Shown piece after piece: positions 1-64,000 of a DNA stretch of 64,000 bases (the stretch's first letter is position 1; each line of letters opens with the position of its first letter). The DNA is from Cohnella candidum. Its GTDB lineage: Bacteria; Bacillota; Bacilli; Paenibacillales; Paenibacillaceae. The stretch is from the NCBI RefSeq assembly GCF_003713065.1, contig NZ_CP033433.1:1151001-1215000 (forward strand), in the 5' to 3' direction. A program made the translations under genes and the position numbers. The notes under the pieces are model-generated. The model searched no databases. It was not told the DNA's origin and worked only from the letters and a program-made list of their open reading frames with translations.

Positions 1-891
1 AAGGAAAAAGGGATCATCATCCAGGAAATCGACATGTACCGCGACAATCCCGATTGGCGGGTTTATTTCGGCTTGATCGAAGCGCTTTACCTGAAGCACC
101 CGGTGCATATCGACATTGCCGGAACGGCCGAAACGGTGCGGTCGATCACGAAAGAGATGCTTTACGACTGCTACCACACGTTTTATCATCCCTCCAACAT
201 GACCCTGTTCGTCGTAGGAGGAATCGATCCCGCCTCCACGATGGACTTGATTAAGAACAACCAAGCGGCGAAATCGTTCTCGCCCGGCGGCGAAATCGAG
301 CGGATATTCGAGCAGGAACCCGCCCAGGTTCGGGAGCCGCTGCGCCAAATCGAGCTGCCGGTTTCGCTGCCGAAATGCTTGTTCGGCTTCAAGGAAGATC
401 CGGGCCCTTCGGCGGGCGAAGAGACGATCCGCCGGGAATTGGCGAGCAAGCTGATGCTCGAGGCGCTGCTGGGGCCGAGCTCTCCCCTGTACCAGCAAAT
501 GTACGACGACAATCTGATCTCCGACAACTTCGGGCACGAGTACAATACGGGGCCCGGGTTCGCATTCTCCGTGATCGGCGGGGAAACCCGGGATCCGGAA
601 GAACTGAGGAAGCGGGTTTGCGGCGCTTTATTCGAAGCGGCGGAGCGGGGAATCGACCCTAAAGTGTTCGAACGAACGCGGCGCAAACGGATCGGCACGT
701 TTCTCCGCATGATGAACAGCCCGGAAGCGATCGCAGGGGAATTCACGCGTTACCGTCACAAGGGCGGCGACCTGTTCCGCGTCGTGGAGCTGATCGAAAG
801 CCTGACGCCGGAGGATATTAACGCCAGGCTCCGCGAGCACGTCTCCGAAGACCGGCTGGCGGTCTCCGTCGTCCGGAGCGGTTCCGCGTGA
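1..891 (+). CDS. ymfH: M16-family zinc peptidase-like protein (YmfH), 5' end outside window
   Basis: The reading frame is open from base 1, so only the last 296 residues are present and the N-terminal domain with the HxxEH zinc motif lies upstream. The visible part starts in the tail of the first M16 domain (EKGIIIQEIDMYRDNPDW) and continues through the second domain, with the typical FYHPSNMTLFVVGG stretch. It matches the YmfH half of the YmfF/YmfH pair in Bacillales. Its substrate is not established. The stop overlaps the next gene (GTGA), as in the Bacillus ymfH-ymfI order, so the two are probably translationally coupled. Confidence 0.85.
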   Translation, partial: KEKGIIIQEIDMYRDNPDWRVYFGLIEALYLKHPVHIDIAGTAETVRSITKEMLYDCYHTFYHPSNMTLFVVGGIDPASTMDLIKNNQAAKSFSPGGEIERIFEQEPAQVREPLRQIELPVSLPKCLFGFKEDPGPSAGEETIRRELASKLMLEALLGPSSPLYQQMYDDNLISDNFGHEYNTGPGFAFSVIGGETRDPEELRKRVCGALFEAAERGIDPKVFERTRRKRIGTFLRMMNSPEAIAGEFTRYRHKGGDLFRVVELIESLTPEDINARLREHVSEDRLAVSVVRSGSA

Positions 892-1622
892 ACCGCAAAG
901 CGCTCGTCACCGGCGGATCGCGCGGCATCGGTGCCGCCGCGGCCCGCCGTTTGGCGGCGGGAGGGGCCGACATCGTCATCCCCTACTTCGCCTCCGGTGA
1001 CGCCGCGGAACGCGTGGCCGCAGACTGCCGTAAGCTCGGCGCACGCGCGGAAGTCGTCCGAGCCGACGTCAGGGACGGCGCTTCGCTCGCCGAATTGAAA
1101 TCGAGCCTCGACGCGATGGAATGGGCCCCGGACATTCTCGTTCACAGCGCCGGAACGGCGTTTTACGGCTTGCTGGGGGATTGCGGGGAAGACGTATGGG
1201 ACGACATCATGGGCGTTCATTTGAAGGCCGCCTACCGCTTGACCCGCCTGTTCGCTCCGGCCATGGCCTGGAGGCGGTGGGGGAGAATCGTTTATTTGTC
1301 CAGCATCTGGGGCGTCATCGGGGCCTCGGGTGAAGCGGCTTACGCCGCTGCCAAAGGCGGGTTGAACGCCTTCGCCAAATCCATGGCCCGGGAGCTCGCT
1401 TCGTCCGGCGTCACGGTGAATGCGGTTGCTCCCGGAGCGATCGAGACGGATATGCTGGCTGATCTGACCGAGGAGGATCGGCTCGCGATTTGCCGGGACG
1501 TTCCTTTAGGCCGGTTGGGGCGGCCCGACGAAGTGGCGGATTTGATCCGCTTCATCGCGTCGGACGACGCCGGTTACATCACGGGCCAGGTTCTCGGCAT
1601 CAACGGCGGCTGGTCGGCATAA
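888..1622 (+). CDS. ymfI: Short-chain dehydrogenase/reductase (YmfI, FabG-like)
   Basis: This is a 244-residue classical SDR that reduces or oxidises a carbonyl/hydroxyl group with NAD(P)(H). It has the cofactor motif TGGSRGIG at residues 8-15, a catalytic Ser in IVYLSSIWG near residue 140, the YAAAK Tyr/Lys pair near 155-160, and the NAVAPGAIETDM loop. The GTG start overlaps the stop of the M16 gene. The fold resembles 3-oxoacyl-ACP reductase FabG, but its place in the ymf operon points to the YmfI subgroup, whose substrate is uncertain. Confidence 0.85.
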   Translation: MNRKALVTGGSRGIGAAAARRLAAGGADIVIPYFASGDAAERVAADCRKLGARAEVVRADVRDGASLAELKSSLDAMEWAPDILVHSAGTAFYGLLGDCGEDVWDDIMGVHLKAAYRLTRLFAPAMAWRRWGRIVYLSSIWGVIGASGEAAYAAAKGGLNAFAKSMARELASSGVTVNAVAPGAIETDMLADLTEEDRLAICRDVPLGRLGRPDEVADLIRFIASDDAGYITGQVLGINGGWSA

Positions 1623-1721
1623 GGCCTTCTTCGCGTGGGAATAGTAACGTCAAGGCTTGTTTCCCGTTTGCTTCGGCATGAGGGAACGCAGGCTGACACA
1701 ACGCGAAGGAGGCTCATCTCG

Positions 1722-1976
1722 ATGTCGACGGTACTGAGCAGTTTCGACACCTGGAAGAAATTTTTGGGGGACCGCGTGGCGGCCGCCAAAAACGCAGGCA
1801 TCGGCGAAGACACGATCACCAAGCTGGCGTTTGAGATCGGCGAGTTCCTCGACAACAAAGTCGATCCGAAGAACGAGGAAGAGCGCGTTCTGAAGGAGCT
1901 TTGGGACGTCGGCAGCGAATCCGAACGCCACTGCATGGCGAGCCTGATGGTCAAGCTGGCCGAACAGAACCAATAA
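1722..1976 (+). CDS. ymfJ: DUF3243 protein (YmfJ)
   Basis: This is an 84-residue, acidic, largely helical cytoplasmic protein (STVLSSFDTWKKFLGDRV at the N-terminus) of the DUF3243 family, which sits between ymfI and ymfK in Bacillales. The ATG at 1722 was chosen over an upstream in-frame start because AAGGAGG at 1706-1712 lies 9 bases before it and the family begins here. No function is established. A hairpin terminator lies about 75 bases downstream. Confidence 0.8.
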   Translation: MSTVLSSFDTWKKFLGDRVAAAKNAGIGEDTITKLAFEIGEFLDNKVDPKNEEERVLKELWDVGSESERHCMASLMVKLAEQNQ

Positions 1977-2051
1977 CGCGCTCCGCCGAAACCCGCGTGA
2001 GCCATTCGGTACTCATTCGAAGGGGATCGTCGCCTTTGCGGGATTCATCTG

Positions 2052-2078
2052 AAAGCCTCCTTCGGGAGGCTTTCTGTC
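2052..2078 (+). terminator. Hairpin terminator after ymfJ
   Basis: A perfect 9-bp stem AAAGCCTCC / GGAGGCTTT with a TTCG tetraloop is followed by a short, weak T-rich stretch. It closes the ymfH-ymfJ unit. Confidence 0.65.
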
Positions 2079-2125
2079 CGCGGGGCTTAAAATCGGGACT
2101 TTCGGCGCTATCGCGTCGTTTTATT

Positions 2126-2154
2126 TTGCAGGAGAATGGGGAGCGTTGTAGAAT
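2126..2154 (+). promoter_or_regulatory. Candidate sigma-A promoter for ymfK
   Basis: TTGCAG (2126-2131), a 17-bp spacer and TAGAAT (2149-2154) lie about 50 bases upstream of the ymfK start and just after a terminator. It was identified by eye from the consensus only. Confidence 0.4.
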
Positions 2155-2207
2155 AAAAGAGAAATAACGAATACGGAATGTGTTCTGTTCATCGGATGAG
2201 GTGCGTC

Positions 2208-2978
2208 ATGGAGCCGAAACAATGGTATATGGAATATAAAATTCACAAAAACCGGCCCGGCCTTCTCGGGGATATCGCTTCCCTGCTCGGGATGCTGGGC
2301 GTCAATATTTTGACGATCAACGGGGTGGAGGACCGCGCGCGCGGCATGCTTCTGCAAACCGACGACGAAGAGAAGATCGAGCTTCTCGGCAAAATGCTGA
2401 CGAAGGTGGAGAACATCACCGTCAACAAACTCCGTCCCACGAGGCTGACGGATATTTTGGCCGTGCGGCACGGACGCTACATCGAACGGGACTCCGACGA
2501 CCGGAAAACGTTCCGTTTTACGCGCGACGAGCTCGGGCTGCTGGTCGATTTTCTCGGCGAGCTGTTCAAGATGGAAGGCAATCAGACGATCGGCCTTCGC
2601 GGCATGCCGCGCGTAGGCAAAACCGAATCGATCATCGCGGGAAGCGTGTGCGCGGGCAAGCGCTGGACGTTCGTTTCTTCCACGCTGCTTCGGCAGACGG
2701 TGAGAAGCCAGCTCTCCGAAGAGGAAATGAACCCGAGCAACGTGTTTATCATCGACGGCATCGTGAGCACGATCCGTTCGAACGAGAAGCATTACAACCT
2801 GCTCAAAGATTTGATGGCCATGCCTTCGGTCAAGGTCATCGAGCACCCCGACATCTTCATCCGCGAGTCGGAATACGATTACGACCTGTTCGACTGCATC
2901 GTGGAACTCCGCAATTCGCCGGACGAGGAAATCACGTATGAGAACTTCACGACGGCCGGCTTGAACGACGATTTCTGA
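2208..2978 (+). CDS. ymfK: DUF3388 protein (YmfK): ACT-like domain plus P-loop region
   Basis: This 256-residue protein belongs to DUF3388, known from the ymf operon. The first ~75 residues read like an ACT-type regulatory domain (HKNRPGLLGDIASLLGML, then a strand with ILTINGV). Around residue 130 there is a P-loop-like GMPRVGKT motif, suggesting nucleotide binding. The ATG at 2208 follows a GATGAGGTG ribosome-binding site and gives the usual MEPKQWYMEYK start. An upstream ATG at 2178 would add ten unlikely residues. The function is unknown. Confidence 0.8.
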   Translation: MEPKQWYMEYKIHKNRPGLLGDIASLLGMLGVNILTINGVEDRARGMLLQTDDEEKIELLGKMLTKVENITVNKLRPTRLTDILAVRHGRYIERDSDDRKTFRFTRDELGLLVDFLGELFKMEGNQTIGLRGMPRVGKTESIIAGSVCAGKRWTFVSSTLLRQTVRSQLSEEEMNPSNVFIIDGIVSTIRSNEKHYNLLKDLMAMPSVKVIEHPDIFIRESEYDYDLFDCIVELRNSPDEEITYENFTTAGLNDDF

Positions 2979-3028
2979 ACCGTACATAACATCTTTCCGG
3001 ACGGAGAAACCCCCAGGAGGTGAGAGAC

Positions 3029-3895
3029 ATGTCCGATTTGGGAGCCCTGCTTCGCAAAGCGCGCGAACAGCGGGGTTACACGCTCGACGACGTCCAGGAA
3101 GCGACCAAAATCCGCAAAAGGTACCTGGAAGCGATCGAGACGGGCGACTATAAAGTGCTTCCCGGGTCTTTCTACGTGCGCGCATTCGTCAAAACCTATG
3201 CCGAAACCGTCGGGCTTGACGCGGAGGAAGTGCTGCGCCTCTACCAGAAAGAGCTTCCTAAACCGGCGTCGGTCGAAGCGATTCCGGCGGAACCCATGAT
3301 GAAGAAAAGCCGGAGAAGCACCCAGCATAACGACCGTTGGGGCAAAGTCTCGGTGACGCTGCTCATGTGGCTGTTCCCGATCCTCATCGTCGCCGTCATC
3401 TATGTGTATCTGCAGCAAAACGCCGACAAGACGCCAAGCGAGATCAACGATAATCCGATTTCCACGGAAATCGCTACGCCGTCCGCTTCGACGCCCGTTC
3501 CTTCCGAAACGGTAACGCCGAGCCCGTCACCGTCCGAGTCCTCCGCCCCGCCGTCTCCTGCCGTGACGTACACGCTCGGCAAAAAATCGGGAACGGTGCA
3601 GTACGTGGACGTATCGACGACAGGCGCGCGCCAGCTGGTGCTGGAAGTAACCGGGGATTGCTGGATCGACGTCAACGAAAAGAGCCGGTCCGGCAAATCG
3701 CTGTACAGCAAAATGATCCGAGCGGCCGACGCGCCGCAGACGCTTTACTTCGACTTGACGCAGCCGATCTACGTCAACATGGGCCGCGCGGACAACGCGA
3801 AAGTGACGATCGACGGCACGCCGTTCGACGACGGGGACAAGGCGGACCGCGCCCGTTTCCTTTTCACGCCGGTCGACGCCGCCGCGCAGCCTTAA
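3029..3895 (+). CDS. rodZ: RodZ-like helix-turn-helix membrane protein (YmfM)
   Basis: This is a 288-residue bitopic membrane protein. Residues 1-75 form a cytoplasmic Xre-type HTH (HTH_25: LRKAREQRGYTLDDVQEATK), followed by a basic linker and one membrane span near residues 110-130 (LLMWLFPILIVAVIYVYL). A Pro/Ser/Thr-rich extracellular linker (about 140-185) leads to a beta-rich DUF4115 domain. RodZ links the MreB elongation machinery to the membrane. AGGAGGTG at 3015-3022 selects ATG 3029. The position before pgsA/cinA/recA is conserved in Bacillales, with yajQ and rimO inserted here. Confidence 0.85.
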   Translation: MSDLGALLRKAREQRGYTLDDVQEATKIRKRYLEAIETGDYKVLPGSFYVRAFVKTYAETVGLDAEEVLRLYQKELPKPASVEAIPAEPMMKKSRRSTQHNDRWGKVSVTLLMWLFPILIVAVIYVYLQQNADKTPSEINDNPISTEIATPSASTPVPSETVTPSPSPSESSAPPSPAVTYTLGKKSGTVQYVDVSTTGARQLVLEVTGDCWIDVNEKSRSGKSLYSKMIRAADAPQTLYFDLTQPIYVNMGRADNAKVTIDGTPFDDGDKADRARFLFTPVDAAAQP

Positions 3896-3923
3896 ATTTT
3901 CGTATTCCGACCCGGTACGGCAC

Positions 3924-3947
3924 GGTCCTCTTCGGAGGGCCTTTTTT
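3924..3947 (+). terminator. Rho-independent terminator after rodZ
   Basis: The stem GGTCCTC / GAGGGCC (one G-U pair) has a TTCG loop and is followed by six T residues. Confidence 0.8.
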
Positions 3948-3969
3948 GCGGGCTGGGAACTGCACTTGT

Positions 3970-3998
3970 TTGGGCGGAAATCCGCCTCATGTTATAAT
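3970..3998 (+). promoter_or_regulatory. Candidate sigma-A promoter for yajQ
   Basis: A perfect TATAAT at 3993-3998 is preceded 17 bp upstream by TTGGGC, 38 bases before the yajQ start codon. A small GGCGGA/TCCGCC hairpin sits in the spacer. Confidence 0.5.
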
Positions 3999-4035
3999 GT
4001 AGGGAAAAACAGGAAACCGGAAAGGAAGTCGTCCC

Positions 4036-4527
4036 ATGGCATCGGAATATTCTTTCGACATCGTTTCGAAAGTCGACATGGAAGAGGTCAAAAACGCCAT
4101 TACGCAATCGATGAAAGAGATCGAAAACCGTTTTGATTTCAAAGGCAGCAAAAGCAGCATCGTTCTCGAAAAAGAAGAGATCGTGGTCCGATCGGACGAC
4201 GATTATAAACTCGGAAGCGTCATCGACATTTTGCAGACAAAGCTGCTCAAACGCGGCGTTCCGATCCGCAACCTCGACTACGGGAAAATCGAACCGGCCT
4301 CGGGGGCGACCGTCAAGCAAAACATCAAGCTCCGCCAGGGCGTGGACCAGGACAACGCCAAAAAGATCAACATCCTGATCCGCGACTCCAAATTGAAGGT
4401 GAAAAGCCAAATCCAAGGCGACCAAATCCGCGTAACCGGGAAAAGCAAGGACGATCTGCAGTCCGTCATGTCGCTGCTCAAGGGCGCCGATTTGCCGTTG
4501 GAACTGCAATTCACGAACTATCGATAA
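4036..4527 (+). CDS. yajQ: YajQ-family nucleotide-binding protein
   Basis: This 163-residue protein has the standard YajQ length and signature from the first residue ([18 protein letters not shown], later [11 protein letters not shown]). The family has two ferredoxin-like domains that bind nucleotides; in some Gram-negatives it is a cyclic-di-GMP effector, and its role in Bacillota is unsettled. A GGAAGTCG ribosome-binding site precedes the ATG. It appears to be a monocistronic unit with its own promoter. Confidence 0.9.
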
Positions 4528-4585
4528 TGGATGCGTGATTCGCCGGGCCGCCCGCTAACCCGCGAAACGGCGGCCCGCGCGTCTT

Positions 4586-4615
4586 TTGACACGTCTAGGG
4601 CCATGGGATTATACT
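4586..4615 (+). promoter_or_regulatory. Sigma-A promoter for rimO-pgsA-cinA
   Basis: A perfect TTGACA (4586-4591), an 18-bp spacer and TATACT (4610-4615) lie about 40 bases upstream of the rimO ATG. Confidence 0.6.
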
Positions 4616-4656
4616 GTTGGGGACAAGAATGGACGAACGTTTGGGGGAAGTCATCG

Positions 4657-5985
4657 ATGCCGGAGAAAGTCAGCGTCGTCACGCTCGGCTGCGAGAAAAA
4701 TTTGGTCGATTCGGAAATCATGTCCGGACTGATTCACCAACGGGGATTTACCCTTGTAGAGAAGCCGGAAGACGCGACCGTCGTAATCGTCAATACCTGC
4801 GGATTTATAGACGCCGCCAAGGAAGAATCGGTCAACACGATTCTCAGCCTCGCGGAATTGAAGGAAACGGCCAAGCTGAAAGCCCTGATCGTGTCGGGAT
4901 GCTTAACTCAGCGTTATAAGCAGGTCCTGATGGAGGAAATGCCGGAAATCGACGGGATTGTCGGAACGGGCGATTTCCACAACATCAACGGGATCATCGA
5001 CGAGGCGCTCCACGGACGCAAGCCGGTTTACGTGGGCAACCCCGTTTTTACTTATGAAGAAAAACTGCCTCGGCTGCTTTCCACGCCCCGCCATACTGCA
5101 TACGTTAAAATAGCCGAAGGCTGCGACAACGCTTGTACGTTCTGCAGCATTCCGATCATGCGAGGCAAATTCCGCAGCCGTTCGATCGAATCGATCGTGG
5201 CGGAAGCGGAGAACCTGGCGTCACAAGGCGTGAAGGAAATCAGCCTGATCGCGCAGGACTCGACGAACTATGGCGTGGACCTGTACGAGGGCTTCAAGCT
5301 GCCGGAATTGCTGAACCGCGTCTCCGAGGTGGAAGGCGTCGAATGGGTGCGGCTGCACTACGCGTATCCGGGCTTTTTCACCGACGAGCTGATCGAGACG
5401 ATGGCGACGAATCCGAAAATCTGCAAATATATCGACATGCCGCTTCAGCACAGCGAGGATGCCATTCTGAAGAGGATGAGACGCCCCGGCAGGCAGCGCG
5501 ACGTTCGCGAGCTCGTCGCCAAAATCCGCGCGCGCATCCCGGAAGTCGCGCTTCGCACCTCGATGATCGTCGGTTTTCCCGGCGAGACGGAGGAAGACTT
5601 CGCCAAACTGTGCGAGTTCGTCCGCGAAATGAAATTCGACCGCCTCGGCGTGTTCACTTATTCGCAGGAAGAGGATACGCCGGCCAGCCGGCTGCCGGAT
5701 CAAATTCCGGACGAGGTGAAAGAAACCCGGGCCAGCACGCTGATGGAAATCCAGCGCCAAGTCGCCCAGGAGAACGCCTCGAAATACGTCGGACGCACGC
5801 TGGAAGTGCTCGTCGAGCGGTATGACGGACGGAGCGACGTCTTTATCGGCCGCAGCCAATTCGACGCGCCAGAAATCGACGGCGAAGTGTACATCAGCGG
5901 CATCCGCGCGGAAATCGGCGACATCCGCCGGGTCCGCATCACCCACGCTTACGAATACGACCTTTCCGGGGAGGGAATCGCGTGA
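4657..5985 (+). CDS. rimO: Ribosomal protein uS12 methylthiotransferase RimO
   Basis: This 442-residue radical-SAM enzyme adds a methylthio group to an aspartate of ribosomal protein S12. It has the N-terminal methylthiotransferase domain (VVTLGCEKNLVDSE, NTCGFI, SGCLTQRY, which supply the auxiliary-cluster Cys residues), the radical-SAM cluster EGCDNACTFCSIP near residue 150, and a C-terminal TRAM domain. ATG 4657 after GGGGGAAG is preferred. The extended frame back to 4531 would run through the promoter. It overlaps pgsA (GTGA). Confidence 0.93.
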   Translation: MPEKVSVVTLGCEKNLVDSEIMSGLIHQRGFTLVEKPEDATVVIVNTCGFIDAAKEESVNTILSLAELKETAKLKALIVSGCLTQRYKQVLMEEMPEIDGIVGTGDFHNINGIIDEALHGRKPVYVGNPVFTYEEKLPRLLSTPRHTAYVKIAEGCDNACTFCSIPIMRGKFRSRSIESIVAEAENLASQGVKEISLIAQDSTNYGVDLYEGFKLPELLNRVSEVEGVEWVRLHYAYPGFFTDELIETMATNPKICKYIDMPLQHSEDAILKRMRRPGRQRDVRELVAKIRARIPEVALRTSMIVGFPGETEEDFAKLCEFVREMKFDRLGVFTYSQEEDTPASRLPDQIPDEVKETRASTLMEIQRQVAQENASKYVGRTLEVLVERYDGRSDVFIGRSQFDAPEIDGEVYISGIRAEIGDIRRVRITHAYEYDLSGEGIA

Positions 5986-6611
5986 ACTTAGCCAACAAGA
6001 TAACCCTTGCCCGCATTTTCATCGTTCCGATCATCACGTTCGTTCTGCTCGTTCGTTTGGATCTCGGCGTGCTGGTCATGGGGGATTACTCCATCTCCTA
6101 TAACCAGATCGTCGCGCTGCTCCTGTTCATCATCGCGGCGAGCACGGACGGGTTGGACGGCTATATCGCGCGCAAGCGCAAAATCGTGACGAACCTCGGC
6201 AAGCTGCTCGATCCGCTGGCCGACAAGCTGCTCATGGCGGCGGTGCTGATCTCGCTGGTCGAGATGGGCAAACTCGGCGCTTGGGTCGCCATTATCATCA
6301 TCAGCCGCGAATGGGCGGTCACCGGCCTTCGCCAGGTGGCGCTGCTCGACGGTACCGTCGTGGCGGCCAGCCAGTGGGGCAAGTGGAAAACGGCGATCCA
6401 GATCGCGATGATCATCGTGCTCTTGATCAACAATTTCCCGTTTAACTTCATCGACGTTCGTATCGACCTGATCGCCGTATGGGCGGCCGTTCTGATTACC
6501 GTCTATTCCGGGATCGACTACTTCGTCAAAAACAAAAATCTCATTCCGGTATCCGATCCGCCGGCAGGCACGTCCGGCCCGGCTGAGAAAGAGGTGCGCC
6601 GAAACGTATGA
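5982..6611 (+). CDS. pgsA: CDP-diacylglycerol--glycerol-3-phosphate 3-phosphatidyltransferase PgsA
   Basis: This 209-residue integral membrane enzyme makes phosphatidylglycerophosphate, the committed step to phosphatidylglycerol. It contains the CDP-alcohol phosphotransferase motif STDGLDGYIARKRK followed by GKLLDPLADKLL, and four or more hydrophobic spans. The GTG start overlaps the rimO stop, and its own stop overlaps cinA (ATGA), so the three genes form a coupled operon. Confidence 0.92.
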   Translation: MNLANKITLARIFIVPIITFVLLVRLDLGVLVMGDYSISYNQIVALLLFIIAASTDGLDGYIARKRKIVTNLGKLLDPLADKLLMAAVLISLVEMGKLGAWVAIIIISREWAVTGLRQVALLDGTVVAASQWGKWKTAIQIAMIIVLLINNFPFNFIDVRIDLIAVWAAVLITVYSGIDYFVKNKNLIPVSDPPAGTSGPAEKEVRRNV

Positions 6612-7867
6612 GCTTGAGAGCGGAAATCGTGTCGGTCGGCACGGAGCTGCTCCTCGGTCAAATCGTAAACACGAATGCCCAGTTTCTGTCGCGGGGTTTG
6701 GCGGAGCTGGGCATTGACGTTTACTATCAGACCGTGGTCGGCGACAATATGGACCGGCTGTTGAAAACGATCGAATTGGCGCGCGGACGGGCGGATTTGC
6801 TCGTGTTCACGGGAGGGCTGGGCCCGACGATGGACGATCTGACCCGCGACGCGGTTGCCGCGTATTTGAGACGCGGCATGGAAGAGCATGAGCCGACGAT
6901 GCGCAAGCTGGAGGAGATGTTCGCGGGCCGCGGAGCCGCGTTGATCGAGAGCAACCGCAAGCAGGCGCTGCTCGTCGAGGGCGCGACGCCGCTGCGGAAC
7001 AACACGGGGCTCGCGATCGGCAACGCTTTGTCGGCGGACGGGACGCATTATTTGCTGCTCCCCGGACCGCCGAGGGAAATGAAGCCGATGTTCGAGAACG
7101 ACGCCTCGGCATGGTTGAGGGAACTGCTCGGGCAGGCGGATACGCTGCATTCCGTCATGATGCGTTTCGCCGGGATCGGGGAGTCCGCGCTCGAGGATCT
7201 GCTGATCGATCTCGTGCGGGAGCAGAGCGATCCGACGATCGCGCCGTATGCCAAGGAAGGCGAAGTCGCGGTGCGCGTGTCCACCAAGGCGCCGAATGCC
7301 GAAGAGGCGCAGCGGAAGATGGAATCGACGCTGGTCGAAATCCGCCGCCGGACGGATCGTTTCCTGTACGCGGAGGAAGATATCCCGATCGAGACGGAAG
7401 TGATGCGGCTGCTGCTCCGGCAGCGGCGCACGCTCGCGCTGGCGGAGAGCTGCACCGGCGGCATGGTCGCGGAGATGGTGACGACGGTGCCGGGAAGCGC
7501 GGATGCGTTCCTGGGAGGCGTCGTCAGCTATACGAACGCGGTGAAGCGGGATTTGCTCGGCGTGCCCGAAGGGCTGCTCGAGGGGGAGGGCGCGCCCGGC
7601 GCGGTCAGCGAAGAGACGGCCGCCGCGATGGCGGAGGGCGCGCGCCGCTTTGCCGATTCGGACTTCGGCGTGTCGGTGACCGGCGTGGCCGGTCCCGCGT
7701 CGTCCGAAGGCAAGCCCGTCGGGCTCGTGTACCTCGGGCTGGCCGAACGCGGGAAACCGACCCGTACGGAAAAGCTGCAGCTGTCCGGCGACCGCGAGGG
7801 CATCCGCCTGCGCGCGTCGAAGCGCGCGCTCTATCGGTTGTGGCTGGCGCTGACCGGCCGGGAATAA
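6608..7867 (+). CDS. cinA: CinA, competence/damage-inducible protein
   Basis: This 419-residue two-domain protein has an N-terminal MoCF-like domain (EIVSVGTELLLGQIVNTNAQ, FTGGLGPTMDD, LPGPPREMKPM) acting as an ADP-ribose/nucleotide pyrophosphatase. Its C-terminal domain (AESCTGGMVAEM, VTGVAGPASSEGKPVGLVY) is of the nicotinamide-nucleotide amidase type. It lies directly upstream of recA, as in Bacillus and Streptococcus, where it belongs to the competence regulon. Its start overlaps the pgsA stop. Confidence 0.92.
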   Translation: MSLRAEIVSVGTELLLGQIVNTNAQFLSRGLAELGIDVYYQTVVGDNMDRLLKTIELARGRADLLVFTGGLGPTMDDLTRDAVAAYLRRGMEEHEPTMRKLEEMFAGRGAALIESNRKQALLVEGATPLRNNTGLAIGNALSADGTHYLLLPGPPREMKPMFENDASAWLRELLGQADTLHSVMMRFAGIGESALEDLLIDLVREQSDPTIAPYAKEGEVAVRVSTKAPNAEEAQRKMESTLVEIRRRTDRFLYAEEDIPIETEVMRLLLRQRRTLALAESCTGGMVAEMVTTVPGSADAFLGGVVSYTNAVKRDLLGVPEGLLEGEGAPGAVSEETAAAMAEGARRFADSDFGVSVTGVAGPASSEGKPVGLVYLGLAERGKPTRTEKLQLSGDREGIRLRASKRALYRLWLALTGRE

Positions 7868-8043
7868 GCGCGGCGTTGGCACGGGTTAGGTGATTTTGCG
7901 GCCGGGTTTAAGTAAACGAGCGTTACTTATCCTTTTACATTTCGCTATACTGGGTCTATTATTGTCCCGCCGGGACCAAAAAATTGCGAAAAACGGTTGT
8001 CAACGGAACGACGGTATGGTAAAGTTTTATCGAAAGTTGCGGA

Positions 8044-8083
8044 AGAACCGTAGCGAAGAATACTTTGCTGCGGTTCTTTTTCG
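8044..8083 (+). terminator. Terminator between cinA and recA
   Basis: The arms GAACCGTAGC and GCTGCGGTTC form a hairpin followed by TTTTTC. It makes recA independently transcribed. The rest of the 300-base gap (7868-8173) holds the SOS box and recA promoter; I see no gene in it. Confidence 0.65.
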
Positions 8084-8092
8084 CAAATAAAA

Positions 8093-8106
8093 CGAACAAA
8101 TGTTCT
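8093..8106 (+). promoter_or_regulatory. LexA (DinR) SOS box upstream of recA
   Basis: CGAACAAATGTTCT matches the Gram-positive consensus CGAACNNNNGTTCG at 13 of 14 positions. It lies immediately upstream of the recA -35 element, so LexA would repress recA until DNA damage. Confidence 0.85.
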
Positions 8107-8114
8107 CAAAATGC

Positions 8115-8143
8115 TTGGCAAACGATAGAAAAAAGGCTATGAT
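8115..8143 (+). promoter_or_regulatory. recA sigma-A promoter
   Basis: TTGGCA (8115-8120), a 17-bp spacer and TATGAT (8138-8143) lie next to the SOS box and about 30 bases upstream of the start codon. Confidence 0.65.
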
Positions 8144-8173
8144 GAATTTATTAAACGAGATAAGGATGTGGGT

Positions 8174-9226
8174 GTGTTGTCAGATCGTCGCGCCGCATTG
8201 GAGATGGCCCTGCGCCAGATTGAGAAGCAATTCGGTAAAGGTTCCATCATGAAACTCGGAGAAAACGCACAAATGCAAGTAGAGACGTGCTCCAGCGGAT
8301 CTCTTGCCTTGGATATCGCGCTCGGGATCGGCGGATTCCCGCGCGGAAGAATCATCGAAGTGTACGGACCGGAATCGTCCGGTAAGACGACCGTCGCCCT
8401 GCACGCCATCGCCGAGGTGCAGCGCGCCGGCGGACAAGCGGCCTTCATCGACGCCGAACACGCGCTCGATCCGCTGTACGCCAGCAAGCTCGGCGTCAAC
8501 ATTGACGAACTGCTGCTCTCCCAGCCGGATACGGGGGAACAGGCGCTTGAGATCGCGGAAGCGCTCGTACGCAGCGGCGCGGTCGACATCATTGTCGTCG
8601 ACTCCGTAGCGGCTCTCGTTCCGAAAGCGGAAATCGAAGGCGACATGGGAGATTCCTTCGTCGGCCTGCAAGCCCGCCTGATGTCGCAAGCGATGCGGAA
8701 GCTGTCCGGCGCCATCAGCAAGTCGAAGGCGATCGCGATCTTCATCAACCAGCTGCGCGAGAAGGTCGGCGTCATGTTCGGCAACCCGGAGACGACTCCC
8801 GGCGGCCGCGCATTGAAGTTCTACGCGAGCGTGCGCCTGGACGTCCGCCGCATCGAATCCCTGAAGCAGGGCAACGACGTCGTCGGCAACCGCACCCGCA
8901 TCAAGGTCGTCAAGAACAAAGTCGCGCCGCCGTTTAAGCAAGCGGAAGTCGACATCATGTACGGAGAAGGCATTTCCAAGCAAGGCAGCATCGTCGACAT
9001 CGGCGTCGAGATGGATATCGTCCAGAAGAGCGGCGCTTGGTTCTCTTATAACGGCGAACGCTTGGGACAAGGCCGGGAGAACGCGAAGCAGTTCCTGAAG
9101 GACAATACCGAGATTTCCTGGCAGATCGAGAAGCAGATCCGCGAAGCGACCCTGAGCGCTGCGGCTTCGGCGAAACCGGCGGCATTCTCGTCCGATGACG
9201 ACGAAGAAGAACCGGACTTCGAATAA
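8174..9226 (+). CDS. recA: Recombinase RecA
   Basis: RecA is the ATP-dependent strand-exchange protein and the co-protease for LexA cleavage. It has Walker A GPESSGKT near residue 66, the [20 protein letters not shown] region, [20 protein letters not shown], and the acidic tail [12 protein letters not shown]. The start is ambiguous: GTG 8174 (six bases after AAGGAT) or TTG 8177 gives the usual (M)[12 protein letters not shown]-terminus, while the longer GTG 8168 is too close to the ribosome-binding site. The length is about 350 residues, typical for Bacillota. Confidence 0.97.
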
Positions 9227-9238
9227 TTCATGCAATCC

Positions 9239-9265
9239 AGCGGCAGCTTCGCCTGCCGCTTTTTT
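9239..9265 (+). terminator. recA terminator
   Basis: The 8-bp perfect stem AGCGGCAG / CTGCCGCT with a 6-base loop is followed by TTTTT. Confidence 0.8.
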
Positions 9266-9289
9266 GCTTTTGATAAGGAGGAATGAAAT

Positions 9290-10312
9290 TTGAACGGATT
9301 CGGCAAAAGGGGATCCGGCAAGCGTTCGGAAAACGCGAGGAAGACGGCGGCGAAAGGCAAGCGCTCCAAGACGGAAAGCCCGCAAAAAGGTTCGTCCGGC
9401 GAACCGTCCGTTGCGGACCGATTCCTTCGGATCACGGAAGCGGAAGTGGCCGCCGTCGAATCGCATCCGAAGCAGCCGGGCATGTACCGAATCGCGATCC
9501 GGCTGCTCGGTGAATTGAAACCGGATCATTCGGACGAATTCGAGCCAAACTTCTCTATACCGCCGGCATCGAATACCGAAGATTGGAATGATGAAGTCGA
9601 CGCTTTGATTGCCGGCGCGTCGGCCGCTTCCGCCGCCGATCGTCACGAAACCGTCATCACGGTGCACGAGGATACGCTCGTGAGCATGCGTTTGTTGAAA
9701 GGGCGGCGATTGTCGCCGGAAGAATGGGAAACGCTGCGCAAGGAAGAAGCGCAAGAAGAAGCCTACCGCGCCGCTCTGAACATCCTCGAACGCAAAGCGA
9801 GGACAAGCCGGGAGCTGTCGGACGCGCTCAAACGCAAAGGCTTCGCGGCGGACGTCATCCAAAGCTGCTTGGATCGGTTGCGCTCGCGACGGATGCTCGA
9901 CGATACGGCCTATGCCAAGCGGTACACCGAACAACGGGCAACGGGACAACGCAAAGGCAGGCGGCTGATCCGGCAGGAGCTGCTCCAACGGGGTATTGCC
10001 AAGGAAGACGCCGACCGTGCGCTCGGCGATCTGGACACGGACGTAGAGCTGGAAGCCGCGTACGCGCTAGCCCGCAAAAAATGGCCTCAGCTCAAAGGCG
10101 AGCTTCGGGAACGCAAAATGAAGCTGACCGCTTTCCTGATGAGAAGAGGATATCCGAACGGCGTCGTTCGATCGGCGATGGACCGCGCGATCGCGGACGC
10201 GTCGGACTCCGAAGAGCGCGGATGGGGCATCGGGTACGATGGAGAAGATGGAGATATGGGGAGTCTGGATTGGGAGATGAACGAAGCGGCCGATCCGGAC
10301 GCTCTGGATTAA
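9290..10312 (+). CDS. recX: RecX, regulator of RecA
   Basis: RecX caps and modulates RecA filaments. The conserved three-helix repeats occupy roughly residues 155-310 (AALNILERKARTSRELSDAL, LIRQELLQRGI, KLTAFLMRRGY). This 340-residue form has a long N-terminal extension (basic residues 1-40, then about 100 residues with VITVHEDTLVSMRLLKGR), a layout known in Bacillales RecX. It starts at TTG 9290, 8 bases after AAGGAGG (9275-9281). An overlapping ATG frame at 9283 is short and unlike any family. Confidence 0.88.
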   Translation: MNGFGKRGSGKRSENARKTAAKGKRSKTESPQKGSSGEPSVADRFLRITEAEVAAVESHPKQPGMYRIAIRLLGELKPDHSDEFEPNFSIPPASNTEDWNDEVDALIAGASAASAADRHETVITVHEDTLVSMRLLKGRRLSPEEWETLRKEEAQEEAYRAALNILERKARTSRELSDALKRKGFAADVIQSCLDRLRSRRMLDDTAYAKRYTEQRATGQRKGRRLIRQELLQRGIAKEDADRALGDLDTDVELEAAYALARKKWPQLKGELRERKMKLTAFLMRRGYPNGVVRSAMDRAIADASDSEERGWGIGYDGEDGDMGSLDWEMNEAADPDALD

Positions 10313-10356
10313 GCCGCGGCGGCTTCCGGAAGGCGCCTGCCCGCCGGCGGCATTGC

Positions 10357-10390
10357 TTGACAACTCATTTTCGCTAAAGATAAAATGAGT
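10357..10390 (+). promoter_or_regulatory. Candidate rny promoter with embedded palindrome
   Basis: TTGACA (10357-10362), an 18-bp spacer and TAAAAT (10381-10386) form a good sigma-A promoter about 180 bases upstream of rny. A perfect 9-bp inverted repeat, ACTCATTTT (10363-10371) and AAAATGAGT (10382-10390), overlaps the spacer and -10. There is no T-tract, so it could be an operator rather than a terminator. Confidence 0.45.
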
Positions 10391-10571
10391 CTGTATTCCA
10401 TTTTCCCATTCCGAACCCTTTTTCCTTCCAAAAAATGATTCGGAACGTTTTTTTTCGACCCTATTCTTATGCTTTGCCAACAAGGAAAGTAAACGGTCTG
10501 GAAACCGGCAAACAACAATTTCATAAGTATCCCAAGCGTTTGCCTTGGTGATGCAACGAGGAGGTGAGACC

Positions 10572-12116
10572 ATGCTGGACACCTGGATCTGGGTCTTGAT
10601 CGTTCTCGTTGTTGGCGCGCTTTTCTTTGGGATCGGTTATGTCGTGCGCAAATCCATTGCGGAAGCGAAGATTTCCAGCGCCAATGAAGAAGCCAGCCGA
10701 ATTGTCGAAAGCGCCAAGAAAGACGCGGAAGCGATTCGGAAAGAAACGGTGCTGGAAGCCAAAGACGAGGTGCATAAGCTCCGTAACGAGGCGGAACGCG
10801 ACATTCGCGAACGCCGCAACGAAATTCAACGCCAGGAAAGGCGGCTGTTACAGAAGGAAGAGTCGCTGGATCGCAAGCTGGAAGCGTTGGAACGTAAAGA
10901 GGAGCAAGTTGCCAACAAAGAGAAACGAGTCGAAGAATCCCAGGAACAAGTCGAAATCCTGCACAAACGTCAGGTGGTGGAGCTCGAGCGCATTTCCAAC
11001 CTGTCGACGGAAGAAGCGAAGCAGCTGATTTTGTCGACGGTCGAACAAGAGGTACGCGTCGAGACCGCGCAAATGATCAAGGATATCGAGCAAGAAGCGA
11101 AACACGAAGCGGACAAGAAAGCCCGGGACATCATCTCGCTCGCCATTCAGCGCTGCGCCGCGGATCACGTGGCGGAGACGACGGTTTCCGTCGTAACGCT
11201 GCCGAACGAAGAGATGAAAGGCCGGATCATCGGCCGCGAAGGCCGCAACATCCGTGCGCTTGAAACGTTGACGGGGATCGACCTCATCATCGACGACACG
11301 CCGGAAGCGGTTATCCTGTCGGGTTTCGATCCGATTCGGCGCGAAATTGCGAGAACTTCACTGGAGAAATTGGTCGCGGACGGACGGATTCACCCGGCCC
11401 GCATCGAGGAAATGGTGGAGAAGTCCCGCAAGGAAGTGGACGAACGGATTCGGGAATACGGCGAGCAGGCGACCTTCGAGGTCGGCGTGCACGGTCTTCA
11501 TCCGGATTTGATCAAAATCCTGGGCCGCCTGAAATTCCGGACGAGTTACGGCCAGAACGTGCTGAAGCACTCGATGGAAGTCGCTTACTTAACCGGACTG
11601 ATGGCTGCGGAATTGGGAGAAGACGTTTCGCTTGCCAAACGCGCCGGCTTGCTGCACGATATCGGCAAAGCGCTCGACCACGAAGTGGAAGGTTCGCATG
11701 TCGAGATCGGCGTTGAATTGGCCAAGAAGTACAAAGAGCATCCGGTCGTCATCAACAGCATCCACTCCCACCATGGAGACGTGGAAGCGACTTCGGTCAT
11801 CGCGATGCTCGTCGGCGCCGCCGACGCGCTCAGCGCAGCCCGTCCGGGCGCGCGCCGCGAGACGCTTGAGACGTACATCAAACGGCTCGAGAAGCTTGAG
11901 GACATTTCCGAATCGTTCGAAGGCGTGGAGAAATCCTATGCCATCCAAGCGGGCCGGGAAGTGCGCGTCATGGTTCAACCGGAGAAGATCGACGATACGG
12001 AAGCGTTCCGCCTGGCGCGCGACATCACGAAGAAGATCGAGAGCGAGCTGGATTATCCGGGTCACATCAAGGTCACCGTCATTCGGGAAACCCGCGCCGT
12101 CGAGTACGCGAAATAA
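10572..12116 (+). CDS. rny: Ribonuclease Y
   Basis: This 514-residue membrane-anchored endoribonuclease starts bulk mRNA turnover in Bacillota. It has an N-terminal membrane anchor (residues 4-25), a long charged coiled coil (about 30-200), a KH domain ([16 protein letters not shown]), and an HD domain ([17 protein letters not shown]) that holds the metal-dependent active site. ATG 10572 follows GAGGAGGTGAGACC. The gene order rny-ymdB-spoVS is as in B. subtilis. Confidence 0.96.
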
Positions 12117-12141
12117 AAACAGGTTATACCGGGAATGCTGG

Positions 12142-12178
12142 AAAGTGGCTGCGGCACAAGCAGCCACTTTTCTTTCTT
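12142..12178 (+). terminator. rny terminator
   Basis: The perfect 11-bp stem AAAGTGGCTGC / GCAGCCACTTT with a 7-base loop is followed by TCTTTCTT. Only about 20 bases separate it from ymdB, so partial readthrough is plausible. Confidence 0.8.
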
Positions 12179-12198
12179 AACGGAAGGAGAATGTCGTC

Positions 12199-12993
12199 AT
12201 GCGCGTCGTGTTTATCGGAGACATCGTCGGCAACGTCGGCCGGGATACCGTCAAACGTCTGCTGCCATGGATCGAGGAGAAGTATCATCCTAACATCATC
12301 ATCGCCAACGGGGAAAACGCCGCGGGAGGCCGGGGAATCAACGCCGCCATTACGCGAGACTTATATGATTGGGGCGTCCATGGCATCACCATGGGCAACC
12401 ACACATGGGACAACCGGGAAATTTTCGATTTCATCGACGACGAGTCGCGAATGGTCCGTCCCGCGAATTTGCCGGCCGGATCTCCAGGTAAGGGCTCTAT
12501 GCTCATCAAAGCGAACGGCAAGGAGCTGGGTGTCGTCAACCTGATGGGTCGTACTTTCCTGCCGCCATCCGACGATCCCTTCCGCACGGCGGACGAGCTG
12601 ATCGCCGAGCTGCGGAAGAAAACGAAATGCATTCTCGTGGACTTCCACGCCGAAGCGACGAGCGAGAAAATCGCCATGGGCTGGTACCTGGACGGCAGAG
12701 CGTCTCTCGTCGTCGGAACGCACACCCACGTGCAAACCCACGACAACCGCATTCTCCCTCAAGGTACGGCCTATGTCACGGACGCCGGCATGACCGGCCC
12801 TCGCGACGGCGTGCTGGGGATGGAGAGGGAAGGCGTGCTGCGCAAATTCCTGACAGGTCTTCCTTCCCGGTTCGTGGTGGACGAAGGCAAATGGACGTTA
12901 AACGGCGTTTTCGTCGAAATCGACGAGGCTACCGGCCATGCTCAGAAGGTCCAATTGATCCGCACGGATGAAGATTCTTGGATTGCGACGTAA
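12199..12993 (+). CDS. ymdB: YmdB, metallophosphodiesterase
   Basis: This 264-residue calcineurin-like phosphodiesterase hydrolyses 2',3'-cyclic nucleotides; in B. subtilis it is needed for the switch between motility and biofilm. The metal ligands sit in GDIVGNVGRD, NGENAAGG, GNHTWDN, DFHAEATSEK and GTHTHVQTHD. A GGAAGGAGA ribosome-binding site precedes the ATG. Confidence 0.95.
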   Translation: MRVVFIGDIVGNVGRDTVKRLLPWIEEKYHPNIIIANGENAAGGRGINAAITRDLYDWGVHGITMGNHTWDNREIFDFIDDESRMVRPANLPAGSPGKGSMLIKANGKELGVVNLMGRTFLPPSDDPFRTADELIAELRKKTKCILVDFHAEATSEKIAMGWYLDGRASLVVGTHTHVQTHDNRILPQGTAYVTDAGMTGPRDGVLGMEREGVLRKFLTGLPSRFVVDEGKWTLNGVFVEIDEATGHAQKVQLIRTDEDSWIAT

Positions 12994-13038
12994 TTTTCTA
13001 AAAATTTCTGCAATTTCCGCTTACCGCCCTTTTGGAAA

Positions 13039-13066
13039 GAAGGAATTATTGGTCGGCTCACCGAAT
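13039..13066 (+). promoter_or_regulatory. Candidate sigma-H promoter of spoVS
   Basis: GAAGGAATT (13039-13047) and ACCGAAT (13060-13066), 12 bp apart, fit the sigma-H consensus RnAGGAwww-N11-12-RnnGAAT at every constrained position. They lie about 100 bases before spoVS, a known sigma-H-dependent gene. Confidence 0.7.
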
Positions 13067-13166
13067 AGTATCCGTTAGTGAGCCCAACCTTTGATTCCGA
13101 TGCAGTCGGTCAGACCATGCCGGCATTAGCGGCATGTCGGCCGGTTCCCAAGAGGAGGTACTGGAC

Positions 13167-13427
13167 ATGGACGTTTTGAAAGTTTCCGCAAAATCCAATC
13201 CAAACTCCGTTGCAGGAGCGCTCGCCGGCGTCCTGCGCGAACGCGGAAACGCCGAGCTACAAGCGATCGGGGCGGGTGCTCTGAACCAGGCGATTAAAGC
13301 CGTGGCGATCGCGAGAGGGTTTGTGGCACCAAGCGGGGTCGACTTGATTTGCATCCCGGCTTTTACGGATATCGTCATCGACGGGGAGGATCGGACGGCA
13401 ATCAAGCTGATCGTAGAGCCTCGCTGA
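13167..13427 (+). CDS. spoVS: Stage V sporulation protein S
   Basis: This 86-residue Alba-like nucleic-acid-binding protein is needed for coat assembly and proper progression of sporulation. The family sequence is very conserved (MDVLKVSAKSNPNSVAGALA, GAGALNQAIKAVAIARGF), and the length is exactly that of the family. ATG 13167 follows AGAGGAGGT; an upstream frame start at 13134 is not needed. Confidence 0.96.
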   Translation: MDVLKVSAKSNPNSVAGALAGVLRERGNAELQAIGAGALNQAIKAVAIARGFVAPSGVDLICIPAFTDIVIDGEDRTAIKLIVEPR

Positions 13428-13455
13428 AAGAAGAAAGCGAACCGAATAAACGACG

Positions 13456-13533
13456 ACCTGCCAGCGTTCTGACGAGCCGGCCGCAGCCACGTGCCGCGTT
13501 GCCGTAACCCGAAGACGCCTGACAGGTTTTTTT
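13456..13533 (+). terminator. Terminator after spoVS (long loop)
   Basis: The arms ACCTGcCAG (13456-13464) and CTGaCAGGT (13519-13527) enclose a long GC-rich loop and run into seven T residues. Confidence 0.5.
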
Positions 13534-13580
13534 GTGTGATTCGATAAAATCAGGGAACCCGCGGAAGGAGGAAATGTCGT

Positions 13581-14516
13581 ATGTTTACCGCCGACCTTCA
13601 TTGCGACGTCATCAGTAAAATGCTGCTGCACCCCGGCCTGAGCCTGCTCCAGCCCGACGATCGGCTGGACGTGACCGCAGAGCGGCTCAAACAAGGAAAC
13701 GTGGAGCTGCAGGTGTTCGCGCTGTACCTCCCCGAGGCGCTGCCCAAACAGCCGGAGACGGTGTTCCGGGCCGCGGAGGCGTATTGGAGCGGCGTGCTCG
13801 CGCATCCGGATATTCGGCCCGTGCTGCGAGGTTCCGACGTCGACGTCGTCACTGGTAAGGAGCCGATCGGGGCGTTGCTTTCCCTGGAGGGCGTCGACGG
13901 CCTGCAGGGCCAATTTTGGGCGCTGAGGCTGCTCTATCGCCTTGGGTTGCGCTTGCTGGGACCGACATGGAACCACGCGAATTGGGCCTGCGACGGCGCG
14001 ACGGAGCCGCGCGGAGGCGGTTTGACCCGGGCCGGCAAACAACTGGTTGCCGAGTGCGAAGGGTTGGGTATCCTGTTGGATGTGTCCCATTTGTCGGATC
14101 GGGGCTTTTGGGACTTGGCCAACATGGCACGGCGGCCGTTTTTCGCTTCGCATTCGAACGTTCGGGCGCTCGTGCCGCAATCGCGGAATTTAACGGACGA
14201 CCAGATCCGCGCGATCGCCGCGGTGGACGGGGTGATCGGCGTCACGTTCGTTCCCTGGTTTTTGACCGGTCAGGAGCCCGCGAGAATCGAAGACGTCCTC
14301 CGCCATGTGGAGTACGTGTGCTCGATCGCGGGGCCGAGGCACGTCGCGTTCGGCTCCGATTTCGACGGGATCGAACGGCACGCTCGAGGCTTGGCCCAAC
14401 CCGGCCAATACCCGGTCCTGGCCGAAGCGCTGCTGAAGCGATTCCCTGAAGATCAGGTGAGAGGATTCATGGGCGGAAACGCCAAACGATTCTTCTCAAA
14501 AAATCTCCCAAACTGA
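13581..14516 (+). CDS. Membrane-dipeptidase-type (M19) peptidase
   Basis: This 311-residue enzyme of the M19 renal dipeptidase family is a binuclear-zinc amidohydrolase-fold enzyme that cleaves dipeptides, often with D-residues. It shows DLHCD at residues 4-8, the bridging Glu in LLSLEGVDGL, the HSNVRALVPQSRNL region and FGSDFDG near the end. There is no signal peptide, so it is cytoplasmic. AAGGAGGAA precedes the ATG. It sits alone between spoVS and the oxidoreductase. Confidence 0.88.
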   Translation: MFTADLHCDVISKMLLHPGLSLLQPDDRLDVTAERLKQGNVELQVFALYLPEALPKQPETVFRAAEAYWSGVLAHPDIRPVLRGSDVDVVTGKEPIGALLSLEGVDGLQGQFWALRLLYRLGLRLLGPTWNHANWACDGATEPRGGGLTRAGKQLVAECEGLGILLDVSHLSDRGFWDLANMARRPFFASHSNVRALVPQSRNLTDDQIRAIAAVDGVIGVTFVPWFLTGQEPARIEDVLRHVEYVCSIAGPRHVAFGSDFDGIERHARGLAQPGQYPVLAEALLKRFPEDQVRGFMGGNAKRFFSKNLPN

Positions 14517-14593
14517 ATTGTCGGCCTCACATCCATCTCTTTCCGATATCGTTTCCATCGAAAAGAACTATCTTTTAATCCCGACGATTTGTC

Positions 14594-14622
14594 TTGCATT
14601 TTGTTAGACCGAAACATAAAAT
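14594..14622 (+). promoter_or_regulatory. Candidate sigma-A promoter of korAB
   Basis: TTGCAT (14594-14599), a 17-bp spacer and TAAAAT (14617-14622) lie in an AT-rich intergenic stretch upstream of the oxidoreductase operon. Confidence 0.5.
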
Positions 14623-14699
14623 TTATATGGTTAATGTTAAAAATTTATCATCATACATCGCACTACCGTCACGGAAAAGATTAAGAGGAGATGGACACT

Positions 14700-16436
14700 G
14701 TGATCAGTCAACTGTCATGGAAAATTGGCGGCCAGCAAGGGGAAGGCGTTGAGAGTACCGACCGTATTTTCTCGACCGCATTGAACCGGCTGGGTTATTA
14801 CCTGTACGGGTACCGTCACTTTTCCTCGCGGATCAAAGGCGGACACACGAATAACAAAATCCGCATCAGCACGAAGCCGATTCGCGCGATCTCGGACGAC
14901 TTGGACATCCTGGTGGCATTCGACCAGGAGAGCATCGATTTGAACGCGGGCGAGCTTCGTCCCGGCGGCGTCGTCGTCGCCGACGCGAAATTCTCGCCGA
15001 CGCTTCCCGAAGGCATCCAAGCGCGTCTGTTCGCCGTTCCGATCACGGCAATCGCGGAAGAGCTCGGCACATCCCTGATGAAGAACATGGTCGCATCCGG
15101 CGCGTCCTGGGCGCTGCTCGGCCTGCCGATCGAAGTGTTCAACCAAGCGGTGGAAGAAGAGTTCGGACGTAAAGGACCCGCGATCGTCGAGAAGAACATC
15201 GAAGCGGTGCGCCGCGGATCCGAATTCGTGCTGGAGCAAGCCGGCGGACCGCTCGAAGAGTTCAAGCTCGAGCCTGCCGACGGCGTGCAAAAGCTGTTCA
15301 TGATCGGCAACGAAGCGATGGCCCTGGGCTCGATCGCCGGCGGCTGCCGCCTCATGTCCGCCTATCCGATCACGCCTGCCTCCGAAATCATGGAATATTT
15401 GATCAAGAAGCTGCCGAAATTCGGCGGTACCGTCGTCCAGACGGAAGACGAAATCGCCGCCGTCACGATGGCGATCGGCGCCAACTACGCCGGCGTCCGC
15501 ACGATGACCGCTTCCGCAGGTCCGGGCCTGTCCCTGATGATGGAAGCGATCGGCCTTTCCGGCATGACGGAAACTCCGCTCGTCATCATCGATACCCAGC
15601 GCGGCGGTCCTTCCACGGGCCTTCCGACGAAGCAGGAGCAATCCGACATCAACGCGCTGATCTACGGTACCCACGGCGAGATTCCGAAGCTGGTCGTCGC
15701 TCCGAGCACCATCGAAGAGTGCTTCTACGATGTCATCGAAGCGTTCAACCTGGCTGAACAGTACCAAATCCCGGTCATCGTCGCGACTGACCTGCAGTTG
15801 TCGCTCGGCAAGCAATCCTGCGACGTGCTGGATTTCGATTCCATTCAACTCAACCGCGGCAAACTCATCGAAGGCGAACTGCCGGCTCTGGAAGAGAACC
15901 GCATGTTCAAGCGCTACGAGTTCACCGAAGACGGCGTTTCCCCGCGTGTCGTTCCGGGCATGAAATACGGAATCCACCACGTGACCGGCGTCGAGCACGA
16001 CCAGGAAGGCCGTCCTTCCGAGAACGCTCTGAACCGTCAGAAAATGATGGACAAACGCCTCGGCAAAGTTCAATCGCTCCGCGTGACCAACGCGGTGAAA
16101 GTGATCGCGGAAGATCCGACCGCCGACATCCTGATCGTCGCCATGGGTTCGACCGGCGGCACGATCGAGGAAGCCCGCGATCGTTTGACGCAAGACGGCG
16201 TCAAAACCGCGCACGTGACGGTTCGCCAAATGCATCCGTTCCCGAACGAGCTGCTCGAGCCGCATCTGCAGTCGGCGAAGAAAGTCGTCGTTCTCGAGAA
16301 TAACGCGACCGGACAGCTGGCTAACCTGATCAAGCAAAACCTCGGCTACCACGATAAGATCCAAAACGTCGTGAAATACGACGGCACGCCGTTCCTGCCT
16401 TCGGAAGTCTACAAAGCCTGCAAGGAGCTGAACTAA
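14700..16436 (+). CDS. korA: 2-oxoacid:ferredoxin oxidoreductase, alpha subunit (gamma-alpha fusion)
   Basis: This 578-residue subunit, with korB, converts 2-oxoacids such as 2-oxoglutarate to acyl-CoA and CO2 while reducing ferredoxin. The N-terminal ~190 residues are the gamma domain (KIGGQQGEGVESTDRIFS), followed by the alpha pyrimidine-binding region (AYPITPASEIMEYL, TEDEIAAVTMAIGA, ASAGPGLSLMMEAIGL, DTQRGGPSTGLPT). GTG 14700 was chosen because AGAGGAG abuts the ATG at 14691 with no spacer but is 9 bases from the GTG. Whether the substrate is 2-oxoglutarate or pyruvate cannot be read from sequence. Confidence 0.88.
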   Translation: MISQLSWKIGGQQGEGVESTDRIFSTALNRLGYYLYGYRHFSSRIKGGHTNNKIRISTKPIRAISDDLDILVAFDQESIDLNAGELRPGGVVVADAKFSPTLPEGIQARLFAVPITAIAEELGTSLMKNMVASGASWALLGLPIEVFNQAVEEEFGRKGPAIVEKNIEAVRRGSEFVLEQAGGPLEEFKLEPADGVQKLFMIGNEAMALGSIAGGCRLMSAYPITPASEIMEYLIKKLPKFGGTVVQTEDEIAAVTMAIGANYAGVRTMTASAGPGLSLMMEAIGLSGMTETPLVIIDTQRGGPSTGLPTKQEQSDINALIYGTHGEIPKLVVAPSTIEECFYDVIEAFNLAEQYQIPVIVATDLQLSLGKQSCDVLDFDSIQLNRGKLIEGELPALEENRMFKRYEFTEDGVSPRVVPGMKYGIHHVTGVEHDQEGRPSENALNRQKMMDKRLGKVQSLRVTNAVKVIAEDPTADILIVAMGSTGGTIEEARDRLTQDGVKTAHVTVRQMHPFPNELLEPHLQSAKKVVVLENNATGQLANLIKQNLGYHDKIQNVVKYDGTPFLPSEVYKACKELN

Positions 16437-16437
16437 G

Positions 16438-17304
16438 ATGGCGACATTCAAAGAGTTTCGCAATAACGTCAAGCCGAACTGGTGCCCGGGCTGCGGAGAC
16501 TTCTCCGTTCAGGCGGCGATCCAGCGCGCGGCTGCGAACGTAGGCCTCGAGCCTGAGCAGCTGGCCGTCATTTCCGGTATCGGATGCTCCGGCCGGATCT
16601 CCGGTTACATCAACGCGTACGGCCTGCACGGCATCCATGGCCGCGCTCTTCCGATCGCGCAAGGCGTGAAGCTGGCGAACCGCGAGCTGACCGTCATCGC
16701 TTCCGGCGGCGACGGTGACGGATTCGCGATCGGCATGGGACATACGGTCCATGCGATCCGCCGTAACCTGGACGTGACCTACATCGTCATGGACAACCAA
16801 ATCTACGGCCTGACCAAAGGGCAAACGTCCCCCCGCAGCGCCGAAGGTTTCAAAACGAAATCGACGCCGGAAGGCTCGATCGAGACCACGCTGTCCCCGC
16901 TCGAAATCGCCCTGTCCGCAGGCGCGACGTTCGTGGCGCAATCGTTCTCCAGCGATCTGAAGCAGCTGACGGCCCTGATCGAAGAGGGCATCAAGCACAA
17001 AGGCTTCTCGCTGATCAACGTGTTCAGCCCTTGCGTAACGTTCAACAAAGTCAACACGTACGACTGGTTCAAGGAAAACATCGTCAACCTGGAGCAATTC
17101 CCGGAATACGATCCGTCGAACCGCGTTGCGGCCATGAACAAAATCATGGAGACGCACGGCATGCTGACGGGCCTGATCTATCAGGACAAAGCACGCAAAT
17201 CTTACGAGGATCTGGCCGTCGGCTTCAAAGAGCAAGGCCTGGCCAAGCAGAAGCTGGAGCTGTCCCGCGAAGATTTCGACAAATTGTTGACCGAATTCAA
17301 GTAA
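16438..17304 (+). CDS. korB: 2-oxoacid:ferredoxin oxidoreductase, beta subunit
   Basis: This 288-residue thiamine-diphosphate-binding subunit shows the CPGCGDF motif near the N-terminus, a second GIGCSGR motif, the TPP/Mg signature GGDGDGFAIGMGH, and DNQIYGLTKGQTSP. There is no separate 4Fe-4S ferredoxin-like delta domain, as in the two-subunit enzymes of aerobes. It begins one base after the korA stop and is therefore coupled. Confidence 0.9.
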   Translation: MATFKEFRNNVKPNWCPGCGDFSVQAAIQRAAANVGLEPEQLAVISGIGCSGRISGYINAYGLHGIHGRALPIAQGVKLANRELTVIASGGDGDGFAIGMGHTVHAIRRNLDVTYIVMDNQIYGLTKGQTSPRSAEGFKTKSTPEGSIETTLSPLEIALSAGATFVAQSFSSDLKQLTALIEEGIKHKGFSLINVFSPCVTFNKVNTYDWFKENIVNLEQFPEYDPSNRVAAMNKIMETHGMLTGLIYQDKARKSYEDLAVGFKEQGLAKQKLELSREDFDKLLTEFK

Positions 17305-17327
17305 TCGCCTGAAAATATCGGAATTGC

Positions 17328-17360
17328 GAAGCGCGCGGGTTTGGACCCGCGCGCTTCTTG
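17328..17360 (+). terminator. Terminator after korB
   Basis: The 13-bp perfect stem GAAGCGCGCGGGT / ACCCGCGCGCTTC with a TTGG loop has a very short T stretch. Confidence 0.75.
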
Positions 17361-17393
17361 CGTTACAATGGAAGAAAAAAGGCGGTGGAGCCC

Positions 17394-17972
17394 ATGCAGG
17401 AACCGAAAAAAGTGCCGATTGGCGTCTCGGCTCGCCACATCCACTTGACGCAGGAGCATGTCGAAATCTTGTTTGGCCCGGGCGCCAAATTGACCGAGTT
17501 CAAGCCGCTCTCCCAGCCCAAGCAATACGCCGCGAACGAGATGGTAGCGGTATACGGCCCCAAAGGCTCGTTTCCGAAAGTCCGCATCCTCGGTCCGGCC
17601 CGAAACTTGACCCAGTTGGAAATTTCCCGTACCGACGCCTTCGTTCTCGGGATAAAAGCGCCGGTCCGCGAATCCGGGAATATCGCCGATACGCCCGGCG
17701 TTCGTATCGTGGGTCCGGCCGGCGAAGTGACGGTGAACGAAGGCGTTATCGTCGCCGCCCGCCATATTCATTTCCATACGTCCGATGCCGAAAGATGGGG
17801 CATTCAGGACAAGCAGATGCTGCGGGTGAGAATCGGAGGCGAACGGGGAGTCGTTTTCGAGAAAGTGCTGGCTCGCGTCTCCGACAACTTCGCGCTCGAC
17901 ATGCACATCGACACCGACGAGGGGAACGCGGCCGGCGTCACGACGGGCGAATTCGGAGAGATTTTGGACTAA
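17394..17972 (+). CDS. PduL-type phosphate acyltransferase (stand-alone)
   Basis: This 192-residue PduL-family enzyme exchanges CoA and phosphate on short acyl groups (acetyl/propionyl-CoA to acyl phosphate). The two PduL zinc motifs are present as VSARHIHLTQEHVE and AARHIHFHTSD, with ILGPARNLTQLEISRTD between. ATG 17394 follows GGCGGTGG. It lacks the N-terminal extension of the microcompartment copy at 35517, so it is probably a housekeeping cytosolic phosphotransacetylase working with the oxidoreductase next door (inference). Confidence 0.85.
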   Translation: MQEPKKVPIGVSARHIHLTQEHVEILFGPGAKLTEFKPLSQPKQYAANEMVAVYGPKGSFPKVRILGPARNLTQLEISRTDAFVLGIKAPVRESGNIADTPGVRIVGPAGEVTVNEGVIVAARHIHFHTSDAERWGIQDKQMLRVRIGGERGVVFEKVLARVSDNFALDMHIDTDEGNAAGVTTGEFGEILD

Positions 17973-17995
17973 TCCGTTAAGGGAGGAGCCGATCT

Positions 17996-19168
17996 GTGCG
18001 GATAATCGTGGCTCCCGATTCGTTTAAAGGCTCCGCCACCGCTCGAGAGTTATGCGAATGCATCCGGGCCGGCATCCAAGACGCCGATCCGAACGCGGAA
18101 GCGATCCTGATGCCGATGGCGGACGGCGGGGAAGGCACCGTGGACAACCTCGTTCTCGCTACGGGCGGAAAGACGATCCGTCGCCGCGTGTCCGATCCCC
18201 TTGGACGCCCGGTCGAAGCGGCATACGGCGTTCTCGGGGACGGGGTAACAGCCGTCATCGAGGCCGCCCAAGCTTCCGGCTTGACGCTGCTGAAGCCGGA
18301 GGAGCGGAATCCGCTGCTGACGAGCAGTTATGGAACGGGCGAGTTGATCTTGCACGCACTCGAAGCGGGATACCGCCGGTTCCTCATCGGCCTCGGAGGC
18401 AGCGCCGTGAACGACGGCGGAGCCGGGATGTTGAGGGCGCTTGGAATGCGCTTGCTGAACGCGGACGGCGAACCTCTGCCGGATGGCGGCGGCGCGTTGG
18501 CGGAGCTGTCCGGCATCGATTTATCCGGTTTGGATCCGCGGCTGGCGGAAGCCGAGTTCAAGATGGCAAACGATGTCTCGAACCCGCTTTGCGGGCCGCA
18601 AGGCGCCTCCTCGGTGTTCGGTCCCCAGAAAGGCGCAACGCCGGAAATGATTCGGCAATTGGACGAAGGACTCTTACGGTACGGCAAGGTTCTCTCGCAG
18701 GCGACAGGGACGGAAGTCGCGGAGCTTCCGGGAAGCGGCGCCGCCGGCGGAATGGGAGCGGCGCTGCTCTCGGTGCTGAAGGCGGAATCCCGGCCGGGAA
18801 TCGAATGGGTCATGGAACTCACCCGGTTTGAAGAGCATCTGCGAACCGCGGACCTCGTCATCACGGGCGAGGGCAGGCTGGACAAGCAGACGAAATTCGG
18901 TAAAGCGATCGCCGGCATCTGCGGCAAAGCAAGGTTGTACGACGTGAGCGTCATCGCGCTGTGCGGCAGTTTGGAAGTATCGGCGGAGGAGATCGAAGAG
19001 ATGGGTCTCCTCGCGGCATTCTCCGTCTTGCCCGGACCGTGTTCGCTCGAAGACGCGACGGTCCATGTCGCCGCCTGGACTCGGCGGCAAACCGGGCAAA
19101 TCCTTCGCATTCTTCTCTCAGGGAGACAGGCGGTCAGGAAAGACCCCGACCGTCTCCCAAGGTCGTAA
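17996..19168 (+). CDS. glxK: Glycerate kinase (GarK/GlxK type)
   Basis: This 390-residue kinase phosphorylates D-glycerate with ATP (2-kinase class). Family signatures are the N-terminal VAPDSFKGSATARELCECI, MPMADGGEGT, LIGLGGSAVNDGG, GAAGGMGAALL and DLVITGEGRLDKQT. The GTG start follows AGGGAGGAGC. It sits 23 bases after the PduL gene and is probably co-transcribed with it. Confidence 0.9.
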   Translation: MRIIVAPDSFKGSATARELCECIRAGIQDADPNAEAILMPMADGGEGTVDNLVLATGGKTIRRRVSDPLGRPVEAAYGVLGDGVTAVIEAAQASGLTLLKPEERNPLLTSSYGTGELILHALEAGYRRFLIGLGGSAVNDGGAGMLRALGMRLLNADGEPLPDGGGALAELSGIDLSGLDPRLAEAEFKMANDVSNPLCGPQGASSVFGPQKGATPEMIRQLDEGLLRYGKVLSQATGTEVAELPGSGAAGGMGAALLSVLKAESRPGIEWVMELTRFEEHLRTADLVITGEGRLDKQTKFGKAIAGICGKARLYDVSVIALCGSLEVSAEEIEEMGLLAAFSVLPGPCSLEDATVHVAAWTRRQTGQILRILLSGRQAVRKDPDRLPRS

Positions 19169-19172
19169 AACG

Positions 19173-19201
19173 GCGACAAACCGAGGCTTATATGCTATAA
19201 T
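19173..19201 (+). promoter_or_regulatory. Candidate miaB promoter
   Basis: A perfect TATAAT (19196-19201) has GCGACA 17 bp upstream (4 of 6 to TTGACA). It lies about 60 bases before the miaB ATG. Confidence 0.5.
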
Positions 19202-19263
19202 TTTTTATTGGGTTTGCAGCCTAGGATTGAACATTGCGATCTGAGAAGGACGTGAAAATAGAC

Positions 19264-20850
19264 ATGACGAAGGAGAACGCTCCGGATCCGAAGTCCGGGA
19301 AGGATTATTCCAAATACTTCGATTTCTCCTCCGCCAAAGTCGTCAAGGAGCACGACGGCAAAACGACCTACCGCATCGGCGGCAGAGAGGTGACCGTCCA
19401 TTCCGCTCCCTCGTACAAAGACGAGAAACGGCGGGGCAAGGAGGATATCCGGGTCCACTACGAAGAAGCCGTGCCGGAAGAGTTCAAGACGCTCGGAGCA
19501 GGCAAAAAATATTTGATTTACACGTACGGATGCCAGATGAACGAGCACGATACCGAAGTGATGCGCGGCCTGTTCGAAGAAATGGGCTACGCGCCTACGG
19601 AGGAGCGCGCCGAAGCGGACGTCATCCTGCTGAATACGTGCGCGATCCGCGAGAACGCGGAGGACAAGGTGTTCGGCGAGCTGGGCCACCTGAAGACGCT
19701 GAAAACGGAGAAGCCCGAGCTCATCCTCGGCGTCTGCGGCTGCATGTCGCAGGAAGCTTCCGTAGTCAACCGCATTATGCAGAAGCACGCGCACGTCGAC
19801 ATCATTTTCGGCACGCACAACATCCATCGTCTGCCGCAGCTGCTGCAGGAAGCTCACTTCGGCAAGGAAATGGTCGTCGAGGTGTGGTCCAAGGAAGGCG
19901 ACATCATCGAGAACCTTCCGAAGAAACGCGAAGGCCTTCGCGCTTGGGTGAACATCATGTACGGCTGCGACAAGTTCTGCACGTACTGCATCGTTCCCTA
20001 CACGCGAGGCAAGGAGCGCAGCCGCCTGCCGGAGGATGTCATCGCCGAGGTTCGCGAGCTCGCTCGCCAAGGCTTCAGGGAAATTACGCTGCTCGGCCAG
20101 AACGTGAACGCGTACGGCAAAGATTTCTCGGACCGGAATTACCGTTTCGGGGACTTGATGGACGATATCCGCAAAATCGACATCCCGCGCGTCCGCTTCA
20201 CGACGTCGCACCCGAGGGATTTCGACGATCACCTGATCGAAGTGCTGGCCCGCGGCGGCAACCTGGTGGAGCACATCCACCTGCCTGTGCAATCCGGCAG
20301 TACGGAGATCCTGAAGCGGATGAGCCGGAAATACTCCCGCGAGCACTTCCTGGAGCTGGTACGCAAAATCCGGACCGCCATTCCGAACGCCGTGCTGACG
20401 ACCGACATCATCGTCGGGTTCCCGGGCGAAACGGAAGAGCAATTCGAAGAAACGCTGTCGCTCGTGCGCGAAGCGAAATTCGCATCCGCGTTCACGTTCA
20501 TCTACTCGCCGCGCGAAGGAACGCCGGCCGCGGAGATGGCGGACGACGTTCCTTACGATGCGAAGCAAAAACGCCTGCTGCGCTTGAACGACCTGATCGC
20601 CGAGCTGTCGCTGGAGAGCAACCTCGAGCTGGCCGGGCAAGAGGTCGAGGTGTTGGTCGAAGGCGAAAGCAAAACGAAAGCCGGCGTGCTGTCCGGCCGG
20701 ACGCGTTCGAATAAGCTGATCCACTTCGAAGGTCCGAAGGAATGGATCGGGCAATTCGTGAACGTTCGCGTCACGACGCCGCAAACGTGGTATATCCGCG
20801 CGGAAGCGGTGGGCCAAGAGACGGCGGAAACGGCCGCCAACGCAGGATAA
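19264..20850 (+). CDS. miaB: tRNA-2-methylthio-N6-dimethylallyladenosine synthase MiaB
   Basis: This 528-residue radical-SAM methylthiotransferase modifies A37 of tRNAs reading UNN codons. It has an N-terminal UPF0004 domain ([32 protein letters not shown]), the radical-SAM cluster [18 protein letters not shown] near residue 240, and a TRAM domain at the C-terminus. A ~90-residue N-terminal extension before the first Cys motif is usual for Bacillales MiaB. The start is uncertain among ATG 19264, GTG 19252 and TTG 19234. Confidence 0.94.
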
Positions 20851-20867
20851 AAGAGGAGCTGACCGAA

Positions 20868-21356
20868 ATGAGCGCACATGCGCACGATCACGACCATGAC
20901 CATGACCATGAACACGGGGAAGGCTGTTCCGTTCCCGTCTTCGATAACCGCGATTTGATCGTCCGCGAGGACATTCTGGCCCGGGCCAAAGAGCTGGCGC
21001 ACCTGATCACGACGACCGAAGAGGTCAGCCTGTACCAGCGTGCCGAGCGGCTGATCCAGAACAACCAGAAGGTCCAAGGGCTGATCGCCCTCATGAAGAA
21101 AAAGCAAAAAGAGCTGGTCGCGTTCGAGACGACGTTCAAGAACGAGCAGATGGTCGAGAAAATCCAGAAGGAAATCGACGAGCTTCAGGACGAATTGGAC
21201 ACGATGCCGGTCGTTCAGCAATTCCAGCAAAGCCAGGTGGACGTCAACTATTTGCTGCAGTCCATCGTATCGATCATCCGCGACACCGTCGCCGAGAAGG
21301 TCGACGTGGAAGCGGCCAAGCCGTCCGAGGCACCTGCCGACGGATACGGCGAATAA
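20868..21356 (+). CDS. ricA: RicA (YmcA), Fe-S Y-complex subunit, with His-rich N-terminus
   Basis: This 162-residue member of the YlbF/YmcA family is a subunit of the RicA-RicF-RicT complex, which controls RNase Y specificity, competence, sporulation and biofilm formation in B. subtilis. The helical core begins near residue 28 (DLIVREDILARAKELA). The first ~20 residues are an unusual His/Asp-rich tract (HAHDHDHDHDHEHGEGC) that could bind metal and is absent from the ~143-residue B. subtilis protein. ATG 20868 follows AAGAGGAGC, directly after miaB. Confidence 0.9.
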   Translation: MSAHAHDHDHDHDHEHGEGCSVPVFDNRDLIVREDILARAKELAHLITTTEEVSLYQRAERLIQNNQKVQGLIALMKKKQKELVAFETTFKNEQMVEKIQKEIDELQDELDTMPVVQQFQQSQVDVNYLLQSIVSIIRDTVAEKVDVEAAKPSEAPADGYGE

Positions 21357-21375
21357 GAGTCAGCCCGCGAGTCAG

Positions 21376-21405
21376 ACCGCATATCCTTGGGATGTGCGGT
21401 TTTTC
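21376..21405 (+). terminator. Terminator after ricA
   Basis: The stem ACCGCATATCC / GGATGTGCGGT (one G-U pair) with a short loop is followed by TTTTC. Confidence 0.75.
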
Positions 21406-21513
21406 GTTCCGCGGGTTGCGATGATTTGCGCGGCGTTTTATTGGCATGATAGGATACGGGAAACCAGAATGCCCGCGCGCAAGACGGATGATGAGGGATA
21501 AAGGAGTGTTCGC

Positions 21514-22677
21514 ATGAAACCGTTCGTGTTCGAAAACCCGACGAAGCTGATCTTCGGCCGGGATCAAATCAAGCAATTGACCAACGAAGCCAAAAAACTC
21601 GGCGATCGCGTGCTGATGCTATATGGCGGAGGAAGCATCAAGCGTAACGGCGTGTATGAGGATGTCATGAAGGCGCTTCGCGATGCCGGCACGGAAGTCA
21701 TTGAATTGTCCGGCGTCGATCCGAACCCGCGAATCTCGACGGTCCGCAAGGGAGCCCAGCTGTGCCGGGATAACAACCTGCAATGGGTGCTGGCCGTCGG
21801 CGGCGGCAGCGTCATCGACTGCGCCAAAGCGATCGCCGCGGCAGCCGTGTTCGACGGCGATTTCTGGGACGTCGTCAGCCATAAGCGTTCCCCGCAGGGA
21901 GCGCTGCCGCTCGGCACGGTGCTGACGCTCGCCGCGACCGGCTCGGAAATGAACGGCGGCTCGGTCATCACGAACGAGGAAACGCAGGAGAAGCTCGGCT
22001 GGGGCAGCATCCATACGTATCCGCGTTTTTCGATTTTGGATCCCGCCTACACCGCTTCGGTGCCCAAGGACCAGACGGTGTACGGCATCGTCGACATGAT
22101 GTCGCACGTGTTCGAGCAGTACTTCCACCACGACGCGATGACGCCGGTGCAGGACGGCTTCTGCGAATCCGTGCTTCGGGCGATCATTCGGACCGCGCCG
22201 GAGCTGGTGCAGGACCTGGAAAACGTCGAGCTGCGCGAAACGATTCTGTATTGCGGAACGATGGCGTTGAACGGCGTTCTCTCGATGGGCGTAACGGGGG
22301 ACTGGGCGAACCACGACATGGAGCACGCGGTATCCGCCGTATACGACATCCCGCACGGGGGAGGGCTTGCGATCCTGTTCCCGCATTGGATGGACTTGGC
22401 GGTGGAACGGCATCCGGAGCGTTTCGCCCAAATGGCCGTGAACGTCTTCGGCGTGGAGCCGGACGGGAAAAGCACGCTCGAGGTCGGACGTGAAGGCATC
22501 GAAGAGCTGCGGGAATTCTGGCGCTCCATCGGCGCACCGACGAGGCTGGGGGATTACGGTATCGACGACTCGAAGCTGGTGACGATGGCGGGGAAGGCCA
22601 CGATCTTCGGAACGATCGGCCGTTATGTCCAGCTGACGCTGGAGGATATCGCGGGGATTTACCGCAAAGCGCTATAA
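21514..22677 (+). CDS. Iron-containing alcohol dehydrogenase (YugJ/BdhA type)
   Basis: This 387-residue NAD(P)H-dependent butanol dehydrogenase-like enzyme reduces aldehydes to alcohols. It has the GGGS phosphate-binding loop ([17 protein letters not shown]), [15 protein letters not shown], and the metal-ligand region with [27 protein letters not shown] and HWM. An AAAGGAGTG ribosome-binding site precedes the ATG. It is the only alcohol dehydrogenase in the window and could dispose of ethanolamine-derived acetaldehyde, but it lies 10 kb from the eut operon, so this link is weak. Confidence 0.88.
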
Positions 22678-22680
22678 AAG

Positions 22681-22716
22681 AACGCGAAAGGGGCCGAAGT
22701 CGGCCCCTTTGCGTTA
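22681..22716. terminator. Bidirectional terminator between adh and bioY
   Basis: Near-perfect 16-17 bp arms (AACGCGAAAGGGGCCGA and TCGGCCCCTTTGCGTT) lie between the convergent adh and bioY genes. Confidence 0.75.
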
Positions 22717-22720
22717 GGGT

Positions 22721-23356
22721 TCAGCGTTTTTTGGCAGGTCTGACGGCCGGCACCGAAGGCCGGATCGCGGCGATGACGAAGGCGGCGACGACCGCTTTGG
22801 CGGCATCCGCCGGCAGGAACGGCACCATGCCCGCTTGTACGGCGCCCGCGAAATCGAGCTTGGCGGAGACGTGTGCGAGCCATGGCACGCCGGTGACGTA
22901 AACGAGGAGCACGCCGAAGGCGAGCAAGGCGAGCAGAAGAACGGCGAATCTCGTCGGGTTCAGCTTTTTCCGTCCCGCGAACACGCGGTCGCTGGCCCAT
23001 CCGATCAGGAAGGCGGACACCGGGAACATCCAGATGAAACCGCCGGTCGGGCCGAACACTTGGGCGAAGCCTCCGGGGCCGTTCATGAGCGGAAGGCCGA
23101 CGGCGGTCAGAACGACGACGAGGAAGATGCTCCAGAAGCCGTAGACGGCGCCGAGCAATCCGCCGGCCAGCATGACGGCGAAAGTCTGAAGGGAGTAAGG
23201 AACCGCCGCTCCGGGAGCGGATTTGACGAAGCTGGCTCCGATGAACAAGGCGGCGAACAGGGCGACGAACACGATGCCCCGGATCCACCGGCTGGCGTCC
23301 GCCGCGGAAGAGCGGGAGCGGGCCGTAGAGGGTGTTGCGGATTCTGGTTTGGTCAT
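22721..23356 (-). CDS. bioY: BioY, biotin-specific ECF transporter S component
   Basis: This 211-residue substrate-binding membrane protein for biotin uptake has six hydrophobic spans. It carries the family signature PYSLQTFAVMLAGGLLGAVY and GLPLMNGPGGFAQVFGPTGG. ATG 23356 is preceded on the minus strand by AAAGGAG; an upstream TTG would add six residues. It is divergent from the EcfA gene and sits behind a BirA operator, so it is biotin-repressed and likely works with the two downstream ECF proteins. Confidence 0.92.
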   Translation of the reverse strand: MTKPESATPSTARSRSSAADASRWIRGIVFVALFAALFIGASFVKSAPGAAVPYSLQTFAVMLAGGLLGAVYGFWSIFLVVVLTAVGLPLMNGPGGFAQVFGPTGGFIWMFPVSAFLIGWASDRVFAGRKKLNPTRFAVLLLALLAFGVLLVYVTGVPWLAHVSAKLDFAGAVQAGMVPFLPADAAKAVVAAFVIAAIRPSVPAVRPAKKR

Positions 23357-23372
23357 TGTCAAATCTCCTTTC

Positions 23373-23409
23373 AAATGTTAACCTTGTCGTAACGAACTGG
23401 TTAACATTT
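23373..23409. promoter_or_regulatory. BirA (biotin repressor) operator
   Basis: Perfect 11-bp inverted arms AAATGTTAACC (23373-23383) and GGTTAACATTT (23399-23409) with a 15-bp spacer match the Firmicute BirA box (TTGTTAACC-N15-GGTTAACAA type). It lies between the bioY start and a minus-strand -10 (TACAAT, 23418-23413). Confidence 0.85.
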
Positions 23410-23458
23410 CGGATTGTAGCATGGGGAAACCGGATTTGGGAAGAGGGTTTTCGGAAAA

Positions 23459-24328
23459 ATGGCACAATCAGCCTATGTCGCCGTTTCGGAGCATCCGCTT
23501 CGGTTCAGCGGCGTTTCGGTATATGCCGCCCTGGATGACGGGGAAACGGTCCCGCTGCTGGAAGAGATCGAGCTCACGGTAAATGCCGGTGAATGGGTGA
23601 ACATGGCCGGCGTCAACGGAAGCGGGAAGTCGACTTTGGCGAGGCTGCTGGCCGGACTCCATGTGGAAGGAAGCGGCGGCACGTTCGAACGCGGCTTCGC
23701 GGGGGATACGGCATCCCCAATGGTGCTCCAGCGGCCGGAGGCGCAGTTGTTCGGGGAGACCCCTCGCGAAGAGGTCGCTTTCGCGCTGGAATGGCGCGAG
23801 GTGCCGCCGGAACGGATGCCCTCGGCGACGGAGCGGTCGCTTGCCGCGGTCGGGTTAACGGAATATGCGGATACAAGATGGGAAGGGTTGTCCGGCGGGC
23901 AGAAGCAGCTCGCCGCCGTGGCGGCCGCAGCCAGCGTCGCTTCGCCGCTCATCGTATTCGATGAGGCCACGTCGATGCTCGACGACGCCAACCGGATGCG
24001 GGTGAAGCAACTCGCCAAGGAGATGCAGCGCGCGGGGACGGCGGTCGTCTGGGTGACGCAGCGGCTCGATGAGCTCGGCCCGGAAGAGCGCGTCGTCGCC
24101 ATGGACGGGGGACGGATTCTCTATGACGGAGACGGACGCGCGTTTTTCTATGGTAACGGGGAACGGCTTTCCCCTTGCGAAGCCTGCGGGCTGCGGTTGC
24201 CTTATCTGGCGTCTTTGGCTTTGGAATTGAAAAAAAGAGGACGGCTGGCCGATCCTCTTCCGCTGAGCGATCAAGAATGGCAAGAGGTGTGGGGAAGTGG
24301 CGGAAACGGAACGGGAATCGCCGATTGA
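23459..24328 (+). CDS. ECF transporter ATPase (EcfA)
   Basis: This 289-residue ABC ATPase has Walker A GVNGSGKS near residue 48, the ECF-type Q-loop VLQRPEAQLFGETPREEV, signature LSGGQKQLAAVAAA and Walker B PLIVFDEATSML. The C-terminal tail (SPCEACGLRLPYLASLALEL) is typical of EcfA1. It is divergent from bioY with only the BirA operator between. The ribosome-binding site is weak. Its last ~30 bases overlap the next gene. Confidence 0.88.
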   Translation: MAQSAYVAVSEHPLRFSGVSVYAALDDGETVPLLEEIELTVNAGEWVNMAGVNGSGKSTLARLLAGLHVEGSGGTFERGFAGDTASPMVLQRPEAQLFGETPREEVAFALEWREVPPERMPSATERSLAAVGLTEYADTRWEGLSGGQKQLAAVAAAASVASPLIVFDEATSMLDDANRMRVKQLAKEMQRAGTAVVWVTQRLDELGPEERVVAMDGGRILYDGDGRAFFYGNGERLSPCEACGLRLPYLASLALELKKRGRLADPLPLSDQEWQEVWGSGGNGTGIAD

Positions 24329-25997
24329 CGGGGGATTCCGGGGAATCGCATTAACGTTAGAAGGGACCTCCAAGCTGACGCTCGAGCCCGGCACGTTGAC
24401 GCTTGTCATGGGGGCAAACGGCGCCGGCAAAACGGTGTTTCTCGAGAAGGCGGCCGGTTTGCGCGAGCCCGAAGGGCTGGCGTTTCGCTATGGCGCGGAG
24501 CCGCTTTGGATTCGGTCGTCCGTCACGGGCCGCCCGAAATTGAATCCGAAAGCGCTGCTGCTCTTCGGTTATGCCGGACAATCGCCGGAGCAGGGGCTTT
24601 TCCTGCGCTCCGTACAAGAGGAGATCGATTACTCTCTTCGGCCTTATAAGAAATCCGCCGGATCCCGCAAATCCTCTACGGGCGATGCGGCCGCCGGCGC
24701 CCTGGCCGCGGTCGGCTGGGACGAAAGCTGGCTTACGAGAGACCCGTTTCGGATGAGCGGCGGAGAAAGGCGCCGGGCATCGCTCGCGGCATTGTTCGCC
24801 ACTCCGGCGCCTTGGCTGCTGCTCGATGAGCCGACGGCCGGGTTGGATCGGGACGGACATCGTGTATTAGGGGAACATCTGGAACGGCTGAAACGGGACG
24901 GAAGAGGGATTCTGCTCGTGTCCCATGATGCCGATTGGGCGCTGCCACTGGCTGATCGGGTGCTGCTGATCCACCCGGACGGCGGCATGTCGGATTGCCG
25001 TCCGGAGCAGCTGGTTGCCGAACCGGAACGCTTGGAACGCGCCGGCATGCAGGTGCCGGCGTGGATGCGCGTTCTCAGGCGGGCATGGCAAGCGGGCTTG
25101 GGCATCGATGGGGCAAGCGGTTGGCATCCGGCTGAGGCCGCTGAAGCATTGTGCCGCCCGGAATCGCAGGCGGCAGTCGCACGGGAGCTTCCGGAGCATC
25201 GGGCCGGAGCACTCGCTCAGCTGGGAATGCCTAAGCGCCGCAAAGAAGAAGCGCGTACGAGCCCGCTGACCGGGTTCGATCCCCGCGCGATCTGGTTCGG
25301 CTACGTGCTGTTGTCGGTCGGATTGTTTTCGTTGTCGTCGTGGGGAGGGCTGGCCGCCGGTCTGGCGGTCGTCTGTGTGATCCTCGCGGCCGCGAGGATT
25401 CCATTGCTGCGCTGGAGAGGCATCATCGCCGGATTCATCGTTTTCGGAACCCTGCTCGCCGCATGGGCGGCGTTGGATTTCAACCCGCCGGGAAGCGGGC
25501 TTGTCGGATGGGATTTCGAGGTATTCGCGGGGACGATGTTTCCGTTCGCCCGGACGCTGACCGTCCTGCTCATCGGGCTCGGGGTGCCGCTCGTCATGAC
25601 GCCGCTGTCGCTGCGAAGGGCGCTGGAGCAGCTCGCGACGCGGAAGGACCGCGTTCCCGCGTTCTGGCAGCGGATCGTGCTGACCGTAACGCTCACCGTA
25701 CGGTTCGTTCCCGTGCTCCTCGCGGAGTGGGAACGGTTCGGCCGGATCTTCCTCGCCAGGGGCAAGGAGACCGGCCGCTCGCCGGGAATTTGGTTCCGCC
25801 GGCTGCGGGGAGTTACGCTGCCGCTGCTGCTCGCGTTGTTCCGGCTGGCCGACGAGGTAGCGGTCGCCCTCGAAAGCCGAGGCGTGCGCGGCGACGTTCA
25901 GCCGACGCGGAGCTCCCGCCTGAAATGGCGGGCGAAGGATACCGCTTTGGCGACGTGCGCGGCGATTTTAGCGGGCTTGCTGTGGTTCGCCGGCTGA
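24297..25997 (+). CDS. Fused ECF transporter ATPase-transmembrane protein (EcfA'-EcfT)
   Basis: This 566-residue fusion carries two ECF components usually encoded separately. Residues 1-240 are an ABC ATPase (Walker A GANGAGKT, signature MSGGERRRASLAAL, Walker B WLLLDEPTAGLDRD). Residues ~325-566 are EcfT, with four or five membrane spans and the two coupling motifs, FLARGKETGRS and ESRGVRGDV. With EcfA and BioY this makes a complete biotin importer. The GTG start overlaps ecfA. The 3' end overlaps the convergent MFS gene by 30 bp. Confidence 0.85.
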   Translation: MAETERESPIDGGFRGIALTLEGTSKLTLEPGTLTLVMGANGAGKTVFLEKAAGLREPEGLAFRYGAEPLWIRSSVTGRPKLNPKALLLFGYAGQSPEQGLFLRSVQEEIDYSLRPYKKSAGSRKSSTGDAAAGALAAVGWDESWLTRDPFRMSGGERRRASLAALFATPAPWLLLDEPTAGLDRDGHRVLGEHLERLKRDGRGILLVSHDADWALPLADRVLLIHPDGGMSDCRPEQLVAEPERLERAGMQVPAWMRVLRRAWQAGLGIDGASGWHPAEAAEALCRPESQAAVARELPEHRAGALAQLGMPKRRKEEARTSPLTGFDPRAIWFGYVLLSVGLFSLSSWGGLAAGLAVVCVILAAARIPLLRWRGIIAGFIVFGTLLAAWAALDFNPPGSGLVGWDFEVFAGTMFPFARTLTVLLIGLGVPLVMTPLSLRRALEQLATRKDRVPAFWQRIVLTVTLTVRFVPVLLAEWERFGRIFLARGKETGRSPGIWFRRLRGVTLPLLLALFRLADEVAVALESRGVRGDVQPTRSSRLKWRAKDTALATCAAILAGLLWFAG

Positions 25998-27194
25998 AGC
26001 GACCAGGCTTCGGCGTCGGAAATAGAATGCCGCGAGTATGGAAGCGCCCAAGCCTAAGGCGCCGCCGAACAGGAAGCCCGCTTCGAGGCCGCCGAGCGCG
26101 TTTAAACCGCCGGCCAGATAGGGGCCGAGGAACATGCCGACCGAATAGACCGATTGGTACAATCCCATGGCCGACGCGCGCAGCGACGGGGGAAAATCCT
26201 GAATGGCCATGCCGAGCAGGAGCGGGAAGTACAGCGCTTGTGCCGCGCCGTTGAACGCTTGGGTGACGGCCAGCCAGCCCAGCGTATGGGTTAAAGGAAT
26301 GGCCGCGGTGAACGCTCCCGCGAGCAGGAAGCCGGCGATGATCATGCGGCGATTTCCGAGCTTGGGAGCTAAGTAACGCCCGGCAATCAGGGAGACGAGC
26401 GCGTGGGGGACCATGAAAGCGGCGACGATGCCGGTCAGCCCGGCTTCGCCGGCCCCCATTTTCACCGCTTGCAGCGGCGTGAAGCCGAACATCGTAATGA
26501 ACAGGATGCCGTGCGCCATGAGCGAGAGGGAAGACACTTTCCATAATGCGGCCGATCGGAACACGCGGGAAACGGCCGGTTTTTCCTCGGTCGTCACCTT
26601 CGCCGAAACCGGGCCTGCCGCCGCCGGCTCGCGAATGCACAGCACGACAAGTATGCCTAGAACGGCGACCGCGATACCGGTCTTGAACGCGGCGTCGTAC
26701 CCGCCCCAATCGGTCAGCCAGCCGCTGCCGAGCATGCCGGCCAGTTGGCCCGATACCGTCAGAAACTGCAAGGTGCCCATCGCCTGACCGGTGCGGCTGC
26801 TTGGAAAGCAAGAGGCGTACAGCACGGAGAAAGGCACCCAGGCCGATGCGCAGAGGCCGGCGATCAACCGTGCGGCCAGCGGACCGCCCCACGTACCGGG
26901 CAGCAGGAAGAGCGCGCAGCTCACCGCGCCGGCGAGCATGCCGGCGATCAGGAAAGGCTTCCTTCTCGACATGGCGTCCGAGTAGAGGCCGAGCGGAAGG
27001 CGCACGGCGATTTGCGTCAGGCCGTAACTGCCCAGCACGAAGCCGATCATGCCGACGGAAATGCCGCGATATTCCAGGTATGGCGTCAAGATCGGCACGT
27101 ATACATACATGCACGCCCAATAGAGTAAAGTCGCCGCGCTGAGAAGAACCAGGCGGGTCCGGTCATTTTCGGTTGAAGTTCCAAGCTGAGACAT
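25968..27194 (-). CDS. MFS transporter (drug/metabolite exporter type)
   Basis: This 408-residue major facilitator protein has twelve predicted spans. Motif A-like loops are seen after span 2 (GLYSDAMSRRKPFLIAG) and in the second half (RYLAPKLGNRRMIIAG). It resembles YfcJ/AraJ-like exporters; the substrate is unknown. It is transcribed convergently to the ECF gene with a 30-bp tail overlap. Confidence 0.8.
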   Translation of the reverse strand: MSQLGTSTENDRTRLVLLSAATLLYWACMYVYVPILTPYLEYRGISVGMIGFVLGSYGLTQIAVRLPLGLYSDAMSRRKPFLIAGMLAGAVSCALFLLPGTWGGPLAARLIAGLCASAWVPFSVLYASCFPSSRTGQAMGTLQFLTVSGQLAGMLGSGWLTDWGGYDAAFKTGIAVAVLGILVVLCIREPAAAGPVSAKVTTEEKPAVSRVFRSAALWKVSSLSLMAHGILFITMFGFTPLQAVKMGAGEAGLTGIVAAFMVPHALVSLIAGRYLAPKLGNRRMIIAGFLLAGAFTAAIPLTHTLGWLAVTQAFNGAAQALYFPLLLGMAIQDFPPSLRASAMGLYQSVYSVGMFLGPYLAGGLNALGGLEAGFLFGGALGLGASILAAFYFRRRSLVASAGEPQQAR

Positions 27195-27348
27195 CCTTCC
27201 GTTCCTCCCGGAAAATTCGCTTCCCCTACTATATACCTCACGGCCCGATCCGTCACCATAGAGACGCAGAGGGCCGTTTCTTCTTTTCCGGTTCCCGTAT
27301 ATTTTTGATAAGATGGAAGATATCCCCGCATGAAGGAGAGAGGGTACG

Positions 27349-27705
27349 ATGGACGCGTTTGATCCCCAGCGTACGTTTGAGTTAATAGAGAGAGAAGTCG
27401 GCGCCCGGCTGCAAGCCCGGGGTTACGCGATCACCAAGCAGGATTTCATCGCTCATGCAGAGGGTACGAGATATACGATATTCAGCCGTCCCTCCGGCCA
27501 TGTCCGTCTTACTTGGGACGGCAGAGCGCAGAAGTTCATCCTGCGTTCCTACCGCAAGGGAAGCGCCATCGTCCGGACGCTTCGCATGACGCTATTAGGC
27601 CGTCACGACCTGGACAAGCTGGAGCATGAAACGATCGTCCGCGCGGAAGAATGGCGTTCCCTTGGCGAGGAAGAATGGATCCGCAAATTCACGGATAAGT
27701 TGTGA
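27349..27705 (+). CDS. Small hypothetical protein, related to the 50669 cassette protein
   Basis: This 118-residue cytoplasmic protein has no family I recognise. An N-terminal helix (RTFELIEREVGARLQARGY) is followed by a beta-rich section with RYTIFSRPSGHVRLTWDG and KFILRSY. The spacing of GY-I, RY--FS, RL-WDG and FIL--Y is shared with the 112-residue AT-rich cassette protein at 50669, suggesting distant homology. AAGGAGAGAG precedes the ATG. It ends 23 bases before the downstream Nudix start. Confidence 0.6.
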   Translation: MDAFDPQRTFELIEREVGARLQARGYAITKQDFIAHAEGTRYTIFSRPSGHVRLTWDGRAQKFILRSYRKGSAIVRTLRMTLLGRHDLDKLEHETIVRAEEWRSLGEEEWIRKFTDKL

Positions 27706-27728
27706 CGAGCGAACGGGGAGTGGAGAAC

Positions 27729-28346
27729 ATGCCTTTGAAATGGCTGGAGTGGGCGAAACAGATTCAGGCAATCAGCCAGGCGGGACTGGAATATTCGAAG
27801 GACCCCTACGATTTGGAACGGTTCCAGATGCTGAGGGAGCTCAGCGTCAATATCCTGCATGAGTATACGGAAGTGGAAACCGAGAAGATCGCGGAACTGT
27901 TCGCCGGGGAAACCGGCTATGCCACACCTAAGGTTGACGTACGGGGAGTCGTGTTCCGGGACGGCAAAATCCTGCTCGTGCGCGAGCGGATCGACGGCGC
28001 ATGGGCGCTGCCCAGCGGGTGGGCCGACATCGGCCTGACGCCGAAAGAGGTCGTCACGAAGGAAGTGAAAGAGGAAGCCGGGTTCGACGTAACGCCCGTG
28101 CGGCTGCTCGGGGTGCTGGACAAAAAATGCCACGATCATCCTCCTTCCCCCTGGCACGTGTATAAAATGTTCATTTTGTGCGAGATCGCAGGCGGCAAGG
28201 CCGAATCGGGCATGGAGACGCTGCAGGTGGATTTTTTCGGGGAAGACGAGCTGCCCGAGCTGTCCACGGAACGGAACACGGAGCGGCAAATCCGCTGGCT
28301 GTTCGAAGCCGTCCGATCCGGAAACGCGGAAACCTTGCTGGACTGA
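27729..28346 (+). CDS. Nudix hydrolase with N-terminal Nudix_N_2 domain
   Basis: This 205-residue pyrophosphohydrolase resembles YjhB-type ADP-ribose pyrophosphatases. An N-terminal helical domain (WLEWAKQIQAISQAGLEYSK) precedes the Nudix fold, whose box reads GLTPKEVVTKEVKEEAGF, with Lys replacing the usual Arg of the REXXEE core. ATG 27729 follows GGGGAGTGGAG. A longer GTG start at 27702 would overlap the upstream stop. Confidence 0.82.
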   Translation: MPLKWLEWAKQIQAISQAGLEYSKDPYDLERFQMLRELSVNILHEYTEVETEKIAELFAGETGYATPKVDVRGVVFRDGKILLVRERIDGAWALPSGWADIGLTPKEVVTKEVKEEAGFDVTPVRLLGVLDKKCHDHPPSPWHVYKMFILCEIAGGKAESGMETLQVDFFGEDELPELSTERNTERQIRWLFEAVRSGNAETLLD

Positions 28347-28373
28347 ATATGCGCAACAGGAGATGACGGGGAG

Positions 28374-28796
28374 ATGCAAGTGCAGGGACTGAATCATTTT
28401 TGTTTTTCGGTAGCGGATTTGGACCGTTCGATCGCGTTCTACCGGGAAGCGTTCGGAGCGAAGCTTCTCGTGAAAGGCCGCAAGCTGGCGTATTTCGACT
28501 TGAACGGCTTATGGATCGCGCTGAACCAGGAAGACATCGACCGAAGCCGTACGAACGGCAGCTATACCCATATCGCGTTTACCGTGTCGGAGGAGGATTT
28601 CGACTCGCTTCGGGATCGTCTGGAAAAGGCGGGGGCGGAGAATTTGCCGGGGCGTGCTCGCGACGAGCGGGACAAGCGTTCCGTCTATTTCCGCGACCCG
28701 GACGGACATCTGTTCGAGTTCCATACCGGAAGCCTGCAGGACCGTCTGGATTACTATCGCGCGGAAAAAGACCACATGGAATTCTATCCGGAGTGA
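28374..28796 (+). CDS. fosB: FosB-type fosfomycin thiol transferase
   Basis: This 140-residue VOC-fold enzyme adds bacillithiol (or cysteine) to fosfomycin, a metal-dependent resistance mechanism of Bacillales. It aligns along its full length with FosB: GLNHFCFSV, FYREAFGAKLLVKGRK, AYFDLNG-type strand, SYTHIAFTV, LPGRARDERDKRSVYF, DPDGHLFEFHTGSLQDRL. The predicted metal ligands are His8, the His of THIAF and the Glu of FEFHTG. It is intact and likely functional, though resistance is not proven by sequence. Confidence 0.88.
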   Translation: MQVQGLNHFCFSVADLDRSIAFYREAFGAKLLVKGRKLAYFDLNGLWIALNQEDIDRSRTNGSYTHIAFTVSEEDFDSLRDRLEKAGAENLPGRARDERDKRSVYFRDPDGHLFEFHTGSLQDRLDYYRAEKDHMEFYPE

Positions 28797-28814
28797 AACG
28801 GGGGTGCCGGCGTC

Positions 28815-29216
28815 ATGAAACGCGCGTTGACGGGAATCGTACTCGCGGTTGTTTTGTTGCTCGCGGCCGGCTGCCGCACGTCGCACGAATCGGATGACCA
28901 ATTCTTGCAGCGTTTTATGGGAACGTGGAAATACGAGGAGAATGGGGAAACGTACACGCTGGATTTGAAGGACAATGTCGAGACGGTGGGCGTCTATCAA
29001 TCGGAAACGCTGTCCCGCGGGGAATTCAAGATCGACGAGTTGAATCGTGACGTGCCGTATATCGTCATTCACGGGTTCAGCGAAGATCTGACGGCCGCCC
29101 AACCGGGAAGCAAAACCGAGTATTACAGCAAATTGACGCTGACGGAGAACGACTCGAAGCTTCTGTACGTATATGATTACAAACGCGAAAAAATCGAGAG
29201 CGTGTGGCATCGGTAA
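28815..29216 (+). CDS. Small secreted lipoprotein
   Basis: This 133-residue protein has a lipoprotein signal peptide: basic MKR, a hydrophobic core, and the lipobox LAAGC (Cys near residue 20). The mature ~110 residues look beta-rich (GTWKYEENGETYTLDL, KTEYYSKLTLTENDSKLLYVY) and are of unknown function. It is predicted to be anchored on the outer face of the membrane. Confidence 0.72.
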   Translation: MKRALTGIVLAVVLLLAAGCRTSHESDDQFLQRFMGTWKYEENGETYTLDLKDNVETVGVYQSETLSRGEFKIDELNRDVPYIVIHGFSEDLTAAQPGSKTEYYSKLTLTENDSKLLYVYDYKREKIESVWHR

Positions 29217-29246
29217 ACCGCGGGATCGGCGAGGGGAGCGAAGCGA

Positions 29247-29819
29247 ATGGGCCATCTGCACGGCGAACGCATTACGCTGAGGGAGTACCGGTACGAAGAT
29301 TTGTCCTATATGCGCGAATGGGTGAACGATCACGAGGTCACGGGCACGCTGTACGACAACTTTTTATATCCGCAAACCGACACGGAAACGGAATCGTTTC
29401 TGAACGCGATGGTGGATGGGAAGACCGACAGAAAGGGCTTCATCATCAGCCTTCGCGATACGCTGGAGTACATCGGGCAGATCGACTTGAACGCGATCGA
29501 CTGGAGAAACCGGGCGGCTTCGCTCGGCATCGTCATCGGCAGAAAGGAATATCACGGCCAAGGCTACGGCAGGGAAGCGATCGGGCTGCTGCAGCAATTC
29601 GTTTTCGACACGTTGAACTTGAACCGGCTGCATCTCGACGTTTACGAGTTTAACCAGAGAGCGTTCCGGTGCTACTTGAGCTGCGGCTTCGTGGAGGAAG
29701 GGCGCCTTCGCAAACGGCTTTTCCGGGACGGCCGTTACTGGGACGTCATTCAAATGAGCATCCTCAAGGACGAATGGGAGCAGCAAAAGTCTGCGGAGGA
29801 AAGAGAAGCGGCGCAATAG
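29247..29819 (+). CDS. GNAT acetyltransferase (RimJ/RimL type)
   Basis: This 190-residue N-acetyltransferase begins GERITLREYRYEDLSYMREW, typical of the Acetyltransf_3 subgroup. The acetyl-CoA loop is in LGIVIGRKEYHGQGYGREAI, and the C-terminal RLHLDVYEFNQRAFRCYLSCGF motif closes the fold. The substrate is unknown. It is followed by a terminator facing the convergent deacetylase. Confidence 0.82.
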   Translation: MGHLHGERITLREYRYEDLSYMREWVNDHEVTGTLYDNFLYPQTDTETESFLNAMVDGKTDRKGFIISLRDTLEYIGQIDLNAIDWRNRAASLGIVIGRKEYHGQGYGREAIGLLQQFVFDTLNLNRLHLDVYEFNQRAFRCYLSCGFVEEGRLRKRLFRDGRYWDVIQMSILKDEWEQQKSAEEREAAQ

Positions 29820-29847
29820 AAAAGCCGGACCGAGTTTCCGATCCGGC
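29820..29847 (-). terminator. Terminator for the minus-strand deacetylase operon
   Basis: The stem GCCGGA / TCCGGC encloses CCGAGTTTCCGA. Read on the minus strand it is followed by TTTTC. Confidence 0.5.
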
Positions 29848-29863
29848 AGGTTATCCGATTCGA

Positions 29864-30769
29864 TTATAGGAGAGATCTCAGCAGGGAGGCCGCGGACCGG
29901 AGTCTGGGCCTCCTTAAGTTTTCTTTCACGTAACGGTAGTCGGTCAGCGTCACCCCGGCATCCCTCATGGCGTCGCCGAAATCCGGGTCCAGCATGAGCT
30001 TGTACTCCCAAACCCTTTTGCGCCAATGAGGGATGTTTTCGAGCATCCAGGGGTCTTCGACGCCAGGGTGGATGTACGTTTCCACGACGCCTTCGGGCAG
30101 CCGGTACAGCTTGTCGATCAGCGATTGCTTGAACGAGTCGTACGTCTCCCCGTCTTCCACGTGGAAAGGATGGCTCAGCAGGTAGTCGGGCACGCCGACG
30201 CCAAGCGTATCCGCCAGGGCGACGACCTTGTCCACCGTTTTCTGCACGTTCGGAATGGAAGCCAGAAAACGGTCGTTTGGATCCACATAGCGGAAAAGCC
30301 GGAAGGGGAGACCCCTGCGCGAGCACTGCCACAGGGCGGACGGCAAATAGCTGCGCCCGGTCTCCAAGCCGTACAGGCTTCCCATATGGTTATCGGCATG
30401 GGTCAGGGTCAGACCGGATTTGCGGGCTTTATCGAACTGAGCCAGAATCTCCACCTTGACGGCCGCGGCGTCCGACCGGATTTCGAACTCCTTGACCGTC
30501 ATCGGCATGTTGCCGGTGGCGTCCTGCAAGGACGGATGCCCGGTCAAGCTCGGCCAGCGCAGCGCGCTGAATTCGCTCGTGAAGGTGAGATGAAGTCCGA
30601 TAGAGGCGTGTTTGTTATTGCGCGCCCACGCCGCGGCTTCTTCATAGCCGGGCGCAGGCGTCATGATGGTGGCGGAGGAAACCTTCCTCTCTTCCAGCAG
30701 ATGCATGACCGCTTGGTTGATCGCCGGGCTTTGGCCGAAATCGTCGCAGTTCAAGATGAGCAGCTTCAT
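29864..30769 (-). CDS. ChbG/YdjC-type carbohydrate deacetylase
   Basis: This 301-residue member of the YdjC family deacetylates N-acetylated mono- or oligosaccharides such as chitobiose. It has the N-terminal metal-binding LILNCDDFGQSPAINQAV, GLHLTFTSE, LTHADNHMGS and a C-terminal YIHPGVED. Start ATG 30769 follows GGAGG on the minus strand. It lies 14 bases downstream of the sugar symporter gene and is surely co-transcribed, suggesting uptake and deacetylation of an amino-sugar compound. Confidence 0.82.
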   Translation of the reverse strand: MKLLILNCDDFGQSPAINQAVMHLLEERKVSSATIMTPAPGYEEAAAWARNNKHASIGLHLTFTSEFSALRWPSLTGHPSLQDATGNMPMTVKEFEIRSDAAAVKVEILAQFDKARKSGLTLTHADNHMGSLYGLETGRSYLPSALWQCSRRGLPFRLFRYVDPNDRFLASIPNVQKTVDKVVALADTLGVGVPDYLLSHPFHVEDGETYDSFKQSLIDKLYRLPEGVVETYIHPGVEDPWMLENIPHWRKRVWEYKLMLDPDFGDAMRDAGVTLTDYRYVKENLRRPRLRSAASLLRSLL

Positions 30770-30783
30770 GAACGATGCCTCCG

Positions 30784-32097
30784 TTACGCCTCGAGTTTTC
30801 CCGATGTCGAAATGCCCGGCTCTTCGGGGCGGCCGTAGCCTTTCACGAACAACGAAATGATGTAAGAGATCGCCAGCAGAATCAGCGGAATGACGCAAAT
30901 CAGGTACAGGAAAGTCGATTTCGGATCCGGCCCCGGCTCGTCACCGCTGACGTACCCGAATACTTGGCCGACGAACCAGAACGCAAGCGCGGAGATCAGG
31001 CCGCTCGAACGGGTGATGAAGCCGGCAACGGCCGTGTAGATGCCTTCGCGGCGGCGTCCGGTTCTCTCGGCGTCGCGATCGATGATTTGCCCGCTCAGCA
31101 CGGCGGGGCTGACGAGGAAGCCGGAAAGCCCGAACCCGACGAGCACGCCGGCCGCGATACCGCTGTACAGATCGGTGCCGAACCAGAGCGGAATGACGGA
31201 AAGTCCGTAGGCAAGCAGGGAAAGGCGCCAGCCCTTCAGGCCGCCGAGTTTGCGGACGATGAGATACCAAACGCCGACGAGGGGGATGACCGATACGAAA
31301 ACGGAAGCCATGAGGATGGAAACCTGCGATTCCGGAATGTGGAGCACGTATTTGGCATAAAACGGAATGGCGGCGCTCAGCATGCCGTTCACCGTCTGCG
31401 CGAATGAGTTGGCGAAATTGAATACCCAAAAATCGCGGTTGCTCAGCGTTTCCTTGAACGCCTTCAGGAACGGAAGCGGCTGTTCTTTCGACGCTTCTTC
31501 GTCTTCTCGTACTCCTAATATGCACAGCAGCATGAACATTGCGAACGCTACGCCGTAAAGGATGGACATTTGCGAGAATCCGATAGCCTTGTACACGATT
31601 GGGGTCAGCACGGTGGCAATGAGGATCGCCAAGATCTGATAGCCTTGCTGAACGGCGGATGCTTTGGCCCGCAGGCGGTCGCCCCGGAAGATTTCCGGGA
31701 AAATGGCGCCGTAGTTCACCCACAGAATCGTGGCGACGCCTTCAAACAGTATGAGCCCGACGAGAAGCCACCAGAAGAGCCCTTGGTCTTCCAGTCCCGA
31801 GGGCGGCGAGAAAATCATGACGAAGGTCAGCACGAAGAGAGGAATCGCGGCGGCGATCCAAGGCCGGCGGCGGCCGAAACGCGTTCGTGTCCGGTCGGAG
31901 AAGTAGCCCATCATCGGATTGTTCACCGCGTCCCAGATGGCGTAGATCAGCCTGGCGAGCGCAATCAAGCCGAGGCTGAGACCCAACTTCTCCACGTAGT
32001 AATAGCTGTAGAAGCTGGTGAATGCCTGGCTGGGGATCATCATGGCGAACATGCCCAGTCCGTAAGCGAATGACGAGTTGATCCACTTCTTGTTCAT
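30784..32097 (-). CDS. GPH-family sugar:cation symporter (MelB-like)
   Basis: This 437-residue transporter of the glycoside-pentoside-hexuronide family has twelve spans. The characteristic cation-site and motif-A region is AIWDAVNNPMMGYFSDRTRT followed by RFGRRRPWI. Start ATG 32097 with GGAGGG upstream. It forms an operon with the YdjC deacetylase, so the sugar is probably an acetylated (oligo)saccharide; this is inference. A cre site lies upstream between it and the divergent eut operon. Confidence 0.85.
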   Translation of the reverse strand: MNKKWINSSFAYGLGMFAMMIPSQAFTSFYSYYYVEKLGLSLGLIALARLIYAIWDAVNNPMMGYFSDRTRTRFGRRRPWIAAAIPLFVLTFVMIFSPPSGLEDQGLFWWLLVGLILFEGVATILWVNYGAIFPEIFRGDRLRAKASAVQQGYQILAILIATVLTPIVYKAIGFSQMSILYGVAFAMFMLLCILGVREDEEASKEQPLPFLKAFKETLSNRDFWVFNFANSFAQTVNGMLSAAIPFYAKYVLHIPESQVSILMASVFVSVIPLVGVWYLIVRKLGGLKGWRLSLLAYGLSVIPLWFGTDLYSGIAAGVLVGFGLSGFLVSPAVLSGQIIDRDAERTGRRREGIYTAVAGFITRSSGLISALAFWFVGQVFGYVSGDEPGPDPKSTFLYLICVIPLILLAISYIISLFVKGYGRPEEPGISTSGKLEA

Positions 32098-32273
32098 CGA
32101 ATGACCCTCCACGCTTCTAATGAAATGCGGCATACGGCGCTACCGGATACCTATTCGACGAAATTCCATCTTTTTCCTGCTATTCAAGCCGAGGTATCGG
32201 TTAAAGTTATTCTTAAAAATCTTTGTTCGAGGTCGTCGCTGCCGTGTATATATATTTTAGAAAGGATACTAAA

Positions 32274-32287
32274 TGACAGCGCTTGCA
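32274..32287. promoter_or_regulatory. Candidate CcpA cre site
   Basis: TGACAGCGCTTGCA matches TGWNANCGNTNWCA at all but one position. It lies between the divergent sugar-symporter operon and the eut operon, so catabolite repression of either or both is possible. The rest of 32098-32445 contains the attenuator-like region and no recognisable gene. Confidence 0.6.
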
Positions 32288-32345
32288 AATGCGAGTCCCA
32301 TCGGTTAAATTAGGGGAAGAAGGACCTCAAAAAATCATAGACTTG

Positions 32346-32409
32346 AAGGCAATGGCGCCTTTGGTGAGAGAAGCGGAGAAATCCGCTTGTTGAACCTGGG
32401 CGTCTTTTT
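32346..32409 (+). promoter_or_regulatory. Candidate EutV-responsive attenuator in the eut leader
   Basis: Hairpin 1 is AAGGC-[AATGGC]-GCCTT (32346-32361); its six-base loop has A at position 1 and G at 4, as ANTAR target RNAs do. Hairpin 2 is AAGCGG-[AGAAAT]-CCGCTT (32371-32388), with loop A1 but not G4. A competing long-range stem (CGCC 32356-59 and GGT 32363-65 with ACC 32394-96 and GGCG 32399-402) precedes TTTTT at 32405-32409 and uses bases of hairpin 1. EutV binding would stabilise the hairpins and prevent termination. The fit is partial. Confidence 0.45.
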
Positions 32410-32445
32410 GCTTTTCGGGTCCAATCCGTCAGCGAGGTGAAGGGA

Positions 32446-33096
32446 GTGAGCCTTACGCCGATCCGCGCCGTTCCGCTCGCGGTCCGCGTCATTCCGAACG
32501 TGGACGCGGGGCTGGCGCGGCAATTGAAATTGAAGCCGGGCATCCGAAGCTTGGGATTGTTGACTTCCAGCATCGACGACGTCGGATATACGGCGATCGA
32601 CGAAGCGACCAAGAAAGCGGCGGTCGAGGTCGTGTACGCGAAATCGTTTTACGCCGGTTCGGCCCATGCCTCCGGTCCCCTGTCGGGCGAGTTTATCGGC
32701 ATTCTCGGGGGTGAGACGCCGGCGGAGGTGCGAAGCGGGCTGGAAGCAGCCATCGAACTGATGGAGCATGGCGCCTGCTTCTTCGCGTTGAACGAGGAAG
32801 CCACGCATGCGTACTACGCGCACGTCGTGTCGCGGACCGGATCTTATTTATCCACCGTGGCCGGCATCCGCGAAGGGGAGCCGCTCGCCTATCTTATCGC
32901 GCCTCCTCTCGAAGCGGTGTTCGGGTTGGATGCGGCATTGAAAGCGGCCGACGTCAGGCTGTGCCAATTTTACGGCCCGCCTACCGAGACGAACTTCGCC
33001 GGCGGCTTGCTGACAGGGAGTCAATCCGCCTGTACGGCGGCGGCTGAAGCCTTTGCCGCGGCGGTGAGAAGCGTAGCGGCCGAGCCGAGGAAATAA
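32446..33096 (+). CDS. eutL: EutL, trimeric BMC shell protein
   Basis: This 216-residue tandem-BMC shell protein forms the pseudo-hexameric, gated facets of the ethanolamine microcompartment. It aligns from end to end with E. coli EutL: LKLKPGIRSLGLLTSSIDDV, DEATKKAAVEVVYAKSFYAG, AHVVSRTGSYLSTVAGI, LIAPPLEAVFGLDAALKAAD and GGLLTGSQSAC. GTG 32446 lies 5 bases after GAGGTGA; another GTG at 32437 is in frame. It is the first gene of the eut operon. Confidence 0.93.
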   Translation: MSLTPIRAVPLAVRVIPNVDAGLARQLKLKPGIRSLGLLTSSIDDVGYTAIDEATKKAAVEVVYAKSFYAGSAHASGPLSGEFIGILGGETPAEVRSGLEAAIELMEHGACFFALNEEATHAYYAHVVSRTGSYLSTVAGIREGEPLAYLIAPPLEAVFGLDAALKAADVRLCQFYGPPTETNFAGGLLTGSQSACTAAAEAFAAAVRSVAAEPRK

Positions 33097-33123
33097 CGCC
33101 AAACGGGAAAGCGGGTGTGACGA

Positions 33124-33636
33124 ATGGAAAGCGCCTATCCATCCGCGTTAGGCATGATTGAGACATGGGGCGTTCCCGCCCTGATCGCGGCGGCCGATGC
33201 GGCCGCGAAGACGGCGGACGTGAAGGTGACCGCTTACGAGAAAGCCGACGCCGGTCTCGTCACGGTGTATGTGTGGGGAGACGTGGCATCGGTCAAAGCG
33301 GCGGTGGAAGCCGGCGAGGCCGCGGCCCGCAAGGTAGGGAAGCTGATTTCGGCGCACGTGATTCCACGGCCCGACGCCGAAATCGCGGCAATGCTCCGGC
33401 CTCCTTCGAAGAAGGAGCCGTCGGCTGTGCCGGCAGCGGGGACGGCAACGGAGGCGTCTGCCGCCGAACAACCGGACACCGGGCCGCAGCAGCAATCGCC
33501 GGATCTGGATACCTTGTCGGTACAGGAACTGCGCAGAATGGCCCGTGCCAAGCCAGGCTTCCCGCTGTCCGGCAGACAGATCAGCACGGCCGGCAAAGCG
33601 GTGCTGATTCGCCTGCTGCTGCAGAAGGACGAGTGA
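33124..33636 (+). CDS. EutK-like BMC shell protein with SAP-like C-terminal domain
   Basis: This 170-residue protein has one BMC domain (residues 6-90: ALGMIETWGVPALIAAADAA, AHVIPRPDAE), then a disordered Pro/Ala/Glu linker (~95-130). A final ~40 residues read as a SAP-like helix-extended-helix (TLSVQELRRMARAKPGFPLS, then GKAVLIRLLLQ). SAP and the winged helix of E. coli EutK are both nucleic-acid-binding folds. Shell membership is clear. The tail's role is unknown. Confidence 0.82.
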   Translation: MESAYPSALGMIETWGVPALIAAADAAAKTADVKVTAYEKADAGLVTVYVWGDVASVKAAVEAGEAAARKVGKLISAHVIPRPDAEIAAMLRPPSKKEPSAVPAAGTATEASAAEQPDTGPQQQSPDLDTLSVQELRRMARAKPGFPLSGRQISTAGKAVLIRLLLQKDE

Positions 33637-33654
33637 AGGAGGTGACGGAACCCC

Positions 33655-35154
33655 ATGAAGCTGGATACCGATCTGCAGGCGATTCAGGAGGTTCGCGATT
33701 TCCTCCATGAAGCGAAAGCGGCGCAGAAACAGCTGGAACGCATGACGCAGCGGCAGATCGACGACATCGTAAAGGCGATGGCAGACGCGGCGGAAGCGGA
33801 GGCGGAGCGGCTCGGCGCGCTGGCGACGGAGGAAACGGGGTACGGCAAGCCTGCCGACAAGAAGGCGAAGAACCTGTTCGTGGCGCGGGACGTCTATGGC
33901 GCGATCAAAGACATGCCGACGGTCGGCATCATTCGACGCGACGAAAGCCGCCGGGTATGGGAAGTGGCCCAGCCGGTCGGCATCGTTGCCGCCATCATTC
34001 CTTCCACGAATCCGACGTCGACCGTCATTTTCAAATGCATGATCGCGCTCAAAGCCCGCAACGCCATCGTCATCAGCCCGCATCCGGCCGCTCTCCGGTG
34101 CTGCCAGGAAACGGCGAGGGTGATGCGGCAAGCGGCGGAGAAAGCAGGAGCGCCGCCGGGCCTGATCCACTGCCTGTCGCAGCCCTCGATCGAGGCGAGT
34201 AACGAGCTCATGAAACACAAGCTGACCGACGTCATTCTCGCCACCGGCGGCACGGCAATGGTGAAAGCGGCATACGGCTCGGGCAAACCCGCCTACGGCG
34301 TCGGACCCGGCAATGTGCCGGTGTACGTGCATCGAAGCGCGGATTTGCCGAGAGCGGTCCGCCAAATCCTGCAGAGCAAAACGTTCGATTGGGGAACGAT
34401 CTGCGCGTCCGAGCAGGCGATCGTCGTCGATCAAGCGGTGAAGGTTCGGCTGGTCGACGAACTGAAAAGGCAGGGCGCTTGGTTCCTGAACGAGGAAGAA
34501 GAGCGCAAGGTCGCGTCGGTCATCATGATCGGCAAGGGGCTCAATCCGCGCATCGTCGGCAAATCCCCCCAGGTCATCGCCGGCATGGCGGGCATTTCCG
34601 TTCCGGCGGACGCCAGAGTGCTGATCGCGGAAGAGTCGGAAGTCGGCTTGAACCATCCGTGGTCGGTAGAAAAATTGAGTCCGTTGCTCGCCTTGTACAC
34701 GGTGAATGATTGGCAGGAAGGCTGCCGGCGCTGCATCGACCTGCTGGAGCTCGGCGGGCTCGGGCATACGCTCGGGATCCACTGCGAGGAGATGCCGATC
34801 ATCGAGGCTTTCGGGCTGGAGAAGCCGGCATCCCGGATTATCGTCAACGCCGGCACGACGTTCGGCGGTATCGGCGCCACGACCGGCATTCAGCCTTCGA
34901 TGACGCTCGGCTGCGGATCGTTCGGCAACAACATCACCTCGGACAACATCGGGCCTCAGCATTTGCTGAACATCAAACGGGTCGCTTTCGGGTTGAAGGA
35001 GATGGAGACGCCGGATGCGGAGAACGCCCCCGCCGTGCAGACGGCGGCAGACCGAGCGGTACAGGCGCTGCAAGGCCAAGGGAAACTCGGAATCACGAGG
35101 GAAGAAGTGCTGAAAATCGTGCAGAGCGTGCTTTCCGAAATGCAGGTCAAATAA
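33655..35154 (+). CDS. eutE: EutE, CoA-acylating acetaldehyde dehydrogenase
   Basis: This 499-residue ALDH-superfamily enzyme oxidises acetaldehyde to acetyl-CoA with NAD inside the microcompartment. It shows the catalytic Cys in DWGTICASEQA, GVGPGNVPVYVHRSAD, IIPSTNPTSTVIFKCMIALK and the C-terminal GCGSFGNNITSDNI. The last ~30 residues (KLGITREEVLKIVQSVLSEM) form an amphipathic helix like the encapsulation peptides of such enzymes. AAGGAGGTGACGG precedes the ATG. Confidence 0.94.
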   Translation: MKLDTDLQAIQEVRDFLHEAKAAQKQLERMTQRQIDDIVKAMADAAEAEAERLGALATEETGYGKPADKKAKNLFVARDVYGAIKDMPTVGIIRRDESRRVWEVAQPVGIVAAIIPSTNPTSTVIFKCMIALKARNAIVISPHPAALRCCQETARVMRQAAEKAGAPPGLIHCLSQPSIEASNELMKHKLTDVILATGGTAMVKAAYGSGKPAYGVGPGNVPVYVHRSADLPRAVRQILQSKTFDWGTICASEQAIVVDQAVKVRLVDELKRQGAWFLNEEEERKVASVIMIGKGLNPRIVGKSPQVIAGMAGISVPADARVLIAEESEVGLNHPWSVEKLSPLLALYTVNDWQEGCRRCIDLLELGGLGHTLGIHCEEMPIIEAFGLEKPASRIIVNAGTTFGGIGATTGIQPSMTLGCGSFGNNITSDNIGPQHLLNIKRVAFGLKEMETPDAENAPAVQTAADRAVQALQGQGKLGITREEVLKIVQSVLSEMQVK

Positions 35155-35220
35155 ATGGTTAAATAACCAAGGAAGCGGGCGTTTAGAGACGATCCCGCAC
35201 CCACGAGGAGGATAACGCAA

Positions 35221-35508
35221 ATGGCAGGAGAACTCGCGGCACTGGGCATGGTGGAAACGAAAGGTTTGGTCGGATCGATCGAGGCGGCGGACGCCATGGT
35301 GAAGGCGGCGAACGTGAAGCTGATCGGCAAGGTACACGTTGGCGGCGGTTTGGTGACGGTCATGGTCCGCGGCGACGTCGGAGCCGTGAAGGCCGCAACC
35401 GACGCGGGCGCGGCAGCGGCGGAGAAAGTGGGAGAGCTTGTCTCCGTCCACGTCATCCCGCGCCCGCACGGGGACATCGAATTCATCCTTCCGAAGCTTG
35501 AAGGCTGA
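35221..35508 (+). CDS. eutM: EutM/PduA-type hexameric BMC shell protein
   Basis: This 95-residue single-BMC-domain protein builds the flat shell facets. It shows [40 protein letters not shown] and [15 protein letters not shown]. The length is standard. ACGAGGAGG lies upstream. It follows eutE after a 66-base gap with no clear terminator. Confidence 0.94.
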
Positions 35509-35516
35509 TCCGCCCT

Positions 35517-36311
35517 ATGGCGCTGATTACGGAGACGAGTCTGCGCGCCCGCCTGGCCGGCGGTCTCCCGGATCCGTTTCCGCTCGCGGCGGATGACCGG
35601 CTGACGCCGGCGGCGGCCGACTTCCTGAAAAGCCGGGGAATTTCCTTGCTGCGGTTGGCGAGTGGCGAGTCCAGCCCGGCCGGGGATTCCGTGCAGGTCT
35701 TGCCGGCGGACATTCCCGTTGGCGTGTCCAACCGGCACATCCATCTCTCCCCGGAGCATGTGGAAGCCCTATTCGGGCCGGGATACCGGCTCACGCCGAT
35801 GAAGGAGCTGTCGCAGAAAGGGCAGTTCGCCGCGCGGGAAACCGTCACGCTGATCGGGCCGAAAGGCATGCTGACCGGCGTGCGCGTGCTCGGCCCGGCC
35901 CGCGGCGCCTCGCAAGCGGAAATCTCGCGGACGGACGGCTTCGCTCTCGGCATTCACCCGCCTGTCCGGCTGTCCGGCGACATCGCGGGCACGCCGGGCG
36001 TCACGGTGGCGGGTGAGAAAGGCGTTATCGTCATGCAGGAGGGCCTTATCGTCGCCCGGAACCACGTGCACATGTCTCCCGAAGATGCGCAAAAGTACGG
36101 AGTTCAGAATGGCGACAGCCTGATCGTGCAATCCCTCGGGGAACGGAAAGTCCTGTTCGCGGGCGTTATCGTCCGCGTGCATCCGAACTATTCTCTCGAT
36201 CTTCACCTCGATACGGACGAAGCGAATGCGGCGTCTTTGAAAACGGGGGACGCGGTCCGCCTGGTCGGGCGGAACGGGGAAATCCGGGGTGCCTTAAGGG
36301 GGCAGCCATAG
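35517..36311 (+). CDS. PduL-type phosphate acetyltransferase of the eut operon (EutD role), with N-terminal extension
   Basis: This 264-residue PduL-fold phosphotransacylase converts acetyl-CoA to acetyl phosphate and recycles CoA in the compartment. PduL motifs: VGVSNRHIHLSPEHVEALFG, VLGPARGASQAEISRTDGF, VARNHVHMSPEDAQKYG and LHLDTDEANAA. The ~65-residue N-terminal extension (MALITETSLRARL, then DDRLTPAAADFLKSRGISLL) is absent from the stand-alone copy at 17394 and resembles the start of EutT/EutQ-like proteins. It may target the enzyme to the shell. Confidence 0.87.
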   Translation: MALITETSLRARLAGGLPDPFPLAADDRLTPAAADFLKSRGISLLRLASGESSPAGDSVQVLPADIPVGVSNRHIHLSPEHVEALFGPGYRLTPMKELSQKGQFAARETVTLIGPKGMLTGVRVLGPARGASQAEISRTDGFALGIHPPVRLSGDIAGTPGVTVAGEKGVIVMQEGLIVARNHVHMSPEDAQKYGVQNGDSLIVQSLGERKVLFAGVIVRVHPNYSLDLHLDTDEANAASLKTGDAVRLVGRNGEIRGALRGQP

Positions 36312-37145
36312 ATGGAAATGAAAGAGCTGGTAGAGTCGATCGTCCGCGAAATCGTCGGCTCGCTGCAGCAGGCGGAAGCGGAACGGCGGCCCAAAACGAA
36401 AGTGTTGTACGTGTTCGGGGACGGCACGGCGCACGAAGCCTACTCGGATCATTGGATCACTTTGCACAACGGGGGAGTCGGCCATGACCTGATGTTCCTG
36501 GACGGGGAAACGTCGGCTTGGCTCGGCAAGCACCGCATCGAAAGCGGCGGACCGGGTAAGGTGATCGCGGTTGACGAGTTCGCGCCTGCGCCGCTGGAAG
36601 TCCCGCTCGAATATGCCGGCATCGTCATCCCGGAGATCGATCTGGATAACATGGGACGGGCGACGCTCGGCATCCGCGGAACGGTGCTGTCGGACGTCAT
36701 TTTCTCGGCTTTGGTCACGGGTAAGCCGGTGCTCATCGGCGCGGACGGACCCGGCCTCAAAAGGGCCGACCGGCGGACTTTGAAGACGCTGACGCTGCCT
36801 AAGCCGTACCAGAACCTGTTCGACTATTACAAACAGGAGCTTACGATGTACGGCGCCCAGTTCGGCCTTCGAGCCGAGCTGGCTGAGATCGCGGTGGGGC
36901 TCTGGGGCAGACGGGACGCTTCGGCGGCAGCGGAAGAAGGCAACGCAACCGCGAAGGCTGCCCGCACCGCGGGCGCTGCCGACCGCTTCGAAGGCCGGCT
37001 CGTTTCTGCGGATTGGGTTAAGCAGCGGCTGAAGGATCCCGCCTTCACCCGGCTGACGATCGGACCGGGTACGCTCGTATCGCCGCTCGCCAAGGATTTG
37101 CTGAAAGAAAAACGCATAGCCGTCCACTACGCGGACGAGGGGTGA
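36312..37145 (+). CDS. Microcompartment-associated flavoprotein-like protein
   Basis: This 277-residue protein has no assigned reaction that I can name. The first ~20 residues (MEMKELVESIVREIVGSLQQ) form an amphipathic helix of the encapsulation-peptide type. The following region (KTKVLYVFGDGTAHEAY, YAGIVIPEIDLDNMGRATLG, VIFSALVTGKPVLIGADGPG) looks like a Rossmann-like flavoprotein/decarboxylase fold. A disordered Ala-rich linker (~205-225) leads to a C-terminal helical part. It starts directly after the PduL stop and ends before eutN, so it is part of the eut operon and probably a luminal protein. Confidence 0.6.
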   Translation: MEMKELVESIVREIVGSLQQAEAERRPKTKVLYVFGDGTAHEAYSDHWITLHNGGVGHDLMFLDGETSAWLGKHRIESGGPGKVIAVDEFAPAPLEVPLEYAGIVIPEIDLDNMGRATLGIRGTVLSDVIFSALVTGKPVLIGADGPGLKRADRRTLKTLTLPKPYQNLFDYYKQELTMYGAQFGLRAELAEIAVGLWGRRDASAAAEEGNATAKAARTAGAADRFEGRLVSADWVKQRLKDPAFTRLTIGPGTLVSPLAKDLLKEKRIAVHYADEG

Positions 37146-37151
37146 TTAACG

Positions 37152-37430
37152 ATGTTCCTGGGCAAAGTCATCGGCAGCGTATGGGCCACCCAGAAGGAAG
37201 AAGGCATGGACAACCTGAAGCTGATGATCGTGCAGCCGCTGGATTTACGAGAACGGGAATCGGGCCAGACGGTCATCGCGGCGGACCGCATCGGCGCGGG
37301 CGTCGGCGAGAAGGTCATCGTTTCCCGCGGCAGTCCCGCCCGCATCCTGTTCAGCGGCAAGCAAGTGCCGGTGGACGCGATGATCGTCGGCATCGTCGAC
37401 AGCTACGAAATCGGCATCGAGCCCGAATGA
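37152..37430 (+). CDS. eutN: EutN/CcmL-type pentameric shell vertex protein
   Basis: This 92-residue vertex protein closes the corners of the microcompartment. Family features are the start [48 protein letters not shown] and the C-terminal [11 protein letters not shown]. It overlaps no neighbour and is 6 bases after the flavoprotein gene. Confidence 0.93.
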
Positions 37431-37455
37431 CGGGTTTCGGGAAGGAGGGCGCGGA

Positions 37456-37794
37456 ATGGAGCAGAAGCAAAGGGTGATCCAGGAATACGTGCCCGGCAAA
37501 CAGCTGACGCTCGCGCACGTGATCGCGAACCCCGACCCCGTTTTGTACACGAAGCTGGGCATCGAGCAGGCGAACGCCATCGGCATCCTGACGCTCACGC
37601 CGACGGAGACGGCCATCATCGCCGCGGATATCGCGACGAAGGCGGCCAGCGTGGACATCGGGTATTTGGACCGGTTTACCGGCTCCCTCGTCATCGTCGG
37701 CGAAGTGTCGGCCGTCGAAATGGCACTCGAAGCGGTGAACACGTTTCTGGAAGAGAAGCTGAAGTTCTCGACGGCACCTCTTACGAGGTCTTAA
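37456..37794 (+). CDS. eutS: EutS BMC shell protein
   Basis: This 112-residue circularly permuted BMC protein forms a bent hexamer at shell edges. It aligns closely with E. coli Eut[41 protein letters not shown] and [28 protein letters not shown] ribosome-binding site precedes the ATG. Confidence 0.94.
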
Positions 37795-37798
37795 CGGC

Positions 37799-38239
37799 AT
37801 GAAGAAGAAAATCATGATCATCGGCGCCGTCGGAACGGGCAAATCGAGCTTGGTGCAAGCGCTGTTCGGCGACGGGAAGAAGGCCGTGAAAACGCAAAGC
37901 CTCGTCTACCGCGACTGGATCATCGACACGCCGGGCGAATACAGTGAGAACCCGCTGTACTACCGCTCGCTTATGGCCACGTCGCATGAAGCCGCAGCCG
38001 TACTGATGGTTCAGGACTCGACCCGCGATCGCAACTATTTTCCTCCCGGGTTCGCGGGCGGGTTTCCGATTCCGGCCTTGGGTGCGGTGACAAAGATCGA
38101 CCATCCCCAGGCGAACGTGCAACGGGCGGTTTCGCTGCTTCGGCAATCGCTGCCGGAAGCCGACATTTTTCCGACGTCCTCGGAGAACGGCACGGGCATT
38201 GAGGAATTGCTGGTGAAGCTTCGTACTCTAGTCAATTAG
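37799..38239 (+). CDS. eutP: EutP, P-loop NTPase / acetate-kinase-type protein
   Basis: This 146-residue small P-loop protein has GAVGTGKSSL at residues 9-18, the switch-like DTPGEYSEN and the TKIDHP base-recognition motif. EutP has been reported to have acetate kinase activity in Salmonella, which would convert acetyl phosphate from PduL into ATP. It lies 5 bases after eutS. Confidence 0.9.
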   Translation: MKKKIMIIGAVGTGKSSLVQALFGDGKKAVKTQSLVYRDWIIDTPGEYSENPLYYRSLMATSHEAAAVLMVQDSTRDRNYFPPGFAGGFPIPALGAVTKIDHPQANVQRAVSLLRQSLPEADIFPTSSENGTGIEELLVKLRTLVN

Positions 38240-38334
38240 CACAATTGTAAGCAAATGTCATGTAAGGGCTTTCATGCATGGCGCCGCCTATGGGACAATA
38301 CAATCGAAGGTAAGACAACCATGGGAGGATGGCC

Positions 38335-39786
38335 ATGGCATCGATTACGGAAATGTGCCTCTCGCAAACGGTTTTGTCTGAAGTGGAAGCCCGGAGCATC
38401 GAAGATTTGGCGCGCAGCCTGCAACTGATCGCCGACGTGTCCCAATCGGACGTGTTCATCGATTGTCCGACCGCGGATCCGCGTGCCGCCTTGGTCGTCG
38501 CACAAGCGCAGCCGTCTACGTTTCCGTCACTGTACAAGACGACAGTCGTCGGGCAATTGGCTTATGCGCGCAACGAGCCGGCCGTTTTGTTCACGCTGGT
38601 GTCGGGGCAGCCCGTCGTCGGTTCGCGCGGGATTTCGCAGGAACAGATCGCCATCCAGCAAAATGTGGTACCGATCCGGTCGCCGCAAGGCAAGCTGATC
38701 GGCGCGCTCATCATGGAGCAGGACATCAGCGAGAAAGTGGAGCAGGAGCGCAACGTGGAGCGGCTGATGGAGACGACGGAGCAGCTCAGCGAAACGCTGA
38801 TGACGGTCGCGATGTCGGAAGGCAGCATGCAGTCGCTCATGCATGAGGGCATCGTTTTATTCGACGAGTCGGAACGGGTCACGTACACGAATCCGCGGGC
38901 GGCGGCGATGCTTCGGAAAATCGGGCACACGGGTTCGCTGGAAGGAGCCGGCCTGACGGAATTATTTTACGGCAAACTGGAGCGCGACCGGGTGCTCGAC
39001 CGCCAAAGCGTCCTGGAGCAGGAAATCCAGTTCGGCGGCGCGGCTTTCGTTCTGAAGGCGGTGTCGATCTACCGGGATCAGCGGGCCGTCGGAGGGCTCA
39101 TGCTGATCCGCGACATTACGGATCTGGTCGAGAAGGATAAGCGGCTCGTCATCCAATCGGCCGTCATCAAGGAAATCCACCACCGGGTCAAAAACAACCT
39201 GCAAACCGTGTCCAGCCTGCTTCGCCTACAGATGCGCAGAACGAAACTGCCGGAAGTGGAGAGGGTTTACCGGGACAGCATCAACCGCATCAACAGCATC
39301 GCGGTCATCCATGAAATGCTGGCGTACGAGGGCGTGGAGACGATTCCGTTTCACGACGTCGTCGACCGGATCGCGAAAAACGTGATTTCATCCATGACCA
39401 AGCCGGACCAGGCGATCCGCGCGAACATTGTCGGCACGATGCTGGAGCTTCCGTCCGACATGGCGACGACTTTGGCCCTGGTCGCGAACGAGCTCATTCA
39501 GAACTGCGTCATGCATGCGTTCGGGGAACGGGAGACGGGTGAAATCGTGATCGCGATCGGCCGCAGCAATTCCATGGCGAGTTTGCGGGTATCGGATAAC
39601 GGCGTCGGGATGGACTTGGACGGCGGGAGCGAGCGCAAAAACAGCTTGGGGCTTCGAATCGCGGAGACGCTCGTTCAGGAGAACCTGGGAGGATATTTAA
39701 GCATCACGTCGGATGCGGAAGGCACGAGCGTTCTGATTGCGTTTCCGATCGCCAAAGTTTTGCCGAGGGAGGAGAGTCTTCCATGA
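38335..39786 (+). CDS. eutW: EutW sensor histidine kinase
   Basis: This ~483-residue cytosolic sensor kinase senses ethanolamine and phosphorylates EutV. It has an N-terminal histidine-kinase sensor domain, a PAS-like segment (~165-260), the HisKA_2 phosphoacceptor region (KEIHHRVKNNLQTVSSLLRL) and an HATPase domain (ANELIQNCVMHAFGE, DNGVGMDLDGG, SLGLRIAETL). No membrane spans are seen. GGGAGG at 38323 favours ATG 38335 over ATG 38329. It overlaps eutV (ATGA). Confidence 0.92.
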   Translation: MASITEMCLSQTVLSEVEARSIEDLARSLQLIADVSQSDVFIDCPTADPRAALVVAQAQPSTFPSLYKTTVVGQLAYARNEPAVLFTLVSGQPVVGSRGISQEQIAIQQNVVPIRSPQGKLIGALIMEQDISEKVEQERNVERLMETTEQLSETLMTVAMSEGSMQSLMHEGIVLFDESERVTYTNPRAAAMLRKIGHTGSLEGAGLTELFYGKLERDRVLDRQSVLEQEIQFGGAAFVLKAVSIYRDQRAVGGLMLIRDITDLVEKDKRLVIQSAVIKEIHHRVKNNLQTVSSLLRLQMRRTKLPEVERVYRDSINRINSIAVIHEMLAYEGVETIPFHDVVDRIAKNVISSMTKPDQAIRANIVGTMLELPSDMATTLALVANELIQNCVMHAFGERETGEIVIAIGRSNSMASLRVSDNGVGMDLDGGSERKNSLGLRIAETLVQENLGGYLSITSDAEGTSVLIAFPIAKVLPREESLP

Positions 39787-40388
39787 GTGCGTCGATCGTC
39801 GTGGTGGATGACGACCCGATTATCCGGTTGGACATCCGTGAAATGCTCGAAGAAGAAGGCTACCACGTGGCCGGCGAGGCGAAGAACGGGGAGGAAGCGG
39901 TCGAACTGGTCGCCAACCTCAAGCCCGATCTCGTGATCATGGACGTGAAGATGCCGAAAATGAACGGGATCAAAGCGACTCAGATCATCCGCCGGCTGCA
40001 GGAACGCGACACGTCCATCCTGCTTCTGACGGCTTACAGCCAGAAGGAGCTCGTGCAGGAGGCGAGGGAAGCGGGCGTTTCGGCATATCTCGTGAAGCCG
40101 GTGTCCGAAGAGGATCTCATCCCGGCCGTGGAAATCGCGCTCAGCCAGCGGGAGAAGATGGCGTCGCTCAAAAAAGATCTCGAAGCGCTGAAGCGTTCCA
40201 TCGACGATCGCAAGCTGGTGGAAAAAGCCAAAGGTACGCTCATGAAAGAACTCGCGCTGAGCGAGGACGAGGCGTACTGCAAGCTCCGGGAAGTCAGTAT
40301 GGCGGAGCGGATCCAGATGCCCCAGCTGGCGCAGCGTATTCTGTCGGACGGTGTGAAGCCATGGTTCAGCCAAAAGAAAAACGCGTGA
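39783..40388 (+). CDS. eutV: EutV ANTAR response regulator (antiterminator)
   Basis: This 201-residue protein has a receiver domain (VVDDDPIIRLDIREMLEEEG, phospho-Asp in LVIMDVKMPKMNG, Lys in YLVKPVSEED) and a C-terminal ANTAR RNA-binding domain (LVEKAKGTLMKELALSEDEA, MPQLAQRIL). Phosphorylated EutV binds paired hairpins in eut leader RNAs and prevents transcription termination. A candidate target precedes eutL. Confidence 0.93.
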   Translation: MSASIVVVDDDPIIRLDIREMLEEEGYHVAGEAKNGEEAVELVANLKPDLVIMDVKMPKMNGIKATQIIRRLQERDTSILLLTAYSQKELVQEAREAGVSAYLVKPVSEEDLIPAVEIALSQREKMASLKKDLEALKRSIDDRKLVEKAKGTLMKELALSEDEAYCKLREVSMAERIQMPQLAQRILSDGVKPWFSQKKNA

Positions 40389-41863
40389 CGAATTCGGGAG
40401 GGGACGAGGAGCGCTGGATTACGAGCGTCGGCATCGATATCGGGACGAGCACGACCAAGATGATCGTGAGCCGGCTCAAGCTCGTTCGCACCTCGAGCGC
40501 GCTCAGCCTCCCGCGCTACGGCATCGCGGAGCGGCTGCTCTCTTACGAAAGTCCGATTTACAGTACGCCGTTAAAGAGCACCGACGAAGTCGACGCCGAA
40601 CGGATCTGGCAGCTGTTGGAGCGGGAGTACGCGTCGGCCGGGATTACGCCGCGGGATTTGAAATCCGGCGCCGTCATCATTACCGGCGAGACGGCCAACA
40701 AGAAGAATGCGCGGCACATCTTGCACCTGCTCGCGGAACGTTCCGGCGATTTCGTGGTGGCGACGGCGGGCGCCGATTTGGAAGGGCTTCTGGCCGGCAA
40801 GGGGGCCGGCGCGGAAGAGCGTTCCAAGCAGACGCGGGGCGCCGTCGCGAACATCGACGTCGGAGGAGGCACCGCGAACGCGGCAGTGTTCTTGAGGGGC
40901 CGGCCGATCGGCACCGTTACGTTCCATGTCGGCGGCCGGTTGATCCAGGTGGGCCGCGACGGAACGGTGGAGGCGGTATCCCCATCGCTCAGGCCATGGC
41001 TGCAAGCTTGCGGTTTCCGGTTGGAGGCCGGGCATAAAGCGGATTTTGCGCTGCTTCATGAAATCTGCGAGGCGATGAGCCGGGATATGCTCGATTACTT
41101 GGCGGGTTACGCCGGGGCGGACGGAGCTTCGCTGTCCGCGCTGCTGCTCGGTGACCCGTTGGTGCCGATGCCTGCGATCGAGGAATGGACATTCTCGGGC
41201 GGCGTCGGGGAATTAATGGATGCAAGGAAGCCGATGAGCTTGGCCGAGACGGCGGCACATGGCGATGTCGGGCCGTTGCTCGCCCACGCCTTGAAGGAGC
41301 AGGCGCTACGGTATTCGGCCATCCGATTCGGACGGCCGGAACAGACCGTCCGGGCGACGGTCATCGGCGCCGGGATGCAGACGACCGAAATCAGCGGCGC
41401 GACGGTCCATCTGGACGCCTCGCTGCTCCCGCTCCGCAATCTGCCCGTGCTGAAGGCGGAGCTGACGCCGGCGCTGCTTTGGCAGCCCGAAGCGTTGTCC
41501 GACTCGCTTAGGCAGATCATGAGCCAAGGCGCGAACCTGTTCGGCCGGGAAAACTCGCCGCCGTTCGTGCTCGCCTTGTCCGGCTTAGGAAGCGCGGGAT
41601 ATACGGAGGTTCAGCGCGTGGCTGACGGCTTGGTTGAGGGTTTCCGCGCTTATTTCCCGGACAGCCGGGTGTTCGCCGCGATCTGCGAAAACGATATCGC
41701 CAAAGCGCTGGGACAATCGCTGGAACGCCGGTTCGGAAGTTCGCCGAAAGTGGTCTGCATCGATCAGGTGCAAGTCGAGCTCGGGGATTACGTCGATCTG
41801 GGCGAACCGATCTCGGGCGTTATGGTTCCGGTCGTCGTGAAGACGCTGGCATTCAACAAGTGA
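40385..41863 (+). CDS. eutA: EutA, ethanolamine ammonia-lyase reactivating factor
   Basis: This ~492-residue ASKHA-fold ATPase exchanges damaged cobalamin out of EutBC. It shows SVGIDIGTSTTKMIVSRL, ITGETANKKNARHIL, FVVATAGADLEGLLAGKGAG and the second phosphate loop NIDVGGGTANAAVF. The start is GTG 40385 (GTGA overlap with eutV) or ATG 40361; both have weak ribosome-binding sites, so translational coupling to eutV is likely. Confidence 0.92.
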   Translation: MTNSGGDEERWITSVGIDIGTSTTKMIVSRLKLVRTSSALSLPRYGIAERLLSYESPIYSTPLKSTDEVDAERIWQLLEREYASAGITPRDLKSGAVIITGETANKKNARHILHLLAERSGDFVVATAGADLEGLLAGKGAGAEERSKQTRGAVANIDVGGGTANAAVFLRGRPIGTVTFHVGGRLIQVGRDGTVEAVSPSLRPWLQACGFRLEAGHKADFALLHEICEAMSRDMLDYLAGYAGADGASLSALLLGDPLVPMPAIEEWTFSGGVGELMDARKPMSLAETAAHGDVGPLLAHALKEQALRYSAIRFGRPEQTVRATVIGAGMQTTEISGATVHLDASLLPLRNLPVLKAELTPALLWQPEALSDSLRQIMSQGANLFGRENSPPFVLALSGLGSAGYTEVQRVADGLVEGFRAYFPDSRVFAAICENDIAKALGQSLERRFGSSPKVVCIDQVQVELGDYVDLGEPISGVMVPVVVKTLAFNK

Positions 41864-41880
41864 ACGGGGGTGACGGACGT

Positions 41881-43242
41881 TTGAAGCTGACGACAGCGGT
41901 TTTCGGAAGGACGTTTCAATTCAAGGACCTTAAAGAAGTGATGGCCAAGGCCAATGAGGAGAAATCCGGCGACCAGCTGGCGGGCATCGCGGCGGAGGAC
42001 GCCAAGGAACGGATGGCGGCGAAGCTGGTGCTTGCCGACCTGACGCTTGGAGATATCCGGGAAAATCCGCTGCTCCCGCCGGAAAAGGACGAAGTGTCCC
42101 GGGTGATCGAAGAGGCGGTCAACGAAAAAATCTATGCCGAAATCCGCAACTGGTCCGTCGCCGAATTACGCGAATACCTGTTGCGGCAGAGGACCGGCAG
42201 CGATGAGATCCGGCGGATCAGCCGGGGTCTCACGAGCGAGATGGCAGCTGCGGCCGCCAAGCTGATGACGAACCTCGACCTCGTGCAGGCCGCCTCCAAA
42301 ATGGAAGTGACGTCCCACTGCAATATCACGATCGGTCAAAGGGGCGTGTTGGCCGGGCGTGCGCAGCCCAACCACCCGACCGACAACATCCAGGGGATGA
42401 AGGCTTCCTTATATGAGGCGCTAAGCTACGGGATCGGGGACGCGGTGCTCGGCATCAACCCGGTCATCGACTCCGCGGACAGCGTGAAGGCGATCCTCGT
42501 CGCCACGAAGGAAATCATGGAGAAGTGGCAGATCCCGACGCAGAACTGCGTGCTCGCCCACGTCAAAACGCAGATGAAAGCGATCCGCGCCGGCGCGCCC
42601 GCCGACATGGTGTTCCAGAGCCTTGCCGGCACGCAAGACGGCAACACGGCGTTCGGCATTGACGTGGCTTTGCTTGACGAGGCGGATGAACTCATCCAAC
42701 GCGAAGGCACGGGCACCGGCCCGAACCTGTGGTACTTCGAGACCGGGCAAGGCTCCGAGCTGTCCGCCGAAGCGCACCACGGCATCGACCAGGTAACGCT
42801 CGAGGCACGCTGCTACGGACTGGCCCGCAAGTACAAGCCGTTCATCGTCAACACGGTCGTCGGTTTCATCGGTCCCGAATACCTGTACGACAGCAAACAG
42901 GTGATCCGGGCCGGGCTGGAGGATCATTTTATGGGCAAGCTGCAGCAGATTCCGATGGGCGTCGACGTCTGCTACACGAACCATATGAAGGCCGACCAGA
43001 ACGACATGGATAATCTCGCCGTTCTGCTCGCAGCAGCGGGCGTCAACTATATCATCGGCGTTCCGATGGCGGACGACTGCATGCTCAACTACCAATCCAC
43101 CAGCTACCACGATATCGCCACGTTGCGGGAGACGATGCGGCTACGACCGGCTCCGGCTTTCGAGAAGTGGCTGGAGAAAATGGGAATCATGGAGAACGGC
43201 CGCCTGACGGAGTTGGCTGGCGATCCGACCCTCTTCATGTAA
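41881..43242 (+). CDS. eutB: EutB, ethanolamine ammonia-lyase large subunit
   Basis: This 453-residue catalytic subunit of the adenosylcobalamin-dependent lyase splits ethanolamine into acetaldehyde and ammonia. It is collinear with E. coli EutB: FQFKDLKEVMAKANEEKSGD, CVLAHVKTQ, RAGAPADMVFQSLAGTQ, NLWYFETGQGSELSAEAHHG, VNTVVGFIGPEYLYD, GVDVCYTNHMKADQND and LAGDPTLFM. TTG 41881 gives the conserved MKLTTAVFG start, 8 bases after GGGGGTGA. A GTG at 41860 would add seven residues. Confidence 0.96.
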   Translation: MKLTTAVFGRTFQFKDLKEVMAKANEEKSGDQLAGIAAEDAKERMAAKLVLADLTLGDIRENPLLPPEKDEVSRVIEEAVNEKIYAEIRNWSVAELREYLLRQRTGSDEIRRISRGLTSEMAAAAAKLMTNLDLVQAASKMEVTSHCNITIGQRGVLAGRAQPNHPTDNIQGMKASLYEALSYGIGDAVLGINPVIDSADSVKAILVATKEIMEKWQIPTQNCVLAHVKTQMKAIRAGAPADMVFQSLAGTQDGNTAFGIDVALLDEADELIQREGTGTGPNLWYFETGQGSELSAEAHHGIDQVTLEARCYGLARKYKPFIVNTVVGFIGPEYLYDSKQVIRAGLEDHFMGKLQQIPMGVDVCYTNHMKADQNDMDNLAVLLAAAGVNYIIGVPMADDCMLNYQSTSYHDIATLRETMRLRPAPAFEKWLEKMGIMENGRLTELAGDPTLFM

Positions 43243-43266
43243 GAGTGCGAAGGGAGGAATGAAGGC

Positions 43267-44169
43267 GTGAACCCGAACCCGACGATACCCCTCGATCAAT
43301 TGGTCGACAAAGTGATGGCTGAGCTGGAGCGGAAGCTAGCGTCGATTGCCTCGCCGGCCACTGCTACTGCCACTGCTACTGCTCCAATCGTGCCCGTCAC
43401 CGCTGCGACGGCTGAACCCGTCCCGTCCGTTTTCGAAGGCGAACCGAGTTCCCATGTCCCCGACCCCAAATGGGAGGAAGGCATGCAAGAGCTCCTCTCC
43501 AGCACGCCCGCCAGGATCGGCGTCTGGCGGACCGGAACGAGGCCGCTCACGAAGGAAATCCTCAAATTCCGCTGCGACCATGCCGCGGCCATCGACTCCG
43601 TGTACGGCACGGTCGACCAAGCGCTGCTGGACGCCTTCAGCCTGTTTTCGGTCGACACCAAGTACGGCAACACCGAGAACTATTTGAAACGGCCGGACAT
43701 GGGCCGAATCGTCACCGACGAAGGCGTGGAGTTAATCCGAAGCAGGTGCAAGATGAAGCCGCAGGTCCAAGTGGTCGTCTCCGACGGCTTGAGCGCGAAT
43801 GCGGTGGACGCCAATATGCGGGACGTATATCCAGCTCTTATGGATTCGTTGCAATCTTACGGCCTAAGCGCAGGAACCCCGTTTTTCGTACGCGGCGGCC
43901 GCGTTGCGGTGATGGATCACATCGGCGAAATCCTGCAGCCGGAAGTGCTTGTCCTGCTGATCGGTGAGAGGCCGGGTCTCGTGTCGTCGCAATCCATGAG
44001 CGCGTACATGTGCTTCCGTCCGCGCCGAGGAACGGTGGAGAGCGACCGCACGGTCATCTCCAACATCCATCGCGGCGGTACGCCTCCGGTTGAAGCGGGA
44101 GCTTATATCGGAACCGTGCTGAAGAAGATGCTCGAGCAGCAGACGAGCGGGGTCAATCTCGACATCTAG
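43267..44169 (+). CDS. eutC: EutC, ethanolamine ammonia-lyase small subunit
   Basis: This 300-residue cobalamin-binding small subunit carries the conserved lyase region from ~residue 80 (ARIGVWRTGTRPLTKEILKF, FSLFSVDTKYGNTENYL, VVVSDGLSANAV, LIGERPGLVSSQSMSAYM). The N-terminal segment (DQLVDKVMAELERKL, then a low-complexity Ala/Thr/Pro linker) resembles the EutC encapsulation region. The linker contains a 12-bp tandem duplication at 43358-43381. AAGGGAGG lies upstream. Confidence 0.95.
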   Translation: MNPNPTIPLDQLVDKVMAELERKLASIASPATATATATAPIVPVTAATAEPVPSVFEGEPSSHVPDPKWEEGMQELLSSTPARIGVWRTGTRPLTKEILKFRCDHAAAIDSVYGTVDQALLDAFSLFSVDTKYGNTENYLKRPDMGRIVTDEGVELIRSRCKMKPQVQVVVSDGLSANAVDANMRDVYPALMDSLQSYGLSAGTPFFVRGGRVAVMDHIGEILQPEVLVLLIGERPGLVSSQSMSAYMCFRPRRGTVESDRTVISNIHRGGTPPVEAGAYIGTVLKKMLEQQTSGVNLDI

Positions 44170-44196
44170 TTGACAGGAAGTATGAACTTGGAGATC

Positions 44197-44219
44197 AGCT
44201 TCCCGAAGGAGGCTTTTTC
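44197..44219 (+). terminator. Hairpin terminator between eutC and the permease genes
   Basis: The stem AGCTTCC / GGAGGCT (one G-U pair) with a CGAA loop runs into TTTTTCT. It may separate or attenuate expression of the downstream transport genes. Confidence 0.6.
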
Positions 44220-44292
44220 TCATAGATTCCTCAGCAAACGCTTACAAGCTTGTCCTATTTTCGAAAATGGTAAGGCAAAGGAGGTGGGCGGA

Positions 44293-44421
44293 GTGGAGCT
44301 GACGCTGGGCATCGTGCTGATCGCGATTACCTGTTTGTTTGCGGTGTTCGTTGTGCGGGTCGCGGGCAAAAGCGTGCGAGAGTTCGACGAAAGCAAGTAC
44401 GAAAGCTTCCTTGGCAAGTGA
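44293..44421 (+). CDS. 42-residue single-pass membrane protein, permease partner candidate
   Basis: GTG 44293 follows AAAGGAGGTG at 8-base spacing and encodes a 42-residue protein: an N-terminal span (LTLGIVLIAITCLFAVFVVR) and a charged cytoplasmic tail (EFDESKYESFLGK). It ends 50 bases before the permease. Small single-span accessory proteins are known beside other secondary transporters. The extended frame back to 44170 runs through the terminator and is unlikely. Confidence 0.6.
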   Translation: MELTLGIVLIAITCLFAVFVVRVAGKSVREFDESKYESFLGK

Positions 44422-44471
44422 ATCGCCGTTCGTTCGTAGTAGCTTCCATTCGACGTGTAGGAGGTTAACCG

Positions 44472-46031
44472 ATGAGTGCCATTCAACATCACCACGACAA
44501 GGATAAACAGGACCTGAACAAATTCGGTTACGCGCAGGAATTGATGCGCAGCATGGGCGGATTCTCCAACTTCGCCATTTCGTTTTCGATCATCTCCATC
44601 TTGACCGGCGCGGTGTCGCTGTACGGCCACGGGCTTACATACGGCGGACCCGGCATGATGGGCTTCGGCTGGCCGCTCGTCGCGCTGTTCGTCATGTTCG
44701 TCGCGGCTTCGATGGCCGAGCTCGCTTCGGCGATTCCGACGGCAGGCGCCCTTTACCACTGGGCGGCAGTCCTGAAAAACAAGCGCTGGGGCTGGTACAC
44801 GGCCTGGATCAACCTGATCGGCCAGATCGGCATCGTGGCGGGCATCGACTACTCCGTGGCGCTGTTCGCGGATCCGTTGCTCGGCAGCGTTTTCGGGTAC
44901 ACCTCCACGCTGACCTCGACGCTGATCGCGTTTACGGTCATTTTGATCACGCACGGCATTTTCAACCACATCGGCATCAAAATCGTGGCCCGGCTGAACG
45001 ACTTTTCGGCCTGGTACCACATCGCGATCGTGGCGGTGCTCGTGTTCACGCTGGCGTTCTTCACCAAAGGCGGCCTGAACAGCGTCGATTACCTGTTCAA
45101 CGTCGGACAGACGTTCTCCGACAAGCCGTACATGTTCGCGTTCCTGATCGGTCTCCTACAGGCGCAATGGACCTTCACCGGATTCGACGCCTCCGCCCAC
45201 ACGATCGAAGAAACCGTCAACCCCCGCGTGCGCGCGCCATGGGGCATTTTCACGTCGGTTGCGTACTCGTTCGTTTTCGGCTTCATCATGCTGGCCTTCG
45301 TTACCTTGTCGATCAAGGATGCGAGCGCGGCGACCGGCGCGGACAATGCGTTCATCTACGTCATCAGCGAGGCGCTGGGCGGCACGTTCGGCAAAGTCAT
45401 CCTGTGGCTCGTCACGCTGGCGATGTGGTTCTGCGGCTTGTCCTCGATCACGTCGTTCTCCCGCATGATGTACGCGTTCTCCCGCGACAAAGGCATGCCG
45501 GGCAGCCGTCATTGGGCTCAGATTTCGAAAAAATACCGCACGCCGGCCAAAGCCATCTGGCTTTCCGTCATTCTTTCGTTCTTGCTTGCATTCATCGACT
45601 ATCTCATCAAGTCGGCCAATCCGGACGCCACGTACACGACAATCGCCTTCCTGACCGCAGTCAGCGTCGTCGGCCTGTATGTCGCTTACGGGATTCCGAT
45701 CTTCCTCAAGCTGGTCGCCAAAGCGCAAGGACGGTTCCAGGATAAGCACCGCGGACCGTGGCACCTCGGCAAATACAGCAATTTCATCGCGGTCGTTTCG
45801 CTGCTGTGGATCGTGTTCATCAGCGTCGTCATGGTCATCCCGCCGAACGAAATGGCCGGTTACGCGTTGGCCGGCATGATCGTGCTGCTGATCATCATGG
45901 ACTTCGCCTACTACCGGAAACATTTCCCGGGACCGCAAGCGGCGCTGAATACGTCGATGGACGAAATTCTTCGTCGCGAAAGAGAGCTGGAAGGCAAATC
46001 CGGCGGCGGAGGCGTTCACATCCAAGCTTAA
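44472..46031 (+). CDS. APC-superfamily permease, probable ethanolamine/choline importer
   Basis: This 519-residue protein has about twelve spans and starts with the amino-acid/choline transporter signature (LNKFGYAQELMRSMGGFSNF). It also shows FDASAHTIEETVNPRVRAPW and a GLSSITSFSRMMYAFSRDKG loop, typical of the ACT family that includes GABA and choline/ethanolamine carriers. It closes the eut operon, where eutH is usually found, so ethanolamine is the likely substrate (inference). A His/Asp-rich cytoplasmic N-terminus is present. Confidence 0.82.
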   Translation: MSAIQHHHDKDKQDLNKFGYAQELMRSMGGFSNFAISFSIISILTGAVSLYGHGLTYGGPGMMGFGWPLVALFVMFVAASMAELASAIPTAGALYHWAAVLKNKRWGWYTAWINLIGQIGIVAGIDYSVALFADPLLGSVFGYTSTLTSTLIAFTVILITHGIFNHIGIKIVARLNDFSAWYHIAIVAVLVFTLAFFTKGGLNSVDYLFNVGQTFSDKPYMFAFLIGLLQAQWTFTGFDASAHTIEETVNPRVRAPWGIFTSVAYSFVFGFIMLAFVTLSIKDASAATGADNAFIYVISEALGGTFGKVILWLVTLAMWFCGLSSITSFSRMMYAFSRDKGMPGSRHWAQISKKYRTPAKAIWLSVILSFLLAFIDYLIKSANPDATYTTIAFLTAVSVVGLYVAYGIPIFLKLVAKAQGRFQDKHRGPWHLGKYSNFIAVVSLLWIVFISVVMVIPPNEMAGYALAGMIVLLIIMDFAYYRKHFPGPQAALNTSMDEILRRERELEGKSGGGGVHIQA

Positions 46032-46050
46032 AATCTCGCTAAAGGCGAAG

Positions 46051-46077
46051 GCCGTCGCGGTTATGCGGCGGCTTTTT
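46051..46077 (+). terminator. Terminator at the end of the eut operon
   Basis: The stem GCCGTCGC / GCGGCGGC (one G-U pair) with a GGTTAT loop is followed by TTTTT. Confidence 0.75.
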
Positions 46078-46149
46078 CGCTTGCGTTCGTGCTATAATCG
46101 GAGGGGAGTTTACAAGAGTTGTAAAATCGTCGGCAGCAGAGGAGACAAC

Positions 46150-46755
46150 ATGATTTCGGCATTCATCCACGGGTTTATTTTGGCCATCGGATTGATTATT
46201 CCGCTTGGGGTTCAGAACTTTTTCGTATTCTCGCAGGGCGCGTCTAGGCGGTTCGGGCGCACGGTTCCCATCTCCGTTACGGCCGGGATCTGCGATACGC
46301 TTCTCATATTGCTCGCCGTTTCCGGCGTTTCCGTAGTCGTCCTCAATTTCGTCTGGATGAAAACGGTGCTGGTCGTGCTCGGTTCGCTATTCCTGCTGTA
46401 CATGGGGTACATGTCCTGGAAGGCGAAGCCGGATACGAACAAGAAGGATGGGCACGCGGGCGCGACGACCGCGAAGCTGGTCAGCTACACGATGATGATT
46501 TCGATCCTCAATCCGCACGCGATCCTTGATACGATCGGCGTCATCGGAACGAGCTCGATTCAATATGCCGGTTACGAGAAAGTCGCGTTCACCGGGGCGT
46601 GCGTCGCGGTCTCTTGGATGTGGTTTTTCTTCCTGGCTGCGCTGGGACATTTTGTCGGCAGTAAGGATCCGACGGGCAAGCTGGTCGGCGCGCTGAACAA
46701 GCTGTCCGCGATCGTCATGTGGGCGGCGGCCGTTTATTTGGTAAAGACATTGTAG
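46150..46755 (+). CDS. LysE/ArgO-family amino-acid exporter
   Basis: This 201-residue protein has five or six spans with the LysE signature GLIIPLGVQNFFVFSQGAS near the N-terminus and SILNPHAILDTIGVIG in the middle, which is typical of the ArgO/LysE branch exporting basic amino acids. ATG 46150 follows AGAGGAG; the longer frame start at 46063 runs through a terminator and promoter. Confidence 0.85.
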   Translation: MISAFIHGFILAIGLIIPLGVQNFFVFSQGASRRFGRTVPISVTAGICDTLLILLAVSGVSVVVLNFVWMKTVLVVLGSLFLLYMGYMSWKAKPDTNKKDGHAGATTAKLVSYTMMISILNPHAILDTIGVIGTSSIQYAGYEKVAFTGACVAVSWMWFFFLAALGHFVGSKDPTGKLVGALNKLSAIVMWAAAVYLVKTL

Positions 46756-46779
46756 AATTTGAGAGGATGTTTGTGCGGT

Positions 46780-47591
46780 ATGGTGCCGACGCTTGATCTC
46801 ATCGAACGAATCGAACGGTCCGAAATCGCATATATGTCCGACAGGATGGCGGCGATCACGGAGAGGGCGGGCAATCCGGAGGGCGTCGAGGTGGCGCGGT
46901 TCGGAGATGCTGTTGCTTACTATAGCGCCACGATGCCTTGGCCGGCGTTCAATACGGTGAAAGGCATCCGTTCGTTGGATGGCGGGTTGTTGGACGAGAT
47001 TGTCACCTTCTATCGTGAGAGAAACCGCAAAGCCCAATTCGAGATCGTGCCCGGGTTGGCGGATCTACGAGTCATGCGTTTACTGGCGGAGCGGGGGTTT
47101 TACCAGTCGGGGTTTCACGCTTCGATGGTTGCCGTTCCGCAGGAGCGGGCGGCGGATTCGGCTGTTGGGGATGGGATTTCGATTCGGGAGATCGGCCGCG
47201 ACGAGTTCGAGACGTACGCCGCCATCCACTGCCGGGGAACCGGGCTCCCCGATGATGGAATTCCTTACGTGATGGCGAACAACCTGGTGCTGCACGGACG
47301 TCCGGGTTGGAAATTCTATCTGGCCAGGTGTGAGGGGCAACCGGCAGCGGTCGGCGTGATGCACATCGGAAAAGGTGTCGCTTCGTTTACGTTTGCCGCC
47401 ACGCTTCCCGAGTTTAGGAACAAAGGGCTGCAACGGGCGTTGTTGGGCAAACGGATGGAAGTCGCGGAGGAGCATGGATGCTCCCTTGTCGTTAGCCAAT
47501 GCGCGTACTTGTCGCCCACCATCGCAATATGGAGCGGGTTGGCATGAAGCTCGGTTACGTGAGGGCGACTTGGAGTGAGTTGACTGGATGA
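46780..47591 (+). pseudogene. GNAT acetyltransferase, frameshifted near its 3' end
   Basis: The first ~245 codons form a two-domain GNAT (ATLPEFRNKGLQRALLGKRM is the acetyl-CoA loop), ending prematurely at 47547 after LSPTIAIWSGLA. In another frame the expected C-terminus NMERVGMKLGYVRATW follows at once and ends at a TGA that overlaps the next ATG (ATGA at 47588). The lesion is at about 47518-47525 and is best explained by a small deletion. Either the gene is decaying or there is a sequencing error. Confidence 0.7.
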
Positions 47592-48199
47592 CGCCTTGGT
47601 TGCAAGGGATCGTGCTAGGTTTGTCCATCGCCGCGCCGGTCGGGCCGATCGGGCTGCTGTGCATTCGGACGACGCTGAGTCATGGCCGGCTGCTCGGTTT
47701 TCTATCCGGACTCGGGGCCGCGACGGCGGACGGTTTGTATGGGGCGATTGCCGCGTTGGGTCTGACGGTTGTGACGCAGTTCCTCGTGGGGCGGTCCGGT
47801 TGGATTCAGTTGGTTGGCGCTTTGTTTTTGCTGTATTTGGCCTATCGGACGTTCAGGGCTCCGATCGTGGAAGATGGAGAGACCATACGTTCCGGTGGAG
47901 GCCGGGGGTATGCGGCGACGTATTTCACGACGCTGTTTCTCACTTTGACGAATCCGATGACGATCGTTTCGTTCCTTGGCATTTTCGCGGGTCTGAACGT
48001 GAGCGGGGATACGGGATCGGCGCTTGAGCTCGTCACCGGCGTGTTCTCCGGTTCGGCGCTGTGGTGGCTGTTGCTTTGCGGAATCGTCGGGATGGTGCGC
48101 CGCGTGGTGAGCCGGACCGCGATGCGGTGGCTGAACCTTTTGTCCGGGTCGGTACTGTTGATCTACGGCTTAGCGAGTCTGTATCGGTTGATCGTATGA
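47588..48199 (+). CDS. LysE/RhtB-family exporter
   Basis: This 203-residue membrane protein with about six spans has the family start GIVLGLSIAAPVGPIGLLCI and the TLTNPMTIVSFLGIFAG segment. This is the RhtB-like branch that exports amino acids such as threonine or homoserine; the exact substrate is unknown. Its ATG overlaps the ancestral stop of the broken GNAT gene. Confidence 0.84.
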   Translation: MTPWLQGIVLGLSIAAPVGPIGLLCIRTTLSHGRLLGFLSGLGAATADGLYGAIAALGLTVVTQFLVGRSGWIQLVGALFLLYLAYRTFRAPIVEDGETIRSGGGRGYAATYFTTLFLTLTNPMTIVSFLGIFAGLNVSGDTGSALELVTGVFSGSALWWLLLCGIVGMVRRVVSRTAMRWLNLLSGSVLLIYGLASLYRLIV

Positions 48200-48220
48200 C
48201 GGGAAGCGGGAGGTCGGTGC

Positions 48221-48724
48221 ATGGTGGACTTGTTGTTTCGTGAGTTGAAGCGGGAAGACATGGACGTGATTTGTACGTTTCCCCAGAGTATGGATGAGCT
48301 GTTCTACATGAGCCCAAGATCGGCTTATCCGCCGACGCCGGAAGACCTGTGGCAGAAGGCTTCCGAACGTCGGTTTCCGACGGTCGTGTACGAAGCGGAA
48401 TCCGGATCGGTCGTCGCCTATGCCAATTTGTATGACTGGAATGAGGAAGATGCGTCGTGCTGGCTCGGCAACGTGGTCGTGGCTCCCGGGAGCAGAGGGG
48501 GCGGCGGGGCCGCGGCGTTTTTGCTCGAATCGATGATAGAGCAAGCACGCGTTAAGTTGGGTGCCAAGCGGCTGAGGCTGTACTGTCACAATCCGAACAC
48601 GAGGGCGATGTTATTTTACATAAAGCACGGATTCGCGCCGAACGGCGGGTATAAAATCGTCGAGCATCCGCATGCGCACAGGGTTGTCGTTTTCGAAATG
48701 GAAAAATCGCTAGCTGAGGGATGA
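48221..48724 (+). CDS. GNAT acetyltransferase
   Basis: This 167-residue N-acetyltransferase has its acetyl-CoA-binding strand-loop in WLGNVVVAPGSRGGGGAAAF and a C-terminal KRLRLYCHNPNTRAMLFYIKH segment. The substrate is not predictable. GGGAGGTCGG lies upstream. Its stop overlaps the next start (ATGA at 48721). Confidence 0.82.
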   Translation: MVDLLFRELKREDMDVICTFPQSMDELFYMSPRSAYPPTPEDLWQKASERRFPTVVYEAESGSVVAYANLYDWNEEDASCWLGNVVVAPGSRGGGGAAAFLLESMIEQARVKLGAKRLRLYCHNPNTRAMLFYIKHGFAPNGGYKIVEHPHAHRVVVFEMEKSLAEG

Positions 48725-49694
48725 GAGAAATGGACAAAACGGTAGAGTCTTTCGCGGGATCGGAGTATTTTCGGTTGAAGGAAGTGGCATCGGGCGTATT
48801 TGCGGCTATCTGCGTGCCTGACTCGGGTTCGTTGGGCAATGCCTCGATTGTGGATTTGGGCGATACTACGCTGGTCGTGGATACGACGATTAACTTGCAG
48901 GCGGCGAAAGACTTGCGCGCGGCAGCGGAAGGGTTGACGGCCGTCCGGCCACTTATGTTTTTAACACCCATTGGCATTCCGACCATACGCATGGCAATCA
49001 GGTGTTCGCTCCCGAGGCTCGTTTTATTTCGACCGCCAAAACTAGAGAGATCATGACCACTGTAATCGCGGATCGCTTAAAAGAGCATTTGGCCAAGGTG
49101 GACGAGTTGAATGCGTCCATTGACCAATACGAGCGCGGGATCGAGTCAGAGCAAGACCCGAAGATCGCCGAACAGATGAGATGGGAAGTCAAGAACGACC
49201 GGGAATACATGCGCACGTTGCCTGAAGCCCGTCTCACGCCGGCTAATGTTACATTCGAAGACGAAATGCAATTGCACGGGAGCAAGCGGTCAGTTCGGTT
49301 GATCACTTATGGAGGTGGACACACGCAGAGTGACGCGTTCGTTTATTTGCCCGAAGAGAAGCTGGCGATCATCGGTGACCTGGTACTGTCGGGCTATCAC
49401 TTGACGATGAGCCATGCTAACCCGTGGGAGTGGCTGAAGATCCTGGATCGTATCCAAGAACTCGGCATCGAGACGATCGTGCCTGGTCATGGCGATGTCT
49501 GCACGATCGAGACACTGCGCGGGGCTCGTGAGTATCTGCAATACATGATCGGATTAGCGGCCGAGCTCGGTCCGGATGATGCGAGCGTAGAGAACGCCGT
49601 CATTCCGGAGAAGTACGACGACTGGCTGTTCCGTTTCGATTTTAAGGCGAATTTGAAGAAAATCCGAGAGTTGGCGGCGCAGCGCAAGGAATAG
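48721..49694 (+). pseudogene. Metallo-beta-lactamase-fold hydrolase, frameshifted in a T run
   Basis: Frame 1 (48721-49056) encodes the N-terminal strands (ASIVDLGDTTLVVDTTINLQ). From about 48958 the family sequence continues in a different frame: FNTHWHSDHTHGN (the HxHxDH zinc motif), then VFAPEARFISTAKT, GGGHTQSDAFVYLPEEKLAI, GDLVLSGYHLTM and VPGHGDVC. Adding one T to the TTTTT run at 48958-48962 restores a single ~325-residue protein. All zinc ligands are otherwise present. Confidence 0.75.
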
Positions 49695-49722
49695 AAACCT
49701 GAGCTGAGGCAGGTGAGCGAAG

Positions 49723-50496
49723 ATGATCATTCGCGAGATTCAAGACAGCTTCGTCATGGTGACCCAGCATGACCATGCTCTGTTGTCCGGTGAGATTGCG
49801 AAGCATTTTACGGACCCGTATTTCGTAGACGGTGCGTATCGTGCGGATGTTGAGTTGGCGATCCGGGAACACGACAGGGGCTGGATTCGGCTCGACGACG
49901 CCCCGATCTGGAACGACCGTGATGCGAAGCCGTTCAGCTTCATGGACTATCCGCTGTTGCCCAAGTTGACGCACTACCGACTCGGCATCGACGAAGTCCA
50001 GGCGCAGAGCGAGTATGCGGCACTTTTGTGCAGCATGCATTATTGCTCCTTCATGGCAGGACATACGCCGGAACAAACGGAGATTGTGCGCTTCATGGCA
50101 TAGGAACATGAGCGGCAGCGGCAGATCGCGGACAAGATCGATTTGCCGCCTGCCGATACCGTTCGGCGGCATTTCGGGCTCCTCCAGCTGTGCGATGACA
50201 TCTCGCTTTACGTGTGCCTGAACAATCCTGGAGCCACGAAGACAGAGGAGCATCCTTGGTACGTGGACGGATTCCGCAAGTCGGAAGGATTAGGACCTGC
50301 AGGTCAAGGTAAGTTGGTTGCATGTTGGGTGAGTGAGGCGGAGGTAGGGTTTGATCCTATGCCGTTTGTAGGCGGGTTTACGGCGAAGTTGAGGCAGAAG
50401 GTTGTGCCGAAGGAACTGATCAAGCAGGAAGGGTTGCAGGAAGCGTATTGGAGAGCGGCGTGGTGGGAGCAAGAGATCGGCTTTGTCGGCAAGTAG
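49723..50496 (+). pseudogene. DUF3891 protein interrupted by an in-frame amber codon
   Basis: One continuous frame of 257 codons encodes a DUF3891-type protein (MIIREIQDSFVMVTQHDHAL, IREHDRGWIRLDDAP, SMHYCSFMAGHTPEQ, then EHERQRQIADKI and beyond). It is broken only by TAG at 50101-50103, where a sense codon is expected before the EHERQ segment. The downstream half could restart internally at 50143. The function of the family is unknown; the His-rich pattern suggests a metal-dependent hydrolase-like fold. Confidence 0.7.
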
Positions 50497-50510
50497 GAAT
50501 GATAGTGTGT

Positions 50511-50550
50511 AAGGCAGTGTCCATTGAATTGGATGCTGCCTTTTGTTTTG
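50511..50550 (+). terminator. Terminator upstream of the cassette array
   Basis: AAGGCAGTGTCCA pairs with TGGATGCTGCCTT (two internal mismatches) and is followed by TTGTTTTG. It separates the array from upstream transcription. The remainder of 50551-50668 holds the left half-site and no gene. Confidence 0.65.
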
Positions 50551-50602
50551 TCTGACAAGCGATTCTTCATGAATGTAGAGGAAAGATATGGTAGAATTAT
50601 TT

Positions 50603-50626
50603 GTGCGAATTCGCAGAACATTAGTT
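50603..50626 (+). repeat. Right half of an attC-like site at the left array boundary
   Basis: GTGCGAATTCGCAGAAC followed by ATTAGTT resembles the 3' end (L'-R') of the complete repeats. CGCAGAACATTAG (50612-50624) is identical to 51632-51644 of repeat B. No matching left half is seen upstream. Confidence 0.6.
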
Positions 50627-50668
50627 ATATGACATACCCTAAATTCTACAAAATGAAGGTGTAATTAT

Positions 50669-51007
50669 ATGACAAGCAACGAATTATTTAATTTATTAAA
50701 GACGGAAATACACTCAATTTTATTCTTAAGTGGATATGAAATTATTGAAGAGCAGTACCCTCCTGAATTCTTTGGGAGTAGGTACATTACTTTCTCAAAT
50801 GCAAATTCAGTAATTAGATTGGTATGGGATGGAAAAGAATCTTATTTTATACTTGAAGAATATATCGGTTTTAATGAAATTCTTAAGATTAATGAGTGGA
50901 GCGATATTGAAACAATGAAGTACGTCAAAGAAGAAGTGGATGATAAGTACATAGAAAACTTCATAAATCAGTTCATAGCATCTTTACTGAAATCGACTAA
51001 TAACTAA
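50669..51007 (+). CDS. Cassette 1: hypothetical protein related to the 27349 product
   Basis: This 112-residue acidic protein in AT-rich DNA belongs to no family I recognise. It has a helix (LLKTEIHSILFLSGYEII), then strands SRYITFSNANSVIRLVWDG and SYFILEEY, then a helical tail. The pattern GY-I...RY--FS...RL-WDG...FIL--Y is shared with the chromosomal 27349 protein. It is preceded by GAAGGTG and followed 37 bases later by the first complete attC-like repeat. Confidence 0.65.
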   Translation: MTSNELFNLLKTEIHSILFLSGYEIIEEQYPPEFFGSRYITFSNANSVIRLVWDGKESYFILEEYIGFNEILKINEWSDIETMKYVKEEVDDKYIENFINQFIASLLKSTNN

Positions 51008-51044
51008 TTTAATTTGAAATGCAATGCTACGAAGAGGGTACGTC

Positions 51045-51206
51045 ATATAACATCGCATTCACGCATCACAGCCTTCGGCTGCTCGGTCCGCCTGAGGCAT
51101 TTCGATGGAGTTGGGTCAGGCGGACAACCCTGCGAACCTAACCGCGTCGCGGCCGCCCCGTTGGGGCTTAAGGTTCTCGGGTTCGTGAATACGAGAGACG
51201 TTAGAT
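51045..51206 (+). repeat. attC-like repeat A
   Basis: This is a 162-bp structured element. The outer boxes are ATATAAC (51045-51051) and GTTAGAT (51200-51206, perfect GTTRRRY). The inner boxes are GCATTCACG (51055-51063) and CGTGAATA (51184-51191). Internally GTCCGCCTGA pairs with TCAGGCGGAC, and GAACCTAA with TTAAGGTTC. Single-strand folding would give one long imperfect hairpin, as attC sites require. Confidence 0.7.
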
Positions 51207-51241
51207 GAAAGATACGTGGAAAAACGATTAAAGATTGAAAG

Positions 51242-51457
51242 ATGATAAACCATTTGAAAAACCAAATGAAAATAAACACCAAGAAAGGACGATGTTATTT
51301 GATTGGATTACTTGTAGTGGTTTTATTCGTTGGATTAGCTGGCATTATAGGAAATCAGTATTCAGGACTTAAAAGAATGGAATCAATACAAAGATCATTA
51401 GACGATATAAATCAGATATTACGAGAGATGAATAAAAGGAAAGAGAATGAATTTTGA
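51242..51457 (+). CDS. Cassette 2: small membrane protein
   Basis: This 71-residue protein has a basic N-terminus (MINHLKNQMKINTKKGR), one membrane span (YLIGLLVVVLFVGLAGIIG) and a coiled-coil-like tail (LKRMESIQRSLDDINQILRE). There is no recognised family. It begins 36 bases after repeat A and ends 28 bases before repeat B, so it is the only gene of its cassette. A later ATG near 51266 is possible. Confidence 0.55.
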   Translation: MINHLKNQMKINTKKGRCYLIGLLVVVLFVGLAGIIGNQYSGLKRMESIQRSLDDINQILREMNKRKENEF

Positions 51458-51484
51458 ATTGTATTTCAGGCGGACGTATCCATC

Positions 51485-51646
51485 AGATAACACCGTATTC
51501 ATGCATCGCAGCCTGATGGCTGCTCGGTCCGCTTGAGGCAATTCGAAGAAGCGGAATCAGGCGGACAACCCAGCGAACCTAACCGCGTCGCGGTCGCCCC
51601 GTTGGGCTTAAGTTTCTCGGGTTCGTGAATACGCAGAACATTAGGC
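51485..51646 (+). repeat. attC-like repeat B
   Basis: This 162-bp element has outer boxes AGATAAC and ATTAGGC (one mismatch to GTTRRRY) and inner boxes GTATTCATG and CGTGAATAC. The internal GTCCGCTTGA/TCAGGCGGAC pair and the AACCTAACCGCGTCGCGG core are shared with repeats A and D. Confidence 0.7.
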
Positions 51647-51673
51647 GAAATTCTAAGCTAAAGGGAGAGAAAA

Positions 51674-52477
51674 ATGAAGAAACGGAAGATCTCGGAGAGT
51701 CTTATCCGAGAATTAAACAGTTTACAAAACACTAGAAATACATTAGAAGAGTTTCTTCAAAACTTTATTAGTAACTCATCCAGATATGTAATATTTATGC
51801 ATGATATTTTAGCTAAAAACGCGAGTAAAGATTACATAATGGTTCCTGTTTCTCAATACATCGCATCATTAATAACTTGTTGGGAGACTTATTTCAGAGA
51901 TATGTTTGTTTATTTAGCGTCCACTGATGAGCAGTTCCTTAGAGATGTCATAAGACATAATAATATTAATGTTGAAGAAGATGACCTAATTCGAAATGAA
52001 TTGTCAATAGGGGAGTTTGTAAGTAAGTTTTTTAACTTTCAAAACCTTGAGGATACTGAGAATGCATTTTCACCACTTTATGAAGGTAATAGTTTCTTTA
52101 AGGCTCTAAGCGAGTATGAACTACCATTTGTTCTATTTAGGAAAGGAATAGTTACACATATTTCATTGATTGAGCTTGATCAAAACTGGTATGAACTGAT
52201 AAATACACTTTTTAATATACGTCATAATATTGTCCATGATGCCAATTATCGATTAGAACTTACTAGTGATTTTATTTCTAGAGCAGAAAGTATTTGTATT
52301 GTTTTACCCCAAATTGTTGGTCAATTTGTTTCAGAAAAGTATGGTGTTGAAAGACCGGTTGTTGACATAGAACATGGAACAATAAAAAAAATAGTTTCTG
52401 GAGACGTAGATAAAAAATTTGGCTATGTATTTACTGTTCAAGATATGATCGCTAAGGATTGGATAATAAAAGATTAA
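51674..52477 (+). CDS. Cassette 3: HEPN-domain protein (candidate RNase)
   Basis: This 267-residue, mostly helical protein in AT-rich DNA has IRHNIVHDANYRLE near residue 185, which carries the HEPN motif RX4H (RHNIVH). The context of long helices before it (QYIASLITCWETYFRDMFVY) fits the RiboL-PSP-HEPN/MAE_28990-like class. HEPN proteins are metal-independent RNases frequent in toxin-antitoxin and antiphage systems. AAAGGGAGAG precedes the ATG. No nucleotidyltransferase antitoxin partner is adjacent. Confidence 0.65.
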   Translation: MKKRKISESLIRELNSLQNTRNTLEEFLQNFISNSSRYVIFMHDILAKNASKDYIMVPVSQYIASLITCWETYFRDMFVYLASTDEQFLRDVIRHNNINVEEDDLIRNELSIGEFVSKFFNFQNLEDTENAFSPLYEGNSFFKALSEYELPFVLFRKGIVTHISLIELDQNWYELINTLFNIRHNIVHDANYRLELTSDFISRAESICIVLPQIVGQFVSEKYGVERPVVDIEHGTIKKIVSGDVDKKFGYVFTVQDMIAKDWIIKD

Positions 52478-52503
52478 TATGAGTGATTGACTGTCCGAAC
52501 ATC

Positions 52504-52666
52504 GCCTAACAATGCATTCACGCAGCGGGCCTCTCCGAGTCCCTTGGTCGCCGGAGGGTTTTCGAGGATGCGAATTGAGGCGACAACCTTGCACCGACTA
52601 AGCGCATCGCGCCCGGCACTTCGTGCCTTAAGTCGGTGAGGGTTCGTGAACTCGGGAACGTTATCG
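52504..52666 (+). repeat. attC-like repeat C (divergent copy)
   Basis: This 163-bp element has a perfect R'' box GCCTAAC (RYYYAAC), inner boxes GCATTCACG and CGTGAACTC, and right box GTTATCG (degenerate). The internal stems differ in sequence but keep pairing: GTCGCC with GGCGAC, and CACCGACT with AGTCGGTG. This is covariation relative to repeats A, B and D. Confidence 0.65.
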
Positions 52667-52739
52667 GACATAACCATTGAAGGGAGATGTAAGTAGATGT
52701 AGAATTGATAGGTATAATATACCAATTGGAGGTATTTCT

Positions 52740-53222
52740 GTGGCGCGCAAAGTATTTGTAAGTTATCATCATGCGAATGATCAAACAAGAGCTACTCATC
52801 TGAGAGATACATATGGTTCCAACGACACACTGATAGATCGCTCATTACCTGACGCATATGATAGTGCGAATGATGACTACATTTTACAATTGATAAGGCA
52901 AAATCATTTAAAAGAATCGACCGTGACTATTGTGCTTATTGGAAGTGAAACTTATAAGCGTAAATGGGTCGATTGGGAGATTTATTCTTCTTTAAGACCA
53001 TATGGAAGTAGATCTAGGAATGGGCTTCTTGGTATTTACCTTCCTAATTACGGTGAAGTACCGGCAAGATTATTGGATAATATTAATAGTGGTTACGCAG
53101 TCACGATGAACTGGGGAAATATCTCATGGCAACTAACTAGCAAAATCGAAGAAGCGTTTCAAAATAGAGATAAAGACCACCTCGTTAGAAATTCAAGGAC
53201 GAGGAGACAACGGAACAGCTGA
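52740..53222 (+). CDS. Cassette 4a: MTH538/ThsB-like TIR-domain protein
   Basis: This 160-residue single-domain protein is of the DUF1863 (MTH538 TIR-like) type, the fold of ThsB in Thoeris antiphage systems. It has KVFVSYHHANDQTRA at the N-terminus, VTIVLIGSETYKRKWVDWEI in the middle (the Glu of DWEI is the candidate catalytic residue), and GLLGIYLPNYG. GTG 52740 is chosen because TTGGAGG lies 7 bases before. The stop overlaps the next ATG (TGATG), so the two proteins are made together. Confidence 0.75.
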   Translation: MARKVFVSYHHANDQTRATHLRDTYGSNDTLIDRSLPDAYDSANDDYILQLIRQNHLKESTVTIVLIGSETYKRKWVDWEIYSSLRPYGSRSRNGLLGIYLPNYGEVPARLLDNINSGYAVTMNWGNISWQLTSKIEEAFQNRDKDHLVRNSRTRRQRNS

Positions 53223-53896
53223 TGGCAAAACGGAAACGAAAAAAAAGGGGGAACCGTTCATTGACAATAGTTGCTTTGCTTTTCTTGGTTCTTTCCTTGA
53301 TTTTTTTCGCTATTGATTTTTTTAGAGCATACAATCCAGGGAAATTATCACTGTCTGCTCCTTTTGGGCTCGGAAATATAGAGCTTGATAGGGCCACTCT
53401 TAGTGAAAAAGAACTGGATATTGCTTGGAAACTATATGTTCAACTTTCTACAAGAAAAGCTTCGATCCCTTTAGATGACAACGATATTATTTCTGAGGTA
53501 TATGACTCGTGGTATCAACTCTTTACAACTACAAGAGAATATTTAATTGAAATGCCAGCCAAAGATATTGAAGAAAATGAGAACGCACAGAAAATAATCG
53601 CTTTAGCATTAGATGTCATAAATAAAGGTCTACGTCCTCATCTCACTGAATGGCAAGGCAAGTATCGAAAATGGTACAATGAAGCTATACAAAAAGAAGA
53701 GTTTAAAGGCAAATCACCACAAGAGATCCAAAAAAAATATCCTCACTATAATGAGTTGATTGACGATATGAAGATTGTAAATACCGAACTCCTAAAATAC
53801 GCAACTCAACTCAAAAGATTTTCACATGAAAAGCCCGCGAATAATCCAACAAAAATTATTACATGGTTTAAAGAAAAATGGAAATCGTCATTTTAG
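53222..53896 (+). CDS. Cassette 4b: membrane-anchored partner of the TIR protein
   Basis: This 224-residue protein has a very basic N-terminus (AKRKRKKRGNR), one membrane span (~residues 13-33, SLTIVALLFLVLSLIFFAID) and a ~180-residue helical cytosolic or external domain (KELDIAWKLYVQLSTRKASI, IIALALDVINKGLRPHL). There is no known family. Translational coupling to the ThsB-like gene suggests a sensor/effector pair in which the membrane protein could be the effector; this is inference. Confidence 0.65.
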   Translation: MAKRKRKKRGNRSLTIVALLFLVLSLIFFAIDFFRAYNPGKLSLSAPFGLGNIELDRATLSEKELDIAWKLYVQLSTRKASIPLDDNDIISEVYDSWYQLFTTTREYLIEMPAKDIEENENAQKIIALALDVINKGLRPHLTEWQGKYRKWYNEAIQKEEFKGKSPQEIQKKYPHYNELIDDMKIVNTELLKYATQLKRFSHEKPANNPTKIITWFKEKWKSSF

Positions 53897-53944
53897 CGTC
53901 CTTCAACAGGACGTTTTTTGTTCATTTCAAGAAGTGGTTACGTC

Positions 53945-54101
53945 CGATAACACCGTATTCTCGCAGCCTTACGGCAGCTCGGTCCGCTCGATGCATATCG
54001 AGGGAGCTGGTTCAGGCGGACAACCCTGCGAACCTAACCGCGTCGCGGCCGCCCCGTTGGGACTTAAGTTCTCAGGTTCGTGACTACGAGGAAAGTTAGG
54101 T
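53945..54101 (+). repeat. attC-like repeat D
   Basis: This 157-bp element has outer boxes CGATAAC and GTTAGGT (perfect GTTRRRY), with inner GTATTCTCG and CGTGACTAC. The core AACCTAACCGCGTCGCGG is identical to repeat A. Confidence 0.7.
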
Positions 54102-54204
54102 GAAATACCCGAAAGCTTGTATTCCAATATTGACAATAAGTCACTAAATATGACAAGCTTTAAATAACCTGTTTTTACCACTTCAAAAATCGTGGAGTGA
54201 TATT

Positions 54205-54978
54205 ATGAGCTATACCTATTACAACATGGGGCATCTTCAAAGAGGACAAGTTGTTGAAGTAACACTATCAGGAAATGCAGCAAATGTCAGGCTAATGGAT
54301 AGTAGCAATTATAATAATTACAAGAATGGTCGAAATCACCGCTATTATGGTGGACTGGCTAAACGTTCACCTGTCAACTTAACAGTTCCTAGCTCTGGTA
54401 ATTGGCATGTAACGGTCGATCTGAATGGTTTAAGGGGATCTGTGAGATCTTCAGTTCGTGTACTCCCTAGCCCATTACCAACCATACAAGATAGACCACT
54501 TTCTTCAGTACCTTCACTCATTCATAGACAAGGTGTATATGACGAAAATTCTGTAGATGACGTTAGAGATTTTGATGTCTTTATATCGCATGCTTCTGAA
54601 GATAAAGATGAGGTTGTCCGTGATCTGGCGTTAGCTTTACAAAATGAGGGATTACAAGTTTGGTATGATGAATTTGAATTGCGAATTGGTGATAGCCTTC
54701 GTAGAAAGATAGATAAAGGACTTGCAAGAAGTAAATTTGGAATTGTTGTATTGTCCCCTTATTTTATAAGTAAAGGTTGGACAAATTACGAATTAGATGG
54801 AATCATTACAAAAGCTGTTACCGGGGAACAGGTTATTCTACCTATTTGGCATAACATCACTAAAAAAGAGGTAATTGATTATAGCCCTTCACTTGCTGAT
54901 AAATTAGCCAGAAGTACTGCTACACATACTGTTGAAGAGATTGCTACTGAGATATCTACCTTAATAAAGGGGCAATAA
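54205..54978 (+). CDS. Cassette 5: DUF1883-TIR protein
   Basis: In this 257-residue two-domain protein, residues ~1-95 are a DUF1883 beta domain (GHLQRGQVVEVTLSGNAANV, GNWHVTVDLNGLRGSV). Residues ~120-257 are a TIR_2 domain (FDVFISHASEDKDEVVRDLA, LQVWYDEFELRIGDSLRRKI, KFGIVVLSPYFISKGWTNYE). The Glu in NYELDG is the expected NADase catalytic residue. Such proteins are candidate NAD-depleting immune effectors. GTGGAGTG precedes the ATG. It is the last cassette of the array. Confidence 0.78.
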   Translation: MSYTYYNMGHLQRGQVVEVTLSGNAANVRLMDSSNYNNYKNGRNHRYYGGLAKRSPVNLTVPSSGNWHVTVDLNGLRGSVRSSVRVLPSPLPTIQDRPLSSVPSLIHRQGVYDENSVDDVRDFDVFISHASEDKDEVVRDLALALQNEGLQVWYDEFELRIGDSLRRKIDKGLARSKFGIVVLSPYFISKGWTNYELDGIITKAVTGEQVILPIWHNITKKEVIDYSPSLADKLARSTATHTVEEIATEISTLIKGQ

Positions 54979-54984
54979 CATCGT

Positions 54985-55022
54985 ACACCTAGTCCTATTT
55001 TTTTGAGGGCAGGTGTTTTTCT
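54985..55022 (+). terminator. Terminator after the last cassette gene
   Basis: ACACCTaGTCCT pairs with AGGGCAGGTGT (one G-U pair) around a T-rich loop and is followed by TTTTTCTTT. Confidence 0.65.
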
Positions 55023-55065
55023 TTAACAATGATGTTTTAAGTATTCCAAGGATGTCGGATACTTC

Positions 55066-55095
55066 ACTTAACATAGTATTCACACGGCGGGCCAA
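55066..55095 (+). repeat. Left half of an attC-like site at the right array boundary
   Basis: ACTTAAC (perfect RYYYAAC), then ATA, then GTATTCACAC and CGGCGGGCC match the 5' (R''-L'') part of the repeats, closest to repeat C. The remaining ~130 bp of the element is absent. From 55096 to 55288 I see no gene or further repeat. Confidence 0.6.
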
Positions 55096-55288
55096 GTTTG
55101 TTTAAATACACTTCAACAACCGGATTCATCGGTATACTCAGTGAATTTAACCTCTATATAAACTCGGATTTCGGCGGCTATCTAGTAACCTGGTTCCGAT
55201 CGTAATCCTCTATTTGTTGCGTAAGTACAGTAGAAACCGGAGTTCGTTCGATACGCTACCCTCTGAATATCTCAGTGATAAGTAAGCG

Positions 55289-55743
55289 ATGTGCTACATT
55301 TCTGAGCTAAGGAAGTTGGTCGGTACTCGGCCGCTCATCATGGCTGGCGCCTGCGTTATCGTGTTCAACGAATCGGGCCAACTTCTGTTGTAAAACGGTC
55401 GGACAAGTTTGATCGGGGGACAATCGGCGGTTCGTTGGAGCTTGGGGAGTCCCTGGAAGAAGCCGCTGCTCGGGAGCTTTATGAAGAGGCAGGGCTGCGA
55501 GCCCAAACGCTGAAATTCATTACGTTCTTATCCGGCAAGGATATGTATTACCGATACCCGCATGGAGATGAAATTTATAACGTCGCGGCTGTGTATGAAG
55601 CTATCGGGATAGAAGGTACGCCGCGCGTGAACGATGAAGAGGGATTGGAGTTGCGATACTTTTCTCTCGAAGAACCGATAGCCTACTTGAATCCATCCGT
55701 CGAGCACATTTTAAGAAGAGCAGGTTATATCCGCAATTGGTGA
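55289..55743 (+). pseudogene. Nudix hydrolase with frameshift
   Basis: From ATG 55289 the frame reads ELRKLVGTRPLIMAGACVIV and FNESGQLLL, then stops at TAA 55391. Adding one base at the short A run (55392-55395) joins it to KRSDKFDRGTIGGSLELGES and the Nudix box GESLEEAAARELYEEAGL, ending at 55743. The 3' part could only be expressed from a TTG at 55435. It lies just outside the cassette array. Confidence 0.72.
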
Positions 55744-55841
55744 GGATGGCTCTAAATAGCTGATTACCTGTAGTTTGAAATATGATATAAAGGAATATAA
55801 AGGAAAAGCCAACGTCGCAAATCGGGGAGGTTTCATCGTCT

Positions 55842-56282
55842 ATGGAGTTGAAAAAAGAGAAGCTAGCATTACAAATGGCAGACATCTCTGGTTCCACATT
55901 CGATAAAGTCAATGCTCAAGCGCTTATATTCGATAACGTTAACCTGGCCGGTTCGAAGGTGAACAATGCCAATATGAGCGGAGTTTCGTTTAGCGACGTC
56001 AATCTGTCCGAGCTTAAAATGTCCGACGCGAACTTGTCTGGTGCCCGAATCGAGCATGCGAACATGAGCCATCTCGTCGTCGATCACGTCCACTTGTTCG
56101 GAACGGAGTTCACGAACGTCGTACTTCCTCAAGAAGGCGACGGCAATTATCTCCCGGACGGCCAGTATAAACCGATTGTTTTCCGCAACTGTAACCTATC
56201 CAATATGGAAATCATCGATTGCGATATCACGGGATTGAAAATCAACGGTATTTTAATTGAAGAGTTACTCAAAGGAAAATAG
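55842..56282 (+). CDS. Pentapeptide-repeat protein
   Basis: This 146-residue cytoplasmic protein is built of about fifteen tandem pentapeptides A(D/N)LXX type (DNVNLAGSKVNNANMSGVSF, DVNLSELKMSDANLSGARIE) predicted to fold as a right-handed quadrilateral beta-helix. A short non-repeat insert (PQEGDGNYLPDGQYKP) precedes the last coils. The function is unknown; some relatives mimic DNA and protect gyrase. GGGGAGG lies upstream. Confidence 0.8.
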   Translation: MELKKEKLALQMADISGSTFDKVNAQALIFDNVNLAGSKVNNANMSGVSFSDVNLSELKMSDANLSGARIEHANMSHLVVDHVHLFGTEFTNVVLPQEGDGNYLPDGQYKPIVFRNCNLSNMEIIDCDITGLKINGILIEELLKGK

Positions 56283-56302
56283 AACGCTCAGATTCAATCC
56301 TC

Positions 56303-56331
56303 AGGCTGCTGATGTAGCAGCCTTTTTTTGA
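56303..56331 (+). terminator. Terminator after the pentapeptide gene
   Basis: The perfect 8-bp stem AGGCTGCT / AGCAGCCT with a GATGT loop is followed by seven T residues. Confidence 0.85.
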
Positions 56332-56349
56332 TAGGGAGGAAGATGCCGA

Positions 56350-56961
56350 ATGTACGTGCCCAAATACTTCGCAGAGGAAGACCAAAATACTTTATACGAC
56401 TTCATCGATCATCACGGTTTCGGCGTGTTGTTTTCGACTCATGACGGAGCTCCGGCTGCGACGCATCTACCTCTGACGCTGGATCGGAACTCGGGAGTTC
56501 TGTATGGACATTTTGCCCGGCAGAATCCGCAGTGGAAGGATATCGCCGGACAACGGGCTTTGGCCGTGTTCCAAGGCCCTCACAGCTATATTTCCTCCTC
56601 TTGGTATGAGACACCGCAGTCCGTGCCGACATGGAACTATGTCGCCGTACATGTGTACGGTACCGTCGAACTGATTGAAGATCCTGCCGAGCTGCTGGCT
56701 TGTTTGAACGATCTCGTGAAGCAATATGAGGAGCCAGGCAGCGGCTACGGTATTGATGAGACGAATCTTGATTTCGTTCGCGGTCTGAGCCAAGGAATCG
56801 CGGGTTTCAAGTTGAAAATCGACCGTATCGAAGGCAAATGGAAGCTTAGCCAAAACCATTCGAAAGAACGCCGGGAACGCGTGATTGAGCAACTCGAACG
56901 GATCCCAAGCGACAATGCGAAGGGCATCGCGAAGTTGATGAGAGATACTTTGAATCAGTAA
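56350..56961 (+). CDS. FMN-binding negative transcriptional regulator (PaiB family)
   Basis: This 203-residue split-barrel flavin-binding protein is of the PaiB type: MYVPKYFAEEDQNTLYDFI, ATHLPLTLDR, LYGHFARQNPQWKDI, FQGPHSYISSSWYET and VPTWNYVAVHVYGTVELIED. PaiB in B. subtilis is linked to repression of sporulation and degradative enzyme genes, but no HTH is visible and a polyamine/heme-type enzymatic role cannot be excluded. AGGGAGGAAG precedes the ATG. Confidence 0.85.
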   Translation: MYVPKYFAEEDQNTLYDFIDHHGFGVLFSTHDGAPAATHLPLTLDRNSGVLYGHFARQNPQWKDIAGQRALAVFQGPHSYISSSWYETPQSVPTWNYVAVHVYGTVELIEDPAELLACLNDLVKQYEEPGSGYGIDETNLDFVRGLSQGIAGFKLKIDRIEGKWKLSQNHSKERRERVIEQLERIPSDNAKGIAKLMRDTLNQ

Positions 56962-56988
56962 AAAAGACCCGCTCAAGGAGGGATATAT

Positions 56989-57447
56989 ATGACTTCACCA
57001 TCCATTGAGGATCGGCTCAAGGAATTGAAAATCACGCTGCCTTCGGCGAGCGACCCGGCTGCTAAGTACGCGAATTTCGTCATGGTGAACGATTTGATTT
57101 TCGTATCCGGGAAAGGTCCGGCGGGAAAACCGAAAGGCAAGCTGGGCATCGAGTTTTCGACGGAAGACGGCTATCTGTTCGCCAGGCAAACCGGATTGGA
57201 AGTGTTGGCCGTGCTTCAATCAGCGCTGGGCACGCTTGACCGGGTGAAGCGGGCCGTTAAAATCCAGGGCTTCGTAAATGCGAGCGCCGAGTTTGAGGAG
57301 CATCACAAGGTGTTAAACGGCTGTTCCGATCTCTTGATCGAAGTGTTCGGAGAGAGAGGCGTTCATTCGCGGTCGGTATTCGGTGCTGTCTCAGTACGCG
57401 ACAATCTGCCGATCATTGTGGATTCGATCTTTCAAATCGAGCCATAA
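56989..57447 (+). CDS. RidA/YjgF family protein
   Basis: This 152-residue protein of the RidA superfamily is close to the YjgH/TdcF-like subgroup (ANFVMVNDLIFVSGKGPAGK, LEVLAVLQSALGTLDRVKRA, VKIQGFVNASAEF, SRSVFGAVSVRDNLPI). RidA proteins deaminate reactive enamine/imine intermediates. The conserved Arg of the deaminase site appears as SRSVFG. AAGGAGGGA lies upstream. Confidence 0.84.
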   Translation: MTSPSIEDRLKELKITLPSASDPAAKYANFVMVNDLIFVSGKGPAGKPKGKLGIEFSTEDGYLFARQTGLEVLAVLQSALGTLDRVKRAVKIQGFVNASAEFEEHHKVLNGCSDLLIEVFGERGVHSRSVFGAVSVRDNLPIIVDSIFQIEP

Positions 57448-57457
57448 AGGAGGCGTT

Positions 57458-57928
57458 GTGCCTGTGCTAAGGGTGGAAACTCACGTGGATATCGCGGCGC
57501 CGATTGAGCGGTGCTTCGATTTGGCAACAAATATAGACGTCCATACTCGGACCGTATGGAAGCACACACGGGAGAAGGCTGTCGGCGGTGTCGTATCCGG
57601 CATGATTGACTCGGGGGAAACGGTCACCTTCGAAGCGACCCATTTGGGCGTTCGGCAAAGGTTGACCTCCAAAATCACGGAATACCGGCGTCCCTATATG
57701 TTCGTTGACGAGATGCAGAAGGGCGCTTTCAAGCGTTTGAGGCATATTCATGAATTCGAAACGCACGGGAGCATGACTCGGATGAAAGACACGCTCGAGT
57801 TCGAAGCGCCGCTGGGCATCTTGGGCAGGATCGCCGAAAGACTCGTGTTGAAGACTTATATGAGGCGGTTTCTGAAGCACCGGAATCGACAATTGAAAGA
57901 GTTGGCCGAAAAGGAGGATTCTCAATGA
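57458..57928 (+). CDS. SRPBCC-family ligand-binding protein
   Basis: This 156-residue START-like/polyketide-cyclase fold protein has the N-terminal ETHVDIAAPIERCFDLATNI, typical of the family, and the C-terminal long helix LVLKTYMRRFLKHRNRQLKE. It probably binds a hydrophobic ligand; no enzymatic role is visible. GTG 57458 follows AAAGGAGG. The stop overlaps the next start (ATGA). Confidence 0.78.
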   Translation: MPVLRVETHVDIAAPIERCFDLATNIDVHTRTVWKHTREKAVGGVVSGMIDSGETVTFEATHLGVRQRLTSKITEYRRPYMFVDEMQKGAFKRLRHIHEFETHGSMTRMKDTLEFEAPLGILGRIAERLVLKTYMRRFLKHRNRQLKELAEKEDSQ

Positions 57929-58779
57929 AAATATTCGTTGCCGGAGCGGCCGGCGCGATCGGACGGTTGCTGCTCCCTCAACTGGTTCAGGCGGGGCATG
58001 AAGTCACGGGAATGACCCGGAATCCGGATCGTATGGATCTCATTCGCAAAATGGGGGCGACCCCCCTGGCGGCTGACGCATTGGACCGGGAAGCGATGCT
58101 GTCCATTATCCGCGTGGCACAACCGGACGTCGTCATGCATCAGCTCACGTCACTCGGCTCTATGAACTTCGCGGACAATTCGCGCATTCGGATCGAAGGC
58201 ACGCGGAATCTCGTGGACGCCGCTCGTGAGGCCGGCGTCAAGAAAATGATCGCGCAAAGCATATCGTTTGCCTATGCGCCAGGCGATACGCCTGCGACGG
58301 AAGAGGATCCGTTGGATAAAGAAGCTCCGGTGCCGCGAAAACATACGGTGGAAGGGGTCATTGCCCTGGAGAACGCCGTCGCGGAAATGCCCGAGTATGT
58401 GATTTTGCGTTACGGCTCCTTCTATGGACCAGGTACTTGGTACGGCAAAGACGGATCGATGGCGGAGAAGACGATGCACGGGGAAATTCCGGCCACGGAC
58501 GGCATCACTTCTTTCCTTCATGTGGAGGACGCGGCACGCGCTGCCGTGTTAGCTTTGGATTGGCCGTCCGGCACTGTGAACATCGTCGACGACGAGCCAG
58601 CCCAAGGGACGGTTTGGGTCCCCGTATACGCAGCGGCATTGGGAGCACCGGAACCTAAAATTCAGTCCGGCCGCAACCATTGGGAACGCGGCGCATCGAA
58701 CGCCAAGGCTCGCCTCGAGTACGGCTGGGAGCCGTTGTATCCGACTTGGAGAACGGGCTTCTCCCGGAGTTTATCATGA
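57925..58779 (+). CDS. NAD-dependent epimerase/dehydratase family protein
   Basis: This 284-residue extended-SDR protein has the nucleotide-binding loop GAAGAIGRLLLPQL at the N-terminus and TSFLHVEDAARAAVLAL near 190-210. The catalytic YxxxK is not obvious where expected (ISFAYAPGDTPA), so it may be an atypical or NmrA-like reductase. It is coupled to the SRPBCC gene upstream and the GNAT gene downstream (ATGA at both junctions). Confidence 0.82.
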   Translation: MKIFVAGAAGAIGRLLLPQLVQAGHEVTGMTRNPDRMDLIRKMGATPLAADALDREAMLSIIRVAQPDVVMHQLTSLGSMNFADNSRIRIEGTRNLVDAAREAGVKKMIAQSISFAYAPGDTPATEEDPLDKEAPVPRKHTVEGVIALENAVAEMPEYVILRYGSFYGPGTWYGKDGSMAEKTMHGEIPATDGITSFLHVEDAARAAVLALDWPSGTVNIVDDEPAQGTVWVPVYAAALGAPEPKIQSGRNHWERGASNAKARLEYGWEPLYPTWRTGFSRSLS

Positions 58780-59528
58780 TGAATAGACACCTTGAAGAAT
58801 ACTCATTAAACGCCTGGCCGGCCCTTCGGACAATGGTGCACGAGGGTTGGCTGCTCCGATTAGCTGAGGGATACACCAAGCGCTCGAATTCGGTTCAAGC
58901 CATTTATGGCGGATGTGAGCAGACAGTAGATTGGGATCGCAAAATCGCTTATTGCGAGGAACAGTATGCCCAAGCCGGCTTAGACACCGTTTTCAAAATT
59001 ACTCCTTTCGTACCTTCGGGCCTGGATGCAAAGCTTGCCGACAGAGGCTATATGCTGCTGGATCCGACAAGCGTGAGGGTGCTGGATCGGCTGGACTCCA
59101 TTAAGATTCCAACCATGTCGAAGGCTACAATAGAAGAGACGCTCACGGAAGGCTGGCTTGAAACGATGGCCGGGTTTAACGGTACATCCGATCACGGCAA
59201 AGCCGTGACGAGAAAGATGCTGACGGGCAGCCCGCTTACCCAAGGTTTCTGCACGTTGTATGCGGACTCGGTCCCGGTGGCATGCGGCCTCGGCGTCATC
59301 GAGCAAGGGCACGTTGGACTGCTCGACATCGTGACGGATCCGAACTGCCGCAACCGGGGATACGGCGAACAGCTCATTTTGCATATTCTTCGATGGGCGA
59401 GGGAGAACGGGGCCGCCCGCAGTTACCTGCAAGTCGTACAGAACAACGCTCCCGCCGTCAGACTCTACGAGAAGCTGGGCTATGAGGAAATCTACACCTA
59501 CTGGTACAGGCAGAAGAAGCTAGGCTGA
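58776..59528 (+). CDS. GNAT acetyltransferase
   Basis: This 250-residue two-part protein has an N-terminal domain starting LEEYSLNAWPALRTMVHEGW, typical of a GNAT subgroup with a substrate-recognition half. Its C-terminal GNAT domain has the acetyl-CoA loop DIVTDPNCRNRGYGEQLILH and VVQNNAPAVRLYEKLGYEEI. The substrate is unknown. It overlaps the epimerase gene by four bases. Confidence 0.83.
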   Translation: MMNRHLEEYSLNAWPALRTMVHEGWLLRLAEGYTKRSNSVQAIYGGCEQTVDWDRKIAYCEEQYAQAGLDTVFKITPFVPSGLDAKLADRGYMLLDPTSVRVLDRLDSIKIPTMSKATIEETLTEGWLETMAGFNGTSDHGKAVTRKMLTGSPLTQGFCTLYADSVPVACGLGVIEQGHVGLLDIVTDPNCRNRGYGEQLILHILRWARENGAARSYLQVVQNNAPAVRLYEKLGYEEIYTYWYRQKKLG

Positions 59529-59628
59529 ACCGACCGGACCGGATGACCTAAAAGGTTTCTAAAACCGCGCGAATATGGGCTTTGCTTGCTTGCGGTTGTG
59601 ATAACATGGGGTGAGGTGAGAGGAACCT

Positions 59629-60165
59629 ATGGCCATATTGCTCATGATAGCCGGCGGATTAATCTTCGTTCTCGGCATTTTCATCGGTATTGCAGATGAA
59701 AGCCTCATTTTCATCCTGCTCAGCGTCATCGGCGGTTTGCTCTTGATCGGACTTTCCAAGATCATTGAGCTTCTGGAAGGGATCACCCATCGTTCCTTGG
59801 GCGTTCCCTATACTCACGATCAGATAAGAACGATTCTGCAATCCTCCCTCGAATACCCGGTGGAAGCGGAGGGAATCGCCCCGTATCCCGACTCGGATAC
59901 GCCGTATCCCTTACTGCATCTGGACGGAGAAACTTACATGAGGGCCAGAGTATTCCGAAATTACTTGAGCCAGGACGGCAGTCTCTATACGTTCGCGTTC
60001 CCGGACCGGCCGCCGGAGGTTTTGCGAAGGATGCAAGGTTACTATCCCGGTGCTGAACTATTCGCGCATGAGGACCAGGTGTACGTGAAACTCAGCCGGA
60101 TCCGACTGAAACCGCGGGTCGAAGGCCATAAACTCATTCTGGAATTCCAAAATGCGAATGACTGA
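59629..60165 (+). CDS. Membrane protein with two N-terminal spans
   Basis: This 178-residue protein has two adjacent spans at residues 2-22 and 27-47 (MAILLMIAGGLIFVLGIFIG, LIFILLSVIGGLLLIGLSKI) and a ~125-residue soluble domain (EGITHRSLGVPYTHDQIRTI, VYVKLSRIRLKPRVEGHKLI). I do not recognise the family. GTGAGAGGAAC lies upstream. The 3' end overlaps the extended frame of the next gene but not its preferred start. Confidence 0.65.
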   Translation: MAILLMIAGGLIFVLGIFIGIADESLIFILLSVIGGLLLIGLSKIIELLEGITHRSLGVPYTHDQIRTILQSSLEYPVEAEGIAPYPDSDTPYPLLHLDGETYMRARVFRNYLSQDGSLYTFAFPDRPPEVLRRMQGYYPGAELFAHEDQVYVKLSRIRLKPRVEGHKLILEFQNAND

Positions 60166-60178
60166 GGAGGCAAAGCAC

Positions 60179-60610
60179 ATGGTACCTGCCAGAGTGAGCT
60201 TAATTACGATCGGAGCGCGGGATTTGCCGTCGCTTCGCGCATTTTACCAGCGGCTTGGGTGGGCGGAAACCGACGTCAGCTCGGACAGCTATGCGGTGTT
60301 TCGGACGGCTGGCGTGTTGCTCTCTTTGTTCCCGCTCCAGGAACTTCTGCATGATGCCGGCTTAAGCGCCGATGAAACGGTGCAAGGCTTCAAAGGAATC
60401 ACGCTGGCGATTAACGTGGAGCAACCGGAGCAGGTCGATTCGCTGATCGAGGCAGTCCGGACGGTCGGCGGCCGGGTGACCCGCGAGCCGAGCGACGCTT
60501 TCTGGGGCGGCCGTACCGCCTATTTCTTCGACCCCGAGAACAATGCGTGGGAAGTGGCTTGGAATCCAACCGCCGTTTTCGATGAACGGGGCGCCATGCT
60601 CTCTTTTTAG
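60179..60610 (+). CDS. VOC-superfamily (glyoxalase-like) protein
   Basis: This 143-residue single vicinal-oxygen-chelate domain reads VSLITIGARDLPSLRAFYQR, GVLLSLFPLQELLHDAG, GITLAINVEQPEQVDSLI and TAYFFDPENNAWEVAWNP. The Glu near the end is a likely metal ligand. The function is unassigned. ATG 60179 was chosen because GAGGAGG (60164-60170) is 8 bases upstream. Confidence 0.82.
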   Translation: MVPARVSLITIGARDLPSLRAFYQRLGWAETDVSSDSYAVFRTAGVLLSLFPLQELLHDAGLSADETVQGFKGITLAINVEQPEQVDSLIEAVRTVGGRVTREPSDAFWGGRTAYFFDPENNAWEVAWNPTAVFDERGAMLSF

Positions 60611-60652
60611 GCACTCACTCATATCTATCATCATGGAGAAGAGGAAAACCGT

Positions 60653-61225
60653 ATGCTCGTTACGATCGTGGCATTTGACGAATTCACGGATATCGACGTT
60701 TTCTTGCCTTGGGACTTACTGAATCGGGTAAACCGCAAGGATTGGCAAGTGAAGCTGGTCGGCACGGCGTCGACCCATACTTCCATCGCAGGACTTACCA
60801 TCCCGATGCACGGCGATCTTAGCGATGTTGTCCAAGCGGACGCCGTTCTGATCGCGAGCGGTCCCGGTACCCGCAAGCTCATGAAGGACGAGGATTTTCT
60901 GGCGAAGCTGCAAATCGATCCCGAGAGACAGCTGATCGCGTCCATGTGCTCCGGCGCCTTGATCCTCGGGGCGAAAGGATTGCTTCGGAACAAACAGGCG
61001 ACTACTTATCCGACGGCTAAGAAACTGCTCGAACAATTCGGCGTCGAAGTGGTGGAAAAGGATTTCGTGAACGAAGGCAACGTGTCCACTGCAGCGGGCT
61101 GCTTGGCCGCGATTACGTTGACGGGCTGGATCATCGAGCGGCTGACCGATTCCAAGACACGGGAACGCGTAATCCAATCGGTGCAACCGGTCGGCGCGGG
61201 GCTGTATTTTGAGGAGCAGGAGTGA
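60653..61225 (+). CDS. DJ-1/PfpI family protein
   Basis: This 190-residue glutamine-amidotransferase-like protein has an N-terminal strand (LVTIVAFDEFTDIDVFLPWD), the nucleophile elbow ASMCSGALILG (Cys near residue 105), and YPTAKKLLEQFGVEVVEKDF. The PfpI subgroup includes isonitrile hydratases and protein deglycases. GAGAAGAGG lies upstream. The stop overlaps a GTG start for DinB. Confidence 0.84.
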   Translation: MLVTIVAFDEFTDIDVFLPWDLLNRVNRKDWQVKLVGTASTHTSIAGLTIPMHGDLSDVVQADAVLIASGPGTRKLMKDEDFLAKLQIDPERQLIASMCSGALILGAKGLLRNKQATTYPTAKKLLEQFGVEVVEKDFVNEGNVSTAAGCLAAITLTGWIIERLTDSKTRERVIQSVQPVGAGLYFEEQE

Positions 61226-61230
61226 TCTGC

Positions 61231-61695
61231 ATGCTCAAGTTATTCCAATATAACTGGCAAGTGAGGGAAGAGTGGTTCGCGCTTTGCCGTGGGTTGCCGC
61301 AAGAAGAATTGCTGAAGGAAAGGACAGGCGGCGTAGGTTCGATCCTGAAGACGCTGTTTCACATCGTCGAAGCGGAATACAGCTGGATTGACGCGTTGAA
61401 GGGTAACTCGCCGGAAGAACCGGACTTCAACGATTACCGTTCGCTGGAACGGGTGGAACAACTTCAGGCACAATATCGGCCGGACGTTTTGGCCTTCGTT
61501 GAAGCTTGGACGGATGAGCAAGAGATTCATAATCTCATCGTTCCTTGGAATACGAATGTCTCATGTACATACGGTGAAGTGATGCGGCATGTCATCGCCC
61601 ATGAAATCCATCACGTCGGCCAGCTCTCCGTATGGTCGAGGGAACTGGGCATCAAGCCTCCGTCCGCGAACTTCGTCGGAAGGGGTTTGGCATGA
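61231..61695 (+). CDS. DinB-family protein
   Basis: This 154-residue four-helix-bundle protein of the DinB/YfiT metal-binding superfamily carries the ligand histidines in LKTLFHIVEAEYSWIDAL and VIAHEIHHVGQLSVW. Members are often thiol-dependent (bacillithiol) transferases or unknown. A GTG at 61222 overlapping the previous stop is an alternative start. The stop overlaps the next ATG. Confidence 0.83.
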   Translation: MLKLFQYNWQVREEWFALCRGLPQEELLKERTGGVGSILKTLFHIVEAEYSWIDALKGNSPEEPDFNDYRSLERVEQLQAQYRPDVLAFVEAWTDEQEIHNLIVPWNTNVSCTYGEVMRHVIAHEIHHVGQLSVWSRELGIKPPSANFVGRGLA

Positions 61696-62246
61696 GCGTA
61701 AAACTGGAAACGTCCCGGCTGCTGTTGCGGACAATCGGTGAGTCCCATTCTGCCGCGGTGCTGGATTTCGTCGTCCGTAACCGGCATTTTCTTGCCGAAT
61801 GGGAGCCGCTGCGATCGCCGGCCTATTTTACGGAAGAAGAGCAGCGCCGCATGCTGACGAATGACACGAAAGCCATGGAGCAGGGGCAGTTGCTGAAATT
61901 ATGGATTTTCAAAAGGGACGAACCGGAGCGGGTCATCGGATGCGTCAGTTTGAGCAATATCGTCGGGGGCGCGTTCCAATCCTGCCATCTCGGTTACAAA
62001 ATGGACCAAGAAGAGAACGGCAAGGGCTTCATGACCGAAGCGGTGAAGCACATTTCCGATTATGGTTTCCGGGTTTTGAAGCTCCACCGGATCGAAGCGA
62101 ACATCATGCCGAGGAATGCCGCCTCGCTCAAAGTCGTCGAGAAGCTCGGATTCAACGATGAGGGCCTCGCTCGGAAATATCTCAAAATCAACGGCAAGTG
62201 GGAAGACCACATCCATATGGTTTTGTTGAACGAAGAGCTTGAATAG
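61692..62246 (+). CDS. GNAT acetyltransferase (RimJ/RimL type)
   Basis: This 184-residue protein aligns with ribosomal-protein-alanine acetyltransferase-like enzymes: LETSRLLLRTIGESHSAAVL, HLGYKMDQEENGKGFMTEAV and HRIEANIMPRNAASLKVVEK, then LGFNDEGLARKYLKINGKWE. The substrate cannot be assigned. It is coupled to dinB by an ATGA overlap. Confidence 0.85.
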   Translation: MSVKLETSRLLLRTIGESHSAAVLDFVVRNRHFLAEWEPLRSPAYFTEEEQRRMLTNDTKAMEQGQLLKLWIFKRDEPERVIGCVSLSNIVGGAFQSCHLGYKMDQEENGKGFMTEAVKHISDYGFRVLKLHRIEANIMPRNAASLKVVEKLGFNDEGLARKYLKINGKWEDHIHMVLLNEELE

Positions 62247-62260
62247 AGGAGGCTGGGAGC

Positions 62261-62893
62261 ATGGGTTTGAAAGCATCCATCGCACGGAATTTCAGAAAGC
62301 CGACCGGATTTATGGGCTGGTTGATCGGAAAGTTCATGAACAAAGGCAACGACTTCATGAATCGATTTACAATCGGGTTCCTGGATCCGCAGCCGAGCGA
62401 CCGCATCCTGGAGATCGGTTTCGGCAACGGCAAATACATGCGCGAAATCGCCGAGAAGATGACAAACGGCCTGATGGCGGGGGTGGATTACTCCCGGACG
62501 ATGGTGGACCAAGCGAAGAAACGCAACCGCGCATTCATCCGTAAAGGCGTAGTCGACATCAAACTCGGCGAAGTGAATCGCATCCCGTTCGATACCGGTG
62601 CTTTCGATAAGGTGTTCACCGTGAATACGATCTACTTCTGGCCGAATCCTGACTCGGATATCCAGGAGGTCCGGAGGATTCTCAAACCCGGCGGCCGGCT
62701 TCTGATTGCTTTCCGTTCCAAGGAGAAAATGGAGAAGCTCGATCTCGCCCGCCACGGTTTCACCCTGTATGAGCCGGAGCAAGTGAAGGAACTCGCGCGG
62801 AAGGCGGGATTTACGGACATCCGTCTGGAATCGTCGGAAGACGGTACGATGGACGTGAATTGCCTGATCGCCGTGAAGCCGGCCGACGCGTAA
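62261..62893 (+). CDS. Class I SAM-dependent methyltransferase
   Basis: This 210-residue methyltransferase has motif I in RILEIGFGNGKYMREIAEKM, motif II GLMAGVDYSRTMVDQAKKRN, DTGAFDKVFTVNTIYFWPNP and the post-motif VRRILKPGGRLLIAF. An N-terminal helical segment (FRKPTGFMGWLIGKFMNKGN) precedes it. The substrate is unknown. It lies 14 bases after the GNAT gene. Confidence 0.84.
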   Translation: MGLKASIARNFRKPTGFMGWLIGKFMNKGNDFMNRFTIGFLDPQPSDRILEIGFGNGKYMREIAEKMTNGLMAGVDYSRTMVDQAKKRNRAFIRKGVVDIKLGEVNRIPFDTGAFDKVFTVNTIYFWPNPDSDIQEVRRILKPGGRLLIAFRSKEKMEKLDLARHGFTLYEPEQVKELARKAGFTDIRLESSEDGTMDVNCLIAVKPADA

Positions 62894-62920
62894 AACAACA
62901 AGGGAGCTGACATCATCGAC

Positions 62921-63418
62921 ATGGCTAGAACGATTCAATTGGCAGATGGAAGAACGGTAGAAGTCGAATGCTTGAGCTGCGCGCTCACCGGCGGTCTCAT
63001 CCAACCGACGGGCGGCGTCATCGTGGAGACGGACCTGTTCCATGCGCATCAGGACGTCGCCTATCCGATCCGCGGCTTAGTCATCTTGGCCTCGAAACGA
63101 CACTTTTACGGGATGGACGAATTAACGCAACAGGAACAAGCCGAGTTTATCTGGCTCGTTCATACGATTCGCCAGAAACAGCGGGAACTGCTGGGCATCG
63201 AACATGTCTACTATTTCTATAACGAGGACACGACGCACCATTTTCATCTGTGGATGGTACCCCGGTACGAATGGATGAACGCGTTCGGTCGCTCCGTCGA
63301 ATCGCTTCGTCCCGTGCTGCTGCACGCCCGCAACGAACTTAACACGGAGGAGAACCTGAAGGACGTGCTGGAAAGCATCGAAATCCTCCGCGAAGGACTG
63401 AAGGATTTCAAACGTTAG
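62921..63418 (+). CDS. HIT-like protein with altered His triad
   Basis: This 165-residue protein has a HIT-fold pattern: CLSCALTGGLIQPTGGVIVE, LFHAHQDVAYPIRGLVILAS, GMDELTQQEQAEFIWLVHTI and DTTHHFHLWMVPRYEW. The HIT motif HxHxHxx appears as HFHLWMV, with Trp replacing the third His, as in some nucleotide phosphorylase-like branches. It may act on nucleotides or be non-catalytic. Confidence 0.72.
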   Translation: MARTIQLADGRTVEVECLSCALTGGLIQPTGGVIVETDLFHAHQDVAYPIRGLVILASKRHFYGMDELTQQEQAEFIWLVHTIRQKQRELLGIEHVYYFYNEDTTHHFHLWMVPRYEWMNAFGRSVESLRPVLLHARNELNTEENLKDVLESIEILREGLKDFKR

Positions 63419-63439
63419 AAATAAAGGAGGGGCCGATAC

Positions 63440-64000
63440 ATGCTGAACCATGACGACGCCTATCATCAATCGATCGAGCAGCCTTACGAGTTGCTCGTCA
63501 GCAAGGAAGATCTGGACGGCAACATTTCGGCTGCCATCGAGGAAATCGTGGACGTCACGGGCAAGGACATCGTCGATATCGGCGCCGGTACCGGGCGTTT
63601 AGCCTGTATGCTCGCCCCGAACGCTAGGGGGGTAACCGCCTTCGATTTCGCGGCCGACATGCTGCGGATTGCGGCAGACAAGCTAACGGGCATGGGGCTG
63701 TCCAACTGGAAGGTCTCGGTGGCCGACTCCAGACAGTTGCCGCTGGAAGAGCGTTCGGCGGACGTCGTCACGGCCGGTTGGAGCATCTGCTACCTCGGCA
63801 GCTCGAATAATGAGGGATGGGAAACCGATTTGCGCCGGGTGATGGACGAGATCGACCGCATTCTCAGGCCGGGCGGTGCGGCGATCATTTTCGAAACGCT
63901 GGGAACCGGCAACGAAGAGCCGGCCGTGCCCGAAAGTCTTGCAGCCTATTATTCCGCGCTTGTCGAACAATACGGCTTCCGTCACCGGTGGATCCGGACG
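63440..64000 (+). CDS. Class I SAM-dependent methyltransferase, 3' end outside window
   Basis: ATG 63440 follows AAAGGAGGGG and the frame stays open to the window end (187 codons). Motif I is GKDIVDIGAGTGRLACMLAP, followed by GVTAFDFAADMLRIAADKL, SADVVTAGWSICYLGSSN and IDRILRPGGAAIIFETLGTG. It is a UbiE/MenG-like fold with an unknown substrate. Confidence 0.85.
   Translation, partial: MLNHDDAYHQSIEQPYELLVSKEDLDGNISAAIEEIVDVTGKDIVDIGAGTGRLACMLAPNARGVTAFDFAADMLRIAADKLTGMGLSNWKVSVADSRQLPLEERSADVVTAGWSICYLGSSNNEGWETDLRRVMDEIDRILRPGGAAIIFETLGTGNEEPAVPESLAAYYSALVEQYGFRHRWIRT

Follow-up and report, generated by a model that had tools for sequence, protein, structure and literature searches.

A cassette array in Cohnella candidum likely belongs to a hidden branch of the integron gene-capture system

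The window, a stretch of 64,000 nucleotides from the Cohnella candidum chromosome (NZ_CP033433.1, 1.151-1.215 Mb), carries a row of small gene units separated by long repeats. Integrons are the gene-capture system best known for the spread of antibiotic resistance, and a preliminary description of this DNA had proposed an integron-like mobile cassette array of five gene units and four repeats. The four repeats lie where they had been placed, scoring 117-183 bits with a covariance model to whose own seed they belong, and their outer and inner boxes are as described. The five units stand as five cassettes, but they hold six genes, cassette 4 having two ORFs. The array also reaches beyond the four repeats, to an attI-like half site on the left and a decayed fifth attC on the right:

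50596..50624, + strand: attI-like half site at the left array end, predicted cut after 50624, matching the attI consensus of relatives
50625..51200, + strand: cassette 1, ORF 50669-51007 (112 aa) without confident family
51034..51206, + strand: attC A with left arm (arm 51034-51051, core 51045-51206)
51201..51640, + strand: cassette 2, ORF 51242-51457 (71 aa), no family above cut-off; arms match at 12/16
51474..51646, + strand: attC B with left arm (core 51485-51646)
51641..52660, + strand: cassette 3, ORF 51674-52477 (267 aa); arms match at 11/16
52493..52666, + strand: attC C with left arm (core 52504-52666)
52661..54095, + strand: cassette 4, two ORFs; arms match at 15/16
52740-53222, + strand: cassette 4, first ORF, TIR (ThsB_TIR, E 2.7e-22)
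53222-53896, + strand: cassette 4, second ORF, 224 aa, no family
53934..54101, + strand: attC D with left arm (core 53945-54101)
54096..55093, + strand: cassette 5, ORF 54205-54978, DUF1883 (E 7.2e-37) plus TIR; right end decayed
55055..55093, + strand: left arm and left inner box of a decayed fifth attC, read by eye

The attI-like sites share a conserved upstream motif in 16 rows. The window site, GCGAATTCGCAGAACATTAG^TTATATG, follows the consensus of relatives, TT...GAAnTTCGnAGAAnAGACG^TTA, which was built on those 16 rows with the window site as one of them. At the other end, the arm of the decayed fifth attC, GGATACTTCACTTAAC, matches the start of cassette 5, GTTAGGTGAAATACCC, at 13/16 positions by eye and retains a C/A mismatch; the covariance-model search did not recover 55055..55093 as a site. 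The AT-rich island noted earlier is real, with 37.5-43.6% G+C across 50-55 kb against 52-67% in upstream windows and 49-57% beyond 56 kb. The suggestion of defence-type cargo holds in part: judged by profile matches, the window cargo fits that label, with two TIR genes and one weak HEPN_RiboL-PSP match in the 267-aa ORF of cassette 3 (E 1.5e-4, below cut-off), whereas the cargo of the genome's main array, described below, is mixed. Variation between strains had been named as a thing to look for, and the locus holds different cassettes in one relative (G083) and none in another (G216).

Further copies, sought in the genome and its relatives as the preliminary description had suggested, were found in both. 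In the closed genome the family model detects 34 copies, the 4 in the window and 30 in a second array, with none elsewhere among the candidates scored (150 of 1,558); the scattering that would have spoken against cassettes was not seen. Within each array the repeats all point one way, one per gene unit. Inspection and our own model both show paired outer and inner boxes flanking a core that folds, and sites are about 160 bases long in C. candidum and 96-204 in the family. Across 31 units, the median length is 640 bp; 26 of them contain an ORF of at least 45 aa, and in 25 of these the largest ORF shares the array's strand. Upstream of the 30-copy array are an attI-like site and a tyrosine recombinase gene, the gene being on the array's strand. 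Beside the window array no recombinase gene was found, the nearest tyrosine recombinase detected being at 1.646 Mb.

Over 18 nt, the start of a cassette is reverse-complementary to the bases preceding its own attC, one cassette away. Only a circle brings these two arms together, and we call their match circle memory. Cassette 1 illustrates it, as its start on the attI side, TTATATGACATACCC, is reverse-complementary to the arm preceding attC A, a good match with the conserved C/A mismatch present. The 7-nt outer box is there as described, but it had gone unnoticed that this box is the inner portion of the 18-nt arm, with its partner at the start of the same cassette, not at the other end of the site. 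The arms belong to cassettes, not to sites.

This pairing is specific to neighbours. At least 13 of 16 bases matched in 189/226 neighbouring pairs (37 fell below) versus 82/3943 other pairs, and in a second set of loci, picked by their recombinase, arms matched in 88/136 adjacent pairs versus 16/1025 others. For 28 C. candidum cassettes, 3 of them in the window, a mean of 12.1 of 16 flank bases matched, compared with 6.70 ± 0.39 for shuffled partners (maximum 8.18 over 5000 shuffles) and 6.4 for own-site pairing. All 12 arrays with at least eight full repeats beat their permutations, the observed match being reached in 0/2000 in 11 arrays and 1/2000 in L178; one four-repeat array gave no significant result. 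The edge of the arm is sharp: the match is 92% at -17, 70% at -18 and 14-26% from -19 to -24, positions -17 to -24 having played no part in pair selection. The C/A mismatch at -11 occurs in 192/202 pairs (81/88 in the second set). Complementarity also located the start of the first cassette in 18/19 arrays, failing in L182. In the second set, L248 showed no circle memory, and several other loci lose it along part of the array.

Comparison of near-identical cassettes places their ends at G^TT junctions, running from ACG^TTA to ACG^TTA, and unit ends vary between cassettes and species at this point, as had been predicted. In both L178 and L173, cassettes 99% identical recur at several places within one array; two genomes, each the one sampled for its species, share a cassette at 98% identity. 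A 1222-bp identical insert in L174 was rejected as a cassette, as it lacks an attC at either end and resembles an insertion sequence. The near-identical cassettes bear on the rival that fares best, in which an integron-type system is now inactive in the family and its arrays are decaying. Such a fossil would explain why recombinase genes are broken by stops or split frames in several relatives, why distal sites have decayed in the 30-copy array and at 55055, and why the arms of cassettes 2 and 3 are eroded. We nevertheless find it improbable, given the intact recombinase gene of C. candidum (375 aa), the near-identical cassettes, and arms that match in at least 90% at most positions in most cassettes.

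The link between recombinase and repeats recurs in relatives. Repeats lie downstream on the gene's strand in 17/18 recombinase loci of 17 relatives, genomes already known to hold both. Among 20 further loci, chosen for the recombinase alone, 19 have an array downstream, with 167 repeat hits on the gene's strand and 0 opposite; the lone exception ends at a contig edge. The repeat was matched in 162/295 sampled genomes of one family and the recombinase in 81, at the limits used.

A search for a tyrosine recombinase with the IntI-specific insertion had been proposed. The recombinase does adjoin arrays, but comparison with IntI shows that this insertion, the additional (I2) domain near patch III, is absent. 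Residues 183-241 of IntI4 (2a3v) align opposite residues 272-289 of the recombinase, the segment spans 35 residues against 75 in true IntI, and the TIGR02249 score, 202.3 bits, is below the cut-off of 265. The insertion is described as essential for integron function in a passage of PMC8138268 and as among IntI's defining traits in one of PMC9668308. One could suppose that a classical IntI with the usual insertion, encoded elsewhere in the genome, moves the cassettes and that the adjoining recombinase is a bystander; the sites resemble attC, and circle memory of this kind is also seen in a classical array. We consider this very unlikely. Of the five tyrosine recombinases that the PF00589 profile finds in the closed genome, three were measured, and their segments span 35, 41 and 45 residues versus 75 in IntI; the association in 19/20 relatives' loci likewise argues against a bystander.

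Two other readings deserve scarcely any credence. Dispersed palindromic repeats of the REP or bcr1 type, lying between genes by chance, would suit the length near 160 bp and the strong fold, but all 34 copies found lie in two arrays, in one direction each and one per gene unit, and the arms go with cassettes, not sites. A repeated structured RNA (leaders or terminators) between unrelated transcription units would suit the conserved fold of the branched core, with compensatory changes in 14/37 pairs, but an Rfam search returned no family at gathering score and this reading gives no role to the reverse-complement arm at the neighbouring gene's far end. We rejected both, together with a bystander recombinase and a classical IntI in the same genome.

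Very probably, then, the five cassettes in the window form one array of an integron-like system and are predicted to be moved by the recombinase encoded beside the 30-copy array, some half a megabase along the same chromosome. Each cassette would excise as a circle, bringing its two 18-nt arms together so that arms and branched core could form one long bottom-strand hairpin. Computed folds agree with such a form: the circle form is more stable than the integrated form in 159/162 cases (median 10 kcal/mol), and the bottom strand is more stable in 154/166, against 48% of shuffled sequences. At -11 the C-A pair mismatches on the top strand, whereas its bottom-strand counterpart is a G-T wobble, a difference that would tip the balance towards the bottom strand. 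The recombinase would cut the hairpin opposite the top-strand G^TT, one strand would be exchanged with attI or another attC, and the junction would be resolved via replication, as in classical integrons. The recombinase's N-terminal domain is HARP-like by profile match; Foldseek of its model returned nothing at E<=0.001 (best XPB, E 0.098; SMARCAL1 HARP, E 0.26). Speculatively, given the profile match and weak fold match, this domain might stand in for the missing insertion in reading the folded DNA. The window array, which sits at an attI-like site and has no recombinase of its own, would be a CALIN-like satellite depending on service in trans.

Mostly one-gene, likely swappable cassettes beside a recombinase that lacks a supposedly essential part make it likely that such rows, in C. 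candidum and dozens of relatives, are a hidden branch of the integron gene-capture system. Ten Bacteroidota loci also carry this arm mark, some of them through just one or two pairs. In a wider-window test, 4/15 loci (L116, L082, L054 and L110) showed none, and the signal was a single pair in L066 and two pairs in L074. A first memory test of 25 loci in other phyla was mostly negative, with hints in L103 and L039; de novo repeat models there were short, and the signal appeared with wider search windows. A peptide-based contig scan listed at least 80 loci, which are no census because the peptides are unspecific. More tentatively, and with somewhat less than even confidence, we propose a second great integron branch, spanning Paenibacillaceae and Bacteroidota, that works without the I2 domain held essential: a HARP-type domain of its integrase would read the folded cassette end, an 18-base lock made by the circle would favour capture over loss, and the branch would represent the functional state that classical IntI evolved from, or alongside.

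How new cassettes originate is a long-standing question; the 18-nt arms offer a handle on their birth and a sharp marker of cassette boundaries. Recognition of integrons relies on the IntI-specific domain, so a survey that requires it would skip this branch; IntegronFinder requires that domain's profile, according to a passage of PMC9668308. According to PMC9024848, surveys find integrons extremely rare in Firmicutes, in contrast to the 162/295 genomes matching the site. IntegronFinder 2.0 is there credited with one complete Firmicutes integron, in Limnochorda pilosa, and a few CALIN, which makes the earlier remark that no classical integrons were known in Bacillota slightly too strong. The openly licensed text available to us yielded no description of such Paenibacillaceae arrays or of a HARP-type integron recombinase. 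A passage of PMC4792948 poses a chicken-and-egg paradox, asking how selection could have produced I2 in the absence of attC sites, or attC sites in the absence of I2, and gives one answer; with a cassette system that has folding sites of the attC kind yet lacks I2, the paradox would become directly testable.

With classical integrons and superintegrons the arrays share a tyrosine recombinase, an attI-like site and small cassettes by the tens, most with a single gene and almost all pointing the same way. Also in common are boxes like RYYYAAC and GTTRRRY, G^TT junctions, a fold computed here to favour the bottom strand, duplicated cassettes, circle memory, and Cass2 (PF14526), a family named for integrons, to which two cassette proteins belong. 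Unlike IntI, the Cohnella-type recombinase lacks the IntI-specific insertion and has a HARP-like N-terminal domain, and its gene runs with the array, toward the cassettes. Its sites have a branched core and span 96-204 bases; at E<=0.1 the family model recovered none of L190's classical sites. The arms measure 18 nt and include the C-A mismatch, at -11, versus 11 nt with the mismatch just outside, at -12, in the one classical control array, L234 (L190 had too few sites; L191, L235 and viral contigs L216-L225 had no usable array). Like a CALIN, the window array is a cluster, here of four sites, with no recombinase found nearby, but its sites are of a new family, and elsewhere in the genome the same sites form a larger array that does have a recombinase. 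The Limnochorda pilosa integron, compared through its published description, is also from Bacillota but was found by IntegronFinder, with its requirement for the IntI-specific domain profile. Xer enzymes act on the dif site; XerA, XerC and XerD share the catalytic fold, whereas the Cohnella-type gene heads a cassette array and encodes an extra N-terminal domain.

The preliminary description had proposed an integron-like cassette array in the window, and all four of its attC-like repeats were confirmed in place; the DNA is as AT-rich as claimed, with 37.5-43.6% G+C at 50-55 kb of the window. We modeled the repeat by covariance from 28 copies, the window copies among them. Because the model was partly built from these, their scores carry no weight as evidence; the proof lies in the array itself. 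The search for further copies that the preliminary description had called for, run on the closed 5.29-Mb Cohnella candidum genome with 150 of 1558 candidates scored, returned 34 copies, four in the window and 30 in a second, main array about half a megabase away, and no repeat outside these two arrays. The repeat fold is branched, with compensatory changes at 14 of 37 pairs. Five tyrosine recombinases (PF00589) are encoded in the genome, none of them inside the window, and one adjoins the main array:

C1:1668468-1689247 (C1, the genome's contig), minus strand: main array, 30 repeats, all on this strand (covariance model)
C1:1689787-1690914, minus strand: array-side recombinase, 375 aa, oriented into the main array from just upstream

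Repeat A has a match in 162 of 295 Paenibacillaceae genomes and 16 of 19 genera (E<=1e-3), and the recombinase in 81 of 295 genomes and 13 of 19 genera (E<=1e-60); 18 of 26 repeat-bearing genomes have a recombinase match (E<=1e-40). A first set comprised 18 recombinase loci from 17 of the 18 genomes having both. Repeats lie downstream at 17 of these loci, all on the gene's strand, and the remaining locus ends at a contig edge. Twenty further recombinase loci, picked by list place and contig room (not randomly) and not chosen for repeats, formed a second set: at least two repeats lie downstream at 19, the exception being a contig that ends ~1 kb after the gene, and none of the 167 repeat hits is on the opposite strand.

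The start of a classical integron cassette pairs with the box preceding that cassette's attC, since the two met in the circle. We looked for this circle memory in the arm, the 18-nt flank before each repeat. Across 28 Cohnella candidum cassettes the flank matched the reverse complement of the same cassette's start at 12.1/16, versus 6.70 ± 0.39 for shuffled partners. All 12 relatives' arrays with at least eight full repeats exceeded permutations; an array of four repeats failed to, and at three loci the repeats were too few for this test. Pairs scoring at least 13/16 made up 189/226 adjacent versus 82/3943 non-adjacent pairs when pooled, and 88/136 versus 16/1025 in the second set, where one locus (L248) had zero circle memory. 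L248 and two other relatives' loci, L237 and L239, carry repeats with little or patchy arm memory; these arrays are possibly old or decaying.

To profile the arm we retained 202 of 225 pairs at >=11/16, a selection acting on positions -16 to -1 only. The match is 90-100% at -9 to -5 and -17 to -12, 49% at -10 and 70% at -18, and falls to 14-26% at -19 to -24. In 192 of 202 pairs the match is interrupted by a fixed C/A pair at -11, which reads as C-A on the top strand and as G-T on the bottom one. In predicted circle junctions the bottom strand folds better in 154/166 (48% when composition-shuffled), and the junctions fold better than integrated sites in 159/162, with a median gain of 10 kcal/mol. 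If this computed difference is real, the circle would serve better as a substrate than the integrated site does, and capture would thus be favored.

Where near-identical cassettes occur at separate places, the stretch they share runs from ACG^TTA to ACG^TTA, with ^ marking the predicted cut:

L178, 2810-3320 and 7870-8380: cassette copies, 99.2%, one at attI
L174, 2898-3481 and 3185-3768: tandem cassette copies
L173, 9433-10074 and 14529-15172: near-identical cassette copies

L171 and L174, from two genomes, also share a near-identical cassette (98.3%). L174 further holds a fully identical 1222-bp insert at 4913-6134 and, on the turned strand, 16357-17578; it is absent from the matching place in L173 and looks like an insertion sequence. 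Arm complementarity located the first-cassette start in 18 of 19 arrays. A conserved attI-like motif stands ahead of this start, and the left end of the window array fits the motif. Two relatives share the window array's left neighbor: in G083 it is followed by an array made of different cassettes, in G216 directly by the next gene, with no array. The window array is CALIN-like, an attC cluster without a nearby integrase. An in-frame stop near 50101 interrupts the gene to its left (window 49723-50496), presumably DUF3891-like.

The array-side recombinase has XerA-like enzymes and IntI4 as its best solved relatives by sequence, and its predicted model (mean pLDDT 84, pTM 0.57) best matches IntI4 (2a3v). 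Across 29 aligned proteins the Arg, Lys, His-x-x-Arg, His and Tyr columns, which we take to be catalytic, do not vary. The array-side enzyme lacks the IntI-specific insertion that the preliminary description had suggested seeking: residues 272-289 of the query align opposite IntI4 residues 183-241. We also compared this segment across 138 aligned open frames, some broken and some representing the same gene twice. Homologues whose frame spans the whole segment have 31-38 residues there, three other tyrosine recombinases have 41-45, and the true IntI of a Planctomycetota contig (53.5% identity to IntI1 over 69% of length) has 75. Scored with the NCBI integron-integrase model, the array-side enzyme reaches 202.3 bits, short of the cut-off at 265. 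On the Planctomycetota contig (L112:7490-11002) the true IntI gene adjoins a recombinase gene lacking the insertion (I2-less).

Pfam HARP matches 9 of the 29 aligned proteins at E<=0.01, the Cohnella candidum protein at E 0.0052, below cut-off. A profile of 33 N-terminal domains found the SMARCAL1 HARP structure 4o66 as its top PDB match (E 2.8e-5), and Foldseek with the domain model (pLDDT 93.3) gave weak matches to XPB (E 0.098) and 4o66 (E 0.26). No HARP-like domain was seen in two IntI with long N-termini. Because HARP domains bind branched DNA, we propose that this domain would read the cassette hairpin.

Looking to other phyla, we tested 15 repeat-showing loci from an uneven sample of at least 80 named homologue loci. 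Among the 15, ten Bacteroidota loci have adjacent pairs at >=13/16 (one in L066, two each in L074, L075, L086 and L103), with the same C/T at -11 in 31/32 pairs, to which Saccharibacillus (L039) adds 2/2. Arm signal was absent from L116, L082, L054 and L110. In a 43-row tree the three IntI make up a single clade (100/100), with two I2-less proteins as its neighbors (85/80 and 88/61), and Paenibacillaceae, Bacteroidota and several other rows form one group (90/85) apart from it. Support at the deep forks is too low to tell whether IntI originated inside the I2-less group. An Undinarchaeales contig (L040:8478-11060) carries a tandem pair of related recombinase genes, both without the insertion, one grouping loosely with IntI.

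The 31 units of the main array have a median of 640 bp (range 323-2103); five (422-472 bp) are mutually similar and lack an ORF of 45 aa. Twenty of its proteins were scanned for families, giving Nudix, two GNAT, two glyoxalase, DinB/MST, two GyrI-like/Cass2, GmrSD, DUF3841 and DUF6933, with LMWPc just above cut-off and SmaI below it; seven had no family match. Window cargo comprises TIR/ThsB-like, DUF1883-TIR and weak HEPN-like proteins and three without a confident family. Two main-array cassettes match PF14526, 'integron-associated effector binding protein', which hints at a gene pool common with classical integrons:

C1:1671083-1671550: Cass2 protein
C1:1682192-1682689: Cass2 protein

As a classical control we used a plasmid superintegron:

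L234:21607-40339: Gemmatirosa kalamazoonensis plasmid 1, classical array, 36 detected attC sites beside IntI

Circle memory in this array covers 11 nt. At position -12, 20/35 pairs show C/T (match 3%), and from -13 outwards adjacent pairs have no advantage over others; 9/35 adjacent and 11/1190 other pairs reach 13 on the 16-base score. An earlier classical control, which had few sites, is consistent with this for the 7-nt box. The circle-memory logic is therefore common to both systems and the Paenibacillaceae arm is longer, although a single measured array gives little ground for extending the 11-nt arm to all classical integrons. The integron definition, in the relevant passages of PMC9668308 and PMC8138268, includes the IntI-specific domain, and without that domain the Paenibacillaceae system is not an integron as so defined. 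The preliminary reading was nevertheless right in kind: judged by anatomy and marks of movement, the system appears to work like an integron.
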